64,000 bases of DNA from the IMG/VR virus record IMGVR_UViG_3300042868_007692, positions 1 to 64,000 of that record; one strand, given 5' to 3'. The translations under genes were made by a program, and so were the position numbers. The notes beneath the pieces are model-generated. The model worked only from the letters and a program-made list of their open reading frames with translations. It did not search any database and was not told the origin of the DNA. Every line of letters begins with the position of its first letter. The first letter of the stretch is position 1. This DNA comes from a virus. Shown here piece by piece: positions 1 to 64,000 of this stretch.

Positions 1-30
1 AAAATTATGAATGTGTGATCCTCCTTAGTT

Positions 31-140
31 CAAAACCCCCACTAAGTTATAGGATTACAATACCCCTCCAGCATCAAAAGCTAAAGGGAAAATCCTGGCG
101 GGTAAAAAAATATCTCAACACCCACACTAATCTAGAGTAT
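31..140 (+). promoter_or_regulatory. Repeated upstream element, copies 1 and 2 (putative phage promoter)
   Basis: Two copies of a conserved block lie at 31-55 and 116-140. They share the core CMMMCACTAA followed by TTATAG or TCTAGAG and an AT-rich tail. The second copy ends 22 bases before the first gene. A third copy lies at 581-605, 20 bases before the paralogous gene. The block does not match the Bacteroidetes TTTG/TAnnTTTG promoter, so a phage-specific promoter or operator is inferred, perhaps for the packaged phage RNA polymerase. Confidence 0.45.
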
Positions 141-161
141 AAACTTTAATAAATAAATCTT

Positions 162-437
162 ATGAACACTATCAATTCTATCAAACAACAACTTGGTTAT
201 GAAACTCTATCTTTGAACACTGTTACAACTGAAGCAGGTGAACAAACATCATGGATGAAACATTGGGATAACAATAGCCGAATTGCTGTACTAATACACA
301 AAGATACATTAGCTAAGATTAAAGCTAATCCTACTATTAGTACATTAGGAATCAAAACAGCTCTTAAACAGGGAGCACAAGGAGAGTATACAGCCCATAC
401 AATTGTAGCTTATACACCAGCAGAGGAGACACTATAG
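162..437 (+). CDS. Small unknown protein, paralogue A of a tandem pair
   Basis: This 91-residue protein is about 70% identical by eye to the one encoded at 625-900, so the two arose by tandem duplication. The conserved core includes LGY, LNTVTTE.GE, WMK.WDN, RIAVLIHKDTLAK and a C-terminal IVAYT.AEETL. No membrane segment or known catalytic motif is visible. It is preceded by a conserved upstream element at 116-140, and its stop codon lies in the loop of a terminator hairpin. The leftmost position, own promoter-like element and own terminator suggest a strongly expressed, independently transcribed, possibly early gene. Function is not recognised. Confidence 0.8.
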   Translation: MNTINSIKQQLGYETLSLNTVTTEAGEQTSWMKHWDNNSRIAVLIHKDTLAKIKANPTISTLGIKTALKQGAQGEYTAHTIVAYTPAEETL

Positions 438-452
438 TCTCCTTTGTTTTTA
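425..452 (+). terminator. Terminator overlapping the stop codon of paralogue A
   Basis: GGAGAC at 425-430 pairs with GTCTCC at 437-442 around the loop ACTATA, followed by TTTGTTTTT. The TAG stop (435-437) straddles the loop and the first base of the 3' arm. The paralogue at 625-900 has the same arrangement. Confidence 0.75.
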
Positions 453-487
453 TCCATAAGCCTTAATCAACACTACTAACTTTAACC

Positions 488-535
488 AACTCTATAACCT
501 TGTGGCAACACATAGTTATAGAGTTATCTTTTTTA
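488..535 (+). terminator. Second hairpin with T tract after paralogue A
   Basis: AACTCTATAAC (488-498) is perfectly complementary to GTTATAGAGTT (515-525), giving an 11-bp stem. ATCTTTTTTATTTTA follows. It would insulate the downstream promoter-like element at 581-605 from upstream transcription. Confidence 0.55.
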
Positions 536-580
536 TTTTATCTCTTTATCTTTTCTCTTTATCTTAAAATTGCCTCCTCT

Positions 581-605
581 CAACACCCTCACTAATTTAT
601 AGTAT
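581..605 (+). promoter_or_regulatory. Repeated upstream element, copy 3
   Basis: CAACACCCTCACTAATTTAT and the following AGTAT match the block at 116-140 at most positions and sit 20 bases before the start of paralogue B. The spacing to the start codon is conserved between the two genes, which supports a promoter role. Confidence 0.5.
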
Positions 606-624
606 TAATTTTAAATATTTAAAG

Positions 625-900
625 ATGGCAAATTTAGCTGAGATTAAAAGAGAGTTAGGTTATGATGTATTAAACCTAAATACAGTGACCACAGAGAGTG
701 GAGAAAACACTGAATGGATGAAGCAATGGGATAATGAGAATAGAATAGCTGTTCTTATCCATAAGGACACATTAGCTAAAGTAAAAGCTAAGCCTGGAAT
801 AGCTTCATTGGGAATAAATACCCAAGTAAAACAAGGGGCTAAAGGAGAATACATAGCTAAAACTATTGTTGCTTACACAGAAGCAGAAGAGACTTTATAG
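625..900 (+). CDS. Small unknown protein, paralogue B
   Basis: This 91-residue protein has the same length as the one at 162-437 and shares its core motifs (LGYDVLNLNTVTTESGE, WMKQWDNENRIAVLIHKDTL, IVAYTEAEETL). Both the upstream element and the terminator-over-stop design are duplicated with it, so the whole transcription unit was copied. Substitutions are spread over the gene and many are silent, suggesting both copies are under purifying selection. Function is not recognised. Confidence 0.8.
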   Translation: MANLAEIKRELGYDVLNLNTVTTESGENTEWMKQWDNENRIAVLIHKDTLAKVKAKPGIASLGINTQVKQGAKGEYIAKTIVAYTEAEETL

Positions 901-915
901 TCTCTTTTGTTTTTC
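887..915 (+). terminator. Terminator overlapping the stop codon of paralogue B
   Basis: AAGAGAC (887-893) pairs with GTCTCTT (900-906) around TTTATA, and a T-rich tail (TTGTTTTT) follows. The TAG stop codon is at 898-900, in the loop and first paired base. Confidence 0.7.
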
Positions 916-1063
916 CTTTATTTTCCTTTATTTTTCTCTGTTTTTAGGGGATAAAAGTATGGGTTAGACCTCTCCTACCCTTTTCAATACATTTTCAAAT
1001 TACCTCAATTACATAACATATATTTTAATAGCTTTTATTATTTAATCCTTAATCCAACTCACA

Positions 1064-1405
1064 ATGAAAAAACTAACCTTTCTCCTATTAGTAGGAGTTA
1101 CTTGTTACTTAGGTGGCATTTTTTTAGGTCAATTAATTAGACCTTCATTAAATTCAAATCAACCTGTATTTATATGGAATGATGACCTTGAAGGAATTCC
1201 TGTAGATAGTACACCTATTCTTTTAGAATTTAGTTCTAAGAACCAAGATACTATTTACATAGGCTCTTTAGATGGCTATGATAAATCAGAATACCAATTC
1301 ACAATTACTGATGATTCAATTACAGTAACAGACTTTGGTAGAATAGTAGGCACAGTTAAAGTAGAAGGTCAATTAGAACAACTACTTATCAAAGACAATG
1401 AATAA
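1064..1405 (+). CDS. Small protein with N-terminal membrane segment or signal
   Basis: This 113-residue protein begins MKK followed by a hydrophobic stretch (residues 4-25, LTFLLLVGVTCYLGGIFLG). That can be a signal anchor or a cleaved signal. The remainder is predicted soluble and rich in Asp, Ser and Thr, with alternating hydrophobic residues typical of beta strands. The ATG follows a TTTAATCC-type leader that recurs before several genes in this phage. An exported or inner-membrane phage protein is inferred. No family is recognised. Confidence 0.7.
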   Translation: MKKLTFLLLVGVTCYLGGIFLGQLIRPSLNSNQPVFIWNDDLEGIPVDSTPILLEFSSKNQDTIYIGSLDGYDKSEYQFTITDDSITVTDFGRIVGTVKVEGQLEQLLIKDNE

Positions 1406-1426
1406 GCTATTTTAATAGCTTTTATT

Positions 1427-1696
1427 AAACTAATGGAGATGAAGAATGCACCTAGTTAACAAGGTCCATAAAAGCAAGCTGACATTATCAGGGAGCCATT
1501 AGTTTATTTATTACACCTCTAATAATTGAGGTCAGTTAGCATAAGACGGAACAACAATGCACCTTAGTCCAGGTTTTTTGGCTCAATCATCTAATTAGGG
1601 AATTAAAGTAGGAACTAGCAACCTACCATAATTGAGCTGTTATTGTTATTTATTAAGTAAACGGAGTGCTAGGGTGGGAAGCCTTTAATAAATAAC
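1427..1696 (+). ncRNA. Candidate structured non-coding RNA in a 333-base gene-free stretch
   Basis: No gene is visible between 1406 and 1738. Instead there are several nested perfect pairings. AAACTAATGG (1427-1436) pairs with CCATTAGTTT (1496-1505). CCTC pairs with GAGG (1516-1531). GCTCAAT (1581-1587) pairs with ATTGAGC (1631-1637) and encloses GTAGG/CCTAC (1608-1626). GTTATTTATTAA (1645-1656) pairs with TTAATAAATAAC (1685-1696). A short motif AATGCACCT recurs at about 1445 and 1555. A multi-helix RNA, either free or as the leader of the gene at 1739, is inferred. No known class was recognised. Confidence 0.5.
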
Positions 1697-1738
1697 TATT
1701 TAAACCAATTATTAAATTTAATCATTTAATCCAACACA

Positions 1739-1936
1739 ATGAAAAAATCAGAAGAAACTAAACAAACTATGTGGGAAACATGGTTTGTTGCATCAGTTAT
1801 CATTTTATTTGCCTTCTTCTTTGTAGGCACATTAGATAATAGTAAAACAGAATTTCCTAATTGGCTACCATTTATGTTAGCTTCTTGTATTAACCTTATA
1901 ATCTGTATTTATTATGGATTTAAAACATCTAAATAA
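1739..1936 (+). CDS. Small two-helix membrane protein
   Basis: This 65-residue protein has two hydrophobic segments, at about residues 13-30 (WFVASVIILFAFFFVG) and 43-60 (WLPFMLASCINLIICIYYG), joined by a short polar loop and flanked by lysines. It sits downstream of the structured stretch at 1427-1696 and is two bases from the next start. A membrane-active accessory protein is possible; holin-like proteins can have this topology, but nothing else supports that function here. Confidence 0.65.
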   Translation: MKKSEETKQTMWETWFVASVIILFAFFFVGTLDNSKTEFPNWLPFMLASCINLIICIYYGFKTSK

Positions 1937-1938
1937 TT

Positions 1939-2220
1939 ATGATTGTAGAATTCACAAATTATGATAGTGATTACAGTTATGTAAGAAGTTATTACAGTGT
2001 AAACTTCCCAGATATAAACTTAAAAGCAAAAGAAGATATTTTTTTAATAGACTTTGAAAGTTTTTTAAAAGTAGGCTCTCTATTGTATTCAGAAAATAAA
2101 GAAAATTATGCAGGCCTTAAAGAAATTTATGGTATTACTTTTACAATAGTAAGTATTACTCATAAATACAATAAAGATAAAGGAGGCCACATATTATTAG
2201 TAGTAATAAAAGAATCATGA
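1939..2220 (+). CDS. Unknown small protein
   Basis: This 93-residue protein is rich in Tyr and Asp, with an amphipathic strand pattern and no membrane segment. It overlaps the next gene by four bases (ATGA), indicating translational coupling, and follows the membrane protein gene at two bases. The three probably form one transcript. No family is recognised. Confidence 0.65.
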   Translation: MIVEFTNYDSDYSYVRSYYSVNFPDINLKAKEDIFLIDFESFLKVGSLLYSENKENYAGLKEIYGITFTIVSITHKYNKDKGGHILLVVIKES

Positions 2221-2591
2221 GCTGGTCTAATTTTCCTGAGAACTGGGAAACAGATGCACCACACATTGAAGTACTTGATATTGATAAAGTGCCTACAGAA
2301 TTAACTGTGGGCACTAAATATCATGTAACTTGGGCATCTAAACCAGGTATGGTATGGGTTCTCAAAGGTATAAGCCAAAATAATCAGGCTATTCTTGAAA
2401 CCCCAAGATCCAAAAAGATTATACATACTCATGTACATAATCTTAGACACATTAACAAAAATGCCCTTCAACAGGCTAAGTTAAGAATTAAAAAAGAGAA
2501 GAGAAAAATAACAATTATTAGTGGTACTCAAGAGATAATATCTAGTAATGCTAATACTTGGGGAGAACTTAAAAAAGAGATAAAGATTTAA
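2217..2591 (+). CDS. Unknown protein with a beta-rich basic C-terminus
   Basis: This 124-residue protein starts by ATGA overlap with the upstream gene. The N-terminal half contains several Trp residues and the motif HVTWASKPG, suggesting a small beta barrel. The C-terminal 30 residues (KITIISGTQEI... TWGELKKEI) resemble the opening strands of the ubiquitin-like domain encoded at 22358 (EVTIYATRGG... TWGELQPLV). That resemblance is short and may be coincidental. Function is unknown. Confidence 0.65.
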   Translation: MSWSNFPENWETDAPHIEVLDIDKVPTELTVGTKYHVTWASKPGMVWVLKGISQNNQAILETPRSKKIIHTHVHNLRHINKNALQQAKLRIKKEKRKITIISGTQEIISSNANTWGELKKEIKI

Positions 2592-2760
2592 CTATCAATT
2601 AGTTAACCTACTTTACTTAAAGCTCTTATACCTTAAAGAAAGAAAGTACCAAAGAAAGAAAACTATACAGTTAGTCTAGTGGGACAAGAAGTTTGTCTCA
2701 TAGTCTTACTCTGTTGCACTGTAGTGCACATAGAAAACTATGTTAAGGCAAAGTTATAAA
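2592..2760 (+). ncRNA. Structured leader or small RNA candidate
   Basis: The intergenic stretch holds a run of short hairpins. GGGACAA pairs with TTTGTCTC near 2681-2698. TGCACT (2715-2720) pairs with AGTGCA (2723-2728). ACATAG (2728-2733) pairs with CTATGT (2738-2743) across an AAAA loop. The last two compete for the same A, so a switch or sequential folding is possible. No coding potential was seen. Confidence 0.35.
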
Positions 2761-2820
2761 AAATAAATTTAATAATCAAGTGTTTTATATAATTTAAAAC
2801 CAATCTAAATCCAATCAAAA

Positions 2821-2979
2821 TGGCACAAAAAAGAACACACTTTAAAACAGGTGCATTAGTAGCTTCTACTAATAACCTTAGACGTATCCAAGCTAAAAGA
2901 TTTGATACTTTAGTAAGATATGTAGATGGGATATCTCCATCAATAATCAGTACAAGAATCATAGGTTTTAAATCATAAC
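2821..2979 (+). CDS. Short basic unknown protein (52 residues)
   Basis: ATGGCACAAAAAAGAACACA opens a 52-codon frame ending in TAA. The product begins MAQKRTHFKTGALV and is Arg/Lys-rich, with the segment NNLRRIQAKRFDTL, which suggests nucleic-acid binding, although this is only an inference. The start is preceded by the AAATCCAATCAAA leader type seen at neighbouring genes, and the next gene starts five bases after the stop. A long opposite-strand frame over the same region lacks such a leader and was rejected. Confidence 0.6.
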
Positions 2980-2983
2980 AATT

Positions 2984-3271
2984 ATGAAACTGAAAGAATT
3001 AAAAGCTAAAATAAAACATTTTACAAATGTTTTAAAAAGTAGATTATCTCAAATACTTGAACCACAACCTGAGATTCAAGTAGACTATGTAGATAAAGTA
3101 GTACATCTTTTAAGAAGAGATTTTAGTACTGCAAAACAGAATGAAATACTATTATCCATAGGTCAAAAACTTTCTAATTTAAGAGAAGAAGACATGAGGA
3201 GAATAGAGAAGGAATATGCCACTTTACAAGAGAACACAAATACTCTTAAAGATAAAATGGCTTTAGTTTAA
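2984..3271 (+). CDS. Unknown alpha-helical protein
   Basis: This 95-residue protein is predicted almost entirely helical, with heptad-like spacing of Leu and Ile over residues 35-90 (VDKVVHLLRRDF ... ISKL-type repeats, KEYATLQENTNTLKDKM), so a coiled coil is likely. It follows the 52-residue basic protein at five bases and precedes a hairpin with a T-rich tail. No catalytic motif or family is recognised. Confidence 0.65.
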   Translation: MKLKELKAKIKHFTNVLKSRLSQILEPQPEIQVDYVDKVVHLLRRDFSTAKQNEILLSIGQKLSNLREEDMRRIEKEYATLQENTNTLKDKMALV

Positions 3272-3305
3272 ATTTAGGTTGGATTAGATTTAACGGTAAG
3301 ATTAA

Positions 3306-3346
3306 AGAGGAGTCAGACTTCTTTGAAGCATCCTCTTCTTTTCTTA
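3306..3346 (+). terminator. Hairpin with T-rich tail
   Basis: AGAGGA (3306-3311) pairs with TCCTCT (3331-3336); inside, CTTC pairs with GAAG around TTT. TCTTTTCTTATT follows. It is placed to end the transcript of the helical protein gene. Confidence 0.55.
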
Positions 3347-3371
3347 TTAATCCACTTATAATTAATAATAT

Positions 3372-3447
3372 AAACAGTTTGTTGAAGCCAATAGTAATAA
3401 AACCGACTATGTGATGCAATCCCTATAAAGCCGGATACAAACTGTTT
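3372..3447 (+). ncRNA. Long-stem RNA element upstream of the 336-residue protein gene
   Basis: AAACAGTTTGT (3372-3382) is perfectly complementary to ACAAACTGTTT (3437-3447). The enclosed 54 bases can form ATAGT/ACTAT and CCG/CGG helices, possibly a pseudoknot. The element ends 16 bases before the next ATG, so a cis-regulatory leader or an RNA switch is plausible. No known riboswitch class was recognised. Confidence 0.4.
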
Positions 3448-3463
3448 TTAAAATAATATTAAC

Positions 3464-4474
3464 ATGAGTAAATATAGATTTAAAACTGAAGAAGAGTTTA
3501 AAAAAGAAGGACTTTGGGATAAAAATTGCCCTCAAAGATGGACTATCTCAGGAAACATGAACAAATATCTTGGTCAAGATATACCTAAAGAATATAATAG
3601 GTATTGTGATGAAGGAAAATCATTTAGCTATAATGGCTGGTCTTTTAGTAGTCAAGATTATATATTAAAAGAATCTGTCTCTCAATACACCAAAGGTAAA
3701 TGGTATAATTGTAAAAGATGGAATTCTAAAAATGATTTTGTTAGACTAACAAAAGTTGTTGATGGCCAAGCTTATTTTACAGAATGTCTTGATAAAGGAA
3801 AGTATAGCAGTGGAAAAGAAAACTGGTGGATATTTGATAATACTGAATACCCATTATTTGAAGCTGATATGTCTATTGTTAGTCCTCTTCTTCCTGATGG
3901 ACATCCTGATAAAATATTTACTAAAGAGTTTTCTTTTATTCTTCCTGAAAAATGGTGTATTAAACTTACTGGAGAGAATATTGAAACATTAGGTAAATGG
4001 AGAACTTCAGGTCCTATAACAGCTGAAAGATATATAACAGAAAGTTGGTATCTACATACACCTAAACATGGAGCTAGAGGTTATAATGAACCTAAAAAAG
4101 ATCCTGATTACACAGAGATTACATTTGAACAGTTTAAACAGTATGTATTAACACCTTCTAATGATGCAAAGATTGTTCCTGAAAAAGAAAATTATGAAGG
4201 TAGAACTATTAGAGCTTTAGTAAAAAGTCCTCAAGGTACACAGGTACAAATAGGAGAAACAATTTGTATTATTCAACTTCTTCATAGTAGCTATAAATTA
4301 GGTATGAATTCTTCAGGTACATCAGGTCTGTATATTGATTATCCTCTTAATCTTAATCAATGGGAATTAGTTTCTGAAGATGCATATCCAAGTATTAAAA
4401 AAGAAACATTTATAGATAATGTGCAGTCTGTAGATGTAATATTACGCACAAAAAAGAAAACAATTAAATTTTAA
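3464..4474 (+). CDS. Unknown 336-residue protein, Trp- and Tyr-rich
   Basis: The protein is rich in Trp, Tyr and Lys, with repeated short segments around WxxxG or W-N (EGLWDKNCPQRW, YNGWSF, KGKWYNCKRW, ENWWIF), suggesting a chain of small beta-rich modules. The middle contains FSFILPEKWCIKLTGEN and the end IKKETFIDNVQSVDV. I recognise no enzyme motif and no membrane segment. The start at ATG 3464 follows the long-stem RNA element. It is followed by the helical protein gene at 4486 and probably co-transcribed with it. Confidence 0.7.
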   Translation: MSKYRFKTEEEFKKEGLWDKNCPQRWTISGNMNKYLGQDIPKEYNRYCDEGKSFSYNGWSFSSQDYILKESVSQYTKGKWYNCKRWNSKNDFVRLTKVVDGQAYFTECLDKGKYSSGKENWWIFDNTEYPLFEADMSIVSPLLPDGHPDKIFTKEFSFILPEKWCIKLTGENIETLGKWRTSGPITAERYITESWYLHTPKHGARGYNEPKKDPDYTEITFEQFKQYVLTPSNDAKIVPEKENYEGRTIRALVKSPQGTQVQIGETICIIQLLHSSYKLGMNSSGTSGLYIDYPLNLNQWELVSEDAYPSIKKETFIDNVQSVDVILRTKKKTIKF

Positions 4475-4485
4475 TCCTTAAAAAC

Positions 4486-4839
4486 ATGAACAAAATGAAA
4501 AGTTTCGTAAAAGAAGTAGTAGCTATTATTAGTGGTGACAATGCTGAAGCAACAGGTCAAAAAATCTTAAGACAAGCAGATAGTGCTTTTAAAACACAAA
4601 TTGCTTCTCTTTCAGGTAGAACAATATCTTTAGAAGATAATGTTGAAGATGCAAAAGAAAGTTTAAGATTGGCAAAACTTAACAATGGTAAAGTTATGCC
4701 TACAGAGTTAGACAGAAACTGTTTTATAGAAGAGTTGTTAAATGCTAAAAACAAAGTTACTGATTGTGAAGAAGCTCTTGAAGTACATTTAGCAAAAATT
4801 GCTTTCTTACAAGAAATGCATGATTCTTTAGACAAGTAA
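4486..4839 (+). CDS. Unknown coiled-coil protein
   Basis: This 117-residue acidic, helical protein has two long amphipathic helices (about residues 45-65 and 80-115) with heptad spacing (EELLNAKNKVTDCEEALEVHLAKIAFL). A start at a second Met (4495) is also possible. It follows the 336-residue gene at 11 bases and is followed by a terminator at 4849-4916. No family is recognised. Confidence 0.65.
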   Translation: MNKMKSFVKEVVAIISGDNAEATGQKILRQADSAFKTQIASLSGRTISLEDNVEDAKESLRLAKLNNGKVMPTELDRNCFIEELLNAKNKVTDCEEALEVHLAKIAFLQEMHDSLDK

Positions 4840-4848
4840 TAGAATTAA

Positions 4849-4916
4849 GGCATGTGATAAAATAGTTATATAACAAGGTTAATTAACTTATTTGGGAAAA
4901 TTTCACATGCCTTTTT
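4849..4916 (+). terminator. Terminator with a long structured loop
   Basis: GGCATGTGA (4849-4857) pairs perfectly with TCACATGCC (4903-4911), and TTTTT follows at 4912-4916. The 45-base loop contains a further small hairpin (AGTTA/TAACT). It closes the transcript of the 4486 gene and isolates the RNA region downstream. Confidence 0.7.
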
Positions 4917-4941
4917 AAAACAAGGCTAAACATTGAACCTT

Positions 4942-5330
4942 TGTAAATAAAAGACAATATACTAGTGTAAGTACAATAGTGTGCACATTATTTACATAAA
5001 GATACTAATCCTAAATTGACAAGATATTAATGAGTACATATTTAATAATCAAAATCCTATTTCAATAGGTTAGTTATTAAATACCCCTTACTGAGGTGGT
5101 CTACTGCTTTTAAGGCATAGATATTAATGGAGTAATCCTAGAACGTGAGTTGCCTTGAGAAAGCAATGTCCTATAAAAAGAGAGTCATCAGGATCTCTAC
5201 TCACGTAATGAATTCTCAGCAAGTAGTGATGGTCAGAAAGTAACATCTAAAATATTAAAGACCTAATCCTACGTGACCCTACTCTTATTGCTGCTCTATT
5301 GAAACAGAATAAGAAAGAGGGTGCTAAATT
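4942..5330 (+). ncRNA. Gene-free region with multiple RNA helices upstream of the tmRNA
   Basis: No gene is visible between 4840 and 5339. TGTAAATAA (4942-4950) pairs with TTATTTACA (4988-4996). CCTAT (5056-5060) pairs with ATAGG (5065-5069). A clean three-way junction follows: ACGTGAGT (5143-5150) with ACTCACGT (5199-5206), holding TTGC/GCAA (5150-5166) and AGAGA/TCTCT (5179-5198). CTTATT/AATAAG (about 5283-5312) lies near the end. CpG, rare elsewhere, occurs in the paired ACGT segments. A large non-coding RNA, or a leader processed from the tmRNA precursor, is inferred. Confidence 0.45.
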
Positions 5331-5339
5331 ATATATTAT

Positions 5340-5785
5340 GGGGTAGCCGGGTATTGACCTGCCATAGTAGATTTAAAGATTCAGCCAGAGAGATAACTGT
5401 AAACTAAGATGAACATAATAAATGACAATCATTTAGAAAATGCTCAAGTACAAGCTAATATGACAGTTGTACACAATATCTTAAATGGTATTGAAGAATT
5501 GTCTTCTGCTTCAAAAGAAGTGGAGTTGGCTGTGGCTGCCTAAGCCAAAGATTAGGACCATAACTTAGGTTAAAGTTAATACTCCCTTTTGCTAGTTTGG
5601 GATAAAACTAGATGGTGGAGGCTTGCTGTTTACAGTTGGCCCTTTTCTTGCATTGCCAAAGCAGAAGTAAAAGATACATTGGCAAAACTTGAATGATACT
5701 TCAAGTATAAAACTGTATCAAAAGCTGTAATAAATCTTTATTTTGAGATGACCAGGTAACGTGGGTTCAACTCCCACCTACTCCA
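5340..5785 (+). ncRNA. ssrA: Phage-encoded transfer-messenger RNA (tmRNA)
   Basis: tmRNA rescues stalled ribosomes and tags the nascent chain. The 5' end GGGGTAG (5340-5346) pairs over seven bases with CTACTCC (5778-5784). The third pair is G-U, the G3-U70 identity signal for alanyl-tRNA synthetase, and the discriminator is A (5785). The T arm is GTGGG/CCCAC with loop TTCAACT (5761-5777). Just after the acceptor comes GGGTATTGACC, resembling the GGxTTCGAC of the tmRNA D-loop analogue. TAAAGATT (5374-5381) pairs with AATCTTTA (5733-5740) as helix P2. Between them an open frame ends ELAVAA then TAA, like known degradation tags. CCA is not encoded. At 446 bases it is somewhat longer than usual. 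Confidence 0.85.
5409..5543 (+). other. Tag reading frame within the tmRNA
   Basis: The frame from ATG at 5409 runs 44 codons to TAA at 5541-5543 and ends ...KEVELAVAA. Only the 3' part would be the tmRNA tag, because the ribosome resumes at an internal codon that I cannot fix by eye. The C-terminal AVAA matches the hydrophobic ending recognised by ClpXP-type proteases. A tag longer than the usual 8-35 codons is possible. It is not expected to be translated from its own start. Confidence 0.6.
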
Positions 5786-5789
5786 CTTA

Positions 5790-5884
5790 GGGAAATTCAT
5801 TTTGGAATTATGAGGGAAGTTCTCATAATCATAGGTCAAGATCCTTGAAAAATAGGTACAAGGGTTCAAACCCCTTATTTCCCT
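5790..5884 (+). tRNA. tRNA-like element of unclear identity
   Basis: GGGAAAT (5790-5796) pairs with ATTTCCC (5877-5883), and the T arm AAGGG/CCCTT with loop TTCAAAC (5860-5876) is canonical. It begins four bases after the tmRNA. The middle is unusual. A hairpin of eight pairs (ATTATGAG with CTCATAAT, loop GGAAGTT) and a five-pair hairpin TCAAG/CTTGA take the place of ordinary D and anticodon arms. A CTCATAA heptamer would be a normal CAU anticodon loop but lacks a matching stem. It could be a degenerate, interrupted or D-arm-poor tRNA with a long variable arm. CCA is not encoded. Confidence 0.5.
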
Positions 5885-5885
5885 C

Positions 5886-6156
5886 TACAAACATTGTCAA
5901 CACGAGGTCCTTCATTCCATTGTATCCTAAAACAATAAAACTCTTGAGTTTAAATATTGTAAGTGAGCTGGTCACAGACAAGCTGTAGTACAGAGGTTTG
6001 GGTCAGAGTAACTAACAAGTGTTTGGCTTTGCCATGATCTTAAGAATATCTCTCTGACTTTTAAACTAAAAAGGCAAAACTTAATTTAAAACAAATCTCT
6101 ATATATGGAATAGGTTATTGCCTTCCTATAAAGTATGTAGAACAACAAAACACATT
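5886..6156 (+). other. Gene-free leader region
   Basis: No convincing gene lies between the tRNA-like element and the start at 6157. I see a small palindrome (AACTCTTGAGTT near 5940) and AAGGCAA near 6071 pairing with TTGCCTT near 6117, which would place the start region of the next gene just outside a stem. Nothing else stood out. Confidence 0.35.
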
Positions 6157-6798
6157 ATGAATACACAAATTTCAAACACAGAAAATCAAGGAGTAAGAAA
6201 ATCAGTTACTAAATCTCCTTTAGAAGTAACAAGAGTGCATGCAACTGCTTATCAAAAAGAGGGAACTCTTACAGCAGAAATTAAACAGACTGTGACTACA
6301 AAGTCATTTTACCCATCAAAGTCTGTAAGCAACAATATGCAAGATAATCCTTTTGCAAATTCAGATTTTGGATTTGAAGAAAAAGAATATAGTGCAGATG
6401 AAAAAAGAGTTGCATGGGTTGATGTTCCTGCAGGTTCTACTGTAGAATCTGTAGTAGCTAAATTAGCTGCTTTACCTACAGCTACAATCCGTAAAGTATT
6501 GGCTAATAGACCAATCATTACTGATAGCCAACAATATGCTATTAGTGCAGGATTAACTTCAATGGATGCTATTGCTGATAAGCAAGTAGTTAGATATCCA
6601 GAAGGAAATCCACAAGCAGGACAACTAATCTTAAAAGATGGTAAACCTCAATATAAAGCTACATACTTTAAGAATGCAGCTATTGAAGACCAAGATTTAA
6701 GAACTGCAGATCCTGCTGATTTTTATGCTACTCCTACTATGAAAGTAGAATTAGCTGGTATTACAACTACTATCTCAGCAGAGCAAAGTGTATTGTAA
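6157..6798 (+). CDS. Unknown 213-residue protein
   Basis: The frame is open from a TTG at 6118, but ATG at 6157 (MNTQISNTENQG) is preferred because the upstream extension is atypical. The product is Thr/Ser/Ala-rich with an N-terminal low-complexity part (residues 1-60) and a C-terminal domain containing VPAGSTVESVVAKLAALP, a predicted helix, and IRKVLANRPIITDSQQYAI. There is no membrane segment. It has its own terminator at 6817. Its composition resembles an abundantly made structural or nucleic-acid-associated protein, but the role is unknown. Confidence 0.7.
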   Translation: MNTQISNTENQGVRKSVTKSPLEVTRVHATAYQKEGTLTAEIKQTVTTKSFYPSKSVSNNMQDNPFANSDFGFEEKEYSADEKRVAWVDVPAGSTVESVVAKLAALPTATIRKVLANRPIITDSQQYAISAGLTSMDAIADKQVVRYPEGNPQAGQLILKDGKPQYKATYFKNAAIEDQDLRTADPADFYATPTMKVELAGITTTISAEQSVL

Positions 6799-6816
6799 TA
6801 AATAGACAGTAAAATT

Positions 6817-6849
6817 AGAGAGTGAGGATATTTCCTTACTCTCTTTTTT
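6817..6849 (+). terminator. Intrinsic terminator
   Basis: AGAGAGT (6817-6823) pairs with ACTCTCT (6838-6844). An inner AGGA/TCCT extends the stem, and TTTTT follows at 6845-6849. It ends the 6157-6798 transcript. Confidence 0.85.
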
Positions 6850-6868
6850 ATTTCTAAGAGTACTTACC

Positions 6869-6876
6869 TATTTTTG
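6869..6876 (+). promoter_or_regulatory. Bacteroidetes-type -7 box TATTTTTG
   Basis: TATTTTTG matches the TAnnTTTG consensus used by the primary sigma factor of Bacteroidetes. It lies between a terminator and the ATG at 6908. A -33 TTTG is not obvious, so strength is uncertain. Confidence 0.5.
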
Positions 6877-6907
6877 TAAATTGTTAAATCAACCTAAATT
6901 ACTTATT

Positions 6908-7210
6908 ATGAGTCAAAAAAAAGAATTAACCTTGCTTAAAGGTTTTTATGTTAATATCTCTGAACCAATTACTTTAGTTTCTAAAGAAGGTCCAGCTAAA
7001 AAAAGAGCTGTAGTAACTATTGAAACTGCAGATGGTCAAGTAGGTTTCTTTGAAGTAAGAGATGCTATTATAAACAGAATTAATAAGCTAGGCTTATTAC
7101 AAGGAGATGAAATCACTATTGGATTTGTATTCATAGGTGTTAAGAAGAATGATAAAATTTATAACAATTTATTTATAAATCAGATAGATTATGTCAACTC
7201 AAGAGGATAG
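6908..7210 (+). CDS. DUF3127-like putative OB-fold single-strand binding protein
   Basis: ATG at 6908 gives a 100-residue product; an upstream TTG at 6881 is less likely. The pattern KGFYVNISEPI, RAVVTIETADGQVGFFEVRDAIINRI, GDEITIGFVFIGV and IYNNLFINQIDYV resembles the Bacteroidetes DUF3127 family (strands, then FExxxD, then GDxVxVxFxxxG, then YFNxLxxxxI). That family is predicted to adopt an OB fold and bind nucleic acid. It overlaps the next gene by 20 bases and is translationally coupled to it. A DNA-binding role in replication is inferred. Confidence 0.5.
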   Translation: MSQKKELTLLKGFYVNISEPITLVSKEGPAKKRAVVTIETADGQVGFFEVRDAIINRINKLGLLQGDEITIGFVFIGVKKNDKIYNNLFINQIDYVNSRG

Positions 7211-7640
7211 AAATAGAAAAATTACAGATGCTAATTTACAATTCTTAGTATTACTAAATTTAGTAATTGAAAAGATAGAATACTTAGAAACTGAAGGGTT
7301 TATTTATGGCTCTCTTAAAAACTTTCTTAAGAATGGTAAAAAACAATTTGAATCTTTTATTAGTAAAGTATTTAAAATTCAAGATACTATAGAAGAAGAC
7401 ACTGCTTTAAGTTCAAGTACTAAACTTCTTGTTATGCAAGAAAGAGTAGAAAAAGCTTTAGAAAATGATTACATTATTACTTCTGAAGAAAGAATGTTAA
7501 GAGCAAAAGCCATATTAAAAGACTATATTACTCCTGTTTATGAATTAGGAGATAGTCCAGAAAAATTAGAGCTTAAAAAAGAGCTTTTAATAGATGAAGT
7601 TTTAGAAAAAATGTATGAAAAAAATCTATTTAATTTTTAG
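7191..7640 (+). CDS. Unknown helical protein
   Basis: This 149-residue protein is predicted mainly alpha-helical and rich in Glu, Lys and Leu, with no cysteine-rich or membrane segment. The start at 7191 overlaps the preceding gene by 20 bases. It is two bases from the next gene, indicating an operon with the DUF3127-like gene. No family is recognised. Confidence 0.65.
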   Translation: MSTQEDRNRKITDANLQFLVLLNLVIEKIEYLETEGFIYGSLKNFLKNGKKQFESFISKVFKIQDTIEEDTALSSSTKLLVMQERVEKALENDYIITSEERMLRAKAILKDYITPVYELGDSPEKLELKKELLIDEVLEKMYEKNLFNF

Positions 7641-7642
7641 TT

Positions 7643-8413
7643 ATGAAAAACATACACGTATTACCAACAGAGAAACCAAGTAATTTATTATTATGTATAA
7701 AAAGTTATACAGAACATAAAGATACACCAGCAGAAAATTCAGATAATAAAGGTAATTTTAGATTAGGTTTTGGTATATACTCTAATACCGAATTTTATCA
7801 ACATCAAAACATCTACATCACTTCTGATGAAGATATTAAAGTTGATGAATATTATTTAGGTGATGACAATCAAATTTATTGCTTAGTATCTAAAGTTAAT
7901 TGTAATGGTAAAAAAATCATCCTAACAACAGACCAAGACTTAATCAAAGATGGGATACAAGCTATTGATGATGAGTTTTTAGAATGGTTTGTAAAGAATC
8001 CAAGTTGCGAATATGTTGAGATTAAGAAAGGTAGCTATAATCTTAGTCCAATGGAAGAAAGGTTAGAAAAAGAATATGTTCCAAAGGGTACATTTGATAC
8101 TTATAAAATCATCATTCCACAAGAAGAACCTAAACAAGATAGAACTTGTACAAATAATTGTTCTGTAGTTTGCGGAGAATGTCAAATATTAGAACCTAAA
8201 CCATTGCTGTCAGTAGAATGGTTATTACGTTATATTGAAGACTTAAATAATAAAGGTTATACTTTCATACCAAGTTCTAATAAAGAAATAGTTGAACATA
8301 TTAAACAAATGGAAAAAGACAATATGATTGCCTTTTTAAAATTTGTTTTTCAACAAGATGGTTTTGATTATGAACAAGCTTATAATAATTTTTTAAAACA
8401 ACAAATATTATGA
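7643..8413 (+). CDS. Conserved Bacteroidetes-phage type hypothetical protein
   Basis: The 256-residue product has a layout I associate with proteins common in Bacteroidetes phages and islands: MKNIHVLPT..KPS at the start, then a beta-rich region with KIILTTDQDLIKDGIQAIDDEFLEWFVKNPSCEYVE-type core, then YKIIIP. A cysteine cluster (CTNNCSVVCGEC, about residues 172-184) may bind zinc. The C-terminal helical part begins SVEWLLRYIEDLNNKG. The biochemical role is unknown. It overlaps the next gene by four bases (ATGA). Confidence 0.7.
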   Translation: MKNIHVLPTEKPSNLLLCIKSYTEHKDTPAENSDNKGNFRLGFGIYSNTEFYQHQNIYITSDEDIKVDEYYLGDDNQIYCLVSKVNCNGKKIILTTDQDLIKDGIQAIDDEFLEWFVKNPSCEYVEIKKGSYNLSPMEERLEKEYVPKGTFDTYKIIIPQEEPKQDRTCTNNCSVVCGECQILEPKPLLSVEWLLRYIEDLNNKGYTFIPSSNKEIVEHIKQMEKDNMIAFLKFVFQQDGFDYEQAYNNFLKQQIL

Positions 8414-8859
8414 AACTAATAAAAATGACAGATTTTGTTTTAAGTTTTGGAACAGAATCAAATAGATGTAATTATGAACAAGCCTATGATAGAATTTCTT
8501 CTTACGCTATATTCTTAAAAACAAACTTAAATTTAGGTATGTTTATCCCTTGTGATGAAAAAATGAACATTTTAAAAAAACCTAAAAATAAAAGTAATTT
8601 AGGTAGCGGAAAAACTGATGCTGTTGAATTACTAAAATACGAAAATAAGTTAAGAGATTACAATTATGCATTATCAAAAGTGTTATTCAAAGATTTTCAT
8701 TTACACATAGATTATGAAGATAACTTTAAAAAATGCGTTGCTGTTCCTGGCTTTGTTTTACCATTTGAAGTATTATACACAATGAAAATTGAGGATATTG
8801 TTGATAACGATATTGAACTTACAAGGATTGGTATTAATGCAATAAATTATAAATATTAA
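8410..8859 (+). CDS. Unknown 149-residue protein
   Basis: The gene starts by a four-base overlap with the preceding stop. The product contains NYEQAYDRISSYAIFLKTNLNLGMFIPCDE and a Lys-rich stretch, with no recognised motif. The repeated element DYEQAYNNFLK at the end of the previous protein and NYEQAYDR here is a small similarity between neighbours. Function is unknown. Confidence 0.65.
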   Translation: MKLIKMTDFVLSFGTESNRCNYEQAYDRISSYAIFLKTNLNLGMFIPCDEKMNILKKPKNKSNLGSGKTDAVELLKYENKLRDYNYALSKVLFKDFHLHIDYEDNFKKCVAVPGFVLPFEVLYTMKIEDIVDNDIELTRIGINAINYKY

Positions 8860-8862
8860 AAA

Positions 8863-9022
8863 TACTAAAATACATCAAGGATTAGAAAAATCAGAATTAA
8901 GAGATTTTTTTTCAATATCATTACTTAGAAATTTAGAAAAATTAATAAATAATGAAAGAGAACAAGTTTTTAAAGATAATGAATTTATAAAAAATGGTTT
9001 GAACAATTTAAAAAGAAATAAG
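8863..9022 (+). other. Short stretch with an ATG-less open frame
   Basis: Between the gene ending at 8859 and the ATG at 9023 one frame stays open without an ATG or GTG start (product-like segment HQGLEKSELRDFFSISLL, then NLEKLINNEREQ). It is in frame with the next gene, for which TTG at 8999 would also be a possible start. It may be the remnant of a longer N-terminus or of a fused gene. Confidence 0.3.
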
Positions 9023-9223
9023 ATGACAGCAGTAGAATGGTTGATTAATGAATTGCAAAATAGTCCAGCATTTCATTCACAATTTTTTAAAGACGAATTT
9101 CAACAAGCCAAAGAAATGGAAAAGCAACAGATTATTGATGCTTATAAACAAGGATTTTCTGATTGTGATGATATAGGTATTAGTGTATATGATGAATACT
9201 ACAACAAAACATTTAACAAATAA
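9023..9223 (+). CDS. Small conserved-looking protein starting MTAVEWL
   Basis: The 66-residue product starts MTAVEWLINEL and has a central helix rich in Gln and Lys (FQQAKEMEKQQIIDAYKQGF) followed by an acidic tail, a style common among small Bacteroidetes-phage proteins. ATG 9023 is chosen over TTG 8999 on that basis. It ends four bases before the DNA polymerase start. Function is unknown. Confidence 0.6.
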   Translation: MTAVEWLINELQNSPAFHSQFFKDEFQQAKEMEKQQIIDAYKQGFSDCDDIGISVYDEYYNKTFNK

Positions 9224-9227
9224 CATT

Positions 9228-11114
9228 ATGAGATACTGCGTATTTGACATTGAAACAGATGGTTTACTTGAACAACTAACTAGACTTCATTGCCTTGTAG
9301 CTCATGTTTATGAAGATAATCAATTTCTAAAAGAGTATGTTATTACAAATCCTTGGGAATTGGCTAATTTCTTAAGTACACAAAAGATTCTAGTAGGTCA
9401 TAATGTCAAAAGATATGATTTTCCTGCTATTAAAAAACTAACTGGATATGAACATAAAGGTAAAGTAATAGATACTTTAGCTTTATCTTGGTATTTATAT
9501 CCAGAAAGAAAAGAGCATGGATTAGAGTCTTGGGGAGTAGAGATAGGAGTAGCTAAACCTTTTATTTCAGATTGGGAAAACCTTAGTACTGAAGATTATG
9601 TTAACAGATGTAAGACAGATGTTATTATTAATACTATTCTCTTTGGAAATTTTATTTCTTATCTTGAAGAACTGTATTCAGAATCTTCTTATGAAGGTAT
9701 CATAGCATATTTAACTTGGAAGTTAGATTGTGCTGCAGAACAAGAAGCCAATCCTTTAACTATAGACAGAGAACATTGTATAAATACTTTAGGTATTTTG
9801 AATACTCTTGTAGAAGAAAGAAAAGCTAATCTTGCCGCAGTTATGCCTAAAATTGAGAAATATGCAGTAAAAAAGAAACCGGCTAAGATGTTTACTGTTA
9901 AGGGAGAATTGACTAAAGCAGGAATAGCTTGGTTAGAATTACTTGCAGACAATGATTTAGAAGCAGATTTTGATGGAGAATTAAGCTTACTTAAATCTAC
10001 AGAAGAACCTAATCCTACCTCAACAGCCCAATTAAAAGCTTGGCTTTTTCAATTAGGTTGGCAACCTACAGTGTTTAATTACACACCTAATAAACAAAGA
10101 GAAGTAAGACCTATTCCTCAAATCCAAACTAAAGAACAAAAATTATGTCCCAACATTTTAGTCTTAGCTGAAACTCATCCTGTTCTAAATGAACTTAAAG
10201 GATTATTCATGCTTCAACATAGAATTGGAATATTAAAAGGTTTCTTAGAATGTTCTGATGAATCAGGTAAAATGCAAGCTCAAATAGCAGGATTTACAAA
10301 TACTTTAAGATTTAAACATAAAAAGCCAGTTACTAACTTACCTTCTGTAGAGAAACCTTATGGTAAAGAAATTAGAGGAGCTATTATCTCCCCTAGTGAT
10401 AACCATTTATTTTGTGGTAGTGATATGAGTTCATTGGAAGACACTACTAAACAACACTACATGTATTTTTATGATCCTGACTATGTAACACAAATGAGAG
10501 TGCCAGGGTTTGACCCTCATCTTGATATTGCTGTGTTATCAGGTATGCTTACACCTGAACAGGTTAATGAGCATAAGCTTTATGAAGCCACAAAAGGAGA
10601 ACAAGGGACATCTTACAAGAAGGTAAGAAGTAAGGCTAAAGTAGTAAACTTTTCAGGTATTTATGGTGCAGGTCCACCTAAGATTGCTTTAACTACAGGT
10701 ATGTCTTTAGAAGAAGCTACTTTGCTACATAAGATTTATTGGCAAAGAAATAAGTCTGTAAAACAAATAGCTAAAGATTGTTTAGTAAAGACTGTTAGAA
10801 AGCAAATGTGGTTGTATAATCCTGTAAGTAGCTTTTGGTATTCTTTGAGGACAGATAAAGATAGATTTAGTACTTTGAATCAAGGTACTGGAGTTTATTG
10901 TTTTGATACTCATATTAGAAATGTAAGGAAACAAGGAATTGTTATTAACCTTCAATATCATGATGAGATTGGGTTCTCTTTACTTAAACAAGACAAAGAA
11001 GTAACTTCAGCTAAGTTACATAAAGCCATAGAGTTAACTAATCAACAATTATGTTTAAATGTTCCTTTAGGAATAAGTATTGACTATGGAGACAACTATG
11101 CAGAGTGCCATTAA
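9228..11114 (+). CDS. polA-like: Family A DNA polymerase with 3'-5' exonuclease domain
   Basis: Replicative DNA polymerase of 628 residues. The start MRYCVFDIETDG at 9228 is preferred over an in-frame ATG at 9183 inside the previous gene. The exonuclease domain has D7/E9 (FDIETD), a GHNVKRYDFPA segment and a later DVIINT block. The polymerase domain shows motif A as D399 in DMSSLED, motif B near residues 469-482 (SKAKVVNFSGIYGAGPPK) and motif C at 578-580 (YHDE). No 5'-3' exonuclease domain is present, as is usual for phage enzymes. Motif A differs from the common DYSQIE pattern. It belongs with the helicases and primase downstream. Confidence 0.9.
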   Translation: MRYCVFDIETDGLLEQLTRLHCLVAHVYEDNQFLKEYVITNPWELANFLSTQKILVGHNVKRYDFPAIKKLTGYEHKGKVIDTLALSWYLYPERKEHGLESWGVEIGVAKPFISDWENLSTEDYVNRCKTDVIINTILFGNFISYLEELYSESSYEGIIAYLTWKLDCAAEQEANPLTIDREHCINTLGILNTLVEERKANLAAVMPKIEKYAVKKKPAKMFTVKGELTKAGIAWLELLADNDLEADFDGELSLLKSTEEPNPTSTAQLKAWLFQLGWQPTVFNYTPNKQREVRPIPQIQTKEQKLCPNILVLAETHPVLNELKGLFMLQHRIGILKGFLECSDESGKMQAQIAGFTNTLRFKHKKPVTNLPSVEKPYGKEIRGAIISPSDNHLFCGSDMSSLEDTTKQHYMYFYDPDYVTQMRVPGFDPHLDIAVLSGMLTPEQVNEHKLYEATKGEQGTSYKKVRSKAKVVNFSGIYGAGPPKIALTTGMSLEEATLLHKIYWQRNKSVKQIAKDCLVKTVRKQMWLYNPVSSFWYSLRTDKDRFSTLNQGTGVYCFDTHIRNVRKQGIVINLQYHDEIGFSLLKQDKEVTSAKLHKAIELTNQQLCLNVPLGISIDYGDNYAECH

Positions 11115-11352
11115 TTACACAAATTTTTTTCAATTCTTCTTACATATTCCTGTAGCAGTATTTGAAGATATAAGTGATGAAGAAATAATAGGAGATTGCT
11201 ATGAAATGGCAGCTTATCCTATTGTTATTATAAGAAATCCTAAACATCCTTTATTTATTCAAATAAAAACAGAATTTAAAAAGAAAGGAATAGAACAAGA
11301 ACTTAAATGTATAGTCTTAGCAATAGGCTATAATAATCCGTATTTATCATGA
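11098..11352 (+). CDS. Unknown 84-residue protein between polymerase and helicase
   Basis: The ATG at 11098 overlaps the end of the polymerase gene by 17 bases; an upstream ATG at 11080 in the same frame is possible. The product contains FHIPVAVFEDISDEEIIGDCYE-like strands and a helix, ending GYNNPYLS, without known motifs. Its stop overlaps the helicase start (ATGA at 11349), implying translational coupling and a replication-related role. Confidence 0.6.
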   Translation: MQSAINYTNFFQFFLHIPVAVFEDISDEEIIGDCYEMAAYPIVIIRNPKHPLFIQIKTEFKKKGIEQELKCIVLAIGYNNPYLS

Positions 11353-12380
11353 GAAAGTATTTTAGAGAGTTAGAGGAACTCTTTCAAAACCCAAAGTCAA
11401 TTTTAACTTATATTGATAAAATAGAAGTTTTAAGAGAGAAAATTACAGAGCCCTTAGCTGTAGTTGAATTTGTAAATAAAGTTAGGGAAAAGGTACAGGT
11501 TGAAGCCATACAAGCTGTTGTAGATAATAATGGTGGCATGGTAGCTATGGCTACAGGTTCAGGTAAGTCTAGAGTAGCAGTTGAACTAGCTAAATTTTAT
11601 TGTAAACCTTCTTCTAAATTTAAAGAAATTGCAGTTGTAGTTCCCACAGAAAAACTTAGAGATGAAAACTGGAAAGAAGAGTTTTATAAATGGGATGCTG
11701 CTGTAGAATGGAGTGCTGTAACAGGATTGTGTTATGCTTCTGGCTCTAAGATAGTCAATAAGAATTTTGAATTAGCTATTCTTGATGAAGGACATAATAT
11801 TACAGAACTTTCTTCAGAGTTTTTCTTAAACAATGAAGTAGAAAGAGCTGTATTACTTACTGCAACTCCTCCTTCAGATCCTATTAAGAAACAAATCTTA
11901 TCTGATTTAGGTATTGAGCTTGTTTATGAACTTACTTTAGATCAAGCTGTAAGATTAGGTTTTGTAGCACCATATAAGATTACTGTTATTACAGTACCTT
12001 TAGATGCTACAACTAAAAATATTCCTGGAGGAAATAAGTTGAGACCTTTTATGACTACTGAAGCAGCATGCTATGCTTATTGGAATAAAAGAGTTCAAGC
12101 TTGTTTTGGAGATACTACTGCTCAAGGTAAAGCTAAAATGAAGTTTGCTATTTTAGGTAGAATGCAATTTATTTATAAAATACCTTCTAAAACTCAAGTA
12201 ATCAAGTATTTACTTGACAAAGTGATTCCTAAAGATGATAGAACCATAGTCTTTTGTGGTAACATAGAACAAGCTGAAGAAGTTTGTCCTACTTATTATC
12301 ACTCTAAGTCTGGTAATCAGTTCTATGATGCTTTCAAAGCAGAAAAGATTAATAGATTATCTTGTGTAAAAGCTGTGAAT
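11349..12380 (+). CDS. SF2 DEAD/DEAH-like helicase, exon 1
   Basis: Residues 1-344 carry the N-terminal RecA-like domain: Walker A ATGSGKS (68-74), motif II DEGH (146-149) and motif III TATPP (171-175). The exon ends ...CVKAVN, immediately before an in-frame stop in the intron. Joining T12380 to G13251 restores ...KAVN-EGHNFPGVD, the expected helicase motif V. The spliced gene encodes about 456 residues. Its place beside the polymerase and DnaB-like helicase points to DNA replication or recombination. Confidence 0.88.
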
Positions 12381-12598
12381 TAACCTTAGTTCACATTAAA
12401 CCTCTTTAATTGCTGGAAACCCCTAAAGCCTTGTAAACTACAAAGTAAGATGAAAATCTAAGCTTGAATGTTTAAAAATTACAAGGATGGCTAATGGGCA
12501 ATCAGCAGCTAAGCCCCTGTAAAATGGGGAAAGTTCAACGACTATCAAAACCACATGAGCTTTCATGGAAGGGAGTAGAGTACAAATAATATAAATTA

Positions 12599-12652
12599 TT
12601 TGGAAAAGGGAGGTATTTTATCTATATTTGTGTCCTAAAGCTAAGGACACAA
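12599..12652 (+). promoter_or_regulatory. Promoter embedded in a start-codon hairpin of the intron endonuclease gene
   Basis: TTTG (12599-12602), 20 bases, then TATATTTG (12623-12630) matches the Bacteroidetes promoter. TTGTGTCCT (12628-12636) pairs perfectly with AGGACACAA (12644-12652), and the last A belongs to the start codon. Read-through RNA would hide the start. RNA begun from this promoter, a few bases after 12630, would lack most of the 5' arm and leave it open. Confidence 0.7.
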
Positions 12653-13206
12653 TGGTTAAAATTTATGTATTAAAAGACCCAAGGACTAACATAGTCAGAT
12701 ATGTTGGTGCAACTACTCAAACTCTTAATAGAAGATTAGTAGGGCATGTATGGGATGCTAAAAATCTTTCAGGAACAAGAAAAATAAACTGGATTAAACA
12801 ATTACTAGAATTAGGATTAAAACCTATTATAGAATTAATTGAAGAAACAGAAGAGTGGATTGAAAGAGAAAAACATTGGTATAATTACTATAAAACAATT
12901 ACAGAATTAGTAAATACCAATAATGGAGGGCAAGGAGTATTTAAAAAAGATGCAGATTCTATTAAAAGAACTACAGAAGCTAAATACACCCCTATAATCC
13001 AATATAGTTTAGCAGGAGAAGTAATACAAGAGTGGCTTTGTATAAAAGATGCTACAATAGCATTAGGATTAGCAAGAAACTCAATAAAAAATAACCTTAG
13101 AGGAAGATCTGCAAGTTGTGGAGGTTTTATTTGGAAATATAAAAACAAAGAAACTCCAGAATCAGGTAGAAAACCTTCTTCTAAACATAAAAAATGGATA
13201 AAATAA
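12652..13206 (+). CDS. GIY-YIG homing endonuclease in the helicase intron
   Basis: The 184-residue protein starts MVKIYVLKDP, and the GIY-YIG core reads KIYVLKDPRTNIVRYVG near residues 3-20, followed by NRRLVGHV and a helical region with RE and EKHWYNYY (catalytic Glu candidate). The C-terminal part (PIIQYSLAGEVIQEW, DATIALGLARNSIKNNLRG, CGGFIWKY) is a NUMOD1-type DNA-binding module. The enzyme would cut intron-less helicase alleles to spread the intron. Upstream TTG (12628) was rejected because it falls in the promoter box. Confidence 0.88.
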   Translation: MVKIYVLKDPRTNIVRYVGATTQTLNRRLVGHVWDAKNLSGTRKINWIKQLLELGLKPIIELIEETEEWIEREKHWYNYYKTITELVNTNNGGQGVFKKDADSIKRTTEAKYTPIIQYSLAGEVIQEWLCIKDATIALGLARNSIKNNLRGRSASCGGFIWKYKNKETPESGRKPSSKHKKWIK

Positions 13207-13250
13207 TGATATAGTCTAATCTTTATGGAAACATAAAGTTAATAAAAATG

Positions 13251-13589
13251 GAAGGGCATAACTTCCCTGGAGTTGACTCAGGCATTATAGGTCAATTAAA
13301 TTCTAAAGAGAAAGACTTGGTTCAAAGAATTGGTAGATTAATTAGGTTTAGACCTGGGCATGAAGCACACCTTTATATAGTAATCTCTGAGTCTACTCAA
13401 GATGAAAAATGGTTAGAAAATGCTACTGAAAATCTTAATCAATCTAAGATTGAGTATGTAAGATTTCCTAATTTTAAACAAAGAATAGACACTTTTAAAG
13501 ACATGCCAAAAGCTGATGAAAACTTAGATATGTTTAAAAAAGCTGGAGTAGAAAGTATTCAAATAGGTAAAACTAATTATAAAATCTGA
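13251..13589 (+). CDS. SF2 helicase, exon 2
   Basis: It encodes residues 345-456 of the spliced helicase: motif V completion (EGHNFPGVD) and motif VI QRIGRLIRFRPG, the arginine-finger region, at about 369-380. The exon has no ribosome-binding site of its own. An ATG at 13248 overlaps the intron end and is probably not used. The C-terminus ends KTNYKI. Splicing is needed for a complete enzyme, because exon 1 lacks motifs V-VI. Confidence 0.85.
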   Translation, partial: EGHNFPGVDSGIIGQLNSKEKDLVQRIGRLIRFRPGHEAHLYIVISESTQDEKWLENATENLNQSKIEYVRFPNFKQRIDTFKDMPKADENLDMFKKAGVESIQIGKTNYKI

Positions 13590-13593
13590 TTTC

Positions 13594-13824
13594 ATGAGTC
13601 TAATTGCTTATTACAGACACTTAGGAAAAGGTAAGTTTAAGCAAATTACAGCAGAAGATGTTAAAAAGCTTAAAGAGATAAATTTAACTAGTGCAGTATT
13701 AACTATTGATAAGATTATGTTTATCAATAACTTTAATACTGCATTTAGTGTGACAGAATGTAAACAAATATTAGAATTTGTAGAATCCTTAAAACAAAAA
13801 GATGACAGTAAATCCACAAATTAA
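13594..13824 (+). CDS. Unknown 76-residue protein
   Basis: The gene starts four bases after the helicase stop and overlaps the next gene by 23 bases. The product contains AYYRHLGKGKFKQITAEDV and TECKQILEFVESLKQ, a small alpha/beta layout, with no known motif. Co-transcription with the helicase and the following replication genes is likely. Confidence 0.6.
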   Translation: MSLIAYYRHLGKGKFKQITAEDVKKLKEINLTSAVLTIDKIMFINNFNTAFSVTECKQILEFVESLKQKDDSKSTN

Positions 13825-14353
13825 ATCAGTTCTACAGCAATTTAATATTCCTGTAGAAGATGGCTTAGCTTATCTTTTGTCTATTTATTTTGATTGTAGA
13901 CCCTCTTATACACCCACACTCTTAGTACAAAGAATGAATGTAACTAATATTCTTGGCATTGATGCTAATAGGCAAGTTATATGGCATATCCCTTTATTTG
14001 AAAAGGGAGATTCTGAAGACAAATGGCAATGGGTATTTGAGTGGAATGCAAATTTCAAAGCAATAAATAAACTAAGAAAAGCTAGTGACAAAGATGTTCT
14101 TATTAGAATGAAAGCTTTCTTTGCTGATAACCCTGATGTAAGAAAAGAAGAAGTGATTGGAGCTACTAAGCTCTATTTTAATTCTTTGACTAGTGCTGAG
14201 TATCTTATTACTTCTCACTATTTTATATCTAAAGGAGTAGGCAGAGATAGGACTTCTGCTTTATATGAATGGGTTGAAAAGTATAGAGATGCAATGACTG
14301 AAACAAAATCAGACAGTGCTTTTCCTACTGATTTAGCCACAACAATGCAATAA
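13802..14353 (+). CDS. Unknown protein coupled to the DnaB-like helicase
   Basis: This 183-residue protein shares its stop with the start of the helicase gene (overlap at 14353), so the two are translationally coupled. The sequence includes QWVFEWNANFKAINKLRK and a helical C-terminal region (TKLYFNSLTSAEYLITSHYFISKG) that could bind a partner. Given this coupling, a loader or accessory factor for the helicase is an inference. No family is recognised. Confidence 0.65.
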   Translation: MTVNPQIKSVLQQFNIPVEDGLAYLLSIYFDCRPSYTPTLLVQRMNVTNILGIDANRQVIWHIPLFEKGDSEDKWQWVFEWNANFKAINKLRKASDKDVLIRMKAFFADNPDVRKEEVIGATKLYFNSLTSAEYLITSHYFISKGVGRDRTSALYEWVEKYRDAMTETKSDSAFPTDLATTMQ

Positions 14354-15615
14354 TGAATTTTAGAGCAGCATTTGAAGCAGGTCAGAAAGGTAGTAATAAA
14401 GGTCTTCCTATGGGGGAGGGCCTTAAAACTATATCTCAAGCAGTGAATGATATACAAAGAGGAAGAATCTTTACAATAGCAGCAAGTCCCAAAGGAGGGA
14501 AGTCAACCCTAGTGGATGTTGGATTTTGTATAGAGCCTGCAATTTATGTATTGAGTTTTAATGCTAAATTAAAAGCTTCTATGGAAGCTATTGTTTCTAA
14601 GTTAGAGACAGAAATTGACTTTACAAAAAGAACAGCTCTTAATGAAGAGTATGAAAAATTGAATGGTCAATTAATAGATTTAGAGTTTATCTACAACTCT
14701 TATGAGATTGACAGAGTAAGTAAAGAGTTTGATTTTGTTGCCCATTTCTTACACAGAGATTTTGGCATTTATCAAATATTTTTACCTGCTGGAAAGCTTT
14801 ACAAAGGGAATAATTTTGTATATTTGTCTTCTGCTTTTCTGAAGGGAGAATTACATTATGATTCTCTAAATCCTAATGATCCAAAAGAAATTATTACAGT
14901 CCCTACAGACATTACTGATAAAGTAAAAATTGTCTATAAGACTAGAATAGTGCCTTTATTTGGAGAATTTAATGAGAAAGGAGAGAAGCTTTCTAAGGGT
15001 CTTATCAGATTTCTTGATAACAAAGACAATCCTACAGGAGTAAGAAATTATCTTATAGCTTATGCTAAAGAAAATGGAGAGTTTCTTTATAAAGAAACAA
15101 CTAAAGATGGTCAAACTTTTAAAAGGATGATAGGCTATAGACCTAATAATCCTGCTAAATACACCATAGTTATTACAGACCATTTAAGAAAATTGATTCC
15201 TGAAAGAGGTTTTTCAATGAAAGAAACTGTAGATAAGTTTTCAGACTATTGTGTAGAGCTTAGAAACACTTGTCAATTTACTTTTGTTCATATTATCCAC
15301 CTTAATAGAGCAGTAAGTGATATTGGAAGAAGAAAACTGGATGATGATAATATTTATCCTTCTTCTGATGACATTAAAGACACAGGTAACCTTAGTGAAG
15401 ATAGTAACTATATTTTTACCATGTTTAATCCTAATGATGATAAGTTTAACTTAAACAAGCATTTTGGAAAAGTCATTAGAAGACCAGATAGGTCATTATT
15501 ATATCCTTACATGAAAACTGTACATTTAGTAGAGTCTAGACATTGCTTTTGTCCTCAGCATTTTAGAGTCAATATGTATGGTGATGTGAAGAAATTTGAA
15601 CCCTTAACAATCTAA
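14353..15615 (+). CDS. dnaB-like: DnaB-like replicative helicase (RecA-fold ATPase)
   Basis: The 420-residue protein has Walker A AASPKGGKST (43-52), Walker B-like IVITDH (272-277) and a downstream FVHIIHLNRAV resembling DnaB motif H4. SxxxxD.....N.IFTMFNP matches the later helicase motif. The N-terminal DnaB domain is absent, and a long insertion (about residues 75-265) separates the two Walker motifs, larger than in typical SF4 helicases. It probably unwinds DNA ahead of the family A polymerase, with the primase at 20774. Confidence 0.8.
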   Translation: MNFRAAFEAGQKGSNKGLPMGEGLKTISQAVNDIQRGRIFTIAASPKGGKSTLVDVGFCIEPAIYVLSFNAKLKASMEAIVSKLETEIDFTKRTALNEEYEKLNGQLIDLEFIYNSYEIDRVSKEFDFVAHFLHRDFGIYQIFLPAGKLYKGNNFVYLSSAFLKGELHYDSLNPNDPKEIITVPTDITDKVKIVYKTRIVPLFGEFNEKGEKLSKGLIRFLDNKDNPTGVRNYLIAYAKENGEFLYKETTKDGQTFKRMIGYRPNNPAKYTIVITDHLRKLIPERGFSMKETVDKFSDYCVELRNTCQFTFVHIIHLNRAVSDIGRRKLDDDNIYPSSDDIKDTGNLSEDSNYIFTMFNPNDDKFNLNKHFGKVIRRPDRSLLYPYMKTVHLVESRHCFCPQHFRVNMYGDVKKFEPLTI

Positions 15616-15618
15616 AAA

Positions 15619-15972
15619 ATGGCAAAATTAAATAAAATGGAGCTTCAAGCTGTAGCCGGATCTATACTGAAAGAAGTAAAGGCAGTAAAACTTCCTCAAC
15701 TTATTCAAGAATGGGAGCAGAAAAAACTTGAAGTAGAGTCCACAGAAGTTTACAAAGAACTTCAAGCTTGGTTAAAGAAATATTCTTTAGAAGAAAAACT
15801 AGTAATCAATGCTTATCAGTTAAATAGGGTTTTAGGTCTTAATCCAAAACCTACTTCAGTAAATTTACCTTCAGTTCAAAGTATTGTTGATAAATTAATA
15901 ATAGGTCAGATTACAGATTCTAATATTACCTCTTTAGCAGAAAGTATTGCCCAAGAATTATTAAATGATTAA
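15619..15972 (+). CDS. Unknown helical protein
   Basis: This 117-residue protein starts three bases after the helicase stop. It is rich in Leu, Gln and Lys with a predicted coiled coil (QLIQEWEQKKLEVESTEVYKELQ-type). Nothing suggests an enzyme. Its location between the helicase and ATPase genes suggests a replication accessory role, but this is only contextual. Confidence 0.6.
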   Translation: MAKLNKMELQAVAGSILKEVKAVKLPQLIQEWEQKKLEVESTEVYKELQAWLKKYSLEEKLVINAYQLNRVLGLNPKPTSVNLPSVQSIVDKLIIGQITDSNITSLAESIAQELLND

Positions 15973-15982
15973 TTAAAAAAGA

Positions 15983-16015
15983 ATGGCTAAAATTTTAGTG
16001 CTTGCCCCTAGTGGG
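15983..16015 (+). pseudogene. Orphan duplicate of the ATPase gene start
   Basis: Eleven codons encode MAKILVLAPSG, identical in amino acids to the start of the ATPase gene at 16622, but after 14 identical bases the remaining 19 differ at nine positions, all silent. The copy then runs into unrelated sequence and stops about 26 codons later. It marks the original 5' end of the ATPase gene, severed when the homing endonuclease gene inserted just before the P-loop codons. Confidence 0.75.
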
Positions 16016-16027
16016 TTATTTTCTAAA

Positions 16028-16066
16028 AATTGTGTATCTTTGTTCTATGAAAATAGACACACAATT
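16028..16066 (+). promoter_or_regulatory. Promoter and hairpin at the start of the free-standing GIY-YIG gene
   Basis: TATCTTTG (16035-16042) fits TAnnTTTG. AATTGTGT (16028-16035) pairs perfectly with ACACAATT (16059-16066), enclosing the ATG at 16047. A transcript starting after 16042 would lack the 5' arm and be nearly leaderless. Confidence 0.6.
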
Positions 16067-16598
16067 AAAAACTCTAGTAGGTATTTACTGTATTGAAAAT
16101 ACAGTAAATGGTAAAAAATACATAGGCAGTTCAACTAATATTTACCAAAGAGGTCTTAAACATAGATCTCAATTAAGAAGTATTAGTCACCCTAATAAAA
16201 AGTTACAAAATTCTTATAATAAACATGAAGAAAAAAATTTTATTTTTTATGTAGTAGAACTTTGTTTAAAAAAAGACTTGATTAGATTAGAGCAGCACTA
16301 TATAGATTTTTACCTTCCTTTTTATAATCTTATGTTACAAGTAGAAAGAAAAGATTTTTCAGCAGAAACAAAACTTCAAATATCTAATTCTTTAAAAAAA
16401 AGATATAGAGAAGGTTTGAGTAATAATTGTGAAAGAAAAGTTAATCTTTATACAGTAACAGGAGAATATATAAGAACTTATGATAGCATTACAAAATGTT
16501 CAAAAGATATTAAAGCAGATTTATCTAATGTAAAAAGAGTACTAAGAGGAAGACTAAAAACTTGTAAAGGTTTTAAAATTACTTATCACAATTCGTAA
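16047..16598 (+). CDS. Free-standing GIY-YIG homing endonuclease
   Basis: The 183-residue product starts MKIDTQLKTLVG; the GIY-YIG core is VGIYCIENTVNGKKYIGSS (about 10-28), followed by YQRGLKHRSQL and LEQHYIDFYLPFYN. The C-terminus (VNLYTVTGEYIRTYDS, KRVLRGRLKTCKGFKITY) is a NUMOD1-type module. It is not inside an intron: an intact ATPase start follows it, while a severed duplicate start precedes it. The inferred target is the P-loop region of the ATPase gene. Confidence 0.85.
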   Translation: MKIDTQLKTLVGIYCIENTVNGKKYIGSSTNIYQRGLKHRSQLRSISHPNKKLQNSYNKHEEKNFIFYVVELCLKKDLIRLEQHYIDFYLPFYNLMLQVERKDFSAETKLQISNSLKKRYREGLSNNCERKVNLYTVTGEYIRTYDSITKCSKDIKADLSNVKRVLRGRLKTCKGFKITYHNS

Positions 16599-16621
16599 AA
16601 TCACTAATTAAAAATTAAATT

Positions 16622-16975
16622 ATGGCTAAAATTTTGGTGTTAGCACCGTCAGGTTTCGGTAAGTCCACCAGTATAGGACAGATTCCAGAATTAGGAATTA
16701 AAGGGTTAACTCCTGAAGAGACTTTTCTTATTTCAGTAACTTCTAAACCTCTTCCATTTAAAGGGAGTGGTGCAGCATATCCAATATGCCAACCTGGAGA
16801 TTTAAAATCAGGTAGAAGAATTATTACTGATGATGCAAAAGCTATATCAGAAATCTTCTTAGCTTTAGTTGCAAGTCCTTACAAGAATATTGTATGGGAT
16901 GACAGTAACTATGTTATGCAGAATTGGTATATGGCTAATGCTTTAGCTAAAGGTTGGGATAGAATGGTGTCCTCT
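16622..16975 (+). CDS. P-loop (AAA-like) ATPase, exon 1
   Basis: It encodes MAKILVLAPSGFGKST with Walker A (8-16) and a Walker B-like VWDDSN (91-96). The frame hits TAA at 16979-16981 within the intron. The exact 3' end is uncertain by a few bases; T16975 is chosen so that the reading frame joins exon 2. The first codons contain two CpGs (CCG and TTCGG) within about 15 bases, unlike the CpG-poor surroundings, suggesting replacement by a foreign tract. The spliced protein would be about 239 residues. It resembles the small replication-associated ATPases of crAss-like phages. Confidence 0.75.
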
Positions 16976-17048
16976 TTCTAAGAAATTAGAAAGTAATTAA
17001 ATTGGGCAAAAACGGTGAAAAGATTATAGATTTTTCATAAAAAATGTT

Positions 17049-17056
17049 TATATTTG
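17049..17056 (+). promoter_or_regulatory. -7 box TATATTTG before the LAGLIDADG gene
   Basis: TATATTTG matches TAnnTTTG and lies 17 bases before the ATG at 17073. It sits within an imperfect palindrome centred on TTTGTACAAA. No clear -33 TTTG was found. Confidence 0.55.
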
Positions 17057-17072
17057 TACAAAATAAAATTGT

Positions 17073-17774
17073 ATGAAAATAAATAATTATAATAAAGACT
17101 TCTTTAAAGAAATTGACACAGAACTCAAGGCTTACATTTTAGGTTATATTGTAGCAGATGGTTGTATAACTATTGAACACAGACCTTTAAAACCCAATAA
17201 TCCTATAAAAAGAGTTCAGTTTCAACCTTCTATAGATGATTTACAAGTAATTACTTTGATCAGAGATGTTATTGCACCTACAAATAAGTTGACTATTGTC
17301 ACTAATAAAAGAGAAGGTAACAGAAAAGATACAGTAAAACTTAGACTTGCGTGTACTGAAATAGTTAAAGACTTAATGACCCTTTACAATGTAAAACCTA
17401 GAAAAACTTATGATACAACTTTTAGATTTCCTAATATTAGAGAAGATTTAAAAAGACATTTTATAAGAGGTTTTATAGATGGAGATGGTAGTATAGGTAC
17501 AAGACATTTTTCTATGATTTGCAACTCAAAATTATTTGCAGAAGATATTTTAAAAGAATTTTTAAAAGCTATACCTAATTTGAAATACTATATTTATGAT
17601 GAAAATAGAAGTCAAACTACTTATTATTCTTTACACTTTAGTGTAAATAAAAAATCAAGAGTTGATTTATTTAATTTTATCTACAAAAACTGTAATTTCA
17701 GGTTAAATAGAAAGTATGAAAAAGCTCTCAATGCCGTGTTAAACAGTAACAGTAAAGAGTTATTGTCAATGTAA
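17073..17774 (+). CDS. LAGLIDADG homing endonuclease
   Basis: The 233-residue protein has two LAGLIDADG motifs, LGYIVADG (23-30) and IRGFIDGDG (131-139), about 108 residues apart as in single-chain enzymes. Each ends in the acidic residue used for metal binding. It lies inside the ATPase intron and would cleave intron-less alleles; some relatives also assist splicing as maturases. It has its own promoter box upstream. Confidence 0.88.
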   Translation: MKINNYNKDFFKEIDTELKAYILGYIVADGCITIEHRPLKPNNPIKRVQFQPSIDDLQVITLIRDVIAPTNKLTIVTNKREGNRKDTVKLRLACTEIVKDLMTLYNVKPRKTYDTTFRFPNIREDLKRHFIRGFIDGDGSIGTRHFSMICNSKLFAEDILKEFLKAIPNLKYYIYDENRSQTTYYSLHFSVNKKSRVDLFNFIYKNCNFRLNRKYEKALNAVLNSNSKELLSM

Positions 17775-17930
17775 CGCATAGGAACTGAAACTCTTAATAA
17801 GAGAATATAATGTTCCCAAGAGTGTCCAATACCTGACCAAATAAAGTTGAAGGTAAAAATGTATGCTGACCTTACAGGAGATATAAGTACTGTAAGAACT
17901 AGAGGATAAAAAGCCTTTAGGATAACAAGG

Positions 17931-18095
17931 GTGGCCCCTAAACAAATTGGTTTTATGATGGGTAGAATCTTTGATGCTATTGAGAAGTTAGATGCTGCAG
18001 GTAAAAATGTAATCATCTTAGCTCATGGTGACAGTGTTCCTGGACCTGATGGTAGAATCTATATGAAGTACAAATCTACAGGTAAGATGGTTGCT
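17931..18095 (+). CDS. P-loop ATPase, exon 2
   Basis: The frame reads VAPKQIGFMMGRIFDAIEKL then NVIILAHGD, a typical sensor segment after Walker B, and KYKSTGKMVA. It ends at T18095 directly before an in-frame TAA in the second intron. No start codon or leader is present, so expression depends on splicing to exon 1 and exon 3. Confidence 0.75.
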
Positions 18096-18326
18096 TAACA
18101 TCAGCCATTATCTATCTAACTGCTGGGATACCCTAAAGCTCTATAAGCTACAACATAATTTGAAAAAGTAAGTGTGAATGCTAAAAATTATAGAGATGGC
18201 TAATGGGCAATCAGCAGCCAAGACCCTAAGACTTAAGATGTTATGGGTAAGGTTCACAGACTATCCTCTGTTGTGGAGGAGTACAGAGAAAAGTGATTAT
18301 TTTCTTTGGAAATGGTAGACATAAGT

Positions 18327-18370
18327 TTTGCATATAACCAGATGTTTTGTATATTTGTACTATGAAAACA
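18327..18370 (+). promoter_or_regulatory. Consensus promoter at the second intron endonuclease gene
   Basis: TTTG (18327-18330), 19 bases, TATATTTG (18350-18357) is a full Bacteroidetes promoter. The expected start point lies at or next to the ATG at 18362. TGTTTT (18343-18348) can pair with AAAACA (18365-18370) just after the ATG in longer transcripts; this hairpin is weaker than at the other endonuclease genes. Confidence 0.65.
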
Positions 18371-19066
18371 GTGAAAATATATAAGCTTATAGACCCTACT
18401 TCATTAGAAGTAAGGTATGTAGGCAAGACAGAAAAAACACTAAAGCATAGACTATCTATGCATGTTACTACTTCAATCAAAAACAAAAATAAAACTCATA
18501 AAGAAGCTTGGATAACCGGGTTATCTTTTATGGGTTTTAGACCCTTAATTGAACTTATAGAGGAAGTTAATTTTGAAGATTGGCAAGAAAAAGAGATTTA
18601 TTGGATAACTCAATTTGAAAACTTAACTAACACTTGTAGTGGAGGCATAGGAGGAACAGGTAGAGTATATTCAGAATCAGAAAGATTGCAAAGGTCAATT
18701 ACTATGAAAAAGCTTATTGGTGAAGGTAAAATAGATTATACAGAAAGGGCACTAAAAATTTCTCAATCTCATAAAGGTAAAATATTATCTGAAATGACTA
18801 AAGAAAAATTAAGACAGTGCAATTTAGGTAAAAAACAATCTAGGGAACAAAAATTAAAAACAGCTAGAAAAGTAATAAGAATTGATAAAGAAAATAACAA
18901 AGTAGTGTTTGACAGTCTTGCAGAAGCAAGTATAGCTTTAGGTGCAAATACACAAAAACAAATAAGTATTTTTAGAGGAAATATTTGTACTGTGTGTAAA
19001 GGCAATTTAAAAAGCTATAAAGGTTATAAATGGCAATATTATGAAGATATAGTCGATTCCTTATAG
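18362..19066 (+). CDS. GIY-YIG homing endonuclease in the second ATPase intron
   Basis: The 234-residue protein starts MKTVKIYKLIDP; the GIY-YIG core is VKIYKLIDPTSLEVRYVGKT. It continues with HRLSMHV, an EKEIYWI catalytic-Glu candidate, a NUMOD3-like segment (SQSHKGKILSEMTKEKLRQ), and a C-terminal NUMOD1-like module (DSLAEASIALGANTQKQI, KSYKGYKWQY). The N-terminal domain is clearly related to the helicase-intron enzyme, consistent with related introns. Its last codons (EDIVDS) overlay the intron S element. Confidence 0.87.
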   Translation: MKTVKIYKLIDPTSLEVRYVGKTEKTLKHRLSMHVTTSIKNKNKTHKEAWITGLSFMGFRPLIELIEEVNFEDWQEKEIYWITQFENLTNTCSGGIGGTGRVYSESERLQRSITMKKLIGEGKIDYTERALKISQSHKGKILSEMTKEKLRQCNLGKKQSREQKLKTARKVIRIDKENNKVVFDSLAEASIALGANTQKQISIFRGNICTVCKGNLKSYKGYKWQYYEDIVDSL

Positions 19067-19141
19067 AAATATAAGGGTATGTTGTGTTAAGGATAATCTC
19101 TTAACTGAATAGCAACTTACAAACAAAGTGATGAGTATTTG

Positions 19142-19342
19142 ACTGTAGAGGGTAAAGTAGACGTAACTCTTATTGGTATTAGTAGATATGATGCTACTGA
19201 TAAAAAAGCAGTAAAAGAGTTCTTAACCAATGAAAATGAGCAATATTCTTCAGCTAAATCTCCTATTGGAATGTTTGATAAACAATTCATTCCTAATGAT
19301 TTAGGACATGTAGTAGAAAAAATTGCTGAGTATTATGGCTAG
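19142..19342 (+). CDS. P-loop ATPase, exon 3
   Basis: The frame continues TVEGKVDVTLIGISRYDATD and ends VEKIAEYYG then TAG. The segment completes the beta-rich C-terminal part of the ATPase. It overlaps the start of the next small gene (ATG 19335) by eight bases, so the three-exon gene remains translationally linked to its operon. Confidence 0.75.
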   Translation, partial: TVEGKVDVTLIGISRYDATDKKAVKEFLTNENEQYSSAKSPIGMFDKQFIPNDLGHVVEKIAEYYG

Positions 19343-19529
19343 TTTTCCTTGGATTGCAACCCTATTAATAGGCTTTGTTGTTGGAGCTGTAATAGGAGTA
19401 GGTTTAGTAGCTTTAGTTTTTGATAAAAAACCTACTGAAAATCTTTGTCCAAGATGTGAAAATGAAACTGAAGAAGAAAGACAGTTGAAACAAGATTGGG
19501 CAGATCAACAAAAAGGATATATAAATTAA
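19335..19529 (+). CDS. Small single-pass membrane protein with a CxxC motif
   Basis: The 64-residue product starts MASFPWIATLLIGFVVGAVIG: a transmembrane helix over about residues 6-28, then a short cytoplasmic-type tail with CPRCEN, a possible zinc knuckle, and an acidic end. The ATG at 19335 lies inside the ATPase stop region. Function is unknown; membrane anchoring of a replication component is one possibility. Confidence 0.6.
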   Translation: MASFPWIATLLIGFVVGAVIGVGLVALVFDKKPTENLCPRCENETEEERQLKQDWADQQKGYIN

Positions 19530-19547
19530 TTTAAAACAGATATTATT

Positions 19548-19937
19548 ATGTCACAAAATGCAGAGCAACAAGCTCCATTGAGAATCACTATTAGTGAAGT
19601 AAAAGGTCTTTTAGACTTAGGTAAAAGCAGAAAAGAAATTGCTGACCATTATGGTAAAAGTATGGCAGAAATGCAAAGAACTGTTTGGAGTCATCCAAAA
19701 TTGAAAAATCTTAAAGCTAAGAAACAATACACAGGTATTGAGCTTGAAGATGATACAGAAGATGCTCCTGTAGCTGAAGTGAGTGACCAAATTACTGATG
19801 CAGTAACTCAAGAAGTGGCTCATGTTCCTGGACCAGAGGCTAACCATGCTTTTGAAAACCAAGAAGAAATGGGAACTCAAGCTGTAGAAGAAAATGCTCC
19901 TGTAGCTACTGAGACAGTAGAAGAAACTTGGAGATAA
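19548..19937 (+). CDS. Putative HTH protein with acidic tail
   Basis: Residues 12-50 (ISEVKGLLDLGKSRKEIADHYGKSMAEMQRTVW) look like a helix-turn-helix of the Myb/resolvase-like type. They are followed by a basic patch (KLKNLKAKKQY) and a long acidic, Ala/Glu/Val-rich tail (60-129). It is placed between the ATPase and the 257-residue protein. DNA binding within the replication cluster is inferred. Confidence 0.55.
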   Translation: MSQNAEQQAPLRITISEVKGLLDLGKSRKEIADHYGKSMAEMQRTVWSHPKLKNLKAKKQYTGIELEDDTEDAPVAEVSDQITDAVTQEVAHVPGPEANHAFENQEEMGTQAVEENAPVATETVEETWR

Positions 19938-19967
19938 GAATTGTTTAATTAATAAAAATAGGCTAAT

Positions 19968-20741
19968 ATGTCACAATTACAAGGATACGGATTTGTATCA
20001 GATTCAGATGAATCATTGAAAACTAAAACAGGTGCTAAATTTGGTGGTAACTTTGGTGTTGCTTTCTTAACTAAATTTGCTTACAGTGCAAATGTAGCTA
20101 AAGCAGGCCAAGAAGCTAGAGAAGCTATTGAGTTAGAAGTAACTGTAGGAGAAAGAGGTTACAAAGAATGGATTAACCCTGTAGATCAAGTAAAGGATAA
20201 GAATAATGTAGTAATTACAGACAAAAACTCTCCTGAGTACATTGCTGGGTTTAATGCTCTTATTGTTCAACAAAATGCTACAGTGACTCACTACTTGAAA
20301 GCAGTAGGTGTAACTGAAGAGGCTTTGAGAGCAGCATTTACAACGGCTCCAGTAAGTTTTGCAGATTATGCACAAAGAATTTGTTCACTTTTACCTATTG
20401 GTTATGATAAAAAACCACTAGATTTGTTCCTTGAATATCAATGGAATTTTGGTAAGAAACAAGATGGGTCTTTAAATGATAAGACTTATCCAACTTTACC
20501 AAAAAACATGAAAGGTGGTTACTTTATTGTTCCTGCTCAACCTGGAGTTTGGGTAGAAGCTAAAAGTGAAGATGGAAGATTAAGTTACAACAATTCTAAT
20601 GGACAAAAACATCCATTTGAAAGAGATGCTAACTTTATGTCTTCTCACAAAGGTACTCAACAAGTAATGGGAGCTTCAGTAGCTGCAGCTTCTCCAATGG
20701 GAGCTATGACAGCAGCAGCTCCTGGTAATGGTTGGTCATAA
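19968..20741 (+). CDS. Unknown 257-residue protein, possibly single-strand DNA binding
   Basis: The protein begins MSQLQGYGFVSDSDESLKTKTGAKFGGNFG and ends in a flexible Ala/Gly/Met-rich tail (AAASPMGAMTAAAPGNGWS). A folded core followed by such a tail, and the position directly before the primase, recalls phage single-strand binding or abundant DNA-coating proteins. No conserved OB-fold signature was recognised, so this is an inference. Codons are regular and the gene has a clear A-rich leader. Confidence 0.5.
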   Translation: MSQLQGYGFVSDSDESLKTKTGAKFGGNFGVAFLTKFAYSANVAKAGQEAREAIELEVTVGERGYKEWINPVDQVKDKNNVVITDKNSPEYIAGFNALIVQQNATVTHYLKAVGVTEEALRAAFTTAPVSFADYAQRICSLLPIGYDKKPLDLFLEYQWNFGKKQDGSLNDKTYPTLPKNMKGGYFIVPAQPGVWVEAKSEDGRLSYNNSNGQKHPFERDANFMSSHKGTQQVMGASVAAASPMGAMTAAAPGNGWS

Positions 20742-20773
20742 TTTAACATAACTTAAAAAATCCTCTTCTAAAT

Positions 20774-21802
20774 ATGAGCTTATTTCAATACAATTCAGAT
20801 AAACTTGATAGAAGAGGATATATAAGTAAGGAAAGTATTTTGTCTTTAGTTACTCAAGAAGATGTATTTGAGTTAGTGTTCAAATTTAAACCTGAAGAAT
20901 TTGAGTATGTAGTATCTCCTTTAAGAAATGATGATGTACCAGGATGTTGGTTTTCTTATCATGATAATGGTACTCTCTATTTTGTAGACTTTGGTAATTC
21001 TAGGACTCATAGTGATTGTTTTAATATAGTCCAGGACTATTACAAATTTCCAAACTTCTATTTGACTTTAGAATTTATTCATAACTCTTTAATTAGAGGT
21101 AAGACTGAATTAAAGGAAATAGAACCTAAAAAAATAATCCAAAAAGTATCCAAAGAAGGAGTCAAACTCTTAATAGAAGCAAGACCATTTAGTGAGCAAG
21201 ATGGTTATTTCTGGTCTAAGTATGGTATTAGTAAAGCCAATCTAAAAGAAGACAGAGTTTTTCCTATTCATAGATTATATGCTTTGAATACTAAAACAGG
21301 AAGTCATGCTATTGAATGCAAAGATTTAGCATACAGTTACACTGATTTTCCTGAAGCTAGAAAGAAAATCTATTTTCCTTTAAGACAAGGAAAGAATAGG
21401 TTCATTACTAATTGTAATAAAGATGATGTAGGTGGCATCAACTCTCTGTCTCAATATAGTAAGCAACTTATTATTTCTAAAAGCTACAAGGATTATAGAG
21501 TACTTAAAAATAATGGAAAAAATGTAGTTTGGTTTCAAAATGAAGGTATGATACCCAATAATGAAATTATAAACAAATTGGTTAAACTTTATTCAGAAAT
21601 TATTGTATGGTTTGACAATGATCAGCCTGGAATTATAGCTTCAGAAAAAGTCAAACAACATATAAATTCCATTATTCCAAGTAGAGCTAAAAATCTATGG
21701 CTACCTGAGAGAGGGTTAGAAATAGGGGTTAAAGACCCTTCAGATTGTATAGCTAAAGACCCTATTTATTTTCAACAATTCTTAAAAGACTTTACAAAAT
21801 GA
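20774..21802 (+). CDS. TOPRIM primase, DnaG-like
   Basis: The 342-residue protein has a TOPRIM-type C-terminal half: IISKSYKDYRVL near 234-244, VVWFQNEG, and the acidic motif VWFDNDQPG (D281, D283). The N-terminal half (SPLRNDDVPGCWFSYHDNGTLYFVDFG) has the layout of a CHC2-type domain but lacks the four zinc ligands, so that domain is degenerate. It would make RNA primers alongside the DnaB-like helicase. It overlaps the UNG-like gene by four bases. Confidence 0.8.
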   Translation: MSLFQYNSDKLDRRGYISKESILSLVTQEDVFELVFKFKPEEFEYVVSPLRNDDVPGCWFSYHDNGTLYFVDFGNSRTHSDCFNIVQDYYKFPNFYLTLEFIHNSLIRGKTELKEIEPKKIIQKVSKEGVKLLIEARPFSEQDGYFWSKYGISKANLKEDRVFPIHRLYALNTKTGSHAIECKDLAYSYTDFPEARKKIYFPLRQGKNRFITNCNKDDVGGINSLSQYSKQLIISKSYKDYRVLKNNGKNVVWFQNEGMIPNNEIINKLVKLYSEIIVWFDNDQPGIIASEKVKQHINSIIPSRAKNLWLPERGLEIGVKDPSDCIAKDPIYFQQFLKDFTK

Positions 21803-22338
21803 ATTTCAATCATATTCATTATTCTTGGAAACCCCTTCTAAGAGAATTTAATACAGATGCTTTTCTTTACTTTAAAAATGAAGTCCTTCCAAAAGAAAAA
21901 TATTACCCTGAAGCTGATAAAGTTTTCAGGGTTTTTTCTATGCCTGTGTCAGCTATTAAAATAGTAGTTATTGGCTCATGGAAACACCCTAATATCAGAG
22001 AAATAGAAAAGCAAGGCTTATTCTGGCTACCTATTTCCTTAACACAAGGTGTAGATGTGGACCACACAGAATATTGGGAGCCCTTCATTAAAAAGGTAGT
22101 GTATTTTATATCCAAGAGTAACCCTACTATTTGGATAATGCCTACAACAGAAGCACAAAGATTTACAGCTAATCTACCTGTCAAATCTATATTTAATGTG
22201 CTAAGATATGATGATAGCCTTATTAATCAGATTCCCATCAATGTAGATTACAATTATGTGTTTAAAGGTATTTATGTAAATACTGAACACATAAACATCC
22301 TCCTAAAGAGATTAGGTAGGGAAACAATTAATTGGTAA
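21799..22338 (+). CDS. Uracil-DNA glycosylase family protein lacking the catalytic motif
   Basis: The 179-residue protein matches the UNG layout. It has SWKPLLREF near the start, a VVIG strand at 56-59, GLFWLPISL, and the C-terminal signature NTEHINILLKRLGRETINW (compare HFSKTNxYLxxxGxxPIDW). The usual GQDPYHG, holding the catalytic Asp, is GSWKHPN here, and HPSPLS is missing. UNG activity is therefore doubtful. A DNA-scanning, processivity or structural role is possible, as for some viral UNG-fold proteins. Confidence 0.7.
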   Translation: MNFNHIHYSWKPLLREFNTDAFLYFKNEVLPKEKYYPEADKVFRVFSMPVSAIKIVVIGSWKHPNIREIEKQGLFWLPISLTQGVDVDHTEYWEPFIKKVVYFISKSNPTIWIMPTTEAQRFTANLPVKSIFNVLRYDDSLINQIPINVDYNYVFKGIYVNTEHINILLKRLGRETINW

Positions 22339-22357
22339 TTTAATCTAGAAAAAAATC

Positions 22358-23107
22358 ATGAGTGAAGTACAAGCTCCGGTTACTACTGAAAGAGAAGTAA
22401 CAATTTATGCCACTAGAGGTGGTAACATGAAAAAAATCATGACATCTGTTAAAACTTGGGGAGAATTACAACCCTTAGTTAGAGGAGAAGGTTTTGATTT
22501 AGGTTCATTATTAGCTGCTGAGAACATCAACAAGACAGACCTTGTTAATGATTTAGCAATATTACCTGAAGGAAACTTCAGATTATTCTTAAGACCAAAA
22601 CAAACTAAGTCTGGTGCAACTCCTGATAGAAAAGAATGTTTTGCTATTATCAAAGCTCATTTAGCTGTTTACCCTAATGATAAACAAAAGTTTATCATTG
22701 ATGGTAAAAACATGACTCAGTTATCTACTCCTGTAGTACAGGATTTAGTGGCTAAGTATTGTAAAGGTACTGATATTGCATCTGCTGTTGCTGAAGCTCC
22801 AGTTAAAGAGAAAGCTCCAAAAGCTGAAGTTGTAAAAAAAGTAGAAGATGTTGTAGAGTCTGTAAAAGAATCTAAAACTGAAAATACTCCAGCTACACCT
22901 CTTACAGATGCTGTGAGAGTTGAAGAAGCTTTAAAACTTATTGCTCCTTTATCAGGTTATGACTCTTATGCTAAAGTAGAAAAGCATTTGAATAGACTTT
23001 CTGATGAAATAGCTATTGCAAATGCTCCTGCTCCAGAAATGAAAGAAGAAACTGAAGAAGAGGCTTTAGCTAGAGAAGCTAGAGAACTGTCTGCAGGTTA
23101 CAGATAA
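22358..23107 (+). CDS. Ubiquitin-like (beta-grasp) protein, candidate modifier
   Basis: Residues 12-82 (EVTIYATRGGNMKKI... TWGELQPLV... NKTDLVNDLAILPEGNFRLFLRP) have the strand-helix-strand layout of beta-grasp ubiquitin-like proteins. They are followed by KQTKSG (81-86), a possible processing site before a distinct C-terminal region. Residues 130-190 are a charged linker, and a small helical domain follows (VEEALKLIAPLSGYDS). The gene precedes E2-like, JAB and E1-like genes, which is the strongest support for the call. A terminator follows at 23115. Confidence 0.6.
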   Translation: MSEVQAPVTTEREVTIYATRGGNMKKIMTSVKTWGELQPLVRGEGFDLGSLLAAENINKTDLVNDLAILPEGNFRLFLRPKQTKSGATPDRKECFAIIKAHLAVYPNDKQKFIIDGKNMTQLSTPVVQDLVAKYCKGTDIASAVAEAPVKEKAPKAEVVKKVEDVVESVKESKTENTPATPLTDAVRVEEALKLIAPLSGYDSYAKVEKHLNRLSDEIAIANAPAPEMKEETEEEALAREARELSAGYR

Positions 23108-23114
23108 TATTAAT

Positions 23115-23150
23115 AAAGGGCTTATGTAATGTAAGCCCTTTTAATTTTTT
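23115..23150 (+). terminator. Terminator between the Ubl and E2-like genes
   Basis: AAAGGGCTTA (23115-23124) pairs perfectly with TAAGCCCTTT (23132-23141), loop TGTAATG, then TTAATTTTTT. It would make the Ubl message more abundant than the downstream enzymes, as expected when the modifier is needed in excess. Confidence 0.8.
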
Positions 23151-23155
23151 ATATT

Positions 23156-24349
23156 ATGTATATAGATGATCATCAATTACCATTTTATGAAGAAGTAGGT
23201 CAAATACTTCATAATGCTTTATTAATGAATACTCATAAAAACAAAGAATTTTTACAGTTTTTGTTTGATAAAGGTAAACTACAATTACATGGCTACCCTA
23301 ATCCTAATCAAAAAGCTATCAATGAATTTTTTAGACTTTTAGATTTATTTGAAGCTAAATACAAAAGTTTTTATGACCTAGGTTTTCATACTAAAGATGG
23401 ATACTTACAACCTTACTTTAAAGTCTTATATCCCAAGTTTACTATTGAAAATAGTGCAGGAGAAAGCCATCAAATAAGAGATTTAATAGTAGTTCATAGA
23501 ATAGCTTATAATACAAATGAAGAAGGTCATATCTATACTAGAAAACCTTTAGGAGGCAGACTAAGTAAATTTAAACTAGAAGTAGTAGGAGGTTATCAAC
23601 AAAGTCATTTAGGTTCTCATTCAAATTGGAAAAATGACCCTTTTTATACTTCAGAATTTTGTGTAGGTGGAGATACTGATGTAAGTAGAATGATAGCTGA
23701 ATTTAAAGTAGAGATGGATTGGGACAGATATGAATTATACTTATTTTGTGTTGATTCTATGGTTACTTGGGAGTCTTTAGAAGGTGTTCCTTATACAAAA
23801 ATAAGAAATATTAAGAATGCTCTTAATAACCAGGTTACTTCTGTAGATGCATCTTATGTAAGAAGAGTTGTTGATAAAATTACAAAAAATGAAATTGCTT
23901 TAGATTTAGACTTTTACATAGAGAATGGTTTATACAGAATTAGACCTAATGAAAAAGCTAATGAGTTTATTAAAAATATAGTTTTACAAACTCTTACTTT
24001 TGAGCAATACAAAGAAATCTTAGTTAGTAGAGTACCTAATACTTTCAATGAATTTCTTCAAATGAAAGCTGAGCAAGATGCTCAACAAAACTATAAAATA
24101 AGTTATCCTACTAGATACACTATTTTTAGAGGCAAAAAAGTCTTTGCCAAAATACTTAAAGAAGACACAAGAAATGAACCTGTTGTCTCTTTAGAAAACC
24201 TTATTGTTTATCCTAATTTTTTAAAAGATGTCCTTAGTCAACTTGAGTCAAGAATCTATAGCAAAGCAGTTACCCAGAGTGGAATTAAAATCTACAATTC
24301 CCTTGGTAATGCCAATAGAAGTATTACATCAGATTCAGTATCTGTGTAA
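23156..24349 (+). CDS. E2-like (ubiquitin-conjugating-like) candidate
   Basis: In the 397-residue protein, a stretch reads GGYQQSHLGSHSNWKND (145-161), SEFCVGGDTDV (167-177, with C169) and WESLEGVPY (205-213). Bacterial E2-like proteins have a similar order: His-containing segment, catalytic Cys in a CxG context, then a conserved loop. The N- and C-terminal parts are helical and unassigned. It lies between Ubl and JAB genes and overlaps the JAB gene by 122 bases. The E2 assignment rests on this local pattern and context, not on an alignment. Confidence 0.5.
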   Translation: MYIDDHQLPFYEEVGQILHNALLMNTHKNKEFLQFLFDKGKLQLHGYPNPNQKAINEFFRLLDLFEAKYKSFYDLGFHTKDGYLQPYFKVLYPKFTIENSAGESHQIRDLIVVHRIAYNTNEEGHIYTRKPLGGRLSKFKLEVVGGYQQSHLGSHSNWKNDPFYTSEFCVGGDTDVSRMIAEFKVEMDWDRYELYLFCVDSMVTWESLEGVPYTKIRNIKNALNNQVTSVDASYVRRVVDKITKNEIALDLDFYIENGLYRIRPNEKANEFIKNIVLQTLTFEQYKEILVSRVPNTFNEFLQMKAEQDAQQNYKISYPTRYTIFRGKKVFAKILKEDTRNEPVVSLENLIVYPNFLKDVLSQLESRIYSKAVTQSGIKIYNSLGNANRSITSDSVSV

Positions 24350-25475
24350 AAATATACCAAAAGTAGAGTGGTCAGGTGCTCTATTTTATACTACAGAAGG
24401 TAGTATTGAAAAACCTGGAACATTCAAAATTACTTTAAAGACAATTCTTCCATTAGATATGGGTAGTTCAGCTTATACTGAATACAATCTTGATGAAAGA
24501 TTTATGGATTTTATTGAAGAAGATTTTGAAGAAAGATGTACTTGGAAATTAGGTCATATTCATAGTCATAATGTAATGAGTGTTTTCTTCTCAGGTACAG
24601 ATATGGCAGAGCTTAATGACAATGCTCCAGCACATAATTTTTATCTTTCTTTGATAGTAAATAACTATATGGACTTTATTGCCAAAGTTGCTTTTATTGG
24701 AGAAGCTAAAAAAGATATTAAACAGGTTCCTTATACAGCTAAGAATGCTGAAGGCCATAATTATATCATTGAAAGACAAGACTTTGAAGTTAAGACTAAA
24801 AAGTTGTTTATTTATGATTGTGACATTGATACTCCTAAGAATACAATCTTAGTGACAGATCAATTTTCTGCTCAAGTAGCTAAAATTATGGAGCCTAAAC
24901 CTGTAAAAAAAGTAGAATCTAAATGGCCTGCTACTACTACTACTACTACTACAGGAAAGGGATGGCAAAGAAAGGATAATACCAGGCAATTCAAATCACA
25001 AGAAGACAGGGAAATGGAAAGTTGGAACAAAAGCTTTCAGAAAGAAACTAAAAAACCTTTCAATAATTGGGAAGATTGGGAATTACCTATTTCTACTTTA
25101 CTGGCTGAAGATTTAGAAGAAGAAGATTTAAAAGCAATGTATATTTATAATTTTGCTAAAGAATTATTTGATTTTACAGGAGGTTCTACACAAGAAGAAA
25201 CTTTAGAAGATGTTTTAGATATGTTAGTAGAGTTTAACTTAACTCCTTCTGAATTAGCTAAATCCGTAATTACAGAGTATGCTAAAGATTTTAATAAACA
25301 TTTTCCTAAAGCTAATGCTACTGAATTTGTTCAGTATACCCATGAAACTTTAGATTTATTAGAAGATGTGAAACAACTTTATCCTGAAATTGGATTAACT
25401 ATTAGAACTATTAGTTCTATGATTACTAAATTTATAGAAAATGAGACAGACAAGAGACACAACCCAGCAGTCTAG
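24228..25475 (+). CDS. JAB/JAMM metalloprotease (deubiquitinase-like)
   Basis: The 415-residue protein carries a complete JAMM signature: E47 (VEWSG), H112-x-H114 (IHSHN), S122 and D125 (FSGTD), with canonical spacing. The domain covers about residues 25-190. A Thr-rich linker (near 230-240) leads to an acidic helical C-terminal half. The enzyme would trim the Ubl precursor or remove conjugates. The start at 24228 overlaps the E2-like gene by 122 bases; ATG at 24309 would give a shorter N-terminus and less overlap. Confidence 0.85.
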   Translation: MSLVNLSQESIAKQLPRVELKSTIPLVMPIEVLHQIQYLCKNIPKVEWSGALFYTTEGSIEKPGTFKITLKTILPLDMGSSAYTEYNLDERFMDFIEEDFEERCTWKLGHIHSHNVMSVFFSGTDMAELNDNAPAHNFYLSLIVNNYMDFIAKVAFIGEAKKDIKQVPYTAKNAEGHNYIIERQDFEVKTKKLFIYDCDIDTPKNTILVTDQFSAQVAKIMEPKPVKKVESKWPATTTTTTTGKGWQRKDNTRQFKSQEDREMESWNKSFQKETKKPFNNWEDWELPISTLLAEDLEEEDLKAMYIYNFAKELFDFTGGSTQEETLEDVLDMLVEFNLTPSELAKSVITEYAKDFNKHFPKANATEFVQYTHETLDLLEDVKQLYPEIGLTIRTISSMITKFIENETDKRHNPAV

Positions 25476-26142
25476 ATTTAAAGATGCTCCATGGTTTCCT
25501 AAAAACAATGAAGTGTGCATGGTAGGTGGAGCAGGTGGTATTGGTTCTTGGTTATGTTATTTCTTAACTAAGATTGGTTTTAGAGTTAACCTCTATGACT
25601 TTGATACTGTAGAAGACCATAATCTAGGTGGTCAATTATTTATGCAATCTGACTTAGGTCAACCTAAAGTAACAGCAGTAGCAAGAGTTGTAAACTCTTT
25701 TTGTAATACTCCTATAGCTACATTCAATGAAAGAATTGATATGAATACAATGACACATTACTTTATGTTTTCTGCTTTTGATAATATGGAAGCAAGAAAT
25801 GCATTGTTTCATGTCTGGAAAAAGTCCTGGGGCTCAGTTCCTTTAGCGGTGACTCCAATCTTCATAGATGGTAGATTAGAGATAGAGCAATTACAGATAT
25901 TTTGTGTTACTCCAGAGAATGCTGACAGGTATGAAAGAGACCATTTGTTTCATGATTCAGTAGTAGAAGAAGCACCTTGTACTATGAAACAAAGTTCTCA
26001 TACAGCAGCTATGATAGGAACTCTTATGACTTCCTATTTTACTAATCATATTGCTAACATTTATAGTGGAGAGACTATCAGAGAAGTCCCTTTCTACTAT
26101 GAATTTGTAGTTCCTATGAACTACTCAGCTTCTGAACTATGA
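25441..26142 (+). CDS. E1-like ThiF/MoeB-family adenylyltransferase
   Basis: The 233-residue protein has the nucleotide-binding loop GGAGGIGS (29-36), the YDFDTVEDHNLGGQ motif (52-65) matching D-x-VExxNLxRQ of E1 enzymes, K76 in GQPKV, and D114 in the FDNxEAR region. C180 (APCTMKQSSH) is the candidate thioester cysteine. It is minimal in length, without a second adenylation or UBA-like domain. It overlaps the JAB gene by 35 bases and the next gene by four. Activation of the Ubl encoded at 22358 is inferred. Confidence 0.85.
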   Translation: MRQTRDTTQQSRFKDAPWFPKNNEVCMVGGAGGIGSWLCYFLTKIGFRVNLYDFDTVEDHNLGGQLFMQSDLGQPKVTAVARVVNSFCNTPIATFNERIDMNTMTHYFMFSAFDNMEARNALFHVWKKSWGSVPLAVTPIFIDGRLEIEQLQIFCVTPENADRYERDHLFHDSVVEEAPCTMKQSSHTAAMIGTLMTSYFTNHIANIYSGETIREVPFYYEFVVPMNYSASEL

Positions 26143-27152
26143 GAGTAATATCCTCTACATTAGGAAGCTTAACCAATGATCCTTTTAAAATTACTGTATT
26201 AGCAGCTAATACCTACATTCCTATCTATGCTTTTCACACATATTATCAGGAAGAAGGTGTTAAATTCTATAAAAGACCTTCTTTAGAGAAAGGTACTCTT
26301 AGAAAACCTAATACTTTAAAGCACATAAAGGATGCTCTAGAAATGGCTATTGCCCCAAGAAGAATTCTTATAGGTAATAAAAATTATTACTTTATAAAAG
26401 GTGCAATGTACACTGAGGATGGGAATCCTCTTATGGTGTTAGGTATGTCTAAAGAAGCTTTTAAAAATCCTGATATTCCTAATTTCTCTGATAATTATGG
26501 AGAATCAGCTAGTCTTTTTGACTATAAAAATTTTGTTATGTTTTACTCCACATCTTTCTTTACTGAGCCTAGTCTTGCTCCTTTAAACAGAAGATTTCAA
26601 AAAGAAATATTAATGTCTTGCTATGAAAAAGGTATAGAGGTAAGAGTGATTACCTCATCAGAAATTGAAAAGAATACCTTTGCAAACATTTTTGAAATCC
26701 CTAAAGCTAACTCTGTTAGTCAATTAGAGGAGTACATGAACAAAGTACTACCAACAATTTTATACACAAAAGAAGAGGACACTTTTGTATTTGAAGAGTT
26801 GACAGTACCTGAAGTTGTTCAAAACCATGAATTATCTGTGGAAGAAGAAGCTCTACTATTTGATTCTGAAACTAGTCAGGAGTTGCCTGGAGTTAATCCT
26901 ACAACTTTTGATATTACTCTTAATACAGAAGAAGTAGTTGAATTACTTCCTATTTTTAGAGACCCTGAAATAGAAGAATTAGAAAGAGAAGCTGCAACTT
27001 GGGATTCTGCCCATACAGAACCTGCTTATGTAGCTCCTGAGTATCCTATAGTTCCAGAAGAAAGTATTATTCTAACACCTATAGGAGAAAGGGTAACTAA
27101 TGTTTCTTTTAGAACCACTAGACCAATAGAGCTTATTGATGACACAGAATAA
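26139..27152 (+). CDS. Unknown protein coupled to the E1-like gene
   Basis: The 337-residue protein starts by ATGA overlap with the E1-like stop. The N-terminal 200 residues appear globular (ITVLAANTYIPIYAF, PRRILIGNKNYYFIKG, FKNFVMFYSTSFF-like segments). The C-terminal third is highly acidic and disordered (VEEEALLFDSE, EEVVELLPIFRDPEIEELE). The coupling suggests a dedicated partner or substrate of the conjugation module. PRTRC-type operons also carry non-enzymatic partners, but I see no alignable motif. Confidence 0.6.
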   Translation: MRVISSTLGSLTNDPFKITVLAANTYIPIYAFHTYYQEEGVKFYKRPSLEKGTLRKPNTLKHIKDALEMAIAPRRILIGNKNYYFIKGAMYTEDGNPLMVLGMSKEAFKNPDIPNFSDNYGESASLFDYKNFVMFYSTSFFTEPSLAPLNRRFQKEILMSCYEKGIEVRVITSSEIEKNTFANIFEIPKANSVSQLEEYMNKVLPTILYTKEEDTFVFEELTVPEVVQNHELSVEEEALLFDSETSQELPGVNPTTFDITLNTEEVVELLPIFRDPEIEELEREAATWDSAHTEPAYVAPEYPIVPEESIILTPIGERVTNVSFRTTRPIELIDDTE

Positions 27153-27199
27153 TTCCCAAAGGTATTTAAGTTTTTTAGTTATAACCTTAAAAATCTTAT

Positions 27200-27712
27200 A
27201 TGGGATTAGGAGCCACAAACAAAAGAAAGGGTAGTACAGCAGAAAGGTATTATGCCAAATTCTTTAGAGAATTAGGCTTTGCATTCTGTGAGACTGCCAG
27301 ATTTGGAAGTAAAAAACATGACAATGCAAAGATTGATCTATTGTATATTCCTTTTAATGTGCAAATTAAAGCAGGTATCCAAAAAAATATGAATCCTGGG
27401 AAGGAATTATTTATGATGGCTACCTCTATTGTTGCAATGTTTCCCCCTGAAGATGAAGTTTCTAAAAGACCTTGTGTATTGTTTCATTACAAACAAGGTA
27501 AACCTGGAGCCAGAAGAACTCCAGATATGGAAATGGTGTATATGTCTATGATACAGTTTGATGTATTCAAAAGTAAAAGTCCTAGTTTAGAGTATTCTAT
27601 GCTTAAGGAATTTAAGTTTGATTTACAATCTGAATTTAAAAGTATTGTAGGTATGACACTTGACCATTTTAAAGAAGAAGTAATCTTAAAACAATATGTA
27701 ACATGCCAGTAA
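27200..27712 (+). CDS. PD-(D/E)XK nuclease, resolvase-like
   Basis: The 170-residue protein has KGSTAERYYAKFFRELGF (E14 candidate), RFGSKKHDNAKIDLLYIPFNVQIKAG: an acidic residue in KIDLLYIP followed by Q-I-K, the PD-(D/E)XK core as in archaeal-type Holliday junction resolvases. The remaining part is helical. It overlaps the following nuclease gene by ten bases. A role in resolving recombination or replication intermediates is inferred. Confidence 0.65.
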   Translation: MGLGATNKRKGSTAERYYAKFFRELGFAFCETARFGSKKHDNAKIDLLYIPFNVQIKAGIQKNMNPGKELFMMATSIVAMFPPEDEVSKRPCVLFHYKQGKPGARRTPDMEMVYMSMIQFDVFKSKSPSLEYSMLKEFKFDLQSEFKSIVGMTLDHFKEEVILKQYVTCQ

Positions 27713-28872
27713 TAGTAGCCACAAAAGAGGAAGTAAGAGAATACTATGAGTCAAGTGCTCTAGGTCAGTCAAAATTAAAAAAATTGTTAGGAGATTTAGG
27801 GTCTTTTAACAAAGAGGAAGATTCCTCAGCAGAACACTTTGTAATAGGCTCTGCAGTAGACTGCATTTTAACTAATTCAAGAGAAGTCTTCAATGAAGAG
27901 TATTACATTTCAGAAGTTGAAAAATTACCTTCTGAAACTGTAGTAGGTATCTTGCAATCAGTTCATAATGATTTACTGCAGGACTATGCAGAACATTTAG
28001 AAGTCATTTTAGGTCAGGGAGAGCCTGTACCTGTGACACCTTTTATAGAATTTGTAGGTGATTTAAAAGATCATGCTACTTATATTTTAGATGCTTGTGA
28101 AAGAGCAGAGTGGCAACCTAGATGGGGTGTTGATGCCAAGCTAAAAAATATCCTTGAGCCTGGAACTGAGTATTTTATGGATTTATGTAAAGCCTTTGGG
28201 AAGAGGGTTATTAGCAAATCTCAAGCTAATATCATTAATGCTATTGTAGCATCTTTAGAAAATAATCCAAGAACTGCAAGTTACTTTAATAGAGTATTCT
28301 TTGAATCATTACCAAACATAACAATTTACTATCAATTTCCTATTTACTTTGAGTACAGAGGAGTGCAATGTAAAGGATTGTTAGATATGGTTATTGTAGA
28401 AAGAGATGAAGAAGGAAAAATACTTTCTATTACAGGTATAGACTTAAAAACTATGAATGGAAATACTTATTATTTCCCTAGTAGTATTAAGGCTAGAAGA
28501 TATGATATTCAAGCTGCTTGGTATACTCTTGCTTTAAGACAACATTTTGCAGTTCCAGAAGAATCAGATGTAATTAGACCTTTCCAATTTGTAGTAGAAT
28601 CTACTTCATATCAAGGAAAGCCTTTAGTTTATACTGTTGATACTTCCCTTTTAAACATAGGAAGATTTGGTAGAAGAGCTATTTCTCTACATGATACAGA
28701 TATGTTTAATGGAGAAACTATGGCAAGTGCCATTATTCAGTATGAAATCAAAGGTTTTGAACAACTCTTAGATCTTTATATTTATCATTCAGAGAATGGT
28801 TTTAATGAAGAAAGAGAAATTCAAGAAGCAGGTTTAACTACATTATTGGTTAACTGGGATGGCATTGTCTAA
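27703..28872 (+). CDS. PD-(D/E)XK exonuclease, Cas4/RecB/lambda-exonuclease-like
   Basis: The 389-residue protein starts with a helical region containing SALGQSKLKKLL and FVIGSAVDCILT, typical of phage exonucleases. The active-site region reads GVQCKGLLDMVIVERDEEG, then ITGIDLKT (D-x-K), then RYDIQAAWYTLAL (Q motif). These are the hallmarks of the RecB/Cas4-like nuclease family. It probably resects DNA ends for recombination, beside the resolvase-like gene. Confidence 0.75.
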   Translation: MPVIVATKEEVREYYESSALGQSKLKKLLGDLGSFNKEEDSSAEHFVIGSAVDCILTNSREVFNEEYYISEVEKLPSETVVGILQSVHNDLLQDYAEHLEVILGQGEPVPVTPFIEFVGDLKDHATYILDACERAEWQPRWGVDAKLKNILEPGTEYFMDLCKAFGKRVISKSQANIINAIVASLENNPRTASYFNRVFFESLPNITIYYQFPIYFEYRGVQCKGLLDMVIVERDEEGKILSITGIDLKTMNGNTYYFPSSIKARRYDIQAAWYTLALRQHFAVPEESDVIRPFQFVVESTSYQGKPLVYTVDTSLLNIGRFGRRAISLHDTDMFNGETMASAIIQYEIKGFEQLLDLYIYHSENGFNEEREIQEAGLTTLLVNWDGIV

Positions 28873-29476
28873 TGTAGCAGAAACCGGTATGCAAATTGAG
28901 ATAGGAAAGTTATATGTTAACAGAACTGTTAAATATCTAATTCCTGCTCTTAGTTACTATGGATCCACTTTAAAGACTAAGTTAAACTTGGTCTTTAAAT
29001 TGGCTTTTGGTGTACATGATTGTCTTATAGAAGGTACTCATTTAGAAGGTCAAAAGAATATTTTTATTCTTATAGATAAACTTGTGAGACCTGATTTATA
29101 TCAAAACTTTATTGATTGGATAAAACATCAGGAATACTATGTTACAGACTATGCTTATGATTCAATTCTTGAACACAATAGTAGAAAACAGATGTTAGTA
29201 TTGGCATTTCCACCTGAATTAGCTGATGCTTATGACAAATTTTTACTGGGCAAGTATAGTCTAATGTACACTAAAAATGAAGTAGAAACTTTCTTTGGAG
29301 AGGAAAACAAAGCTATTGCAAGACATGTACTAAGAAAAACTTATCATGCTAAATTAGAATTTAAAAGACTTGTAAAAGAAGCTTTTGGAACTGTTTTAGA
29401 AGAACAAGATTTTTTAGTAGGCTCTTGGGAATATGATTTACCTCCTAATAAAGAAGAAGAATTTTTTAACACTTGA
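28859..29476 (+). CDS. Unknown 205-residue protein
   Basis: The gene overlaps the exonuclease gene by 14 bases. The protein is mixed alpha/beta (GKLYVNRTVKYLIPALSYYG, NIFILIDKLV, a helical C-terminus HAKLEFKRLVKEAFG) with no motif I recognise. Its coupling to the exonuclease suggests a recombination or DNA-processing partner. A strong terminator follows. Confidence 0.6.
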   Translation: MALSNVAETGMQIEIGKLYVNRTVKYLIPALSYYGSTLKTKLNLVFKLAFGVHDCLIEGTHLEGQKNIFILIDKLVRPDLYQNFIDWIKHQEYYVTDYAYDSILEHNSRKQMLVLAFPPELADAYDKFLLGKYSLMYTKNEVETFFGEENKAIARHVLRKTYHAKLEFKRLVKEAFGTVLEEQDFLVGSWEYDLPPNKEEEFFNT

Positions 29477-29484
29477 AAACCTTT

Positions 29485-29510
29485 GGGGAGTTAATCTCCC
29501 CTAAGTTTTC
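29485..29510 (+). terminator. Intrinsic terminator
   Basis: GGGGAG (29485-29490) pairs with CTCCCC (29496-29501) around TTAAT, followed by TAAGTTTTCATT. It closes the conjugation/nuclease transcript. Confidence 0.75.
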
Positions 29511-29529
29511 ATTAATACTTATAGAATAA

Positions 29530-29754
29530 ATGGCACACACATTAATTATTACAGCTTTTCAGCCTAACCTTAGTTTTTCTTTAAAGGGCAAGATACAAAA
29601 ATACATTTCTCCTTCTATGGTAAGTTGTGATGATGAGAATGAAAAAGCCTATTTTTTAGATGCTATAATATCTGAAATTGAAGATATTTCTTCTGAAGAT
29701 CAGATTATTATTGCTGAATTACAATCTCAAAAAGTAGAATATGTCGAATTTTAG
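29530..29754 (+). CDS. Unknown 74-residue protein
   Basis: The acidic product (MAHTLIITAFQPNLSFSLKG ... EYVEF) has an N-terminal strand and a helical acidic middle. It is the first gene after a terminator and overlaps the next by 14 bases. No motif or family is recognised. Confidence 0.55.
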   Translation: MAHTLIITAFQPNLSFSLKGKIQKYISPSMVSCDDENEKAYFLDAIISEIEDISSEDQIIIAELQSQKVEYVEF

Positions 29755-30091
29755 AACTTTAGGACCTGATGAAAAAGTTTATGTAAATTACAAAAACTAT
29801 AATCCAGCTAGAGTAGTGGCTGTTGAAAAAAGAGGAAGAAAACATTATCTACTTTTAAGATGGGAAAATTTTCCTGGATACAAAGGAAGGTATTTTGAAA
29901 AATGGGTTAGAGATACTTTTTGTGTAGAGTATAAACCTACAGGTAAGGGTACAACTTTAGCTGAGCTTAAAAGAAATGCTTTAAGTGTTTTTCCTACTTA
30001 TAGAGCTAATAGAAAAGGAAAAGTTACTTTAGCCTGGTGGCAAAAATTAATTATTAAATTACAAAATTGGTGGTATGGAATCAAAAACTAA
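29741..30091 (+). CDS. Unknown basic protein, chromo/SH3-like N-terminus
   Basis: In the 116-residue basic protein, residues 10-55 (EKVYVNYKNYNPARVVAVEKRGRKHYLLLRWENFPG) suggest a small beta barrel. The C-terminal WWQKLIIKLQNWWYGIKN is an aromatic, basic amphipathic helix that could bind membrane or nucleic acid. It overlaps the preceding gene by 14 and the following gene by 17 bases. Confidence 0.6.
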   Translation: MSNFRTLGPDEKVYVNYKNYNPARVVAVEKRGRKHYLLLRWENFPGYKGRYFEKWVRDTFCVEYKPTGKGTTLAELKRNALSVFPTYRANRKGKVTLAWWQKLIIKLQNWWYGIKN

Positions 30092-30425
30092 AGCTTTTAT
30101 AACAGAAACACAATTTGACACTGTTGTAGATACAAGATGTCAACAAATTAAAAGAACTTTATTAGTAAAAGCTAAAGAGTACAGAAGAAACAATGACCCT
30201 TTACATAATTTTAGAGTAGCTGCTAAGGTGCAAAACACTACAGAAGAAAAAGCTCTTTGGGGTTTTGCAGTTAAACATTATGTATCTTTTTTAGATATTT
30301 TAAATGATATAGAAAAAGGTTTTCTTCCTAAAGAAGAAGTTATAGATGAAAAAATAGGAGATTTAATTAACTACTTGATTCTTTGTGAAGCAAGCATAAA
30401 AGAAAAAATAACAAATGAACAATAA
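30075..30425 (+). CDS. All-alpha phage protein, possibly MazG/DUF1599-like
   Basis: The 116-residue helical protein reads IKRTLLVKAKEYRRNNDPLHNFRVAAKVQNTTEEKAL, then KHYVSFLDILNDIEKG and a terminal EKIGDLINYLILCEASI. The combination KEY.R..D...NF with a final E/D-x-x-D-L-x-x-Y-x-I helix is common in phage nucleotide-metabolism proteins of the all-alpha NTP pyrophosphatase type. That relation is suggestive only. Confidence 0.5.
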   Translation: MESKTKAFITETQFDTVVDTRCQQIKRTLLVKAKEYRRNNDPLHNFRVAAKVQNTTEEKALWGFAVKHYVSFLDILNDIEKGFLPKEEVIDEKIGDLINYLILCEASIKEKITNEQ

Positions 30426-31044
30426 AATAGAATTTTTGACTAAACATTGTACTACTTCTAAAGATGGAGTTATAGCATTGTCTAATACTTTAGTAGAGTT
30501 AGCTATTAAAGTTCATAATTGTCCAATTAAAGTTTCTTGTCCAGATTTTCCTGGAGAAGTCTCTACTTATACTGTAGAAGAGTTACTAACTCCTAAGTTT
30601 ACAGCAGGCCCTTACCCTAATAGATATGAAGAAGGTACTTATTACAGTCTTTGTATGTATACTTGGAAAGGAGTAAAAGCTACTGCTAAAGAATTAGAAG
30701 AAATTTGGACTGAAGCTCCTGGGATAAAACCTGAATTAGCTACAGAAGAAATTATTATTGAAAAAAGAGGTAAAAGTTATATTATTAAAACTCCTGTAGT
30801 AGTAACTACTTTTGAAGAAAAAGAAGTAAATCTTGTACAATATGTAGGAATGATTATTCATCAAACAAGAGAAGCTAGAGGGTTGAATAAAACTGCTTTA
30901 GCTAATTTGACAGATAATAAAGTTTCTTCAACTTCTATTGGACAAATTGAAGCAGGTACAACAAATCCTATTTTAAGTTCTCTAGAAGCTATTTGTGAAG
31001 CTTTGGGCTTACATATTACTGATTTATTTCCTCCTAAAAACTAG
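30415..31044 (+). CDS. XRE-family HTH regulator with novel N-terminus
   Basis: The 209-residue protein carries a C-terminal Cro/C1-type helix-turn-helix over about residues 140-205: IHQTREARGLNKTALANLTDN, SSTSIGQIEAGTTNPILSSLEAICEALGL. The N-terminal 130 residues are unassigned (FPGEVSTYTVEELLTPKF; GTYYSLCMYTWKG). A sequence-specific regulator of phage or host genes is inferred. It overlaps the previous gene by 11 bases. Confidence 0.75.
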   Translation: MNNKIEFLTKHCTTSKDGVIALSNTLVELAIKVHNCPIKVSCPDFPGEVSTYTVEELLTPKFTAGPYPNRYEEGTYYSLCMYTWKGVKATAKELEEIWTEAPGIKPELATEEIIIEKRGKSYIIKTPVVVTTFEEKEVNLVQYVGMIIHQTREARGLNKTALANLTDNKVSSTSIGQIEAGTTNPILSSLEAICEALGLHITDLFPPKN

Positions 31045-31049
31045 AAATT

Positions 31050-31286
31050 ATGACTCAAAGGATTAAAATGGGAACTCTTACTGTTGAAGTATTTTTCAAT
31101 GAGTATGACAAAAATCTAAAAACTAGAAAACAAATTCCAGGGCATGAGATTACAAGACAAGATAGATTAGCTATTGATAGAGGTCTTGATGATACTGATT
31201 TTGGAGAGTTTTATAGATATGAAGATAAAGACAAAGAAATCACTGGGATGTTCAATGTGGTAGAATCTACAGAAGGAGATGAATAG
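31050..31286 (+). CDS. Unknown 78-residue protein
   Basis: A charged, acidic product (MTQRIKMGTLTVEVFFNEYD ... STEGDE) with an N-terminal strand pair and no known motif. It starts five bases after the regulator stop and overlaps the following small gene by eight bases. Confidence 0.55.
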   Translation: MTQRIKMGTLTVEVFFNEYDKNLKTRKQIPGHEITRQDRLAIDRGLDDTDFGEFYRYEDKDKEITGMFNVVESTEGDE

Positions 31287-31473
31287 CTGGAAATTAAATG
31301 GAATGGCAGGCCACTTAACAAGGTCTGCTATTTGTAAGAGTTTAAATATACATCATACTGAAATTTATAAAGTTGTAAAATATGTTCATGGAGATGTTAT
31401 TGAAACTCAAGATGGCAAAAAGTATGAATTAATTTTAAAAGAAATTAAAGATGATACAAGTAAAATTAGATAG
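31279..31473 (+). CDS. Unknown 64-residue protein
   Basis: The small basic product has a helical N-terminus (HLTRSAICKSLNIHHTEIYKVVKYV) that could be a minimal helix-turn-helix, followed by two strands (DVIETQDGKKYELIL). DNA binding is possible. It overlaps its neighbours on both sides (8 and 23 bases). Confidence 0.5.
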   Translation: MNSWKLNGMAGHLTRSAICKSLNIHHTEIYKVVKYVHGDVIETQDGKKYELILKEIKDDTSKIR

Positions 31474-31693
31474 AAAACCTTATGCTAAGCATACTTTCTA
31501 CAAAGGAATTTATATTCATAAAAAAACAGAATATGATTTTGAATTAACTGTAGAAGAGTCTGAAAACAGTGCACAACCTGCTGTTTTAGTAGAATTTGGA
31601 GTAGACCATAAGTTTTTACCTTTTGATTATGGTAAAGCTTGTAAAGAAATTTTAGCAATTTATTTACCTGAAAAAAATGAAGACAAAAATTAA
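31451..31693 (+). CDS. Unknown 80-residue protein
   Basis: The product (MIQVKLDRKPYAKHTFYKGI ... LPEKNEDKN) is beta-rich at the N-terminus and acidic at the end. It overlaps the ThyX-like gene by 17 bases. No family recognised. Confidence 0.55.
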   Translation: MIQVKLDRKPYAKHTFYKGIYIHKKTEYDFELTVEESENSAQPAVLVEFGVDHKFLPFDYGKACKEILAIYLPEKNEDKN

Positions 31694-32774
31694 TGCTCAA
31701 ATAGTAGCACACTCAAAAAATGAGCAAGGAGATGAGTTAATCTCAGTCCTTGCTACATTTCCTAGAATTATCCTTGCTGAGGTAAACACCCACAGGATGC
31801 TTTCTAAGAACACTTCTAGCTCAAGAGCCATACCTTTTAATAAAATGGTAGAAACTATCCAGAATGACCCTTTTATTCCTATTGCTTGGCAAAAAGAACA
31901 TAAAGGTATGCAAGGAAGTGAGTATTTTGAAAACACAATGTTGCAACAAGCATTGTGGTTAGAAGCAAGAAATTCTGCTGTAGATTTAGCTGACAGACTT
32001 AATTCAGGCTGTGGAGTTACTAAACAGCTTTGTAACAGATTGTTAGAACCTTTTATGTGGACTACAATGTTAATCACAGGGCCTAAATCAGGTTGGGATA
32101 ATTTCTTTAATTTAAGATGTCCTCAATATGAGTATATTACAAAAGAAGATATAACATATTTCAAAAGTAAAAAAGACTGGACAAAGAAGTTTTATGAGAG
32201 TAAAGTTGTATCAAATACTTCTGCTACAATTGAAGATATTAATACTTATTCTTGGTTTAATAAAAATAAAGGTCAAGCTGAAATTCATATAATGGCTCTT
32301 GCTGAGTGTATATGGGATGCTTACAATGAAAGTACTCCTAAAATACTGATACCTGGAGAATGGCATATTCCTTTCTTAGACAAAATTGAGACTGATTTTG
32401 AAGAAATTGCTGTTAAAGTATCTACTGCAATGGCAGCTAGAACTTCTTACACTGTGGTAGGTAATGAAAAAGAAATTGACATTGATGCTATGGTTGTTTT
32501 ACATGACAGACTTCTTGCTCAAGATCCTCCTCATAGTTCTCCTTTAGAGCATTGTGCTAGAGCTATGAGTGAAGATGAATATAGAGGCAATATTAAAGGA
32601 AAAATTAATCTTATAAATGATAGAGAATTCCAGACTGAGTTTGCTGCAATGACTGGCTATACTCCTTTAAGTGGAGCTTGTGAAGAAAAAGCTTTAGGCT
32701 GGTGTAATAACTTGAAAGGGTTTATTCCTTATAGATACATGGTTGACAATGGAAATCAAACATCAAAAGACTAA
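31677..32774 (+). CDS. thyX-like: ThyX-like FAD-dependent thymidylate synthase
   Basis: ThyX converts dUMP to dTMP using methylenetetrahydrofolate, FAD and NADPH. The 365-residue protein has a variant of the ThyX motif at 38-50, THRMLSKNTSSSR (compare RHRxxSxNExSxRY), and a downstream WDNFFNLRCPQYE resembling the nucleotide-binding region. A long insertion (about 150-250) and ...HSSPLEHCARAM follow. The motif's first Arg is Thr and the Glu is Thr, so it is a divergent relative common in phages. Nucleotide supply for phage DNA is inferred. Confidence 0.7.
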   Translation: MKTKINAQIVAHSKNEQGDELISVLATFPRIILAEVNTHRMLSKNTSSSRAIPFNKMVETIQNDPFIPIAWQKEHKGMQGSEYFENTMLQQALWLEARNSAVDLADRLNSGCGVTKQLCNRLLEPFMWTTMLITGPKSGWDNFFNLRCPQYEYITKEDITYFKSKKDWTKKFYESKVVSNTSATIEDINTYSWFNKNKGQAEIHIMALAECIWDAYNESTPKILIPGEWHIPFLDKIETDFEEIAVKVSTAMAARTSYTVVGNEKEIDIDAMVVLHDRLLAQDPPHSSPLEHCARAMSEDEYRGNIKGKINLINDREFQTEFAAMTGYTPLSGACEEKALGWCNNLKGFIPYRYMVDNGNQTSKD

Positions 32775-33594
32775 AACTTTAACAACAAGAGATAATAGTA
32801 GGAGCAGTGATGCCATTGCTCCTAATTTCATTTATGGCTGTCTTGGTGGATGTATGAAATCATATTGCTATGTAGGTAGATATAATGCTGACAAAGTTTA
32901 TATCAATGATAATACAGAGCAAATACTGGCTTCTGTTTATGCTTGGGTTGATAAACAAGTGTGGCCTAAAGTTCCCAACCAAGTTGATGACACTTACTAT
33001 TGTGTAGACATAGGATGTAGTACTGATGTGCCCTTACATAGTAAACACTATAATTGGCAACAAGTATTTGATTTCTTCAATACACAATACAAACTGAAGA
33101 CAACTTTTGCTACTAAGTACCCTACAAAGTTTAAAGTACAAGAGTATAACTTGGCTCCAGGTAAGCATAGAATAAGAATTAGTCTTATGCCTCAGAAAAT
33201 CTCTGATATTCTAGAGCCTAAGACAGATAGTATTGCAGATAGAATTGCTATGATTCCTATTCTTCAACAGAAAATGGAAGTTCATCTCAATTTTAGTCCT
33301 ATTGTGTACTATCCAGGTTGGCTAGAAGATTACAGAGAGTTGTTTGAAATGTTGAAAGGTATTGAGTTTAAGTCAGAATGTATTTTTTTAACTTACAATA
33401 ATATTCAACTTCAAAGAAATACTCCTGAAGTAAATAAAATGCTTAGCTTTCCTGCTTTTCAAGAAGCAAAAGACTCTCAATATGCTGCTGATAACATTAG
33501 GTATGAAAGATATTTTAAGAATGGATTAATATTAGAATTTAAAGATTTATATTCTCAATATTTTCCTCTTGAAACTATTAGATACATTTTTTAA
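32749..33594 (+). CDS. Radical SAM protein, spore-photoproduct-lyase-like
   Basis: ATG 32749 (MEIKHQKTKTL) is preferred over an in-frame TTG six bases upstream. Cys31, Cys35 and Cys40 in GCLGGCMKSYCYVGRYN would bind a 4Fe-4S cluster, but the spacing is Cx3Cx4C rather than Cx3Cx2C. The rest follows the SPL-like layout with a CVDIGCSTD segment, RISLMPQKI and IVYYPGW. DNA-lesion repair or a nucleotide modification is possible. It overlaps the ThyX-like gene by 26 bases. Confidence 0.6.
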   Translation: MEIKHQKTKTLTTRDNSRSSDAIAPNFIYGCLGGCMKSYCYVGRYNADKVYINDNTEQILASVYAWVDKQVWPKVPNQVDDTYYCVDIGCSTDVPLHSKHYNWQQVFDFFNTQYKLKTTFATKYPTKFKVQEYNLAPGKHRIRISLMPQKISDILEPKTDSIADRIAMIPILQQKMEVHLNFSPIVYYPGWLEDYRELFEMLKGIEFKSECIFLTYNNIQLQRNTPEVNKMLSFPAFQEAKDSQYAADNIRYERYFKNGLILEFKDLYSQYFPLETIRYIF

Positions 33595-33610
33595 AGTAAA
33601 GATTTATCTT

Positions 33611-33618
33611 TATATTTG
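33611..33618 (+). promoter_or_regulatory. -7 box TATATTTG before the GroES-like gene
   Basis: TATATTTG matches TAnnTTTG and sits 20 bases before ATG 33638. A -33 TTTG was not clear. Confidence 0.55.
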
Positions 33619-33637
33619 TAAACAAATTAATTTAATT

Positions 33638-33940
33638 ATGAAAATTATTGGTAAAAGAGTTCTAGTAGAACAAGTTAGTGTTAAGAAAGACACTAAAATC
33701 ATAATGACTGAAAAGAATAAGAATGAAGGTATTTCTGTTTCTTTTAAAGTTCTTCAATTAGGAAATGAATGTCCTGTAGGAGAAGGTCATGTACAAGTAG
33801 GAGATGTACCTGTATTTAGTGAAAATGTAACCTTTGATGGTTTCAAGATGATTAAAGCAGACAAAGCTCCTAATGGAGAAATTCTTAAAGCTGTAGCTCA
33901 CACTATAGTTTGGTATGATGACATTATTGCTACTGATTAA
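33638..33940 (+). CDS. GroES-like co-chaperonin
   Basis: The 100-residue product begins MKIIGKRVLVEQ and continues with ISVSFKVLQLGN, VQVGDVPVFSENVTFDGFKMI, and ends VAHTIVWYDDIIATD. This mirrors the GroES order: KIxPLxDRVLV, a mobile loop, GxVVAVG, GDxVLF, and the final strand with DILA. No GroEL partner is in the window, so like T4 gp31 it could redirect the host chaperonin towards phage proteins. ATG 33638 is preferred to 33569, which overlaps the previous gene. Confidence 0.7.
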   Translation: MKIIGKRVLVEQVSVKKDTKIIMTEKNKNEGISVSFKVLQLGNECPVGEGHVQVGDVPVFSENVTFDGFKMIKADKAPNGEILKAVAHTIVWYDDIIATD

Positions 33941-34146
33941 TGGATGATCAAAAGATTATAATTATGGACTTTGCTACTAGTGAAGTCCATATTTTTTCCT
34001 ATGACCCTAATATTTGGATAAGTGGAGAAGATTTCTTAACTGAACACTTCTCAGAACATGGTCAGACTTTTAAAGAAAGTCAATGTCAATGGATGATAGT
34101 AGACTTAGAAAAAACAGAGGGAAGACTTCCTCTTTATATTCATTAA
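33940..34146 (+). CDS. Unknown 68-residue protein
   Basis: An acidic small protein (MDDQKIIIMDFATSEVHIFSYD ... RLPLYIH) starting on the last base of the previous stop codon (TAATG). It is alpha/beta in pattern, with no motif recognised. The one-base overlap implies translational coupling to the GroES-like gene. Confidence 0.55.
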   Translation: MDDQKIIIMDFATSEVHIFSYDPNIWISGEDFLTEHFSEHGQTFKESQCQWMIVDLEKTEGRLPLYIH

Positions 34147-34147
34147 T

Positions 34148-34366
34148 ATGGCAGATACAGTAAAAGAGCTAAAAGCTCAAGCTAAAGAACTTATTAATTG
34201 TGGTAATTCTAAAGAGCAAGCTGAAGGTCATGGTATGATGAGAGTTCTTGATGAAATAGGTAAATATTATTATGGATTTCAAGAATATGATTGTTACTTT
34301 GATAGTATTAGTGATGAAGAAAAACCTAAGTTAAACAAGAAACTTAAAAAACTTAAAATTTACTAA
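34148..34366 (+). CDS. Unknown 72-residue protein
   Basis: A small helical, charged product (MADTVKELKAQAKELINCGN ... KKLKKLKIY) with an aromatic acidic middle (YYYGFQEYDCYFDSI). Its stop overlaps the ligase start by one base. Function unknown. Confidence 0.55.
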   Translation: MADTVKELKAQAKELINCGNSKEQAEGHGMMRVLDEIGKYYYGFQEYDCYFDSISDEEKPKLNKKLKKLKIY

Positions 34367-35466
34367 TGGCAATACTTTGTAAAAGAATCTACAAAAAAGA
34401 TTCATCAGGAAAAATTAGATACTTAGAGATAAGTAATGATGGGCACTTTGTAGTGCAAGAATCAGGGGTAATTGGTACTAATAACCCAGTGATTAACAGA
34501 AGTGCTTGTGAAGCAAAGAATGTAGGTAAAAGCAATGCTACTACACCTGAGTCACAAGCTTTAATTGAAGCTCAAGCTAAACTTACTGAAAAGATGAGAT
34601 TAGGTTACTTCAATAGTATAGAAGAAGCTCAAGAAAAAGGAGGTAAGGATTTCTTGCTACCAATGCTAGCCAAAGACTTTAAGAAAGAAATGAAGAAAGT
34701 TTCATTTCCTTGTTATGTACAACCTAAGCTAGATGGTATGAGATCTTTAGGTTCTGAAGATGATGGGTTTATGTCAAGAACAGGAAAGGTTATAGATACT
34801 CTTGGTCATATAGTGTTGGCAGATCTTGAAGATGTGGTTTTAGATGGGGAGTTATATGCCCATGGCATTTCATTTCAGGAGAACATGAAACTAATCAAGA
34901 AATACAGACCAGGACAAACAGAACAGGTTAAGTACCATGTTTATGATATAGTTATGAATGCTCCTTTTAACCAAAGACTTGCAACTTTGCAAGAGTTGGT
35001 AGCTAAGATGAATAGTCCTCATATTGAAATAGTTCCTACTTACTTTGTACAGTCTAAATCTGAGATTGATGTATTTCATCAACAGTTTATAGCTGCAGGT
35101 TATGAGGGCACTATGGTGAGACACTCTGAAGAAGGGTATGCTGTAAACAAGAGAAGTTCTCAACTACTTAAATACAAAGATTTCTTAGATGAAACTTATG
35201 TAGTAGTTGATGTAGTCCCTTCTGAAAGCAGACCTGAGCAAGGTGTTGTAGTTTGTTCTAAGAAAATGGAACAAGCAGGAGATAATGTTTGGGTTCAAAA
35301 CTTTAACTGTGGTATGAAATTTAGCCATGCTGACAGAGAAGAAATCTTAGCCAACAAGCAGAATTACATTGGTAAAATGGCTAATATAAGATTTTTTGAA
35401 TACACAGACTCGGGGTTACCTAGATTTCCTGTATGTTATGGTTTTTATCATCCTTTGGATAGATAA
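34366..35466 (+). CDS. ATP-dependent DNA ligase
   Basis: The 366-residue protein has the adenylated lysine in QPKLDGMR (K121), motif III-like VVLDGELY, motif IIIa YHVYDIV, motif IV EGTMVR and motif V-like LLKYKDF. An OB-fold domain follows (GVVVCSKKMEQAGDNVWVQNFNCGM). The N-terminal 100 residues (IRYLEISNDGHFVVQESGVIG) resemble a WGR-type domain, an uncommon addition. It seals nicks during phage replication and repair. The start shares a base with the upstream stop. Confidence 0.88.
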   Translation: MAILCKRIYKKDSSGKIRYLEISNDGHFVVQESGVIGTNNPVINRSACEAKNVGKSNATTPESQALIEAQAKLTEKMRLGYFNSIEEAQEKGGKDFLLPMLAKDFKKEMKKVSFPCYVQPKLDGMRSLGSEDDGFMSRTGKVIDTLGHIVLADLEDVVLDGELYAHGISFQENMKLIKKYRPGQTEQVKYHVYDIVMNAPFNQRLATLQELVAKMNSPHIEIVPTYFVQSKSEIDVFHQQFIAAGYEGTMVRHSEEGYAVNKRSSQLLKYKDFLDETYVVVDVVPSESRPEQGVVVCSKKMEQAGDNVWVQNFNCGMKFSHADREEILANKQNYIGKMANIRFFEYTDSGLPRFPVCYGFYHPLDR

Positions 35467-35491
35467 AAAGCAGAGAACAGATTTTTGTAAT

Positions 35492-35525
35492 AATATTTTA
35501 TGTATTTTTGTATAAAATATTTTTA
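35492..35525 (+). promoter_or_regulatory. Promoter in a hairpin before the DUF723/T5orf172-type gene
   Basis: TATTTTTG (35503-35510) lies in the loop of a perfect 10-bp stem, AATATTTTAT (35492-35501) with ATAAAATATT (35512-35521), that ends four bases before the ATG. Transcripts from this promoter would lack the 5' arm. Read-through transcripts would have the stem occluding the initiation region. Confidence 0.6.
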
Positions 35526-36157
35526 TGAAAATCGTAGAAGAGTTTAAAGTAAAAGGTAGAAAATATCTTATAGTAAAGACTGAATTTGGTTTATGTAGGA
35601 TTTACAAGCAAGATTTTAAAAGAGGAGTTGTTCCTAGTATTCAATCTGCTTTAGATAAAAGATTATATTTTGAAAGACAAGCTAAAAAAGTACATGGTAA
35701 TAAATACTCTTATGAGTTAGTTGATTACTTAGGATTTGAAAAAAAGATTAAAATTTTATGTAAAATACATGGAATATTTGAACAAACTCCTCATAATCAT
35801 TTGAAAGGTAATAATTGTACTCAATGTGCAAGAATAGCTTCTTCTAATACAAGAATAACTTATAATAATGGAGTAGGAAATGCTATTGTATATTGTCTTA
35901 GAATAAAAGACTTAGATGGAAAATATTTTTATAAGATAGGTTTTACAAAACACTCTATAAAATATAGATATTCTAGATTTTATCAGTCTAAAATGCCTTA
36001 TGAGTCTTTTGAAATTTTATGGGAAAAAGTTTATGATCAAACACAAGCTTCAATTATAGAAAATAAGTACCACAAAATTCTAGGTAAATACCATTATTTA
36101 CCTAAACTACCTTTTGCAGGTTCTAAAAGTGAATGTTTTAGAATCTTAGATAAATAA
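35525..36157 (+). CDS. Putative homing endonuclease: DUF723-like plus T5orf172/GIY-YIG-like
   Basis: The 210-residue protein's central segment reads AKKVHGNKYSYELVDYLGFEKKIKILCKIHGIFEQTPHNHL (split here), then GNNCTQC. This is the DUF723-like zinc module common in phage endonucleases. The C-terminal part (YCLRIKDLDGKYFYKIGFTKHSIKYRY) resembles the T5orf172 branch of GIY-YIG nucleases. It is free-standing between the ligase and MazG-like genes. Its own promoter hairpin supports a selfish gene. Confidence 0.7.
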   Translation: MKIVEEFKVKGRKYLIVKTEFGLCRIYKQDFKRGVVPSIQSALDKRLYFERQAKKVHGNKYSYELVDYLGFEKKIKILCKIHGIFEQTPHNHLKGNNCTQCARIASSNTRITYNNGVGNAIVYCLRIKDLDGKYFYKIGFTKHSIKYRYSRFYQSKMPYESFEILWEKVYDQTQASIIENKYHKILGKYHYLPKLPFAGSKSECFRILDK

Positions 36158-36158
36158 T

Positions 36159-36166
36159 TAACTTTG
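36159..36166 (+). promoter_or_regulatory. -7 box TAACTTTG before the MazG-like gene
   Basis: TAACTTTG matches TAnnTTTG and lies 13 bases before the ATG at 36179. No -33 TTTG is evident. It may let the MazG-like gene be transcribed independently of the inserted endonuclease gene. Confidence 0.45.
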
Positions 36167-36178
36167 TAAAAAACTAAA

Positions 36179-36760
36179 ATGAGTAAAATTCAAACTATCC
36201 CTGAGTATCAGGGACTGGCAGCCAGAACCTGCCCAAATTTACCCGGAGAACATGAGAATGAAAGACACATGAATCTTGGTGTTATTACTGAAATTGGAGA
36301 AGTCCTTGACATCTTTAAGAAAAACTTAGCTTATGGTAAAGCTATTGATGTAGTTAACCTTGGAGAAGAGTTAGCAGATATCTCTTGGTACATTGTAAAC
36401 AAATGTAGATTTCAAGAAATTTCTTTAGAAGATGCTTTTAATACAGTTAAAGCTGAAGTAAAAGATTTACTAGATACTCAGATGTTTAGTGAAGAAGGAT
36501 TATCTAAAGAGCTTAAAACTAAAGCTTTAATGCACCCTTTACTTCAAGCTTATTGTGGACCTACTAATTCTATTTTTAGTGCTCCTATTGTACAATTAGC
36601 TATCTTAGCTAATATTGCAGAGTGGTTTGAATTAGACTTTTTCCAGTGCCTTACTAATAACATTGACAAGTTAAAGGTAAGATATCCTGAAAAATTTACT
36701 GAAGAAGCTGCTTTAAACAGAAATCTTGAAGCTGAAAGAACAGAATTAGAAAAAGAGTAA
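36179..36760 (+). CDS. MazG-like nucleoside triphosphate pyrophosphohydrolase
   Basis: The 193-residue protein has the MazG metal-binding pattern: EIGEVLDIFKK (ExxE) and, after a loop, GEELADISWYIVN (ExxD). The C-terminal KLKVRYPEKFTEEAALNRNLEAER is typical of phage MazG-like proteins. It would hydrolyse (d)NTPs, adjusting pools or removing alarmones and damaged nucleotides. A terminator hairpin follows. Confidence 0.8.
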   Translation: MSKIQTIPEYQGLAARTCPNLPGEHENERHMNLGVITEIGEVLDIFKKNLAYGKAIDVVNLGEELADISWYIVNKCRFQEISLEDAFNTVKAEVKDLLDTQMFSEEGLSKELKTKALMHPLLQAYCGPTNSIFSAPIVQLAILANIAEWFELDFFQCLTNNIDKLKVRYPEKFTEEAALNRNLEAERTELEKE

Positions 36761-36762
36761 CT

Positions 36763-36800
36763 AAATTTGTGAGGCTTATAATGAGTCTCACAAATTTTAA
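36763..36800 (+). terminator. AT-rich terminator after the MazG-like gene
   Basis: AAATTTGTGAG (36763-36773) pairs perfectly with CTCACAAATTT (36787-36797), loop of 13 bases, then TTAATTT. The stem is AT-rich but long. Two in-frame ATGs for the next gene lie within it, which favours the later start at 36811. Confidence 0.6.
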
Positions 36801-36810
36801 TTTAATCCTT

Positions 36811-37560
36811 ATGGAAACAAATGTAATTTTCTCTAAAAAATCAGATGCAAATTTAATCAAGATTTGCCTAGTAGTAATTGGAATACTGTTATTTTTATTG
36901 TTTAGGAGTTGCAATGCAAATGGAGAACTTCAGATAAACAAGGATGCCTATAAAGCTTTAAATGATAGCTTAAAAACTTGGCAGGACAGCCAGGGGCTAT
37001 CCCACTCTGAAAAACAAATTATTGAAACTTCCAATCCTAAATCTTTTCTAGAAATACAGACTAAAGACAAGGAAATCTTAAGGTTACAAAAAGTAGTTTC
37101 TCAGTATAAAAAAGAATTAGGTAAAAAAGGTTCTATAAGTTATGTAGAAGGAGAGACTGTAATAGATACAGTTTATACTAAACCTGTAGTAGTTTATTTA
37201 GATAGGTCTTTTTATAAGGACTCTTTAAGCAATAAATGGGTAGATTGGAAATACTCAGTAAAGAGAGATACTCTTACAAATAAAGACCAAGTAGACTTTA
37301 AGTTAAAAATGCATTATGAATATGCCATTATTAATAAAGAGAAATCTAATGGATGGTTTAAGAAACCTACTCCTTATGCAGAAGTGGTTAATTATAATCC
37401 ATATTCTAAAACTTTGTCTTTAACTACCTATAGAGTTATTAATGATGTAAGACCTAAGAAAATAGGAATAGGCCCTGTATTATCTTATGGGATAGGTACA
37501 GAATTTATTCCTCAAGTTTTTGTTGGAGTTGGAGTAAGTTATAATTTAATAAGATTTTAA
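36811..37560 (+). CDS. Membrane-anchored protein with coiled coil and beta-rich C-terminus
   Basis: The 249-residue protein has an N-terminal transmembrane helix (about 18-36, KICLVVIGILLFLLF), a probable periplasmic coiled coil (residues 75-105, EIQTKDKEILRLQKVVSQYKKEL) and a beta-rich end (IGIGPVLSYGIGTEFIPQVFVGVGVSYNLIRF) like an outer-membrane-facing strand pair. The layout resembles an inner-membrane spanin or other envelope protein, so a lysis role is possible but unproven. Confidence 0.6.
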   Translation: METNVIFSKKSDANLIKICLVVIGILLFLLFRSCNANGELQINKDAYKALNDSLKTWQDSQGLSHSEKQIIETSNPKSFLEIQTKDKEILRLQKVVSQYKKELGKKGSISYVEGETVIDTVYTKPVVVYLDRSFYKDSLSNKWVDWKYSVKRDTLTNKDQVDFKLKMHYEYAIINKEKSNGWFKKPTPYAEVVNYNPYSKTLSLTTYRVINDVRPKKIGIGPVLSYGIGTEFIPQVFVGVGVSYNLIRF

Positions 37561-37561
37561 A

Positions 37562-37711
37562 ATGAGTTATAAAATTAATAAAATCCTTTGTTTTCTTTTT
37601 GGACATAAGACTAAGTATAGTGTTTTTAACAGAAGGTATAAAAAATGTACTATATGTAACACTAAATGGAATAAAGTTCAAAAGAAATGGGTCAAAATAA
37701 AAAATGAATAA
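37562..37711 (+). CDS. Short basic protein with a CxxC motif (49 residues)
   Basis: ATG 37562 opens 49 codons ending TAA at 37709-37711, overlapping the next gene by eight bases. The product is Lys-rich with GHKTKYSVFNRRYKKCTICNTKW, a zinc-ribbon-like half. The start is one base after the previous stop. Such tiny zinc-knuckle proteins are common in Bacteroidetes phages. Function unknown. Confidence 0.6.
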   Translation: MSYKINKILCFLFGHKTKYSVFNRRYKKCTICNTKWNKVQKKWVKIKNE

Positions 37712-38018
37712 TATACCTTTATTCCCAGAATTTGTAGTAGAAAAAGAAAATGAAATCTATACTTTTAAAAGTAACTTTCATGTTCATAAAGACTTAGAAG
37801 ATACAGTTAGAGTATATCTTTACCCAGTTACAAATCAATTTATCATAAAGAATAAGACTGCAGAAAAACAAGCTTCTTTAGTACACCTTAAAGAATGTTT
37901 TAGATTAAGCAAGTACATTAATGCTGATAAATTAGACTTTATGCCTTTAGAATTTGTAATATCTTTAAATAAAGATGCTGAAGACTTCCTTGAAAAAATC
38001 CACTATCAATACCCATAG
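37704..38018 (+). CDS. Unknown 104-residue protein, last plus-strand gene
   Basis: The product starts MNNIPLFPEFVVEKENEIYT and is mixed alpha/beta with no membrane or catalytic motif. It is the last gene of the plus-strand block. Its stop codon (TAG, 38016-38018) forms the first bases of the terminator stem. Confidence 0.6.
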   Translation: MNNIPLFPEFVVEKENEIYTFKSNFHVHKDLEDTVRVYLYPVTNQFIIKNKTAEKQASLVHLKECFRLSKYINADKLDFMPLEFVISLNKDAEDFLEKIHYQYP

Positions 38019-38054
38019 AGTGAAGCTGAAAAGCCTCACTCTATTTTTATTTTT
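38016..38054 (+). terminator. Terminator at the convergence of the two gene blocks
   Basis: TAGAGTGA (38016-38023) pairs perfectly with TCACTCTA (38036-38043), followed by TTTTTATTTTT. It ends the plus-strand block, and it could also act on minus-strand transcripts, although the A-rich tract on that side is poorer. The minus-strand block ends at 38053. Confidence 0.85.
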
Positions 38055-38169
38055 ACTTAAATTTTTTAAGTTGCCCTGAACTAGGCTTTTTAGGTTTAGC
38101 TCCTAAACTTCCTTTTTCAGGTCTAACTCCTTTTTCAAGAGTTTTTTGTTTAGGTAGTTTACTTTTCAT
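38053..38169 (-). CDS. Short very basic peptide (38 residues)
   Basis: The frame from ATG (38167-38169, reverse) to TAA (38053-38055) encodes a Lys/Pro-rich peptide starting MKSKLPKQKTLEKG and ending GQLKKFK. It starts one base after the stop of the 1,685-residue gene and is the last minus-strand gene. A small basic virion protein is possible. Function unknown. Confidence 0.55.
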   Translation of the reverse strand: MKSKLPKQKTLEKGVRPEKGSLGAKPKKPSSGQLKKFK

Positions 38170-38170
38170 A

Positions 38171-41100
38171 CTATTCTTGTTGTTGAGCACTGTTATAAAG
38201 ACTTCTATTTGGATAAGGCATTCTAGCTGCAGCTTCTTCTTGAGAAAGGCTTTTTATGTGATCTTCAATTTCTTTTAAAACTGAAGGATTATCTTCATAT
38301 TTTTTTAAAACTTTTTGAAAATGTTTTTCCCAATATTTAATTCTACTCTCTTTATATTCTTTTCTTGCTTGTTTAGATTTTTTTAAGTCTGCTTTATAAT
38401 CAGACACATACCAAGTGTCTATTAATTCTTTTTTATCATATTCTTGTCTCATTGAATTGCCAAAACCAAAAGCATAAGGTTGTAATTCTTCATCTCCAGA
38501 ATGTAAAGCCCACTCTCCTACAATACCTGGCAAGAAAGCTTTAGCAGCAACTACTCCTATTCTATTTTTACCTTTATCTGGACCAGAACTTAAATTTGGA
38601 CCTACTGTAAAAGTTTTAATACTGGCTTCTGTTAATTTGCTTACAGTATTAAACCAACTCTCTAAAGATGCAGGATTAGTAAACAAATCCCAACTAGTGA
38701 TAGGATTAAGATACTGAATACCACTTTGAATAAGTTCTGTAGTAGTATTTTCTATATAATTAGTAAAACCTGTTTTTTCATTTTCTTTGCCAAACTTAGG
38801 ATTTAACTTAGCTTGACCTGTTTTAGGATCAATAAGGTACTGAGGTTCTTTTTCTTCATCATCTCCTGCCAAACTTTTAAATAATACCTTGATTAGTAAG
38901 ATGTAACTTAGATTAGTTATTTCATTAATGATAAATTTTAGATTTTGTTTTTCTTGTTCTGACAGATTCAATTCATCAAAAGTGTGAGCTTTTACTATAT
39001 TTTTTCCTGAAACAAGATTAACAGGTAGACCAATACCTCTTTTTAAGATAGCCTTACCTGTTGCAGCTAATTGAGCCATAGCTTGAGATTCTTCTTCAAC
39101 TGCTTTATTATGAGCATAAGCTTTCTTAATACCATAACCTACCATACCTACAGCAAAAGCAGCCCCCAAAACAGGACCAAAAGTACTACTAGCTATAAAT
39201 CCTATTGTGCCTACACCTATACCTATAGCTGTTCCTCCTGCTATTGCAGTCTTACCTTTTAAAGCTCCTGTGTAAGCACCATCAAAATCTTTAACTCCTA
39301 GATTAATATTAGTAGTGTTTTTAGCATATCTCACATAGTAATTCATAGCTGCCCAGCTTTTAAAAGTAAGCATAGATCTTCCTAAAGAACCTTTTTTAGC
39401 AAAAATAGCTGCATCTTTTCTATAATCTCCATTCATCTCTGTTAAAGCAGTGTCTATTTTATTATAGACTTGTTTACCTTGTAGAGAAGAAAAAGTTTTC
39501 CAAGTTTTTTCATTTTCTTCATTTAAAAACTCATCTTTTAAAATAAGGTTACCATCTTCAATGTTATAAGCTGGAAAACCTTGTTCTACAGTATAAATAG
39601 AACCATCTTGTAACTTAATAGTATAATCATGAGGATTAAAGATAGGTATTTCAATAGCTTCTCCTTTATCATCTAAAAGAGTTTCACTTTTTATTTTTTG
39701 GTCAGAAAGCATAGCTAACACCATTGGAGTTTGATTATGCCATTCAGTATATTCTGTTAAATAATAAGGATTTAATTTTTTAGTAGCTCCTGTAAGACCT
39801 GAACTATTTTTAGCTCTGTCTAACTCATTTGTAGCATCTTGAAGAATACCTAGCATTTCTATAAACAATCTAGTTTTTTTAATCTCTTGTTTATAAGAAT
39901 TCATTCCTGGCACTCTTCTTAATCCTTTTCTATTTATAAAAGCCATAGCTGGATATATAGCTCCTTCTGTCCAGTATTTTCCAGTATCATGTAACATAGC
40001 TGAATAAATTCCTTGAAATCTATTCATAATTTGAGCTTTAACATTCCAAGCTAATCCCTTAAAGATAGTAAGTTTACTTGCCACAGTATCATAGACAGCA
40101 GAAATAGCATAATAATGCCCAGAGTTATCTATAATATCTTGGATAACAATTTTTTCATTTATAAGAGTATTTTTAATTTCTTCTAGCTCAGCCAAAGTTT
40201 CTATGTTAACATTAGGGTCAAAATTATCAATATCTTGTTGAGTAGCATCTATTCTATTAGATAGGGAGTTTAAATATTCTTGAGCCTGTTTTATAAAATC
40301 TTTTTCTTCTACAGTATAAGTTCTACCTAATTTTCCCCAATAGTAACTTAACTCAGACATATCATCTTCTCCTCTATTTTTTACAGCTTTGTTAACCCAA
40401 TAATTCATTCTTTCTTCTGCATTAATTCTTCTGTCAGAAATATCATTGGACTTAGTTTTCTTACCAGTGTATTTAAGAACCTTAGAAGTTAAAGTAGAAC
40501 CTTGTTTTTTCTCTTTCTTAATAGTTTCATATAAATCTTTAAGAATACTAATTTTAGGTAAAGATTTTTTTTGTGCCTTATAAGTCCCTGTTGCATCTAA
40601 ATAAGCTCTCAACATTACAGGTAAGTTAAAAGTCTGTTCTTCCATTACTTGATTAGTTAATACTTCTCTTAAGGCACTTACAGGAAAATCTTTTCCAAAA
40701 GTTTGAATTAAATCATTAATAGGAACTTCTGTAATTTTTTGAATTAAATCTACTGTTTCAGAATTTAATAAAGTTAAATCTACAGTGCTATTTTCTTTTA
40801 CCCCTCTTTTTTCAGCATTAGCTATAGCAAAAAGAAGAGTCTTAAATCTTTTATTAACTGTATCTTGAATAGTCTGAACATTAGTTAAAGCTACTTTATC
40901 ACTTTCAGAAATATTTCTGACTGGTTTTGTAAACCAACTTTTTAAAACTTTAGCTGTTGATTTTTTTAAAAAGACTGCCTTGTTAGTTAAACTATTATTT
41001 TTACTTAAAAGAATATCTAAAACAGATTTCTCCATTCTTAAAATTGAGTTATGACTCAAAGGAGTATTAGAATCATTTAAAGTGTTATTCATCCACTCTG

Positions 41101-43228
41101 TAGCTTCACTAATAGTTTCCCAAAATTTTAAGAGAGTGGGGTTATTTTCAATAGTACTAAAATTTTTATCATAATAACCAGACTCTGAAATGTTAGTATC
41201 TCCTGTCAAAGTATTATAAGTTTCAACATCTTTTTTAGGTATAAAAGTATTAAATCTTAATAAAGATTGATACTGATTACCTTGAGATCCAATTTGATAG
41301 TCTACTCTACCTTGTTGTCCTGAATTATGGGCTTTAATAAACTCAAAAGGATTTCTTCTTCTAGCTCCTATATTATAACTATGTAAAACATCTAAAGGTA
41401 ATTCTGAAGGAAGGTTAACTTTATAATCTAGTAGAAGTTCATTTAAGTCTTGGTTTAAGTTGTACATATAAGTTTCTAATAAACTAGTTTGATTTTCTAC
41501 TAGTTTATTATACTCATACTCTCCTATATTTTTCTTTAGTTCTTCTCTGTAAACTTGAGATTCTGCAAGGTCAAAATACTGAGAAAATACTGCAAATTCT
41601 GGATTGTCTATTATTTCAGGTAATTTTTGAAGTTGAATAAAATCTGTTTTTTCATTTAACCAATTGTATTTTTCAACTAAGGTTTCATTGGCTTCTATAA
41701 AATTTTCTTGAGCTATAGCTGTATCTAATTTTGCAGAGTTTTTTGACATAAAAGAAGATACCTCATGAAACCATTTATGAGAAAACTTACCTATTAACCT
41801 TCCTGTCTTATTATCTTTAGAAGTTTTTTGATAAAAAAGGTCATAAGAAACTTCAGATATATGTTTACCTAAAAGAGGAAGTTTATTAAAATAAGTAATG
41901 CCAAAATTTAATTTAAGTAATTCTTCTTTTACTTTTTCTTCTATTTCAGATATAGATTGTATAAAAGTATTAGCCTCTACTCTAGAGGTAGCTTTTTTCT
42001 CTTTTAAGACATTAACTATTAATTGCCCTAATAAATCTTGGGTTGTAAAACTAAAGTCTGCAGAAAGAAGATATTTACTTAACTTATCTAAATCTTGTTG
42101 ACTTTGTTCTTTACTGGTAGAATCTATAGCTAAGATGATATCTCTAATATCTTCAGAACTGTTACCAAACATTGTTTTTAAAACGTCAGAATCTCCTATT
42201 ATTTCTAATAGATACTCTTTTTTAGCTTTCATGATAGCTCCTTCAGCATTTTGAACTACTACAGTTAATTCATCTAGTTTTTTCTTAATATCCGGGTCAA
42301 TTAAATTAGGGTCTGAGATGTCTACTAAAGTATTAGTAATATTTGTTCCAGAGTAATTAGAAATACTCTTAAAGTAATTAATATAGCTCTCTGCTAAATG
42401 GAGATTTTCTAAAGTAGGTTTCTCAATAAGACTTTGCATAAAAGCTATATCATTATTAAAAATAGACATAGTTTTACTAAAAATATCTGGGTCATTAATA
42501 AGACTATTAATATCTTTATTAAGTTTAGCTTTTAAATCAGTTAGTTCTCTAAGTTCTTGTTTAACCTCTACAGACTTATCTGTTCTAGTTTTTTGTTGAG
42601 CATCTTTTAATTTTTTTTCTGTTTCTTTTAGAATATTCTTTTTAAATTCAATTACAGAATTGTAGTTAGTAGGAGAATATACAAGACCTGAAGGCATAAA
42701 TAAAGTAAGTTGCTCTCCTTCTGCAGTGTCATCTTTTTTAATTTCTTTAATTTCTATAGGGGATACAGGACCTCTATACTTATAACTAGCATCAGCATTT
42801 CTATTAGCTATTTCTTGTTGTTGTCTTTTAAACCCTGTAACAGCTAAAGGAGATACACTATATTTGTATACATACTCTCCAGTATTTTCATTAAATAATG
42901 TAGCTTTATATTCAATTTTATGGTCAGTTTGTTTTTTATTGTACCTAATAAGAGCATAAGCTTGTTCTTTACTTAAAATGTTTCCCCTTTTAGTTGAAGG
43001 CATATTTTGTTCTAATAAAGCAGAAACTTTATTTTTAGAAATAGGTCCAATCTTAATCTCTTCAGGTAAAAAATTTACATTTTGAATTTCTTGCACAGTA
43101 GGAAATTTATCTAAACCATTAGATTCTTGCCACAAAGAAACCTTTGCAGCAAGAACTATAGGATTAATATTAGATTGTTCAGCTAAAGCTTTAAATTCTT
43201 TTGAATTTTTATTTACACAATTTGCCAT
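38171..43228 (-). CDS. Giant virion-block protein (1,685 residues)
   Basis: The protein is Lys/Glu/Asn-rich and largely helical, with long coiled-coil stretches (for example KKNILKETEKKLKDAQQK). It has a glycine/alanine-rich hydrophobic stretch near residues 1320-1370 (GGTAIGIGVGTIGFIASSTFG, VLGAAFAVGMVGYGI) that could insert into membrane. The C-terminus is charged. It starts two bases after the stop of the 4,430-residue gene. In crAss-like phages this position holds large proteins packaged with the RNA polymerase and probably ejected with DNA. Confidence 0.75.
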   Translation of the reverse strand: MANCVNKNSKEFKALAEQSNINPIVLAAKVSLWQESNGLDKFPTVQEIQNVNFLPEEIKIGPISKNKVSALLEQNMPSTKRGNILSKEQAYALIRYNKKQTDHKIEYKATLFNENTGEYVYKYSVSPLAVTGFKRQQQEIANRNADASYKYRGPVSPIEIKEIKKDDTAEGEQLTLFMPSGLVYSPTNYNSVIEFKKNILKETEKKLKDAQQKTRTDKSVEVKQELRELTDLKAKLNKDINSLINDPDIFSKTMSIFNNDIAFMQSLIEKPTLENLHLAESYINYFKSISNYSGTNITNTLVDISDPNLIDPDIKKKLDELTVVVQNAEGAIMKAKKEYLLEIIGDSDVLKTMFGNSSEDIRDIILAIDSTSKEQSQQDLDKLSKYLLSADFSFTTQDLLGQLIVNVLKEKKATSRVEANTFIQSISEIEEKVKEELLKLNFGITYFNKLPLLGKHISEVSYDLFYQKTSKDNKTGRLIGKFSHKWFHEVSSFMSKNSAKLDTAIAQENFIEANETLVEKYNWLNEKTDFIQLQKLPEIIDNPEFAVFSQYFDLAESQVYREELKKNIGEYEYNKLVENQTSLLETYMYNLNQDLNELLLDYKVNLPSELPLDVLHSYNIGARRRNPFEFIKAHNSGQQGRVDYQIGSQGNQYQSLLRFNTFIPKKDVETYNTLTGDTNISESGYYDKNFSTIENNPTLLKFWETISEATEWMNNTLNDSNTPLSHNSILRMEKSVLDILLSKNNSLTNKAVFLKKSTAKVLKSWFTKPVRNISESDKVALTNVQTIQDTVNKRFKTLLFAIANAEKRGVKENSTVDLTLLNSETVDLIQKITEVPINDLIQTFGKDFPVSALREVLTNQVMEEQTFNLPVMLRAYLDATGTYKAQKKSLPKISILKDLYETIKKEKKQGSTLTSKVLKYTGKKTKSNDISDRRINAEERMNYWVNKAVKNRGEDDMSELSYYWGKLGRTYTVEEKDFIKQAQEYLNSLSNRIDATQQDIDNFDPNVNIETLAELEEIKNTLINEKIVIQDIIDNSGHYYAISAVYDTVASKLTIFKGLAWNVKAQIMNRFQGIYSAMLHDTGKYWTEGAIYPAMAFINRKGLRRVPGMNSYKQEIKKTRLFIEMLGILQDATNELDRAKNSSGLTGATKKLNPYYLTEYTEWHNQTPMVLAMLSDQKIKSETLLDDKGEAIEIPIFNPHDYTIKLQDGSIYTVEQGFPAYNIEDGNLILKDEFLNEENEKTWKTFSSLQGKQVYNKIDTALTEMNGDYRKDAAIFAKKGSLGRSMLTFKSWAAMNYYVRYAKNTTNINLGVKDFDGAYTGALKGKTAIAGGTAIGIGVGTIGFIASSTFGPVLGAAFAVGMVGYGIKKAYAHNKAVEEESQAMAQLAATGKAILKRGIGLPVNLVSGKNIVKAHTFDELNLSEQEKQNLKFIINEITNLSYILLIKVLFKSLAGDDEEKEPQYLIDPKTGQAKLNPKFGKENEKTGFTNYIENTTTELIQSGIQYLNPITSWDLFTNPASLESWFNTVSKLTEASIKTFTVGPNLSSGPDKGKNRIGVVAAKAFLPGIVGEWALHSGDEELQPYAFGFGNSMRQEYDKKELIDTWYVSDYKADLKKSKQARKEYKESRIKYWEKHFQKVLKKYEDNPSVLKEIEDHIKSLSQEEAAARMPYPNRSLYNSAQQQE

Positions 43229-43229
43229 A

Positions 43230-46200
43230 CTAATTACATTCTTTAATTTTTTGTTTTTCTTCAGATGTCAAACTATTCCACTCTTCTTCTGAAATATTTA
43301 AACTAGCTATTTTAGCAGAATAAGGTAAAAGATTTACTTCAGGAGTTAACTCAGAATCTGTACTATAATCCTGACTAGGAGCATTTTCAGTATCTTCTTG
43401 TTCTATTAAAGCTCTATCTGCTATCTCTTGCTCTAATGCAGATACATCTACATCTGTTGTAGCAAAGATATCATTTTGTTTTTTAATTTCAGTTTCACTT
43501 TCAATAAAATTCAGAACATTGTTTAAAGAAGTTTCAGCTAAAGTGCCAGCTTTAATCTCAATACCTAATTGAGCTAAAGTATTCTTAATAGCTTCTACAA
43601 ACTTATCTAATAAATTAACTCCAGAGTCTGTTTTAAGAGTACTCAAATATTTTTGAAAACTCTCTGATTCAAAAGCTACAGCTACAAACTCAAGAATATC
43701 TACAGCAGGGTATCCAATCTCTAATTCTTCTGAAGTCATTAAAGTAGGTATCTTAGCTCTTAAATCTAAAGTTTTTTGTTTAGCTTTTTCTATTAAACTA
43801 GCATCTGTTTTTGAAATAAAATCTTGCCAAACTTCATGTAAAGCAACAACATGTCCAGGAGCTGAAGGAGAAAGAACAGAGTAAAATCCATCTTTATCTT
43901 TACTGTAGTACTTTAATAAATCTCTATGTGTTAAAGCATGCATTACTTCATGCATAAACACTCTTTCTCTTTTATCTAAAGGTGTGTTTTGATCAATATA
44001 AATAACTCCTTCCAGGTAAGCTCCAGAAGTAGTTACTCCAAAGATAGATTTAGTATCTACTATTTTTACTTGAGTATTACTGGCAAAAGGAATTAGAACT
44101 TCAGCTAAAACTTTATGTCTTTTAGAGCTTTCTTTTCCTGAGTTAGCTATCCTTTTCAAAGTATCTGAAACACTAGAATCATTTTGGACTGTCCCTAATT
44201 TTGGATCAAAAACAGTATCAAACTCTGTTTTAACTCCTGTAACTGCAGGTTGATTTTCCACAGTTTTAGAAGGAGCATTTTCAATAATAGATTTTGCACT
44301 TTTGACTAGTGCTTGATATTCATTCATACCATGAACTCCTAAGACATTAATTCTTTGATAAGTATTATTTCCTATATGTTCATAAAGTTGATATTTGTTT
44401 TGTTTTAATTTGCCTTGTTTACCTTTACTGGATTTTCTAATAGTAATAAATTTAGGAGATTCTGGCTCATTTAAAATGAAAGTATCTGCATTATTTTTAT
44501 TTACATCATCAGGAAAAACTTTAGCTTCTTGAGGATTGTGTTGGAAATATTGTTTTATAAAAATACTTTTCTCAACACTGTTTTCTCCAGGAGCCCCTAG
44601 TAATTGTGTAAAAATAGCAGGATTTCTCTTTACATTTATTCTTTGCATAATAGTAGCTGCAGATACAAAACCATCTTTAGTTTTAACTCCTACTTGTGAA
44701 AGATATTCTACAGGAATGTATTTAATAAACTGAATAGCTTCTTGAACTCCTCCCTCTAAATAAGCATAAGTAATTAACTCTTGAGCCAATTGTTTTGTAG
44801 AAAAAGGTTGCCCATTCCAATTTGGAAGAGGTTTATCCTGAATAATCAATTCTGCTAAAGAATTGTAGAGATATTTTTCTTCTAAGTTATCACTAATAGT
44901 GTTATTGTATTTTACAAAAGAAGGACTTACTCCATCTACTTCTACTTCATAAGTAAACCTGTTTAAAAGTTTGTTGTTTACAATAGCTTCTTCATTAGTG
45001 TTTTTACTTAAATACTCTGCTAAAGAAGTATTAGATGCACTACTAATGAATAATCTCTTTCTTTCTACTGCAGTATCTTCTGTATATAGACCCAACCCTT
45101 TCCAAGAATAGATATACTTTTTAACTTCTTTAATAATACTTAAAGTTTTTTCTATGTTTTTAAATTTGTTGGTAGCATCTACTTCAGAGATATTTAAAAT
45201 TTCACTAATTACAGCTTGTAATCCTGGATCATTATAAGGAAAAAAGTCTGACCATAATGTTTGAGAAGTGTATACACCTTGCACTACAATTTGTCCTTGA
45301 GGTGTCTGAGGCTTTACATAATAGTCTCCTATTCTAACATAACCTGTTACATCTGATAAGGTATTTATAGGTAAAAAATCTCCTATAAGACTAGACACAT
45401 TAGCTACTTTACTATTTTCAGAAAATTGAGACAAAGAAGTGTGAACAATATTAGACTCTACTATAGACTTTCCTAAATTACCTGTAAACAATACAGATTG
45501 TACTTTTGCTAAGTTTTTAGAGTAGTCATTTAATTCTAAGAATAATTTTAAAGAAGCTAACTGCACAGCAGGAGAAGAACCATTAGTTGTTAAGCCTTCC
45601 ATTAAAGCATCTCCTGTTAATATAGAGCTGTCTATTTTTAAATCTTCTTGAGTTGAGTCTGTCTTATATTTGTTTTCTAAAGCTTCAATTACTTCTTGTT
45701 CTAAGTTAGGGTTATATTTAGCAGTTAAACCTTTCCCTTTTTGCATCATTTCTACATAATCTTTAAGGATAGGTTGAGACAATAAAGCATAGGCTACAGA
45801 TAAATTTTTAGTAGTTCCATTTTCTGTATAGGTAGTTTTATCAAAACCTAACAAAGTAAGTAAAGAATCTACTCCAATAGTTAATCCATTCACATTTACT
45901 CTACCTAAGATTTGTTCTTTTTCATTATCAGTAGCTGTATTTTGTCTTTCAGCAAAAACTTCAGCAATACTCCTAAAACCATCAAGAGTTCTTTCTTTTC
46001 CTAAAACTCCCTCAGAAGATAACTTTCCTATTGTTATAGAATAATTTTCTGGCCCTTCTTCAGTGCTTTTTAGTAGCCTTAAAGGAGCTGAAGTTTGTTG
46101 AGTTAAAGCATGAAATGTTACATAGTTAGAATAGATTCCAATAGCCATTTTACCTACAGAACCTAATCCCATTTTCTTTTTTTGATATTCATCAGATAAA

Positions 46201-49200
46201 ATAGTGAAAGTAGGAACTATAGATTTTAAAGCTTTCTCAGTTTCTTTAATGCTTTCTCCTTCTTGAGCTAACATTTGAGTTTCTTTAAAAGTTTTACCTG
46301 TGCCTATAGATTCTTGAATTAAGTCAGCTTGTTGTCTAGCAAAATCCATAGAAAGAACTTTGTTAATTTTACCTTGAACTTTTTTAGAAGGGTTATTAAA
46401 TACAGCAGTATGAATTTTTATAAACTCATTCTCTAAAAGTTTTTGATCTAATTTACTTGTTACAATTTCTATTTGTTTTTCAATGTTACTTCCTTGGTCT
46501 TGTAACTCTTTAATTGTGTCTTCATCTAATTGAGAGCCTAATAAAGTAAAAAAGTCTTCCATAGAAGCTAAACCAAATTCAGACTTAAAAATATTATTCT
46601 CTTCTTCTAAGAGTTTTTTTAATCTAGCTAAAGCTTTTTGTTTATGTTTTTCATTCAATACCTCTATTTTACCAGTTTTGAAATCTACAATGTGATTTAA
46701 TTGATAGACATTTTCTTTATCCACATCAAAGTCAAGACCTTTTTGTTTAGTAAAGTTTTTAGGCACTATCATTAAATCTCCAACTTCAGGAGGTAAAATT
46801 CCAACTATCTCAATGCTAGAAGCAGATACATGAGAAGATGTAGGAGTTCTAAAACTAAATTGGTTTAACAACTCTGGAGAAATCATACCTTCTTTTAATT
46901 TCCAAGTTCCATTCTCTCTTTTTTCAATGTAAATAAAATCTCCTTCAGATTTAGCAAATAAATCTACTAATTTACCTTCTTTATTTTTAAATTTAGAAGG
47001 GGCTAAAACTTGAGCTTTTCTAAAACTTCCATCAGTATTTACTCCTGCTCCTTGAAGTTCTACTCCATTATAATTATCTAGATAAATAACTCTAGATTCT
47101 TGTACTCCAGATAAATTTTCTTGAAAACCAAAACCATTTTCAGAACCGGCTACAAAAGAGTTTCCAGGAATCTTATGATTCATTAATCTATTAGTTACAA
47201 TAGCATTTAACAAAGACTCAAATCTATCACTGTTTGTAGTTAACCATAAAGGAATTTTAAAATCAAAATACTCATTTCCTTCTTTATCTACTTGAGTTTC
47301 TAGACCTAAGCTTTTAATGTCTTGGATTGGATAATTTCTATTTATAGCTTCTTTTTGTAAAAGATTTTGTAACTTCTGCATAGTGACTTTTTCACTCACA
47401 GGAACTCCATTAGAGTTCAATCCTAGTTCTTTAAAAAGACTTTGTTTTTTATTTTCAACTAAGTTTGTAAAGACTTCATTGTATTTTTCATACAACTCTT
47501 TACCTGTCATAGATTTATCCTCATAATTAAATCCAGATAAATTTAACATACCGTCTCCAAATAACAGTTTAAAAATTTGAGTTCCCATTGCAACTTTATC
47601 TTCTTTTTTTAAGTCAGATTTAAAAGGTACATCTTGTTGAATTCTAAAGTCTTTTCTATTAAGAGTTAACATAGCAGTCTCTATACCTTTTAGACTTTCT
47701 ACATCTAAAGGATCTATTGTTTGACTGTCTATTTTAGCTCCCACTTTATTTGCAGTTTGATAAGAAGCTCTTACAGTTGTATCATATTTAGCCTCTAAAG
47801 CTTCTAAAGAAACTCTTAAGTTTTCTAATTTAGTTCCTGCAGTAAGTTCAGGAATTAAAGGAAAAGAAGAAGATTTAATATAAACTGTTCTAGCTACATC
47901 ATTTTTAATATTTCCTTGCTCATCTTTATCAAATAATTGACCTGTGTATACAGGTTTAATAGGTTGTAAAACAATGCCTAACTCTTCTTTAGTTAAGGTA
48001 ATACCTTTAATGGCTTTTTCTGTTAAGTCTTTATATTTACTTTCAGAAAGTTTACCATCATGAAATAAAATATATAAATGCTCTTTTAAAGTAGTGTACT
48101 CTTGAGCATCAGTAGATTCAATATCAAAGTAATCACCTAACTTTTCAATGTCTTTAAATTTATCTTTTAAAGCTTTTCTAATAACAGTCTGTCTTGTTTT
48201 GTTAGCTGTTTTATACTCTGTCAAAGCTTCTTTTATTGTTTGAGAAGCATTTTCAAATAAAGTTCCATTTAAAGCTTCTTCTCCTTCAAATAAAGAAATA
48301 AGGTATTCTGCATTTTCTGTAATATCTACAGAATCTTTTAAAAAGATTTGTTTATAAGTTTTATTTGCAGATTCAGCTAAAGTTCTACCTGGAGCAATTA
48401 ATAAAGCTAATCTTTTTCCTATGTTAATACCTTGTTTTTCAGATAAGGTAGTATAGAAAGTATCATTAGTAGCAAAATAAGGTTTGTCTACTTCTTTAAA
48501 TAATTTATCTTGAGAGTATAAAGCTGGGTCCCCTGCAATTACAGTAAACATATCTGCATTGTTAAGAACAGAATTTAATACATAATCATAAACAGCTATC
48601 TCAAATTTTTCATCAAGATTACCTTTACCAGAGTTTAAATATTTACTATCAAAAACATTAATTTTTATAGTCTGTCCTGATTTATCTTTTTGTTTAAATT
48701 CTTCCCAAACTTCAGATTTTTCTGTTACTAAATTGTGCATAGTAGTTTCTACAGCATCTATTAAAGCCTCTTTAAAAAGAATTTCTGTAGCTTTAATATC
48801 TCCAGTAACTAAATGCTGTACAACTCTGTCTCCATTCTCATCTACTAAAGTATTTAAGACAGGAAAGAAATTAAATAGTTGAGCCGCATTATCATAGTCT
48901 TTAATATCAGTAGCTTTTACATTTTTATGAAAATTAGCTATTCTTTTCATTTCAGGAAGGATTAACTTTTGATATAAAAGCTCTCTTAAATCTTCAGTAA
49001 AAGTTACTCCATCTTCTTGTCTGTTAAAAGCTATAGCACTTTCTGCCATAAAATTAAAAGCTCCTGTTGCTACAGTAAGCATTTGAGATTTATCTGACAT
49101 AGTAGGTAAAAACATTCTTGCTACTCTCATAGTAAAATCTCCTACTTTATGAGCAATTGTACCTTGTTGGGTATCTTGAAACATACCTAATTTAGTGATA

Positions 49201-52200
49201 TCATGATCTAAATTATTCAAGTCTGTGATACCAGCAAAGTTACTTGAAGCTTTTCCAAATTCTTTTAAAGCCTCTAAGCTTAAATAATTAGCCTCTAATT
49301 TTTTATAAAAGTTAGGGTCATTTTCTAGTAATTCTAGCAAAGTAGAATTAGAACTTATAGAAATAGACTTTAAGTTTTTTATAAGTTCTCTATCTCCTGA
49401 AGAAATACTTTTAATTAAGTCATCAACTCTATCTGTAACAAAAGTAGGATTAGTGATACCTGAAATATTTTTTCCAGCTACTCTAAAATTTTTAGATAGG
49501 ATTTTACCTGAATATTTACTATCAGCTTTAGCTAAAGTTTTTATAACAGTCTGCATATCATTAAAAGGATGGGCTTTACTGTTCTCTTCAAAATTTAAGT
49601 TTTTTTGATTTTGAACTTTTCTTAAGTACTCTGCAAGTAATCCTATAGGAGTATTATTACCTTCAAAGCTTAATGCATAAGGTATAAATGTATTTTGATA
49701 ACTAAATCCTATAGATTTTAATTCATTCCAATATCCTTTAGATAAGGTAATCCCAAAATTTTCTAACCAAGCCTGAACAGCTTCATCTGTTACATCAAAG
49801 TTTTTATCTTTCCAAGAAGAATATTCTCTAAGTAATTCCTCTGCTTTTTCTTTATTAATTAAGTATTCTCCAGCTTCTACATTTACTAAAGGAGATGCTT
49901 TAAAATTATTTTTCCAAGAGTTCATAATTACTCTAGAAACTTCATTAGCATTAGTATCATAAACTTGAAGTTTACTACCTTCAGGAGTAGAAATATACAT
50001 TGTAAACTTCATATTCACAGCATGTTTTCTGTAGTTTACAACTAACTCATTTCTTAATTGAGCATCAGCTTTATCAAATCTTTCCATTAACTCTACAACC
50101 CAAGGTTGAGCTTGTTTCATTTCAAGAATTTTAGCTTTCATCATTTCATAGTTAGAGTCTATATAAACTCCAGAACCTAATAATTGATATAAAGTATCAT
50201 AAACTTCATTGTAGTTAACATAAGTAGGAAGACCTAAGAATCCTTTAATTACATTTCCTTCTAAGTCTAATTTTTTAACACCTGACATAAATCTTCTTAA
50301 TCTATAAGAAGTTTTATTTTTTCCACTTTCAGTTAAAGAAGCATTATCTTCAAAAGATTTGACTTTCATAGTCACATCTTCCTCTTCCTCTTCTTCTTCA
50401 AGATTATCTTTCTTTTCTTTGATATCTGAAGTTTGAGTAACTTCTTGCATAGCTTTTTCAATAATCCCTGCTTGACCAGTATAAGCTTCTCCAGAAGCTT
50501 CTAGTACAGTTTTTATACTATCTGCATTCCAATGATTTTCAATATTAGTTAATACTCTTAGAATATTAATAAGATTCTCTTTTTGTGCAGTCACCTCTTC
50601 TGAGGCTTCTTGTATTTCAGCAAACTTTTCTAAAATAGCCTGTACTTTTTGTTTTGAAGGCTCTACAATATCTTTATAAGAGTTGCTAATACTAGTTAAA
50701 AGCTGCTCTTTATTAATTTTAGTTTCTGGATTTAGATCAATAGCTGTATTGATGTAATTATAAATGAAATCAATTAAATGAGCTTCTTGAGAAATGTCTA
50801 ATCCTGGTACTAAGTTAAACAAATCTTTTAGAGCTTCAACATCTTCTAAAGTAGCAGGTAAAGCAGAAAAAGATACTCCAGGTTTAAAGCCTAACTCTTG
50901 TTGAATTTTTAAAGCTTCTTGTAAAAGTTGTTCTACATTAAAATTCTTATTTTTAATTTCTTCTGTTTCTGCTTTAACTACATCATTAATTTCAGCTATG
51001 GCAGTAATAGGAGTAACAACTTCTACTTCAGAAGTGTACTCAAAAACAATAGTAGGCTGTATAGAAGTTACAAATTTTGGATTATTTTCTGTTCCAATAT
51101 TAAAAGACCTCACACCTGTAGTAAGCTTTTCTTTTAAAAAGTCTTGATAAGTTTTATTTGTATTTACTACTGTACCATTCTCAATAAGAGGTACTTGCAT
51201 ATTCTTATCTAAACCATCTCTTGAAACATTTAGATAAAAATCTTTTTCAGAAGCAATATACAATTGTCTACCAAACTCAGCTCTAGAGTTTCCTGTTTTA
51301 GGATGAAAGAAAAGACTAAAGAAAGCATCTGCATCTTGATATCTCATAAGGTTATACCCTGTAATATCTTTAATGTCTTTAATAATTTTTTTAGCTTGAG
51401 CTTCTGTCACATCATAATCTCCTCCTACTACAAACTTATTTCTAATTTCTTGGATAACCTGTTTATTTTCTTTATCAACTTGAGTATCAAACATAGAATA
51501 AGCTGCCCAGGCCCACTTAACTGTTTCCAATTCTTGAGCTGGAGTTTTACCTATTTCTTTTATGTTTTTATAATTTGAAGTAAGAAAAGCTTGCCAAGTT
51601 TGTCTACCTTCAGAGTCAGTACCTATTCTTCTTAAATGCCATACTTTTCCTCTAGCTCCTTTTGCATTAATCATTTCTTTATTAATGACAACTCTTGTAC
51701 TATCTTCAAAGTACTTATTCATACCTACTTCTAACATATTCTGGTTACCTTGAACCACTATGACAGATTGAGGATTTGCTTCTTTAATAGATAACAATTC
51801 TATAAAATTACCCTCTGCATCTTTTATTTTTTCAATTGTATAAAAAGCACCATTATTTTTTTCTTTAATAGTAACCTTATTTACTCCTTGATTAATAACA
51901 GCTTTTCTAAAACTAGAAATAGTATTTTGAGATTCCTCAATAGCTTGTCTGTGACTAGAACTAATACTACTAGGGTTCACACTATTATCTTTTCTATTAG
52001 GGTCAGCTACATTCCAAGGATTGTACCAAGAAGTTTCATGAATATAAGCTACAGGTTGCCCCTCATTATTATAAGCAACTACAGGCACTGAATTAATAAA
52101 ATCTTCTGAGTTTCTGTAATCAGGATTTGCATTTAACTTCTCTTGAAAAATTTCAGAATAGGGTTTAGTAATAGGTTTATTTTCAGAATCTCTTCCTACA

Positions 52201-55200
52201 TAAACTCTAATATTACTCCACTCAGCTTCTGGAACCATACCTACATTAACTTTAGAGCCAGGTAAATACTTGTCCCAATCTAATAATTCTCTATAATCTA
52301 TAGCCCCTTCTTCATAATTTAAGGTGTCTGTTAAAACAGGTTGTCTAACAAAAGTACCTGTCTTTTTACCTTGAGCATCTAATATTTCTATTTCTTCATA
52401 TTTAATTGCATTAAAGCCAAACCTTAAAGCTAGACTAGTAATTCTTCTATCATTTAAAGATTTAACAGGAACATTTTCATCATTAAAAGTCACAGTTTTA
52501 ACTTGAGCTTTTTCAGTAATTTTTAATTGTTCATTACCATCTGCAACAACTTCTTCTGCAGTACTTACTTTAGTAGCTACATTTTTAAAAATGGCATCAA
52601 TATGAGCTTGAGCTTCTTGAACTGTATTTTTTAAAGGTTCAAAAACCTCATCATAAATCTCTTCAAAATTAGTTTCTGCTAATCCAGCTACTTTCCAGCC
52701 TAATACATAAGCATCAAAAGACTCTTCTGCTTTTTCTTTAGTAGTAAACCTAATAAAATAATTAAGAAGATCTTTAAAAGTAGGTTCTTGCCCTGAAACT
52801 TTTTTCATATCTCCATAAACTTTTTTAACTACTGCTCCTACAATTTTAACTTGCTCTTCATTAAAAGCTCCAGTATCTGCAGGCATTAAAGATAGTGGAT
52901 CTAAAAAATCATCTTGAGAAACTACAACAGCTTCTGCACTAATTTTAGTTACTTCAGGGGTTCCTTCTTTTTTAACTTCATTAGGTTTAGTAACAGCTTC
53001 AATTTGTTGTTGAGCTTCATTGATAGATTGAGAAATAGCTCCCATAGTCACTGGCAACTCTTCTTCAACAGCATCTTCTCTTAAAGAATTTTCTATAAAC
53101 TTGCTTAGAGTTTCTGCAGTAATATCTGACTCAATATTAAATAATTCTTTAATAGTCTCAGGATTAACTTTTTGATTAGCATTAAACTCTTCTAATAAAA
53201 CAGGAGCTGCAATTTCTAAGGTATCAAAATACTCATCCTGAATCTCTTCATTATCCAAAATAATAGGATGTAATAAGCTTTGTTTAACAGTCTCTAATTG
53301 AGTTTGATGTTTTGTAATATCTTCTGCTGTAGCTTCTTGTACATTTTCATTTTCTATTGCATTTTCAGTGGCATTAATAAGTTTTACTTTTTCTTCTGAC
53401 ACTTTTTTAGCAGTCTCTTGAAGCAAAGCAATTCTATCAAAAGAACCAGTTTGTTTTTGTTTAGCTTGTAGTTTTGCTATTTTTTTATACTTCTGTTTGA
53501 TTTCTTCAACTTTTTGAGCTGATAAACCTAGAGTATCTAATCTTACAAAAGCTTGGTCTATAAATTTATCATTTAAAATAACTTCCCCTGTAGAATCAAA
53601 TTCTAATCCGGCATCTGTTAAATTATTTTCTTGAATGTATCTGACAGAGTCAGAAAATTGAATCTGAACATTTTTAATTTTTTGTAAGGTTTCCTCATAC
53701 TTAGGACTGACTTGCTCATTAAAAGCTTTAACAGTCATTTTTCTAGCTGAGTCTATATTATTTCTTGCAGCTTTTAAGCTTACATAAGTCTGTACAGCAG
53801 GTAATTCAGCTTTATCTAAAGCTTGTTTAAACTTTTCTAACTTTTCTGCTTCTTCTGCATCTACAGGTTCTATTTCTAATAAAGTATCTGGGTTACTTAC
53901 TACAGGCATTAAAGAGGCCTCTACATTAATTGTAGATAAGTAATCTTGGTATTCTTGATTTGCAAGTTCTCTTTGAGTCAAAATCTCTTTATCTAATTGC
54001 TCTAAAGATTGTCCAAGGTTAAGTTTAGAAGCTGCTAAATCTACAATTTTATCTATGTTACTTCTAGTCCCATATTTTTTATAAGTTTTATTTAAATCTG
54101 AAATCTTACCTTTAGCTAAAAGAATATTCAATGCAGTTTCTTCACTAAACTTAGTGTTTTTATTTTCAATAACTTTATCTAAAGTTTTTTCAAATTCATC
54201 TAAAGTATTAGTTTTAATTGCTTTTATGGCTAAATTAAAAAACTTCTTTTGTTCAATAGTATCTGCAGCCTCAAGAGATTCTGGAGTACCCTCTTCTCTT
54301 AAAGCTTGAATTTTATGATCATAGTCTACTTGACTAAAAATAGTTCCTCCTGAAGCCATTAAAACAGTTTCAGCTAAGTCTTCATCAGTCATAGAATTAT
54401 CAATAGCTTTATACATATCTCTAATAGCAGCTCTCTCTTCATAAAACTCTTGTCTTTTTTTATAATTAGCTACATTTCCAACAGCCCCTAAAGCTGTAGT
54501 GTGACCACTCATTAATAAAGTTTGTCCAGCTACATCTGCATAAAAATCAGGATTAGCTAATTCTTCAAGTTGAGTTAAGTACTGAGAAGTAAAGTTTTCA
54601 AATCTAAGAGTTGGAGTAGCTTGTACTACAAGCTCTTCAATAAATTCTCCAGGTAAACCATCATAAATTTTATTAGCTCCTGTGTGGTATAAAGCTTTAC
54701 TACTAAGTTTACCTATTCCTAAGTTGTTTACATAGTTCTGGCCTTGTTTAGGTATCTCAGAAAGAAATTTTCTAGTCTTTTGAAAAGGTAATTTAGATAT
54801 CCAACCTTTTGTAGTTTTATTATTTAATAATCTATTACCTAATTTTCCTACATACATTTCAGAACCAAACTCTTTTACAGTCTCTGTATAACCATACAAA
54901 TAAGATTCTTCCCAAGACTTAGGTCTTAACATTTCTTTTTCTCCTTCTAAAGAAGATAGGTAATTGTTTAATTCTTCTAATTGAGTCTTATCTTGATTTG
55001 ATAAGTTAGTCTTATTTTCTAGTTTAGAAATTGCATATTCTAGATTACTTTTTTTAAGGTCATACTCTTTCATAAATTGAGTATAAGCTGCATCATTAGT
55101 TACAACTTTTTTAGACCCATCTTTATCTACAACTAATCTCACATCTCCTACTTGCTGTCTTAACATTGAAGCATAAGTAGTAGGAGAAACTGCAGCTTGA

Positions 55201-56522
55201 GTTCCTAAGCCTACTGCTCCAGGAATAACTTTTTCTATTAAACCAATCTTTAATCTTTTTTTAAGGCTATTCTTTAAAGTTTTTTTAATGACATTTTTAG
55301 TAACTTGTTGCATTCCTGTTTTTGCTAAACTCCCTGCTCCTCCTGTTAAAAAAGTAGACCCTATAAAAATTAAAGAAGACCCTGTACCTTCTCCAGTTTT
55401 ATACCAAAAGGCATCTCTCTTACCTGTTTTTTCAACTACATCATTGAATTCAGCATAAGACCTTAAAAAGTCATTTTCTTCAGGAGTTCTCTCTTGCTCT
55501 TTTTTATCAATGACTTTTAATAAAGACATATCTGTAAGCATTCCTTGTACTCCTAGAGTTCCTATGTTTCTCCAATCATTTTGAAGCCCTGACCAAGCAT
55601 TTCTTTTATTTGCATTGTAGTCTTCAAGTAACTCTAAAGATTTATTATGTTGAGTTAAAGTAGCTCTTTTTAAATCTCTTTTATACCTAACTTCTTTAGC
55701 CTGAGTTAATTTATTTTGTTGATCTATTTGTTCTGGAGTAAACTCATTTCCAAGTAGACTTGTTTTTTCTTTTTTAGGAGAAATTAAATCTGCAAAACTT
55801 TCTAATAAGTCATAACTAAATTTTTGAGAGGGAGTCAAATCATCAGAAGCATCTATACCAATAAGAGAATCATGCTCTTTACTTAAAGCATCAATCTCTT
55901 CTTTGCTTTTTAATACTAGCCCAGCTTTATACTCTTCATACCTTTTAAGAGAAGGAGCTTGAGTTTTGTTAACAACCTCTTTTAAATCTTTAATTTGAGA
56001 ATCTATTGCTGCAATTTGTTTTTGAGGAGAAGTTAACTCCTGTCCCATAATATTTTGTACTACAGGAGAAACAAAATCAGTTATATTAGAAACTATATCT
56101 GATATAAGTCCAGAAGCATACTTGTTTTTATTTAAGTTTGCTTTTTCTTTTTCTAATTGTAGTAACTTCTCTTCTTTAAATTTAAAGTCAAGAAACTTTT
56201 TATCATCTTTTACATCTAACTTAATAACTTCATCTAAAGAACCTTTTTCAGGATTAAGATAAAACTCTTCTTTTTGTTTTTTAAGTTCTAAAGCTGCATT
56301 TCTGGCAACAACTAATTTATCTAATTGTAAACTAGATTCAGACTGTTCATTTAAAACTTTATCAAATTGACCTGCAGGGGCTGAAGCAGCTTTACCTACT
56401 TGCTTCATAGAAGTAGTTGTACCTGGTTGAAACTTAGTCAACTCATTAGTCTTATACTCTTTTTGACTGTCAACTAACTTTGTAAATCTTTCTAAAGGAG
56501 TTAAATTTTTTTTTCCAGACAT
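43230..56522 (-). CDS. Giant protein with RNA polymerase-like core and C-terminal metalloprotease motif (4,430 residues)
   Basis: Residues around 3222-3270 read FRTPTSSHVSASSIEIVGIL, then GLDFDVDKENVY. This matches the beta'-type double-psi barrel motif (RxPT...H... DFDGD), with the three Asp at 3264, 3266 and 3268; the usual Gly is Val. The C-terminal domain has HEVMH (4191-4195) in FMHEVMHALTHRD, a HExxH zinc protease signature. Long helical and coiled-coil regions fill the N-terminal third, and an EEEEEED acidic run lies near 2050. In relatives a single-chain RNA polymerase is packaged in the virion and transcribes early genes. The protease could process the polyprotein. Confidence 0.8.
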   Translation of the reverse strand: MSGKKNLTPLERFTKLVDSQKEYKTNELTKFQPGTTTSMKQVGKAASAPAGQFDKVLNEQSESSLQLDKLVVARNAALELKKQKEEFYLNPEKGSLDEVIKLDVKDDKKFLDFKFKEEKLLQLEKEKANLNKNKYASGLISDIVSNITDFVSPVVQNIMGQELTSPQKQIAAIDSQIKDLKEVVNKTQAPSLKRYEEYKAGLVLKSKEEIDALSKEHDSLIGIDASDDLTPSQKFSYDLLESFADLISPKKEKTSLLGNEFTPEQIDQQNKLTQAKEVRYKRDLKRATLTQHNKSLELLEDYNANKRNAWSGLQNDWRNIGTLGVQGMLTDMSLLKVIDKKEQERTPEENDFLRSYAEFNDVVEKTGKRDAFWYKTGEGTGSSLIFIGSTFLTGGAGSLAKTGMQQVTKNVIKKTLKNSLKKRLKIGLIEKVIPGAVGLGTQAAVSPTTYASMLRQQVGDVRLVVDKDGSKKVVTNDAAYTQFMKEYDLKKSNLEYAISKLENKTNLSNQDKTQLEELNNYLSSLEGEKEMLRPKSWEESYLYGYTETVKEFGSEMYVGKLGNRLLNNKTTKGWISKLPFQKTRKFLSEIPKQGQNYVNNLGIGKLSSKALYHTGANKIYDGLPGEFIEELVVQATPTLRFENFTSQYLTQLEELANPDFYADVAGQTLLMSGHTTALGAVGNVANYKKRQEFYEERAAIRDMYKAIDNSMTDEDLAETVLMASGGTIFSQVDYDHKIQALREEGTPESLEAADTIEQKKFFNLAIKAIKTNTLDEFEKTLDKVIENKNTKFSEETALNILLAKGKISDLNKTYKKYGTRSNIDKIVDLAASKLNLGQSLEQLDKEILTQRELANQEYQDYLSTINVEASLMPVVSNPDTLLEIEPVDAEEAEKLEKFKQALDKAELPAVQTYVSLKAARNNIDSARKMTVKAFNEQVSPKYEETLQKIKNVQIQFSDSVRYIQENNLTDAGLEFDSTGEVILNDKFIDQAFVRLDTLGLSAQKVEEIKQKYKKIAKLQAKQKQTGSFDRIALLQETAKKVSEEKVKLINATENAIENENVQEATAEDITKHQTQLETVKQSLLHPIILDNEEIQDEYFDTLEIAAPVLLEEFNANQKVNPETIKELFNIESDITAETLSKFIENSLREDAVEEELPVTMGAISQSINEAQQQIEAVTKPNEVKKEGTPEVTKISAEAVVVSQDDFLDPLSLMPADTGAFNEEQVKIVGAVVKKVYGDMKKVSGQEPTFKDLLNYFIRFTTKEKAEESFDAYVLGWKVAGLAETNFEEIYDEVFEPLKNTVQEAQAHIDAIFKNVATKVSTAEEVVADGNEQLKITEKAQVKTVTFNDENVPVKSLNDRRITSLALRFGFNAIKYEEIEILDAQGKKTGTFVRQPVLTDTLNYEEGAIDYRELLDWDKYLPGSKVNVGMVPEAEWSNIRVYVGRDSENKPITKPYSEIFQEKLNANPDYRNSEDFINSVPVVAYNNEGQPVAYIHETSWYNPWNVADPNRKDNSVNPSSISSSHRQAIEESQNTISSFRKAVINQGVNKVTIKEKNNGAFYTIEKIKDAEGNFIELLSIKEANPQSVIVVQGNQNMLEVGMNKYFEDSTRVVINKEMINAKGARGKVWHLRRIGTDSEGRQTWQAFLTSNYKNIKEIGKTPAQELETVKWAWAAYSMFDTQVDKENKQVIQEIRNKFVVGGDYDVTEAQAKKIIKDIKDITGYNLMRYQDADAFFSLFFHPKTGNSRAEFGRQLYIASEKDFYLNVSRDGLDKNMQVPLIENGTVVNTNKTYQDFLKEKLTTGVRSFNIGTENNPKFVTSIQPTIVFEYTSEVEVVTPITAIAEINDVVKAETEEIKNKNFNVEQLLQEALKIQQELGFKPGVSFSALPATLEDVEALKDLFNLVPGLDISQEAHLIDFIYNYINTAIDLNPETKINKEQLLTSISNSYKDIVEPSKQKVQAILEKFAEIQEASEEVTAQKENLINILRVLTNIENHWNADSIKTVLEASGEAYTGQAGIIEKAMQEVTQTSDIKEKKDNLEEEEEEEDVTMKVKSFEDNASLTESGKNKTSYRLRRFMSGVKKLDLEGNVIKGFLGLPTYVNYNEVYDTLYQLLGSGVYIDSNYEMMKAKILEMKQAQPWVVELMERFDKADAQLRNELVVNYRKHAVNMKFTMYISTPEGSKLQVYDTNANEVSRVIMNSWKNNFKASPLVNVEAGEYLINKEKAEELLREYSSWKDKNFDVTDEAVQAWLENFGITLSKGYWNELKSIGFSYQNTFIPYALSFEGNNTPIGLLAEYLRKVQNQKNLNFEENSKAHPFNDMQTVIKTLAKADSKYSGKILSKNFRVAGKNISGITNPTFVTDRVDDLIKSISSGDRELIKNLKSISISSNSTLLELLENDPNFYKKLEANYLSLEALKEFGKASSNFAGITDLNNLDHDITKLGMFQDTQQGTIAHKVGDFTMRVARMFLPTMSDKSQMLTVATGAFNFMAESAIAFNRQEDGVTFTEDLRELLYQKLILPEMKRIANFHKNVKATDIKDYDNAAQLFNFFPVLNTLVDENGDRVVQHLVTGDIKATEILFKEALIDAVETTMHNLVTEKSEVWEEFKQKDKSGQTIKINVFDSKYLNSGKGNLDEKFEIAVYDYVLNSVLNNADMFTVIAGDPALYSQDKLFKEVDKPYFATNDTFYTTLSEKQGINIGKRLALLIAPGRTLAESANKTYKQIFLKDSVDITENAEYLISLFEGEEALNGTLFENASQTIKEALTEYKTANKTRQTVIRKALKDKFKDIEKLGDYFDIESTDAQEYTTLKEHLYILFHDGKLSESKYKDLTEKAIKGITLTKEELGIVLQPIKPVYTGQLFDKDEQGNIKNDVARTVYIKSSSFPLIPELTAGTKLENLRVSLEALEAKYDTTVRASYQTANKVGAKIDSQTIDPLDVESLKGIETAMLTLNRKDFRIQQDVPFKSDLKKEDKVAMGTQIFKLLFGDGMLNLSGFNYEDKSMTGKELYEKYNEVFTNLVENKKQSLFKELGLNSNGVPVSEKVTMQKLQNLLQKEAINRNYPIQDIKSLGLETQVDKEGNEYFDFKIPLWLTTNSDRFESLLNAIVTNRLMNHKIPGNSFVAGSENGFGFQENLSGVQESRVIYLDNYNGVELQGAGVNTDGSFRKAQVLAPSKFKNKEGKLVDLFAKSEGDFIYIEKRENGTWKLKEGMISPELLNQFSFRTPTSSHVSASSIEIVGILPPEVGDLMIVPKNFTKQKGLDFDVDKENVYQLNHIVDFKTGKIEVLNEKHKQKALARLKKLLEEENNIFKSEFGLASMEDFFTLLGSQLDEDTIKELQDQGSNIEKQIEIVTSKLDQKLLENEFIKIHTAVFNNPSKKVQGKINKVLSMDFARQQADLIQESIGTGKTFKETQMLAQEGESIKETEKALKSIVPTFTILSDEYQKKKMGLGSVGKMAIGIYSNYVTFHALTQQTSAPLRLLKSTEEGPENYSITIGKLSSEGVLGKERTLDGFRSIAEVFAERQNTATDNEKEQILGRVNVNGLTIGVDSLLTLLGFDKTTYTENGTTKNLSVAYALLSQPILKDYVEMMQKGKGLTAKYNPNLEQEVIEALENKYKTDSTQEDLKIDSSILTGDALMEGLTTNGSSPAVQLASLKLFLELNDYSKNLAKVQSVLFTGNLGKSIVESNIVHTSLSQFSENSKVANVSSLIGDFLPINTLSDVTGYVRIGDYYVKPQTPQGQIVVQGVYTSQTLWSDFFPYNDPGLQAVISEILNISEVDATNKFKNIEKTLSIIKEVKKYIYSWKGLGLYTEDTAVERKRLFISSASNTSLAEYLSKNTNEEAIVNNKLLNRFTYEVEVDGVSPSFVKYNNTISDNLEEKYLYNSLAELIIQDKPLPNWNGQPFSTKQLAQELITYAYLEGGVQEAIQFIKYIPVEYLSQVGVKTKDGFVSAATIMQRINVKRNPAIFTQLLGAPGENSVEKSIFIKQYFQHNPQEAKVFPDDVNKNNADTFILNEPESPKFITIRKSSKGKQGKLKQNKYQLYEHIGNNTYQRINVLGVHGMNEYQALVKSAKSIIENAPSKTVENQPAVTGVKTEFDTVFDPKLGTVQNDSSVSDTLKRIANSGKESSKRHKVLAEVLIPFASNTQVKIVDTKSIFGVTTSGAYLEGVIYIDQNTPLDKRERVFMHEVMHALTHRDLLKYYSKDKDGFYSVLSPSAPGHVVALHEVWQDFISKTDASLIEKAKQKTLDLRAKIPTLMTSEELEIGYPAVDILEFVAVAFESESFQKYLSTLKTDSGVNLLDKFVEAIKNTLAQLGIEIKAGTLAETSLNNVLNFIESETEIKKQNDIFATTDVDVSALEQEIADRALIEQEDTENAPSQDYSTDSELTPEVNLLPYSAKIASLNISEEEWNSLTSEEKQKIKECN

Positions 56523-56556
56523 GATAATTAATTTAGAATTGTAAAATTAGTAAAAT

Positions 56557-58578
56557 TTATTCAGAAAGTATCAGATCAGAAATAATATCTAAAGTATTTA
56601 CATCTTTTATATTAGAAGTTCTTCCATTTCCAACTACATCTCCTTTTTTATGTAAAAGAGTTTTTTTACCATTAATAGTTTGATAGTAGTCTTTACCATA
56701 ATAAGTAAGACCATTGCCTAGTGGAATAACAGCATTACTTTTACTTAACTTTCTTTCTGTTCTCATTCTTCTACCCTCTTGACTATTTAGAATTTCATTA
56801 ACAGGACCTGTTTCAATATTACTAATTCTTCCTATTACTTCTTTACCTTGTACATTAATTTTAATGCCATAATCCATTTTGTCTGAATCATTCATTGCCC
56901 AAATAGGAGTAACTCCTGATTTATCCGTATTAAAATTAACTATGTTAGTACCATCTGTATATACAAAAGTTTGCTTTCCTAATTCCCCTGTTTGAGAGCC
57001 TCCTGTTACAGGAGTCTTTTTATAAAAACCATATTTGACTAAATCATTCATAGATACCTGAGTTCCTCCTATGTCTCTAAAAGAAGTAACTCCATTTTGA
57101 ACTACTTTAATTTTAAAACCTGAAGGTAGTGTCATTTTTACATTCATGTGTAAACCATTATTAAAAACATGGTCAGCAACTTTTTGTTGTTGTTTAGTAG
57201 TTAACCCTGTTTTTTCCCAAGACATATTAGTATCTCTAGTGGTAATATAGTTAGAATCTAAATGTAAATTCCAAGCCTCTTGAGCTTTAGGGTCAGTACT
57301 ATTAGCATCAAAACCAGTCTCTCTTTTAAAGTCAGCTTTTGTAGCTTGTAACACTTTATTTTTATAAGAAGCATCTTGGTACTGTTGATAAATTTCTTTA
57401 CCTGCTGCAGTATTTTTTACTGCACTAAAGTCTCCTTTTTCAATAGCTTTTATAAGAGAAGCATTATCAGGATTTTTTATAAACTCACTGTAACTAGAAG
57501 CTCCACTTTGGTCTACAAGTAATTGAATAGCTTGAACTTTAGATTGTTTAATACCTGCATAAGCTTTTTCTAAATTTGCATTGAAAGTTTTAGAATCTTT
57601 ACCTGCATAAGCAGTGTAAGTTGCTCCCTCTTTTCCTCCTTCTAAGGTAGCTCCTACATATACAGTCTCCATTTTATCCATTTCTTTAGCAGCTCCAACT
57701 GTGTTCATTATCTTTCCTCCTCCAATAGAAGTTTCTTTTCCTCCATATTTTTGTTGAAGTAAATTTAAACTGCTACCAAAAAATGAACCTGCCTCAGTAT
57801 TTAATCCTTCAGGAGTAATACTATTTTCATAACCATACATATCATATTTTTGTCTTTGAGCTATCCCTTGTAAGTAATTTGGAGTAGTCTCTAAAAAGTT
57901 TTTATACATTGATTGAAGTTGGTCAGGAGTAAAGAATTTTTCACTACTATTACTTTTTACTCTCCATCCTCCTCTATCATTATCCCAACTCGTAGAATGA
58001 TTAACTCCTGGAACTGCTCCTTTCATTATATCTTCTAAAACTATTAATGTGTCTTTAACTCCAATAGTTTCTTCTGTTTGAAAAGTATTAAAAACCCCAG
58101 GAGACTTATAATCTACTCCTGAGTATTCTTGCATCTTAGTTGCTTTTATTTTATCAAACAAACCTGGAGCATAAAGATTAGGATCTTTTTTAATTTTTTC
58201 TTCTTCTGCTGTTACCCAATCATCATAAAGTTTTTTATTATGTTGCATGCTAGCTACTTTACCTAAAGACCAATCTTCATTAATTCTTTTCTTTAAACTG
58301 TAAAGAGTAGTCTTATCATAACTCATAACATTATTTAAAATAGAGTTTACACTAGTATCTATTTCATCTTCATATTGTTTAATAAGTTTTTGTAATTCTG
58401 GTTTGTCAGGATCTAAAACTTGAGCTTTAAGAGTTTCTCCTAAAGCTGTTCTTGCATCTATATCTCCTTGAATTTCTTGGTCTTTTTTTGCTATAGCTCC
58501 AGCCATTAATTCATAGGGAGCTTGGTACATTGCATTGTCTAAAAAAGTGGCTTCTGTACCTTTGTAAAATTGTCCCAT
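56557..58578 (-). CDS. Virion-block protein (673 residues)
   Basis: The protein starts MGQFYKGTEATFLDNAMYQAP and continues with a helical, acidic N-terminal third (DARTALGETLKAQVLDPDKPELQ). The second half is beta-rich (LPSGFKIKVVQNGVTSFRD, VNFNTDKSGVTPIWAM, NGLTYYGKDYYQTING). No enzymatic motif is visible. It sits between the RNA polymerase gene and the 874-residue gene with two bases to the latter. A structural or ejected virion component is inferred from position. Confidence 0.7.
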   Translation of the reverse strand: MGQFYKGTEATFLDNAMYQAPYELMAGAIAKKDQEIQGDIDARTALGETLKAQVLDPDKPELQKLIKQYEDEIDTSVNSILNNVMSYDKTTLYSLKKRINEDWSLGKVASMQHNKKLYDDWVTAEEEKIKKDPNLYAPGLFDKIKATKMQEYSGVDYKSPGVFNTFQTEETIGVKDTLIVLEDIMKGAVPGVNHSTSWDNDRGGWRVKSNSSEKFFTPDQLQSMYKNFLETTPNYLQGIAQRQKYDMYGYENSITPEGLNTEAGSFFGSSLNLLQQKYGGKETSIGGGKIMNTVGAAKEMDKMETVYVGATLEGGKEGATYTAYAGKDSKTFNANLEKAYAGIKQSKVQAIQLLVDQSGASSYSEFIKNPDNASLIKAIEKGDFSAVKNTAAGKEIYQQYQDASYKNKVLQATKADFKRETGFDANSTDPKAQEAWNLHLDSNYITTRDTNMSWEKTGLTTKQQQKVADHVFNNGLHMNVKMTLPSGFKIKVVQNGVTSFRDIGGTQVSMNDLVKYGFYKKTPVTGGSQTGELGKQTFVYTDGTNIVNFNTDKSGVTPIWAMNDSDKMDYGIKINVQGKEVIGRISNIETGPVNEILNSQEGRRMRTERKLSKSNAVIPLGNGLTYYGKDYYQTINGKKTLLHKKGDVVGNGRTSNIKDVNTLDIISDLILSE

Positions 58579-58580
58579 GA

Positions 58581-61205
58581 TTATTGCTTATTAGTTTTTA
58601 ATTGTTTTAATAACTCATTGATTTGTCCTTGAGTTAACTTCATTTTTTTACCTGTTGCAGGGTCTGTAAAATCTATGGTCTTAGCTGAAAGATCTCCATT
58701 ATTTTCTCCTTGTACATAAGTACCAGAGTTTTTAACTAAATTCCATTTAGCTTTATTAGATTTCATATCATTAAAATCTGCTCCAGCCTGCATAAGACCT
58801 TCAGCAAATTGATTTCTTCCTAATCCTAAAGCAGTGTAGTAAGCATCCTTAGCAGCTTCATTAGCAATAGCAGCATCATACTCTCCTTTACCTTTAAGTT
58901 GGTCTGCATTCATAGCCACTCCTGATTTTTGTACATCTATCTGAGATAGTTGTCCTGCAGCATTAGCACTGATTTCTGCAATCTGTTGATTTAAAGCTGT
59001 ATCATAAAGCCAATCCATAGCTCTCATTTGGTTTACTCCTCTAGCACTTCCTCTAGCACCTTTCTTACCTCCTCTACTTGTAGTAGAAGCTTTAATAATA
59101 GCTTGAGCTTTTTGACCTTCTATAGAAGCTTTAGCATTATCAAGTAATTTTTGAGACTCTTTTCCAGCATTTTTATAAACATTAGTATGAGTTACATCAG
59201 TACTTCTCTGTTCAGCAGCATTCTTCATACCTGCTGTCATCCCTAGATAATTACCAATAAGTTTAGTCATATCTCCTGTAGTAGGCATATTATCTCCTAA
59301 TGCTTTCATAAACTTATTTTCTCCTGGAGTTTTCATCTCACCTGTAAAATGTTCAGGAGTATCTCCTTTAAATTTACCAAATTGTCTAGGAGAAGTTTGA
59401 GTGTTGCCAGTATTTTCTAAAGGAACAAAAGTTGAAATAAAATCTCCAGCTCCATAATCTTTAGCTATCTCTGGTTTTTCTCCAAAGTTATTTGCCATAC
59501 TCAGTACTGGAGAAGGCTCTAGATTTTTCATATAATCAGGAGCTGTAGGCTTTGGAGTAGCCATTGCATATTTTTTATTTATACTTTTACTAGTTCCTAT
59601 TACTCCTGGAGTTTGTAGCATAGAAGCTATATCTACAATAGGGTTTCCAAATTCATCATATTGAATTTCTCCTACTGTACCACCATTAGCCATTTTTTGA
59701 ATACCTTCTACACCTGTACCAAAAGCTTTAACCATAGTATCAGCCATAGCTTGCATATTATTTACTTGCTCTTGGAATTGTAAGTCACTAGCTTCTTCTT
59801 TTTGAACAGCTTCCATTCTTCTTTTCAAAGCATTCTTAGTAGCAACATCTACTAACTTATCAGAAGCAGCTTTTTCAAGATTAGCTATTTTTCTTTCTCT
59901 GGCTTCTTTTCTTTCAGCTAAAGTTTTACCTCCTACTTTTAATCTGTCTGAATATACTTTAGTCCCCTCTTCTACATCTTGTCCTACTTCTAATGGAATA
60001 CCTCCTTGTTCATGGCTAGGGCCTTCAAATTCTCCTACTTCTCCTTGTGGAGTTTCATACATTTCTCCTCCTTCTACTTCTACATCTTCTTGAACATCAT
60101 TCATTCCCATAGCTGCAGTAGCTCCTGCCATAACTCCTTTAGCACCTGAAGGATTTGGAGTAGTCCCTCCTCCTTTTCCTCCTCCTGTAAAGCTACCTGC
60201 CATGCCTATACCTTGTTGCATAAGTCCTCCAACCATAGCTGTAATAGGTAACCAAGGATTTGACAAAGCTTCAGATTCAGCTTTAGCTAACATGATATTG
60301 TAATCATTCATAGCTTCAGCAGGAGAGATTATATAGTTATTAGGATCCATGCCATTAGAGTTAGTTCCATTAGCATATTTTTTTCTAGGGTTCATTTTTG
60401 ATTTCATAATTCCTTGGGAGTTAGTGCCATAAGCTAATTGTTGTTCTTTCCACTTTTTAAGTTGGATAGAGTTAGTTATAGGAGTGTAAGAAGTGTTAGA
60501 CTCTGTACCTGGTTTTTCTACTTTACCATGTTTAGGATTTGTGTTATAGTAAATTACTTTTTTAGGTACAGGTTGATATTCTTTTTCTTCTTGTTTCTGT
60601 AAGATAGGATCTATTACTTGATTTTGTGTAGCTCCTGCTACATCACTTAAAGTATTGATAGTATTTAAAGTTGCTGCTGTTGTATTAATAGCATCTTGTT
60701 TTGCAGGAGCTTTTGCTGTAATTTTTTCAACTATTTTAGCAGTACCTTTTTCAACTCCTTTAATCCCTTTTTCAAAAGTTTTTGCTCCTTCTCCAACAAC
60801 AATAGAAGCTGCTGCTATAGGATTAGCTTTACCTCCTTTACTTACTTTTTGAGCTGCTTTACCAAAAGTAGTCCCTTCTTTTAAAATTGTAGGTACTACT
60901 TTTTCAGTTTTTGCTACAACTTTGTTTACTTTATTTAAAGCTTTAATATACTTATTTGCTGTTCTTACCCCTTTAATAGCTTTACCTGCTTTTCCTATAA
61001 TAGGTAAAGCTCCTAAAACTTCTAACCCAGTTTCTAAAGAAAGTAATCCATTCTTTTTGTAACTTCTATAAACATCATCATAAGATGAGATTCCTGTAGG
61101 ATCAAAGATTTCAAAAATATCTTCAGCCAAAGAATCTTTTGAAGAAGTCTTTTTATACTTCTTAGCAGGGTTAGGTTTCTTATTAGATTTTTTAGGTGGT
61201 AACAT
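58581..61205 (-). CDS. Virion-block protein with basic N-terminus (874 residues)
   Basis: The N-terminus is very Lys/Pro-rich (MLPPKKSNKKPNPAKKYKK). It is followed by an Ala/Gly/Lys helical region (residues 60-180), a GGGKGGG linker near 365, then an acidic stretch with EMYETPQGEVGEFEGPSHEQGG and YSDRLKVGGKTLAERKEARE. That last type of block recurs in structural proteins of Bacteroidetes phages. The C-terminal third is Ala/Lys/Gln-rich and helical. A packaged internal protein is inferred. Confidence 0.7.
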   Translation of the reverse strand: MLPPKKSNKKPNPAKKYKKTSSKDSLAEDIFEIFDPTGISSYDDVYRSYKKNGLLSLETGLEVLGALPIIGKAGKAIKGVRTANKYIKALNKVNKVVAKTEKVVPTILKEGTTFGKAAQKVSKGGKANPIAAASIVVGEGAKTFEKGIKGVEKGTAKIVEKITAKAPAKQDAINTTAATLNTINTLSDVAGATQNQVIDPILQKQEEKEYQPVPKKVIYYNTNPKHGKVEKPGTESNTSYTPITNSIQLKKWKEQQLAYGTNSQGIMKSKMNPRKKYANGTNSNGMDPNNYIISPAEAMNDYNIMLAKAESEALSNPWLPITAMVGGLMQQGIGMAGSFTGGGKGGGTTPNPSGAKGVMAGATAAMGMNDVQEDVEVEGGEMYETPQGEVGEFEGPSHEQGGIPLEVGQDVEEGTKVYSDRLKVGGKTLAERKEARERKIANLEKAASDKLVDVATKNALKRRMEAVQKEEASDLQFQEQVNNMQAMADTMVKAFGTGVEGIQKMANGGTVGEIQYDEFGNPIVDIASMLQTPGVIGTSKSINKKYAMATPKPTAPDYMKNLEPSPVLSMANNFGEKPEIAKDYGAGDFISTFVPLENTGNTQTSPRQFGKFKGDTPEHFTGEMKTPGENKFMKALGDNMPTTGDMTKLIGNYLGMTAGMKNAAEQRSTDVTHTNVYKNAGKESQKLLDNAKASIEGQKAQAIIKASTTSRGGKKGARGSARGVNQMRAMDWLYDTALNQQIAEISANAAGQLSQIDVQKSGVAMNADQLKGKGEYDAAIANEAAKDAYYTALGLGRNQFAEGLMQAGADFNDMKSNKAKWNLVKNSGTYVQGENNGDLSAKTIDFTDPATGKKMKLTQGQINELLKQLKTNKQ

Positions 61206-61232
61206 CTTGCTTTAATTTATTAAAGGTTAAAC

Positions 61233-64000
61233 TTATCTTTCTGATATATTTTTATTTAAACTAGAATAGTAGAAAGTCAGCCTTTTATTGGTATCAAAAG
61301 TATCAAAAATTAATCTGACTACCAAGAACTTGTCTCTGAAACTTTCTAATTCATTCCAACTCTTAGTATAAGAAAGACATGCCGGGTTTACAATTTTGTC
61401 TATGTAATAGTTAGATTGTAATGCATTCAATTCTTTAATAAACATAGGAACTGCTACAGTAGTTCTAATATCTCTCATATCATTTAAAGTCCAATCTCTT
61501 TCATTTCTATCAGCTAGAATAGAGCCTGAGCCTAAAGTATTTTGAGTTTGTTGTAATAAATAGTTACTAGAGTCATTAGACTTAGTTGTAATATTTAAGA
61601 TACCACTTATTTGTTCTGTATTATAAAATAAAACTTTATTGAAAGTAGTATTTCTAATATCATTATACTCTTGAGTAGTTGCATCAAATTGTTTAGCTTC
61701 AGTTTGAAACATCATATAATTCCAAAGTTTAGTTGATAACAACTGAGGGTTATCTACATACTCCACAATAAAAGGATAAGTAGTTCCATAAAAAGTTCTG
61801 TAGTGGCCTTGTCTATTATGTCTCCATAAAGAATTAGATCCTTGAGGCCATGAATAAAACTTCTCTTGATTATGTAAATAGAAACTAGGTAAATAAGGAT
61901 GCCAACTTCTCCACTCTTGTCTTTTTAAAGAGTAACTCATAGTCCAACTATTATTAACTAAGTTAGCAGCTAAGTTATAAGGAGTTCCAGAGATGTAATC
62001 ATACTCTACAGTTTCAATTTCTACTTCTTCTGTCACTGTAGTTGTTTCATAGTATCCAGGTATATCTACAGCAGGAGCACAGTTTTGACTTAAATCATAA
62101 GTGTAATTTGCAGTAGTAATTTCAAAAGTGTAACCAGCTTCAATCATAATTAAAAAGACTCCAGCAGTACAGTCATTTACATCTAATAATAATTCTACAT
62201 AACCTACAACAGGAATTACTCCAGTGTATAATACTACAGTGTTTCCTTCACAGTTTATGTAACCTACTACATAAAAACCTGAACCAGGAGGAACATACTC
62301 AGACTCTGTAGATTGTATTATGATAGCAGCTTTTTTAATAAAAGAGTAAGGTGAAACACACTCATCACCTCCAGGCACAGGAGGAACCCAAGTTTGAATT
62401 TCTCTTGTTATAGTTTCTGTAGTAATAACTTTTCTTTGAAAAGCTAACTCACAATCTTGTATACCTATGTAATCCCAACCATCAGCTACTTTATCTGCAA
62501 TAGTTTCAGAAATGTTTTCAAAAATTACAGGTGTAGAAGACCCTAAACATAATTGATAATCTTGAGCAGGAAGATTTAATAATTTAAAATCTTTCTTAGT
62601 TACAATTAACCTCTCCTTATTAGTATCATAAGTGGATATAAAACCTACTCCTAAAGGATTAGAAGGGTTATTAGAATAAGGATATTGCTCTCTGTTAGCA
62701 TTATAGTAATCTTGCTCAACTAGGAAATCCATGTGAGTTTTAAACCAAGAAGAATTACCATTATCACTAATAGGCTGTAACTGCTCTCCATTAAATAAGT
62801 ACCATTTCTTTTCTTTTACAGAAGGAAATAATACTCCATACTTAGTTTTAGTTCTACCCCATTTGTGTTTATTACCAGCAGAAGAGTTATTGTCATCTAC
62901 CATTTTTCTTGGGGGAATAGAAAAGTAATCTCCAGTCCCAATGAAAGAAATGACATCTCCTGTAACTCTTTCTTGAAAACTCTGAGGACAATGCCAAAGA
63001 CCTTCTTCAGTGTGAATGTAAAGATTATTTTGTATTCTAAAGATATCAGTTATTTTTCCTGTTTCAGCTTCAAGGTCTTTGTAGTTGTTAGGTAAAAACA
63101 TTCTAAAGTTATCTGTAATTTCTTCTTGAAAAGCTTGCTCTGACCAATGCCATCTATGAGGAAACTTTTCAGTACAATCTGAACAGCAATCATATTCTAA
63201 AGCTAAATGGTTAAAGAACTTTTGTTTATTTCTTCTAGTATAATCTGGATTTAAAAGATACATTTCTGCAGCAGCTAATCCAATATAACTTTTATATCCT
63301 TTTCTTTTAGCATCAAAGAAGGTAAGTTTATTTACCATGTGACTATCTAAAGAAGTGGTAGGTTTAATATTTTCTGTAGTAACAGAGTAGATATCAAAGT
63401 ATTCCCAACTTCCTTCAGGGACATTAGTGCCTTCTTCTCTATTCTTAGGGGCCCCTAAAAAATCAGGAGTACTGTCTGTAGCTCCATGTCTTAAATTCAT
63501 ATTAATTGAAGATTCAAACCATAAGTTAGCACATTCTCCTAACCATTGAATTTCATCATCAGATGGATTTTTTCTAAAACCTCTTTCTTCTCCAGATACA
63601 GGATCTTTATCTACTAACACATAGTGGTCAGTTACAGTGTCCCTAAGACCTGCGTTATACAATTCATTGTAAGCTTTGTTCCAAGCATCTTGTTTAATTC
63701 CTGACATAACTAAAGAAGTAGCTACACCTACTGCTGCTGCTGAAGCAGCTAAACCTGCAGAAGCAACTATTAAAGGAGTTCCTGCACCAAGACTAAAGAT
63801 AGTCACTACAATAGCAGCTACTACAAGAACTGCAGCTATAATAAAATTCCAAGCATTAGTTTTACCTGCTCTTTTTCTCATTCTAGTATCATGATAAATA
63901 CTATTTACATATCTCATAGGACATATATAACTATCTCCATTAAAGATTTCACAAGTACTTGTAGTAAAAGATTCAGGATTTCTACTTTCTTTATAGTAAG
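61233..64000 (-). CDS. Virion-block protein, partial at the window edge
   Basis: The frame is still open at 64000: upstream of the Met at 63917 it continues in frame (…SFTTSTCEIFNGDSYICP-MRYVNSIYHDTR), so the gene almost certainly begins beyond the window. After a basic stretch comes a double hydrophobic segment (WNFIIAAVLVVAAIVVTIFSL; PLIVASAGLAASAAAVGVA), probably membrane-inserting. The remainder is aromatic-rich and beta-type with CSDCTE-like cysteines. A tail- or membrane-associated virion protein is inferred. About 922 residues are visible. Confidence 0.7.
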   Translation of the reverse strand, partial: YYKESRNPESFTTSTCEIFNGDSYICPMRYVNSIYHDTRMRKRAGKTNAWNFIIAAVLVVAAIVVTIFSLGAGTPLIVASAGLAASAAAVGVATSLVMSGIKQDAWNKAYNELYNAGLRDTVTDHYVLVDKDPVSGEERGFRKNPSDDEIQWLGECANLWFESSINMNLRHGATDSTPDFLGAPKNREEGTNVPEGSWEYFDIYSVTTENIKPTTSLDSHMVNKLTFFDAKRKGYKSYIGLAAAEMYLLNPDYTRRNKQKFFNHLALEYDCCSDCTEKFPHRWHWSEQAFQEEITDNFRMFLPNNYKDLEAETGKITDIFRIQNNLYIHTEEGLWHCPQSFQERVTGDVISFIGTGDYFSIPPRKMVDDNNSSAGNKHKWGRTKTKYGVLFPSVKEKKWYLFNGEQLQPISDNGNSSWFKTHMDFLVEQDYYNANREQYPYSNNPSNPLGVGFISTYDTNKERLIVTKKDFKLLNLPAQDYQLCLGSSTPVIFENISETIADKVADGWDYIGIQDCELAFQRKVITTETITREIQTWVPPVPGGDECVSPYSFIKKAAIIIQSTESEYVPPGSGFYVVGYINCEGNTVVLYTGVIPVVGYVELLLDVNDCTAGVFLIMIEAGYTFEITTANYTYDLSQNCAPAVDIPGYYETTTVTEEVEIETVEYDYISGTPYNLAANLVNNSWTMSYSLKRQEWRSWHPYLPSFYLHNQEKFYSWPQGSNSLWRHNRQGHYRTFYGTTYPFIVEYVDNPQLLSTKLWNYMMFQTEAKQFDATTQEYNDIRNTTFNKVLFYNTEQISGILNITTKSNDSSNYLLQQTQNTLGSGSILADRNERDWTLNDMRDIRTTVAVPMFIKELNALQSNYYIDKIVNPACLSYTKSWNELESFRDKFLVVRLIFDTFDTNKRLTFYYSSLNKNISER

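Follow-up and report, generated by a model that had tools for sequence, protein, structure and literature searches.

In bacteria, the conjugation of a ubiquitin-like protein (Ubl) has been described chiefly as a host defence, in the Bil and CBASS systems, or from an unexplained plasmid operon, PRTRC. The Bil defence operon encodes its Ubl, E2, JAB and E1 as separate genes, in that order. Both Bil and CBASS are deployed by bacteria against phages (PMC10286901). In CBASS, Cap2 is an E1-E2 fusion and Cap3 a JAB. The PRTRC plasmid cassette, which corresponds to operon type 6d (Iyer et al. 2006), encodes proteins E, C (Ubl), F, B (E2-like), A (JAB) and ThiF; the E2 of type 6d reportedly has no conserved His before its Cys (PMC1779556). 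Among phages, the tail-assembly proteins I and K of lambda/T1 contain a Ub-like domain and a JAB, and cleavage at a Gly has been proposed for them (PMC1779556).

A four-gene module in a crAss-like phage

The window, by which we mean the whole stretch of 64,000 nucleotides analysed here, is part of a 73-kb virus record of a crAss-like phage, and a megablast search returned no near relative among phages. CrAss-like phages, which rank with the most common human gut viruses and are known from water and fish pathogens as well, carry such a module in many cases. The preliminary description of this DNA had proposed a set of overlapping Ubl, E2-like, JAB and E1 genes, and the open reading frames were confirmed at their positions, all on the + strand, with the last four of five overlapping. 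The module (22358-26142) runs from a Ubl precursor through an E2-like protein and a JAMM/JAB peptidase to a ThiF/E1 enzyme. It is followed by a 337-aa protein (26139-27152, +; phrog_15446, function unknown) whose gene overlaps the E1 gene by 4 bases and which is restricted to a close clade, with 15 matches among the first loci including the window's own copy. Upstream, the module adjoins a uracil-DNA-glycosylase-like protein (21799-22338, +; NCBIfam UDG E 4e-6, below cut-off), whose homologue in Fpv1 is annotated as uracil-DNA glycosylase. A DnaG-type primase (20774-21802, +; phrog_12622 E 3e-91) forms the upstream border of the slot.

The gene order had been read as that of the Bil operon. 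The order does match, although it is not that of Bil alone, as PRTRC shares it and profile similarity lies nearer to PRTRC. The PRTRC order is Ubl-(F)-E2-JAB-E1, the plasmid cassettes having protein F between C and B. In hhalign comparisons, the phage E1 aligns with PRTRC ThiF at E 1e-17 and the phage JAB with PRTRC protein A at E 1e-4, around HSH...FFSxTD; the PRTRC Ubl likewise has a conserved C-terminal Gly, followed by a short tail in most copies. In contrast to PRTRC, the module here is phage-borne, and its E2 retains the conserved His before the Cys that the type-6d E2 is described as lacking. A scan of ten proteins from the module and its surroundings recognised no protein E, no protein F and no ParB-related protein, and the Ubl and E2 showed no similarity to their PRTRC counterparts beyond a C-x-G motif (hhalign, 7-sequence alignments each). 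The phage E1 scored 44 bits (E 1.6e-11) against PRTRC_ThiF (TIGR03736), under the 144.75-bit cut-off, and the PRTRC protein B model (TIGR03737) had no match in the record or in the E2-like protein.

Bil resembles the module in having separate Ubl, E2, JAB and E1 genes, but it is host-encoded whereas the module is carried by a phage. From the PADLOC Bil models only BilD matched, with the E1 (E 0.0014), and none matched the Ubl, E2 or JAB. CBASS Cap2/Cap3 shares the E2 and JAB activities predicted here, and the phage E1 matches the PADLOC E1-E2 model (E 9e-8); unlike CBASS, the phage module lacks the E1-E2 fusion and a cyclase and has its own Ubl. The lambda/T1 I and K proteins are similarly phage-borne, with a Ub-like domain, a JAB and proposed Gly cleavage, but they come without E1 or E2 and lie in a tail module rather than a replication module. 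As judged by sequence, the module falls within neither the PRTRC nor the Bil family models, though these are the closest known systems.

Predicted folds and conserved residues

The first gene encodes a Ubl precursor of 249 aa (22358-23107, +), in which a beta-grasp domain (residues 1-86) is followed by a C-terminal helical or disordered extension. A beta-grasp had been suspected in this product, and the AlphaFold2 model indeed gives a ubiquitin fold, with pLDDT of about 93-98 over residues 11-80 and best structural matches that are mostly ubiquitin-fold. Residues 12-80 of the model align with ubiquitin at an rmsd of about 1.9 over 65 residues (Z 7.6-7.9). At the sequence level, homologues were found at more than 100 viral loci, while the protein matched no Pfam, NCBIfam or PADLOC model and its profile gave chance matches only against the sequences of solved structures.

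The final strand of the Ubl model leads into an essentially invariant K-S-G (K84-S85-G86, codons 22607-22615, +), the predicted mature C-terminus and predicted JAB cleavage point. G86 is kept in 112 of 113 distinct homologues, while the number of residues after it varies from 1 to 252. Naturally short Ubls stop 1-5 residues past the Gly. A second, marine phage group has its own module, whose E1 and JAB are homologous to those of the first group (E 4e-51 and 2e-41); its Ubls likewise end in K-x-K-S-G, after which 0-33 residues follow, and two stop exactly on the Gly. Because natural short forms thus end on the KSG Gly or 1-5 residues after it, C-terminal processing of the longer precursors is predicted, and a C-terminal Gly suited to activation appears to be available, the short proteins ending 0-5 residues after the corresponding position. 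The terminus is a single Gly and not Gly-Gly, which counts against a conjugation reading.

The E2-like protein (397 aa; 23156-24349, +) represents a new sequence family, with no match to any Pfam, NCBIfam or PADLOC model, chance matches only when its profile was compared with the sequences of solved structures, and no relatives in a scan of GTDB genomes. Its AlphaFold2 model (pLDDT 88.7, pTM 0.81) has a predicted UBC/UEV/RWD-like architecture around C169, in agreement with the fold proposed beforehand, with a core at about residues 45-225. Along the chain, C169 comes after the strands of a beta-meander (73-139) and before helices (175-203), as expected of the catalytic Cys of an E2. Structural alignment with VIA-align returned mostly UEV, UBC and RWD chains, yet all with Z <8, including the Tsg101 UEV domain (Z 6.5, rmsd 3.4, 128 aligned), Ube2W (Z 5.5) and UbcH5b (Z 5.1). 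Foldseek alone found nothing significant for this model in the PDB (best E 0.25), and in a viral library only function-unknown proteins, some of them from crAss-like phages.

With Tsg101 UEV domains as its nearest structural neighbours, the E2-like protein could be an inert scaffold of UEV/RWD type, in which case the Ubl, once loaded on E1, would be passed on by some other enzyme or would not be transferred at all. Tsg101 UEV domains lack the catalytic cysteine. In the phage family, however, H151 (codon 23606-23608, +) and C169 (codon 23660-23662, +) are each present in 117/117 non-gap rows of distinct sequences, and G210 in 118/118. The HxxxH feature pointed out earlier is itself not conserved; only its H151 is, as part of [HQF]-S-H, and C169-V-G follows further on. 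The E2 candidate at the same operon position in the marine group retains HPH and then CxG, with both His, the Cys and the Gly in 48/48 sequences and the Pro in 46/48, and this HPH...C reads as the classical E2 motif. An inert scaffold therefore strikes us as highly improbable, and we retain a predicted catalytic, E2-like role for C169.

The third gene encodes a putative deconjugase/maturase, a JAMM/JAB metallopeptidase of 415 aa with a C-terminal extension (24228-25475, +). Its zinc-ligand pattern E...HxH...SxxD (E47, H112, H114, S122 and D125) is invariant in non-gap rows. The window's JAB falls under the Pfam cut-off, which counts against the assignment, but it matches by profile its homologue in the second phage group, which clears the cut-off for Prok-JAB. 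The E1-like adenylating enzyme (233 aa, ThiF fold; 25441-26142, +) matches Pfam ThiF at E 9e-16 and contains the nucleotide-binding motif GGxGGIGS, K76 and D114 (115/115 each), R145 and the predicted catalytic C180 (103/106). An apparent loss of this Cys in four loci (L034-L037) is more likely a misalignment, as these sequences carry VSACG. All residues named in the preliminary description sit where it placed them, and across the 113-118 distinct homologues counted per protein their conservation in Ubl, E2, JAB and E1 is far beyond chance.

Inheritance, proposed mechanism and role

Of the 148 related viral E1 loci for which 4.5 kb or more of upstream sequence is available, 142 have all four genes in the same order; the remaining 6 come from divergent phages whose Ubl and E2 genes are analogous ones. 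The complete modules comprise 82 E1 clusters at 90% identity and 18 at 50% identity. Across 11 complete crAss-like genomes, E1 and E2 are all-or-none; the module is present or absent as a whole.

The predicted folds and the conservation of C169 and C180 support the earlier suggestion of a phage-carried conjugation pathway, and we consider it very probable that these genes form a self-contained phage pathway for Ubl conjugation and deconjugation. In the proposed scheme, the JAB would cleave the Ubl precursor after G86, exposing ...KSG, and the E1 would adenylate G86 and hold the Ubl as a thioester on C180. The Ubl would then move on to C169 of the E2-like protein, which would link it to target proteins, on their amino groups, by an isopeptide bond; conjugation may also be undone by the JAB. 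The data show the gene content, order, co-inheritance and essentially invariant residues, and naturally shortened Ubls locate the functional C-terminus at the Gly. The chemistry, and transfer to proteins rather than of sulfur to a metabolite, are what we infer from them. No E3-like gene was identified, which is a point against the scheme.

Ubl, JAB and ThiF are also known together from sulfur-assimilation operons (PMC1779556), and among NCBIfam families the E1 matches a ThiS adenylyltransferase best. The Ubl might thus be a sulfur carrier of ThiS/MoaD/CysO type, with the E1 making a thiocarboxylate whose sulfur goes to a nucleotide, tRNA or metabolite of the phage, and with the JAB stripping adducts. 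We regard this as distinctly unlikely, since the other three are always accompanied by an E2-like protein whose His/Cys pair is invariant, nearly all Ubls have propeptides, and Pfam scans of the neighbouring genes contained no rhodanese-type sulfur donor, desulfurase or sulfotransferase.

For the conjugation pathway, the preliminary description had considered host proteins, the phage's own virion, rivals or an action against host Bil. The most likely role would be modification of host or phage proteins early in takeover or while DNA is replicated, given that the module lies within the replication block and that relatives swap it for other accessory cassettes. Location and cassette exchange speak, if weakly, for host takeover or control of replication rather than modification of the virion. 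The slot is flanked by primase in crAss001, cr111_1, cr108_1, cr116_1 and phi14:2, and in relatives holds an amidoligase cassette or rIIAB-like genes instead of the module. T4 rIIAB counters an exclusion system. The rIIAB-like genes in this slot in a relative, together with the use of Bil and CBASS by bacteria against phages (PMC10286901), could mean that the module serves as a decoy for such defences or as their antagonist, for example through a JAB that strips host conjugates, and not a tagging pathway of its own. This is unlikely in our view, as an antagonist needs less than a full set of Ubl, E1 and E2 whose catalytic residues are intact, and the similarity to PADLOC BilD is weak.

Returning to a tagging pathway, we tentatively propose that a complete and mobile Ubl system (modifier, E1, new-family E2 and deconjugase) is present in several large phage lineages and tags proteins for host takeover or replisome control. 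Covalent tagging might then be one of several interchangeable takeover programmes, because the slot in relatives holds an amidoligase/ATP-grasp cassette, predicted to ligate proteins or peptides, or the rIIAB-like genes. A whole pathway borne by a virus would invert the host-defence picture of bacterial Ubl conjugation. Neither ubiquitin nor ThiF comes up in the papers on crAss-like phages that were checked, though the primary Bil papers may mention the module.

Cultured carriers of the module are crAss001, Bacteroides phage DAC15 and Flavobacterium psychrophilum phages, which puts its function within reach of direct testing; its genes in cultured phages are annotated 'thiamine biosynthesis protein', 'metalloprotease' or 'hypothetical'. 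In crAss001 the Ubl, E2, JAB and E1 correspond to gp79, gp78, gp77 and gp76. With the K-S-G end, trypsin is predicted to leave Ser-Gly (+144.05 Da) on lysines that carry the modifier, a remnant searchable in proteomes of crAss001-infected cells. In Fpv1 the JAB gene is split, and we rejected its reading as a pseudogene: a 1-kb insert at the HxH codons, which a close Fpv phage lacks in its IMG/VR copy, matches a group I intron at E 3e-9, just under the Rfam gathering score.

Organization and distribution of the module

The four module genes lie head to tail, with the Ubl precursor gene (22358−23107) followed by the E2-like gene (23156−24349), the JAB gene (24228−25475), and, as the last of the four, the E1 gene (25441−26142). 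A lineage-specific gene (26139−27152) comes directly after. Because open reading frames were drawn from the earliest possible start codon, the overlaps between these genes are upper bounds. The parent virus record comprises 73,164 bases, of which the window represents bases 1−64000, and the window carries several crAss-like features: a 4430-residue protein resembling a phage virion protein, a family A DNA polymerase, a ligase, a DnaB-like helicase, a DnaG-type primase, and a UDG-like gene. Homologues of the module were found in the Fpv phages of Flavobacterium psychrophilum, which have a distant crAss-like major capsid protein in common, as well as among the Steigviridae, for example in Bacteroides phage crAss001.

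Scans of viral contigs recovered E2 at more than 80 loci, along with 370 E1 matches, 80 of which were kept. Where E1 was present with at least 4.5 kb upstream, Ubl, E2, JAB, and E1 followed the order of the window at 142 of 148 loci; the six exceptions fall into two divergent phage groups, whose Ubl and E2 genes are analogous and identically ordered. Since contigs overlap one another and some are fragments, we also give distinct-sequence counts: the E1 proteins of complete modules group into 82 clusters at 90% identity, or 18 at 50%. Pattern-seeded searches of GTDB species genomes returned no E2 relative and only two E1 relatives, both on short metagenome contigs. The module therefore looks viral, within the limits of such searches.

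A large second, marine phage group (L028−L033, L212−L289), recovered mainly as short contigs, has an operon with its own Ubl, an HPH...CxG protein, JAB, and E1, adjoining genes that, judged by eye, resemble a Sak4-type ATPase and SSB. In a third group (L034−L037), Ubl, an NPHL...CxG protein, JAB, and ThiF adjoin a reverse-transcriptase-like gene.

Predicted Ubl processing, JAB, and E1

The AlphaFold2 model of the Ubl contains a confident beta-beta-alpha-beta-beta domain, whose top structural matches are nearly all ubiquitin-fold domains and which superimposes on ubiquitin with an rmsd of ~1.9 over 65 residues. Its final strand reaches K84-S85-G86, and G86 is conserved in 112 of 113 distinct homologues, followed by anything from 1 to 252 residues. 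Twelve natural short Ubls have 1−5 residues beyond the glycine, while the short Ubls of the marine group (~69−150 residues) have a K-x-K-S-G type end with tails of 0−33 residues, two of them terminating exactly at the glycine. Such variation is what would be predicted for a processed ubiquitin-like precursor. It also places the predicted JAB cut near residue 86, as the preliminary description had proposed. In many precursors, a conserved helical extension of the GKNxTxxxT type follows the glycine (residues 87−249, window 22616−23104), possibly a second product freed by cleavage.

All JAB zinc ligands are conserved. JAB and E1 are homologous between the window's phage group and the marine group (E 2e-41 and 4e-51, respectively), and the JAB of the marine group scores above the Pfam cut-off for Prok-JAB. 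E1 matches ThiF and, more distantly, PRTRC ThiF, with C180 mostly in a P-C-T context. In crAss001, gp76 (L002, 14539−15696) is an E1 with ~150 extra N-terminal residues. In phage Fpv1 (L001, 13097−15389), an insert of ~1 kb splits the JAB gene where the HxH zinc motif is encoded; the insert contains a match to a group I intron (E 3e-9) and, on the reverse strand, an endonuclease-like ORF. The close relative L055 has a JAB gene without the insert, with flanks 98.8−100% identical.

The E2 candidate

The E2 assignment of the 23156 product had been the weakest link of the preliminary description. No family model matches this protein, and Foldseek by itself gave no significant match for its confident structural model (pLDDT 88.7, pTM 0.81), which is composed of a helix, a strand meander, a loop with H151 and C169, and further helices. 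Structural realignment placed UEV, UBC, and RWD domains at nearly all listed ranks, at modest Z values of 5−6.5. H151 and C169 are invariant among homologues, as is, but for rare exceptions, an E-S-x-E-G-x-P motif. The same operon position in the marine group is occupied by a protein of 400−730 residues with a near-invariant HPH and a CxG ~8 residues on, close to the HPN...C motif of classical E2s. Several lines, namely the model, the realignment, the conserved residues, and the marine counterpart, thus support the 23156 product as an E2-like candidate.

Relation to known systems and possible role

The part of Iyer et al. 2006 (PMC1779556) considered here describes operons of bacteria and plasmids that combine Ubl, JAB, E1, and E2; from its composition, we equate this type (6d) with PRTRC. 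It also describes a phage tail Ub-like/JAB pair, but no phage module that contains E1 and E2. Neither ubiquitin nor ThiF is mentioned in the Yutin 2021 crAss-like phage paper or the 2023 Crassvirales review. The phage module shares its gene order with PRTRC (seven cassettes compared) and Bil but matches the family models of neither, and is therefore treated as a separate variant that would work like them.

By its components and residues, the module could support a full conjugation cycle. JAB would mature the precursor by cutting after G86, and E1 would adenylate the mature Ubl and hold it as a thioester on C180. Transthiolation to C169 of E2 would precede transfer to amino groups of targets, and JAB could reverse the attachment. 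A sulfur-carrier role is less likely than conjugation, because an E2-like protein is present and the scanned neighbours contain no sulfur-donor genes.

In profile searches of 11 complete crAss-like genomes, E1 and E2 were both present in four and both absent in seven, three of the latter being Steigviridae. According to the annotations as deposited for these three genomes, the primase-UDG slot of cr108_1 and of Cellulophaga phage phi14:2 holds a cassette of ATP-grasp, COOH-NH2 ligase, and amidotransferase genes, and that of cr116_1 holds rIIA- and rIIB-like genes; functional equivalence of these cassettes to the Ubl module is only a hypothesis. Location in the replication block, the Sak4- and SSB-like neighbours in the marine group, and cassette exchange suggest a role in host takeover or replication control.

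Elsewhere in the window, a short patch close to the C-terminus of the virion-like protein (43230−56522) resembles a metalloprotease, and a phage protein (32743−33594) is similar to spore photoproduct lyase (E 2e-13 to Pfam SPL). ARAGORN reports a tmRNA gene (5340−5786) with the tag GIEELSSASKEVELAVAA, without an Rfam match at the gathering score.
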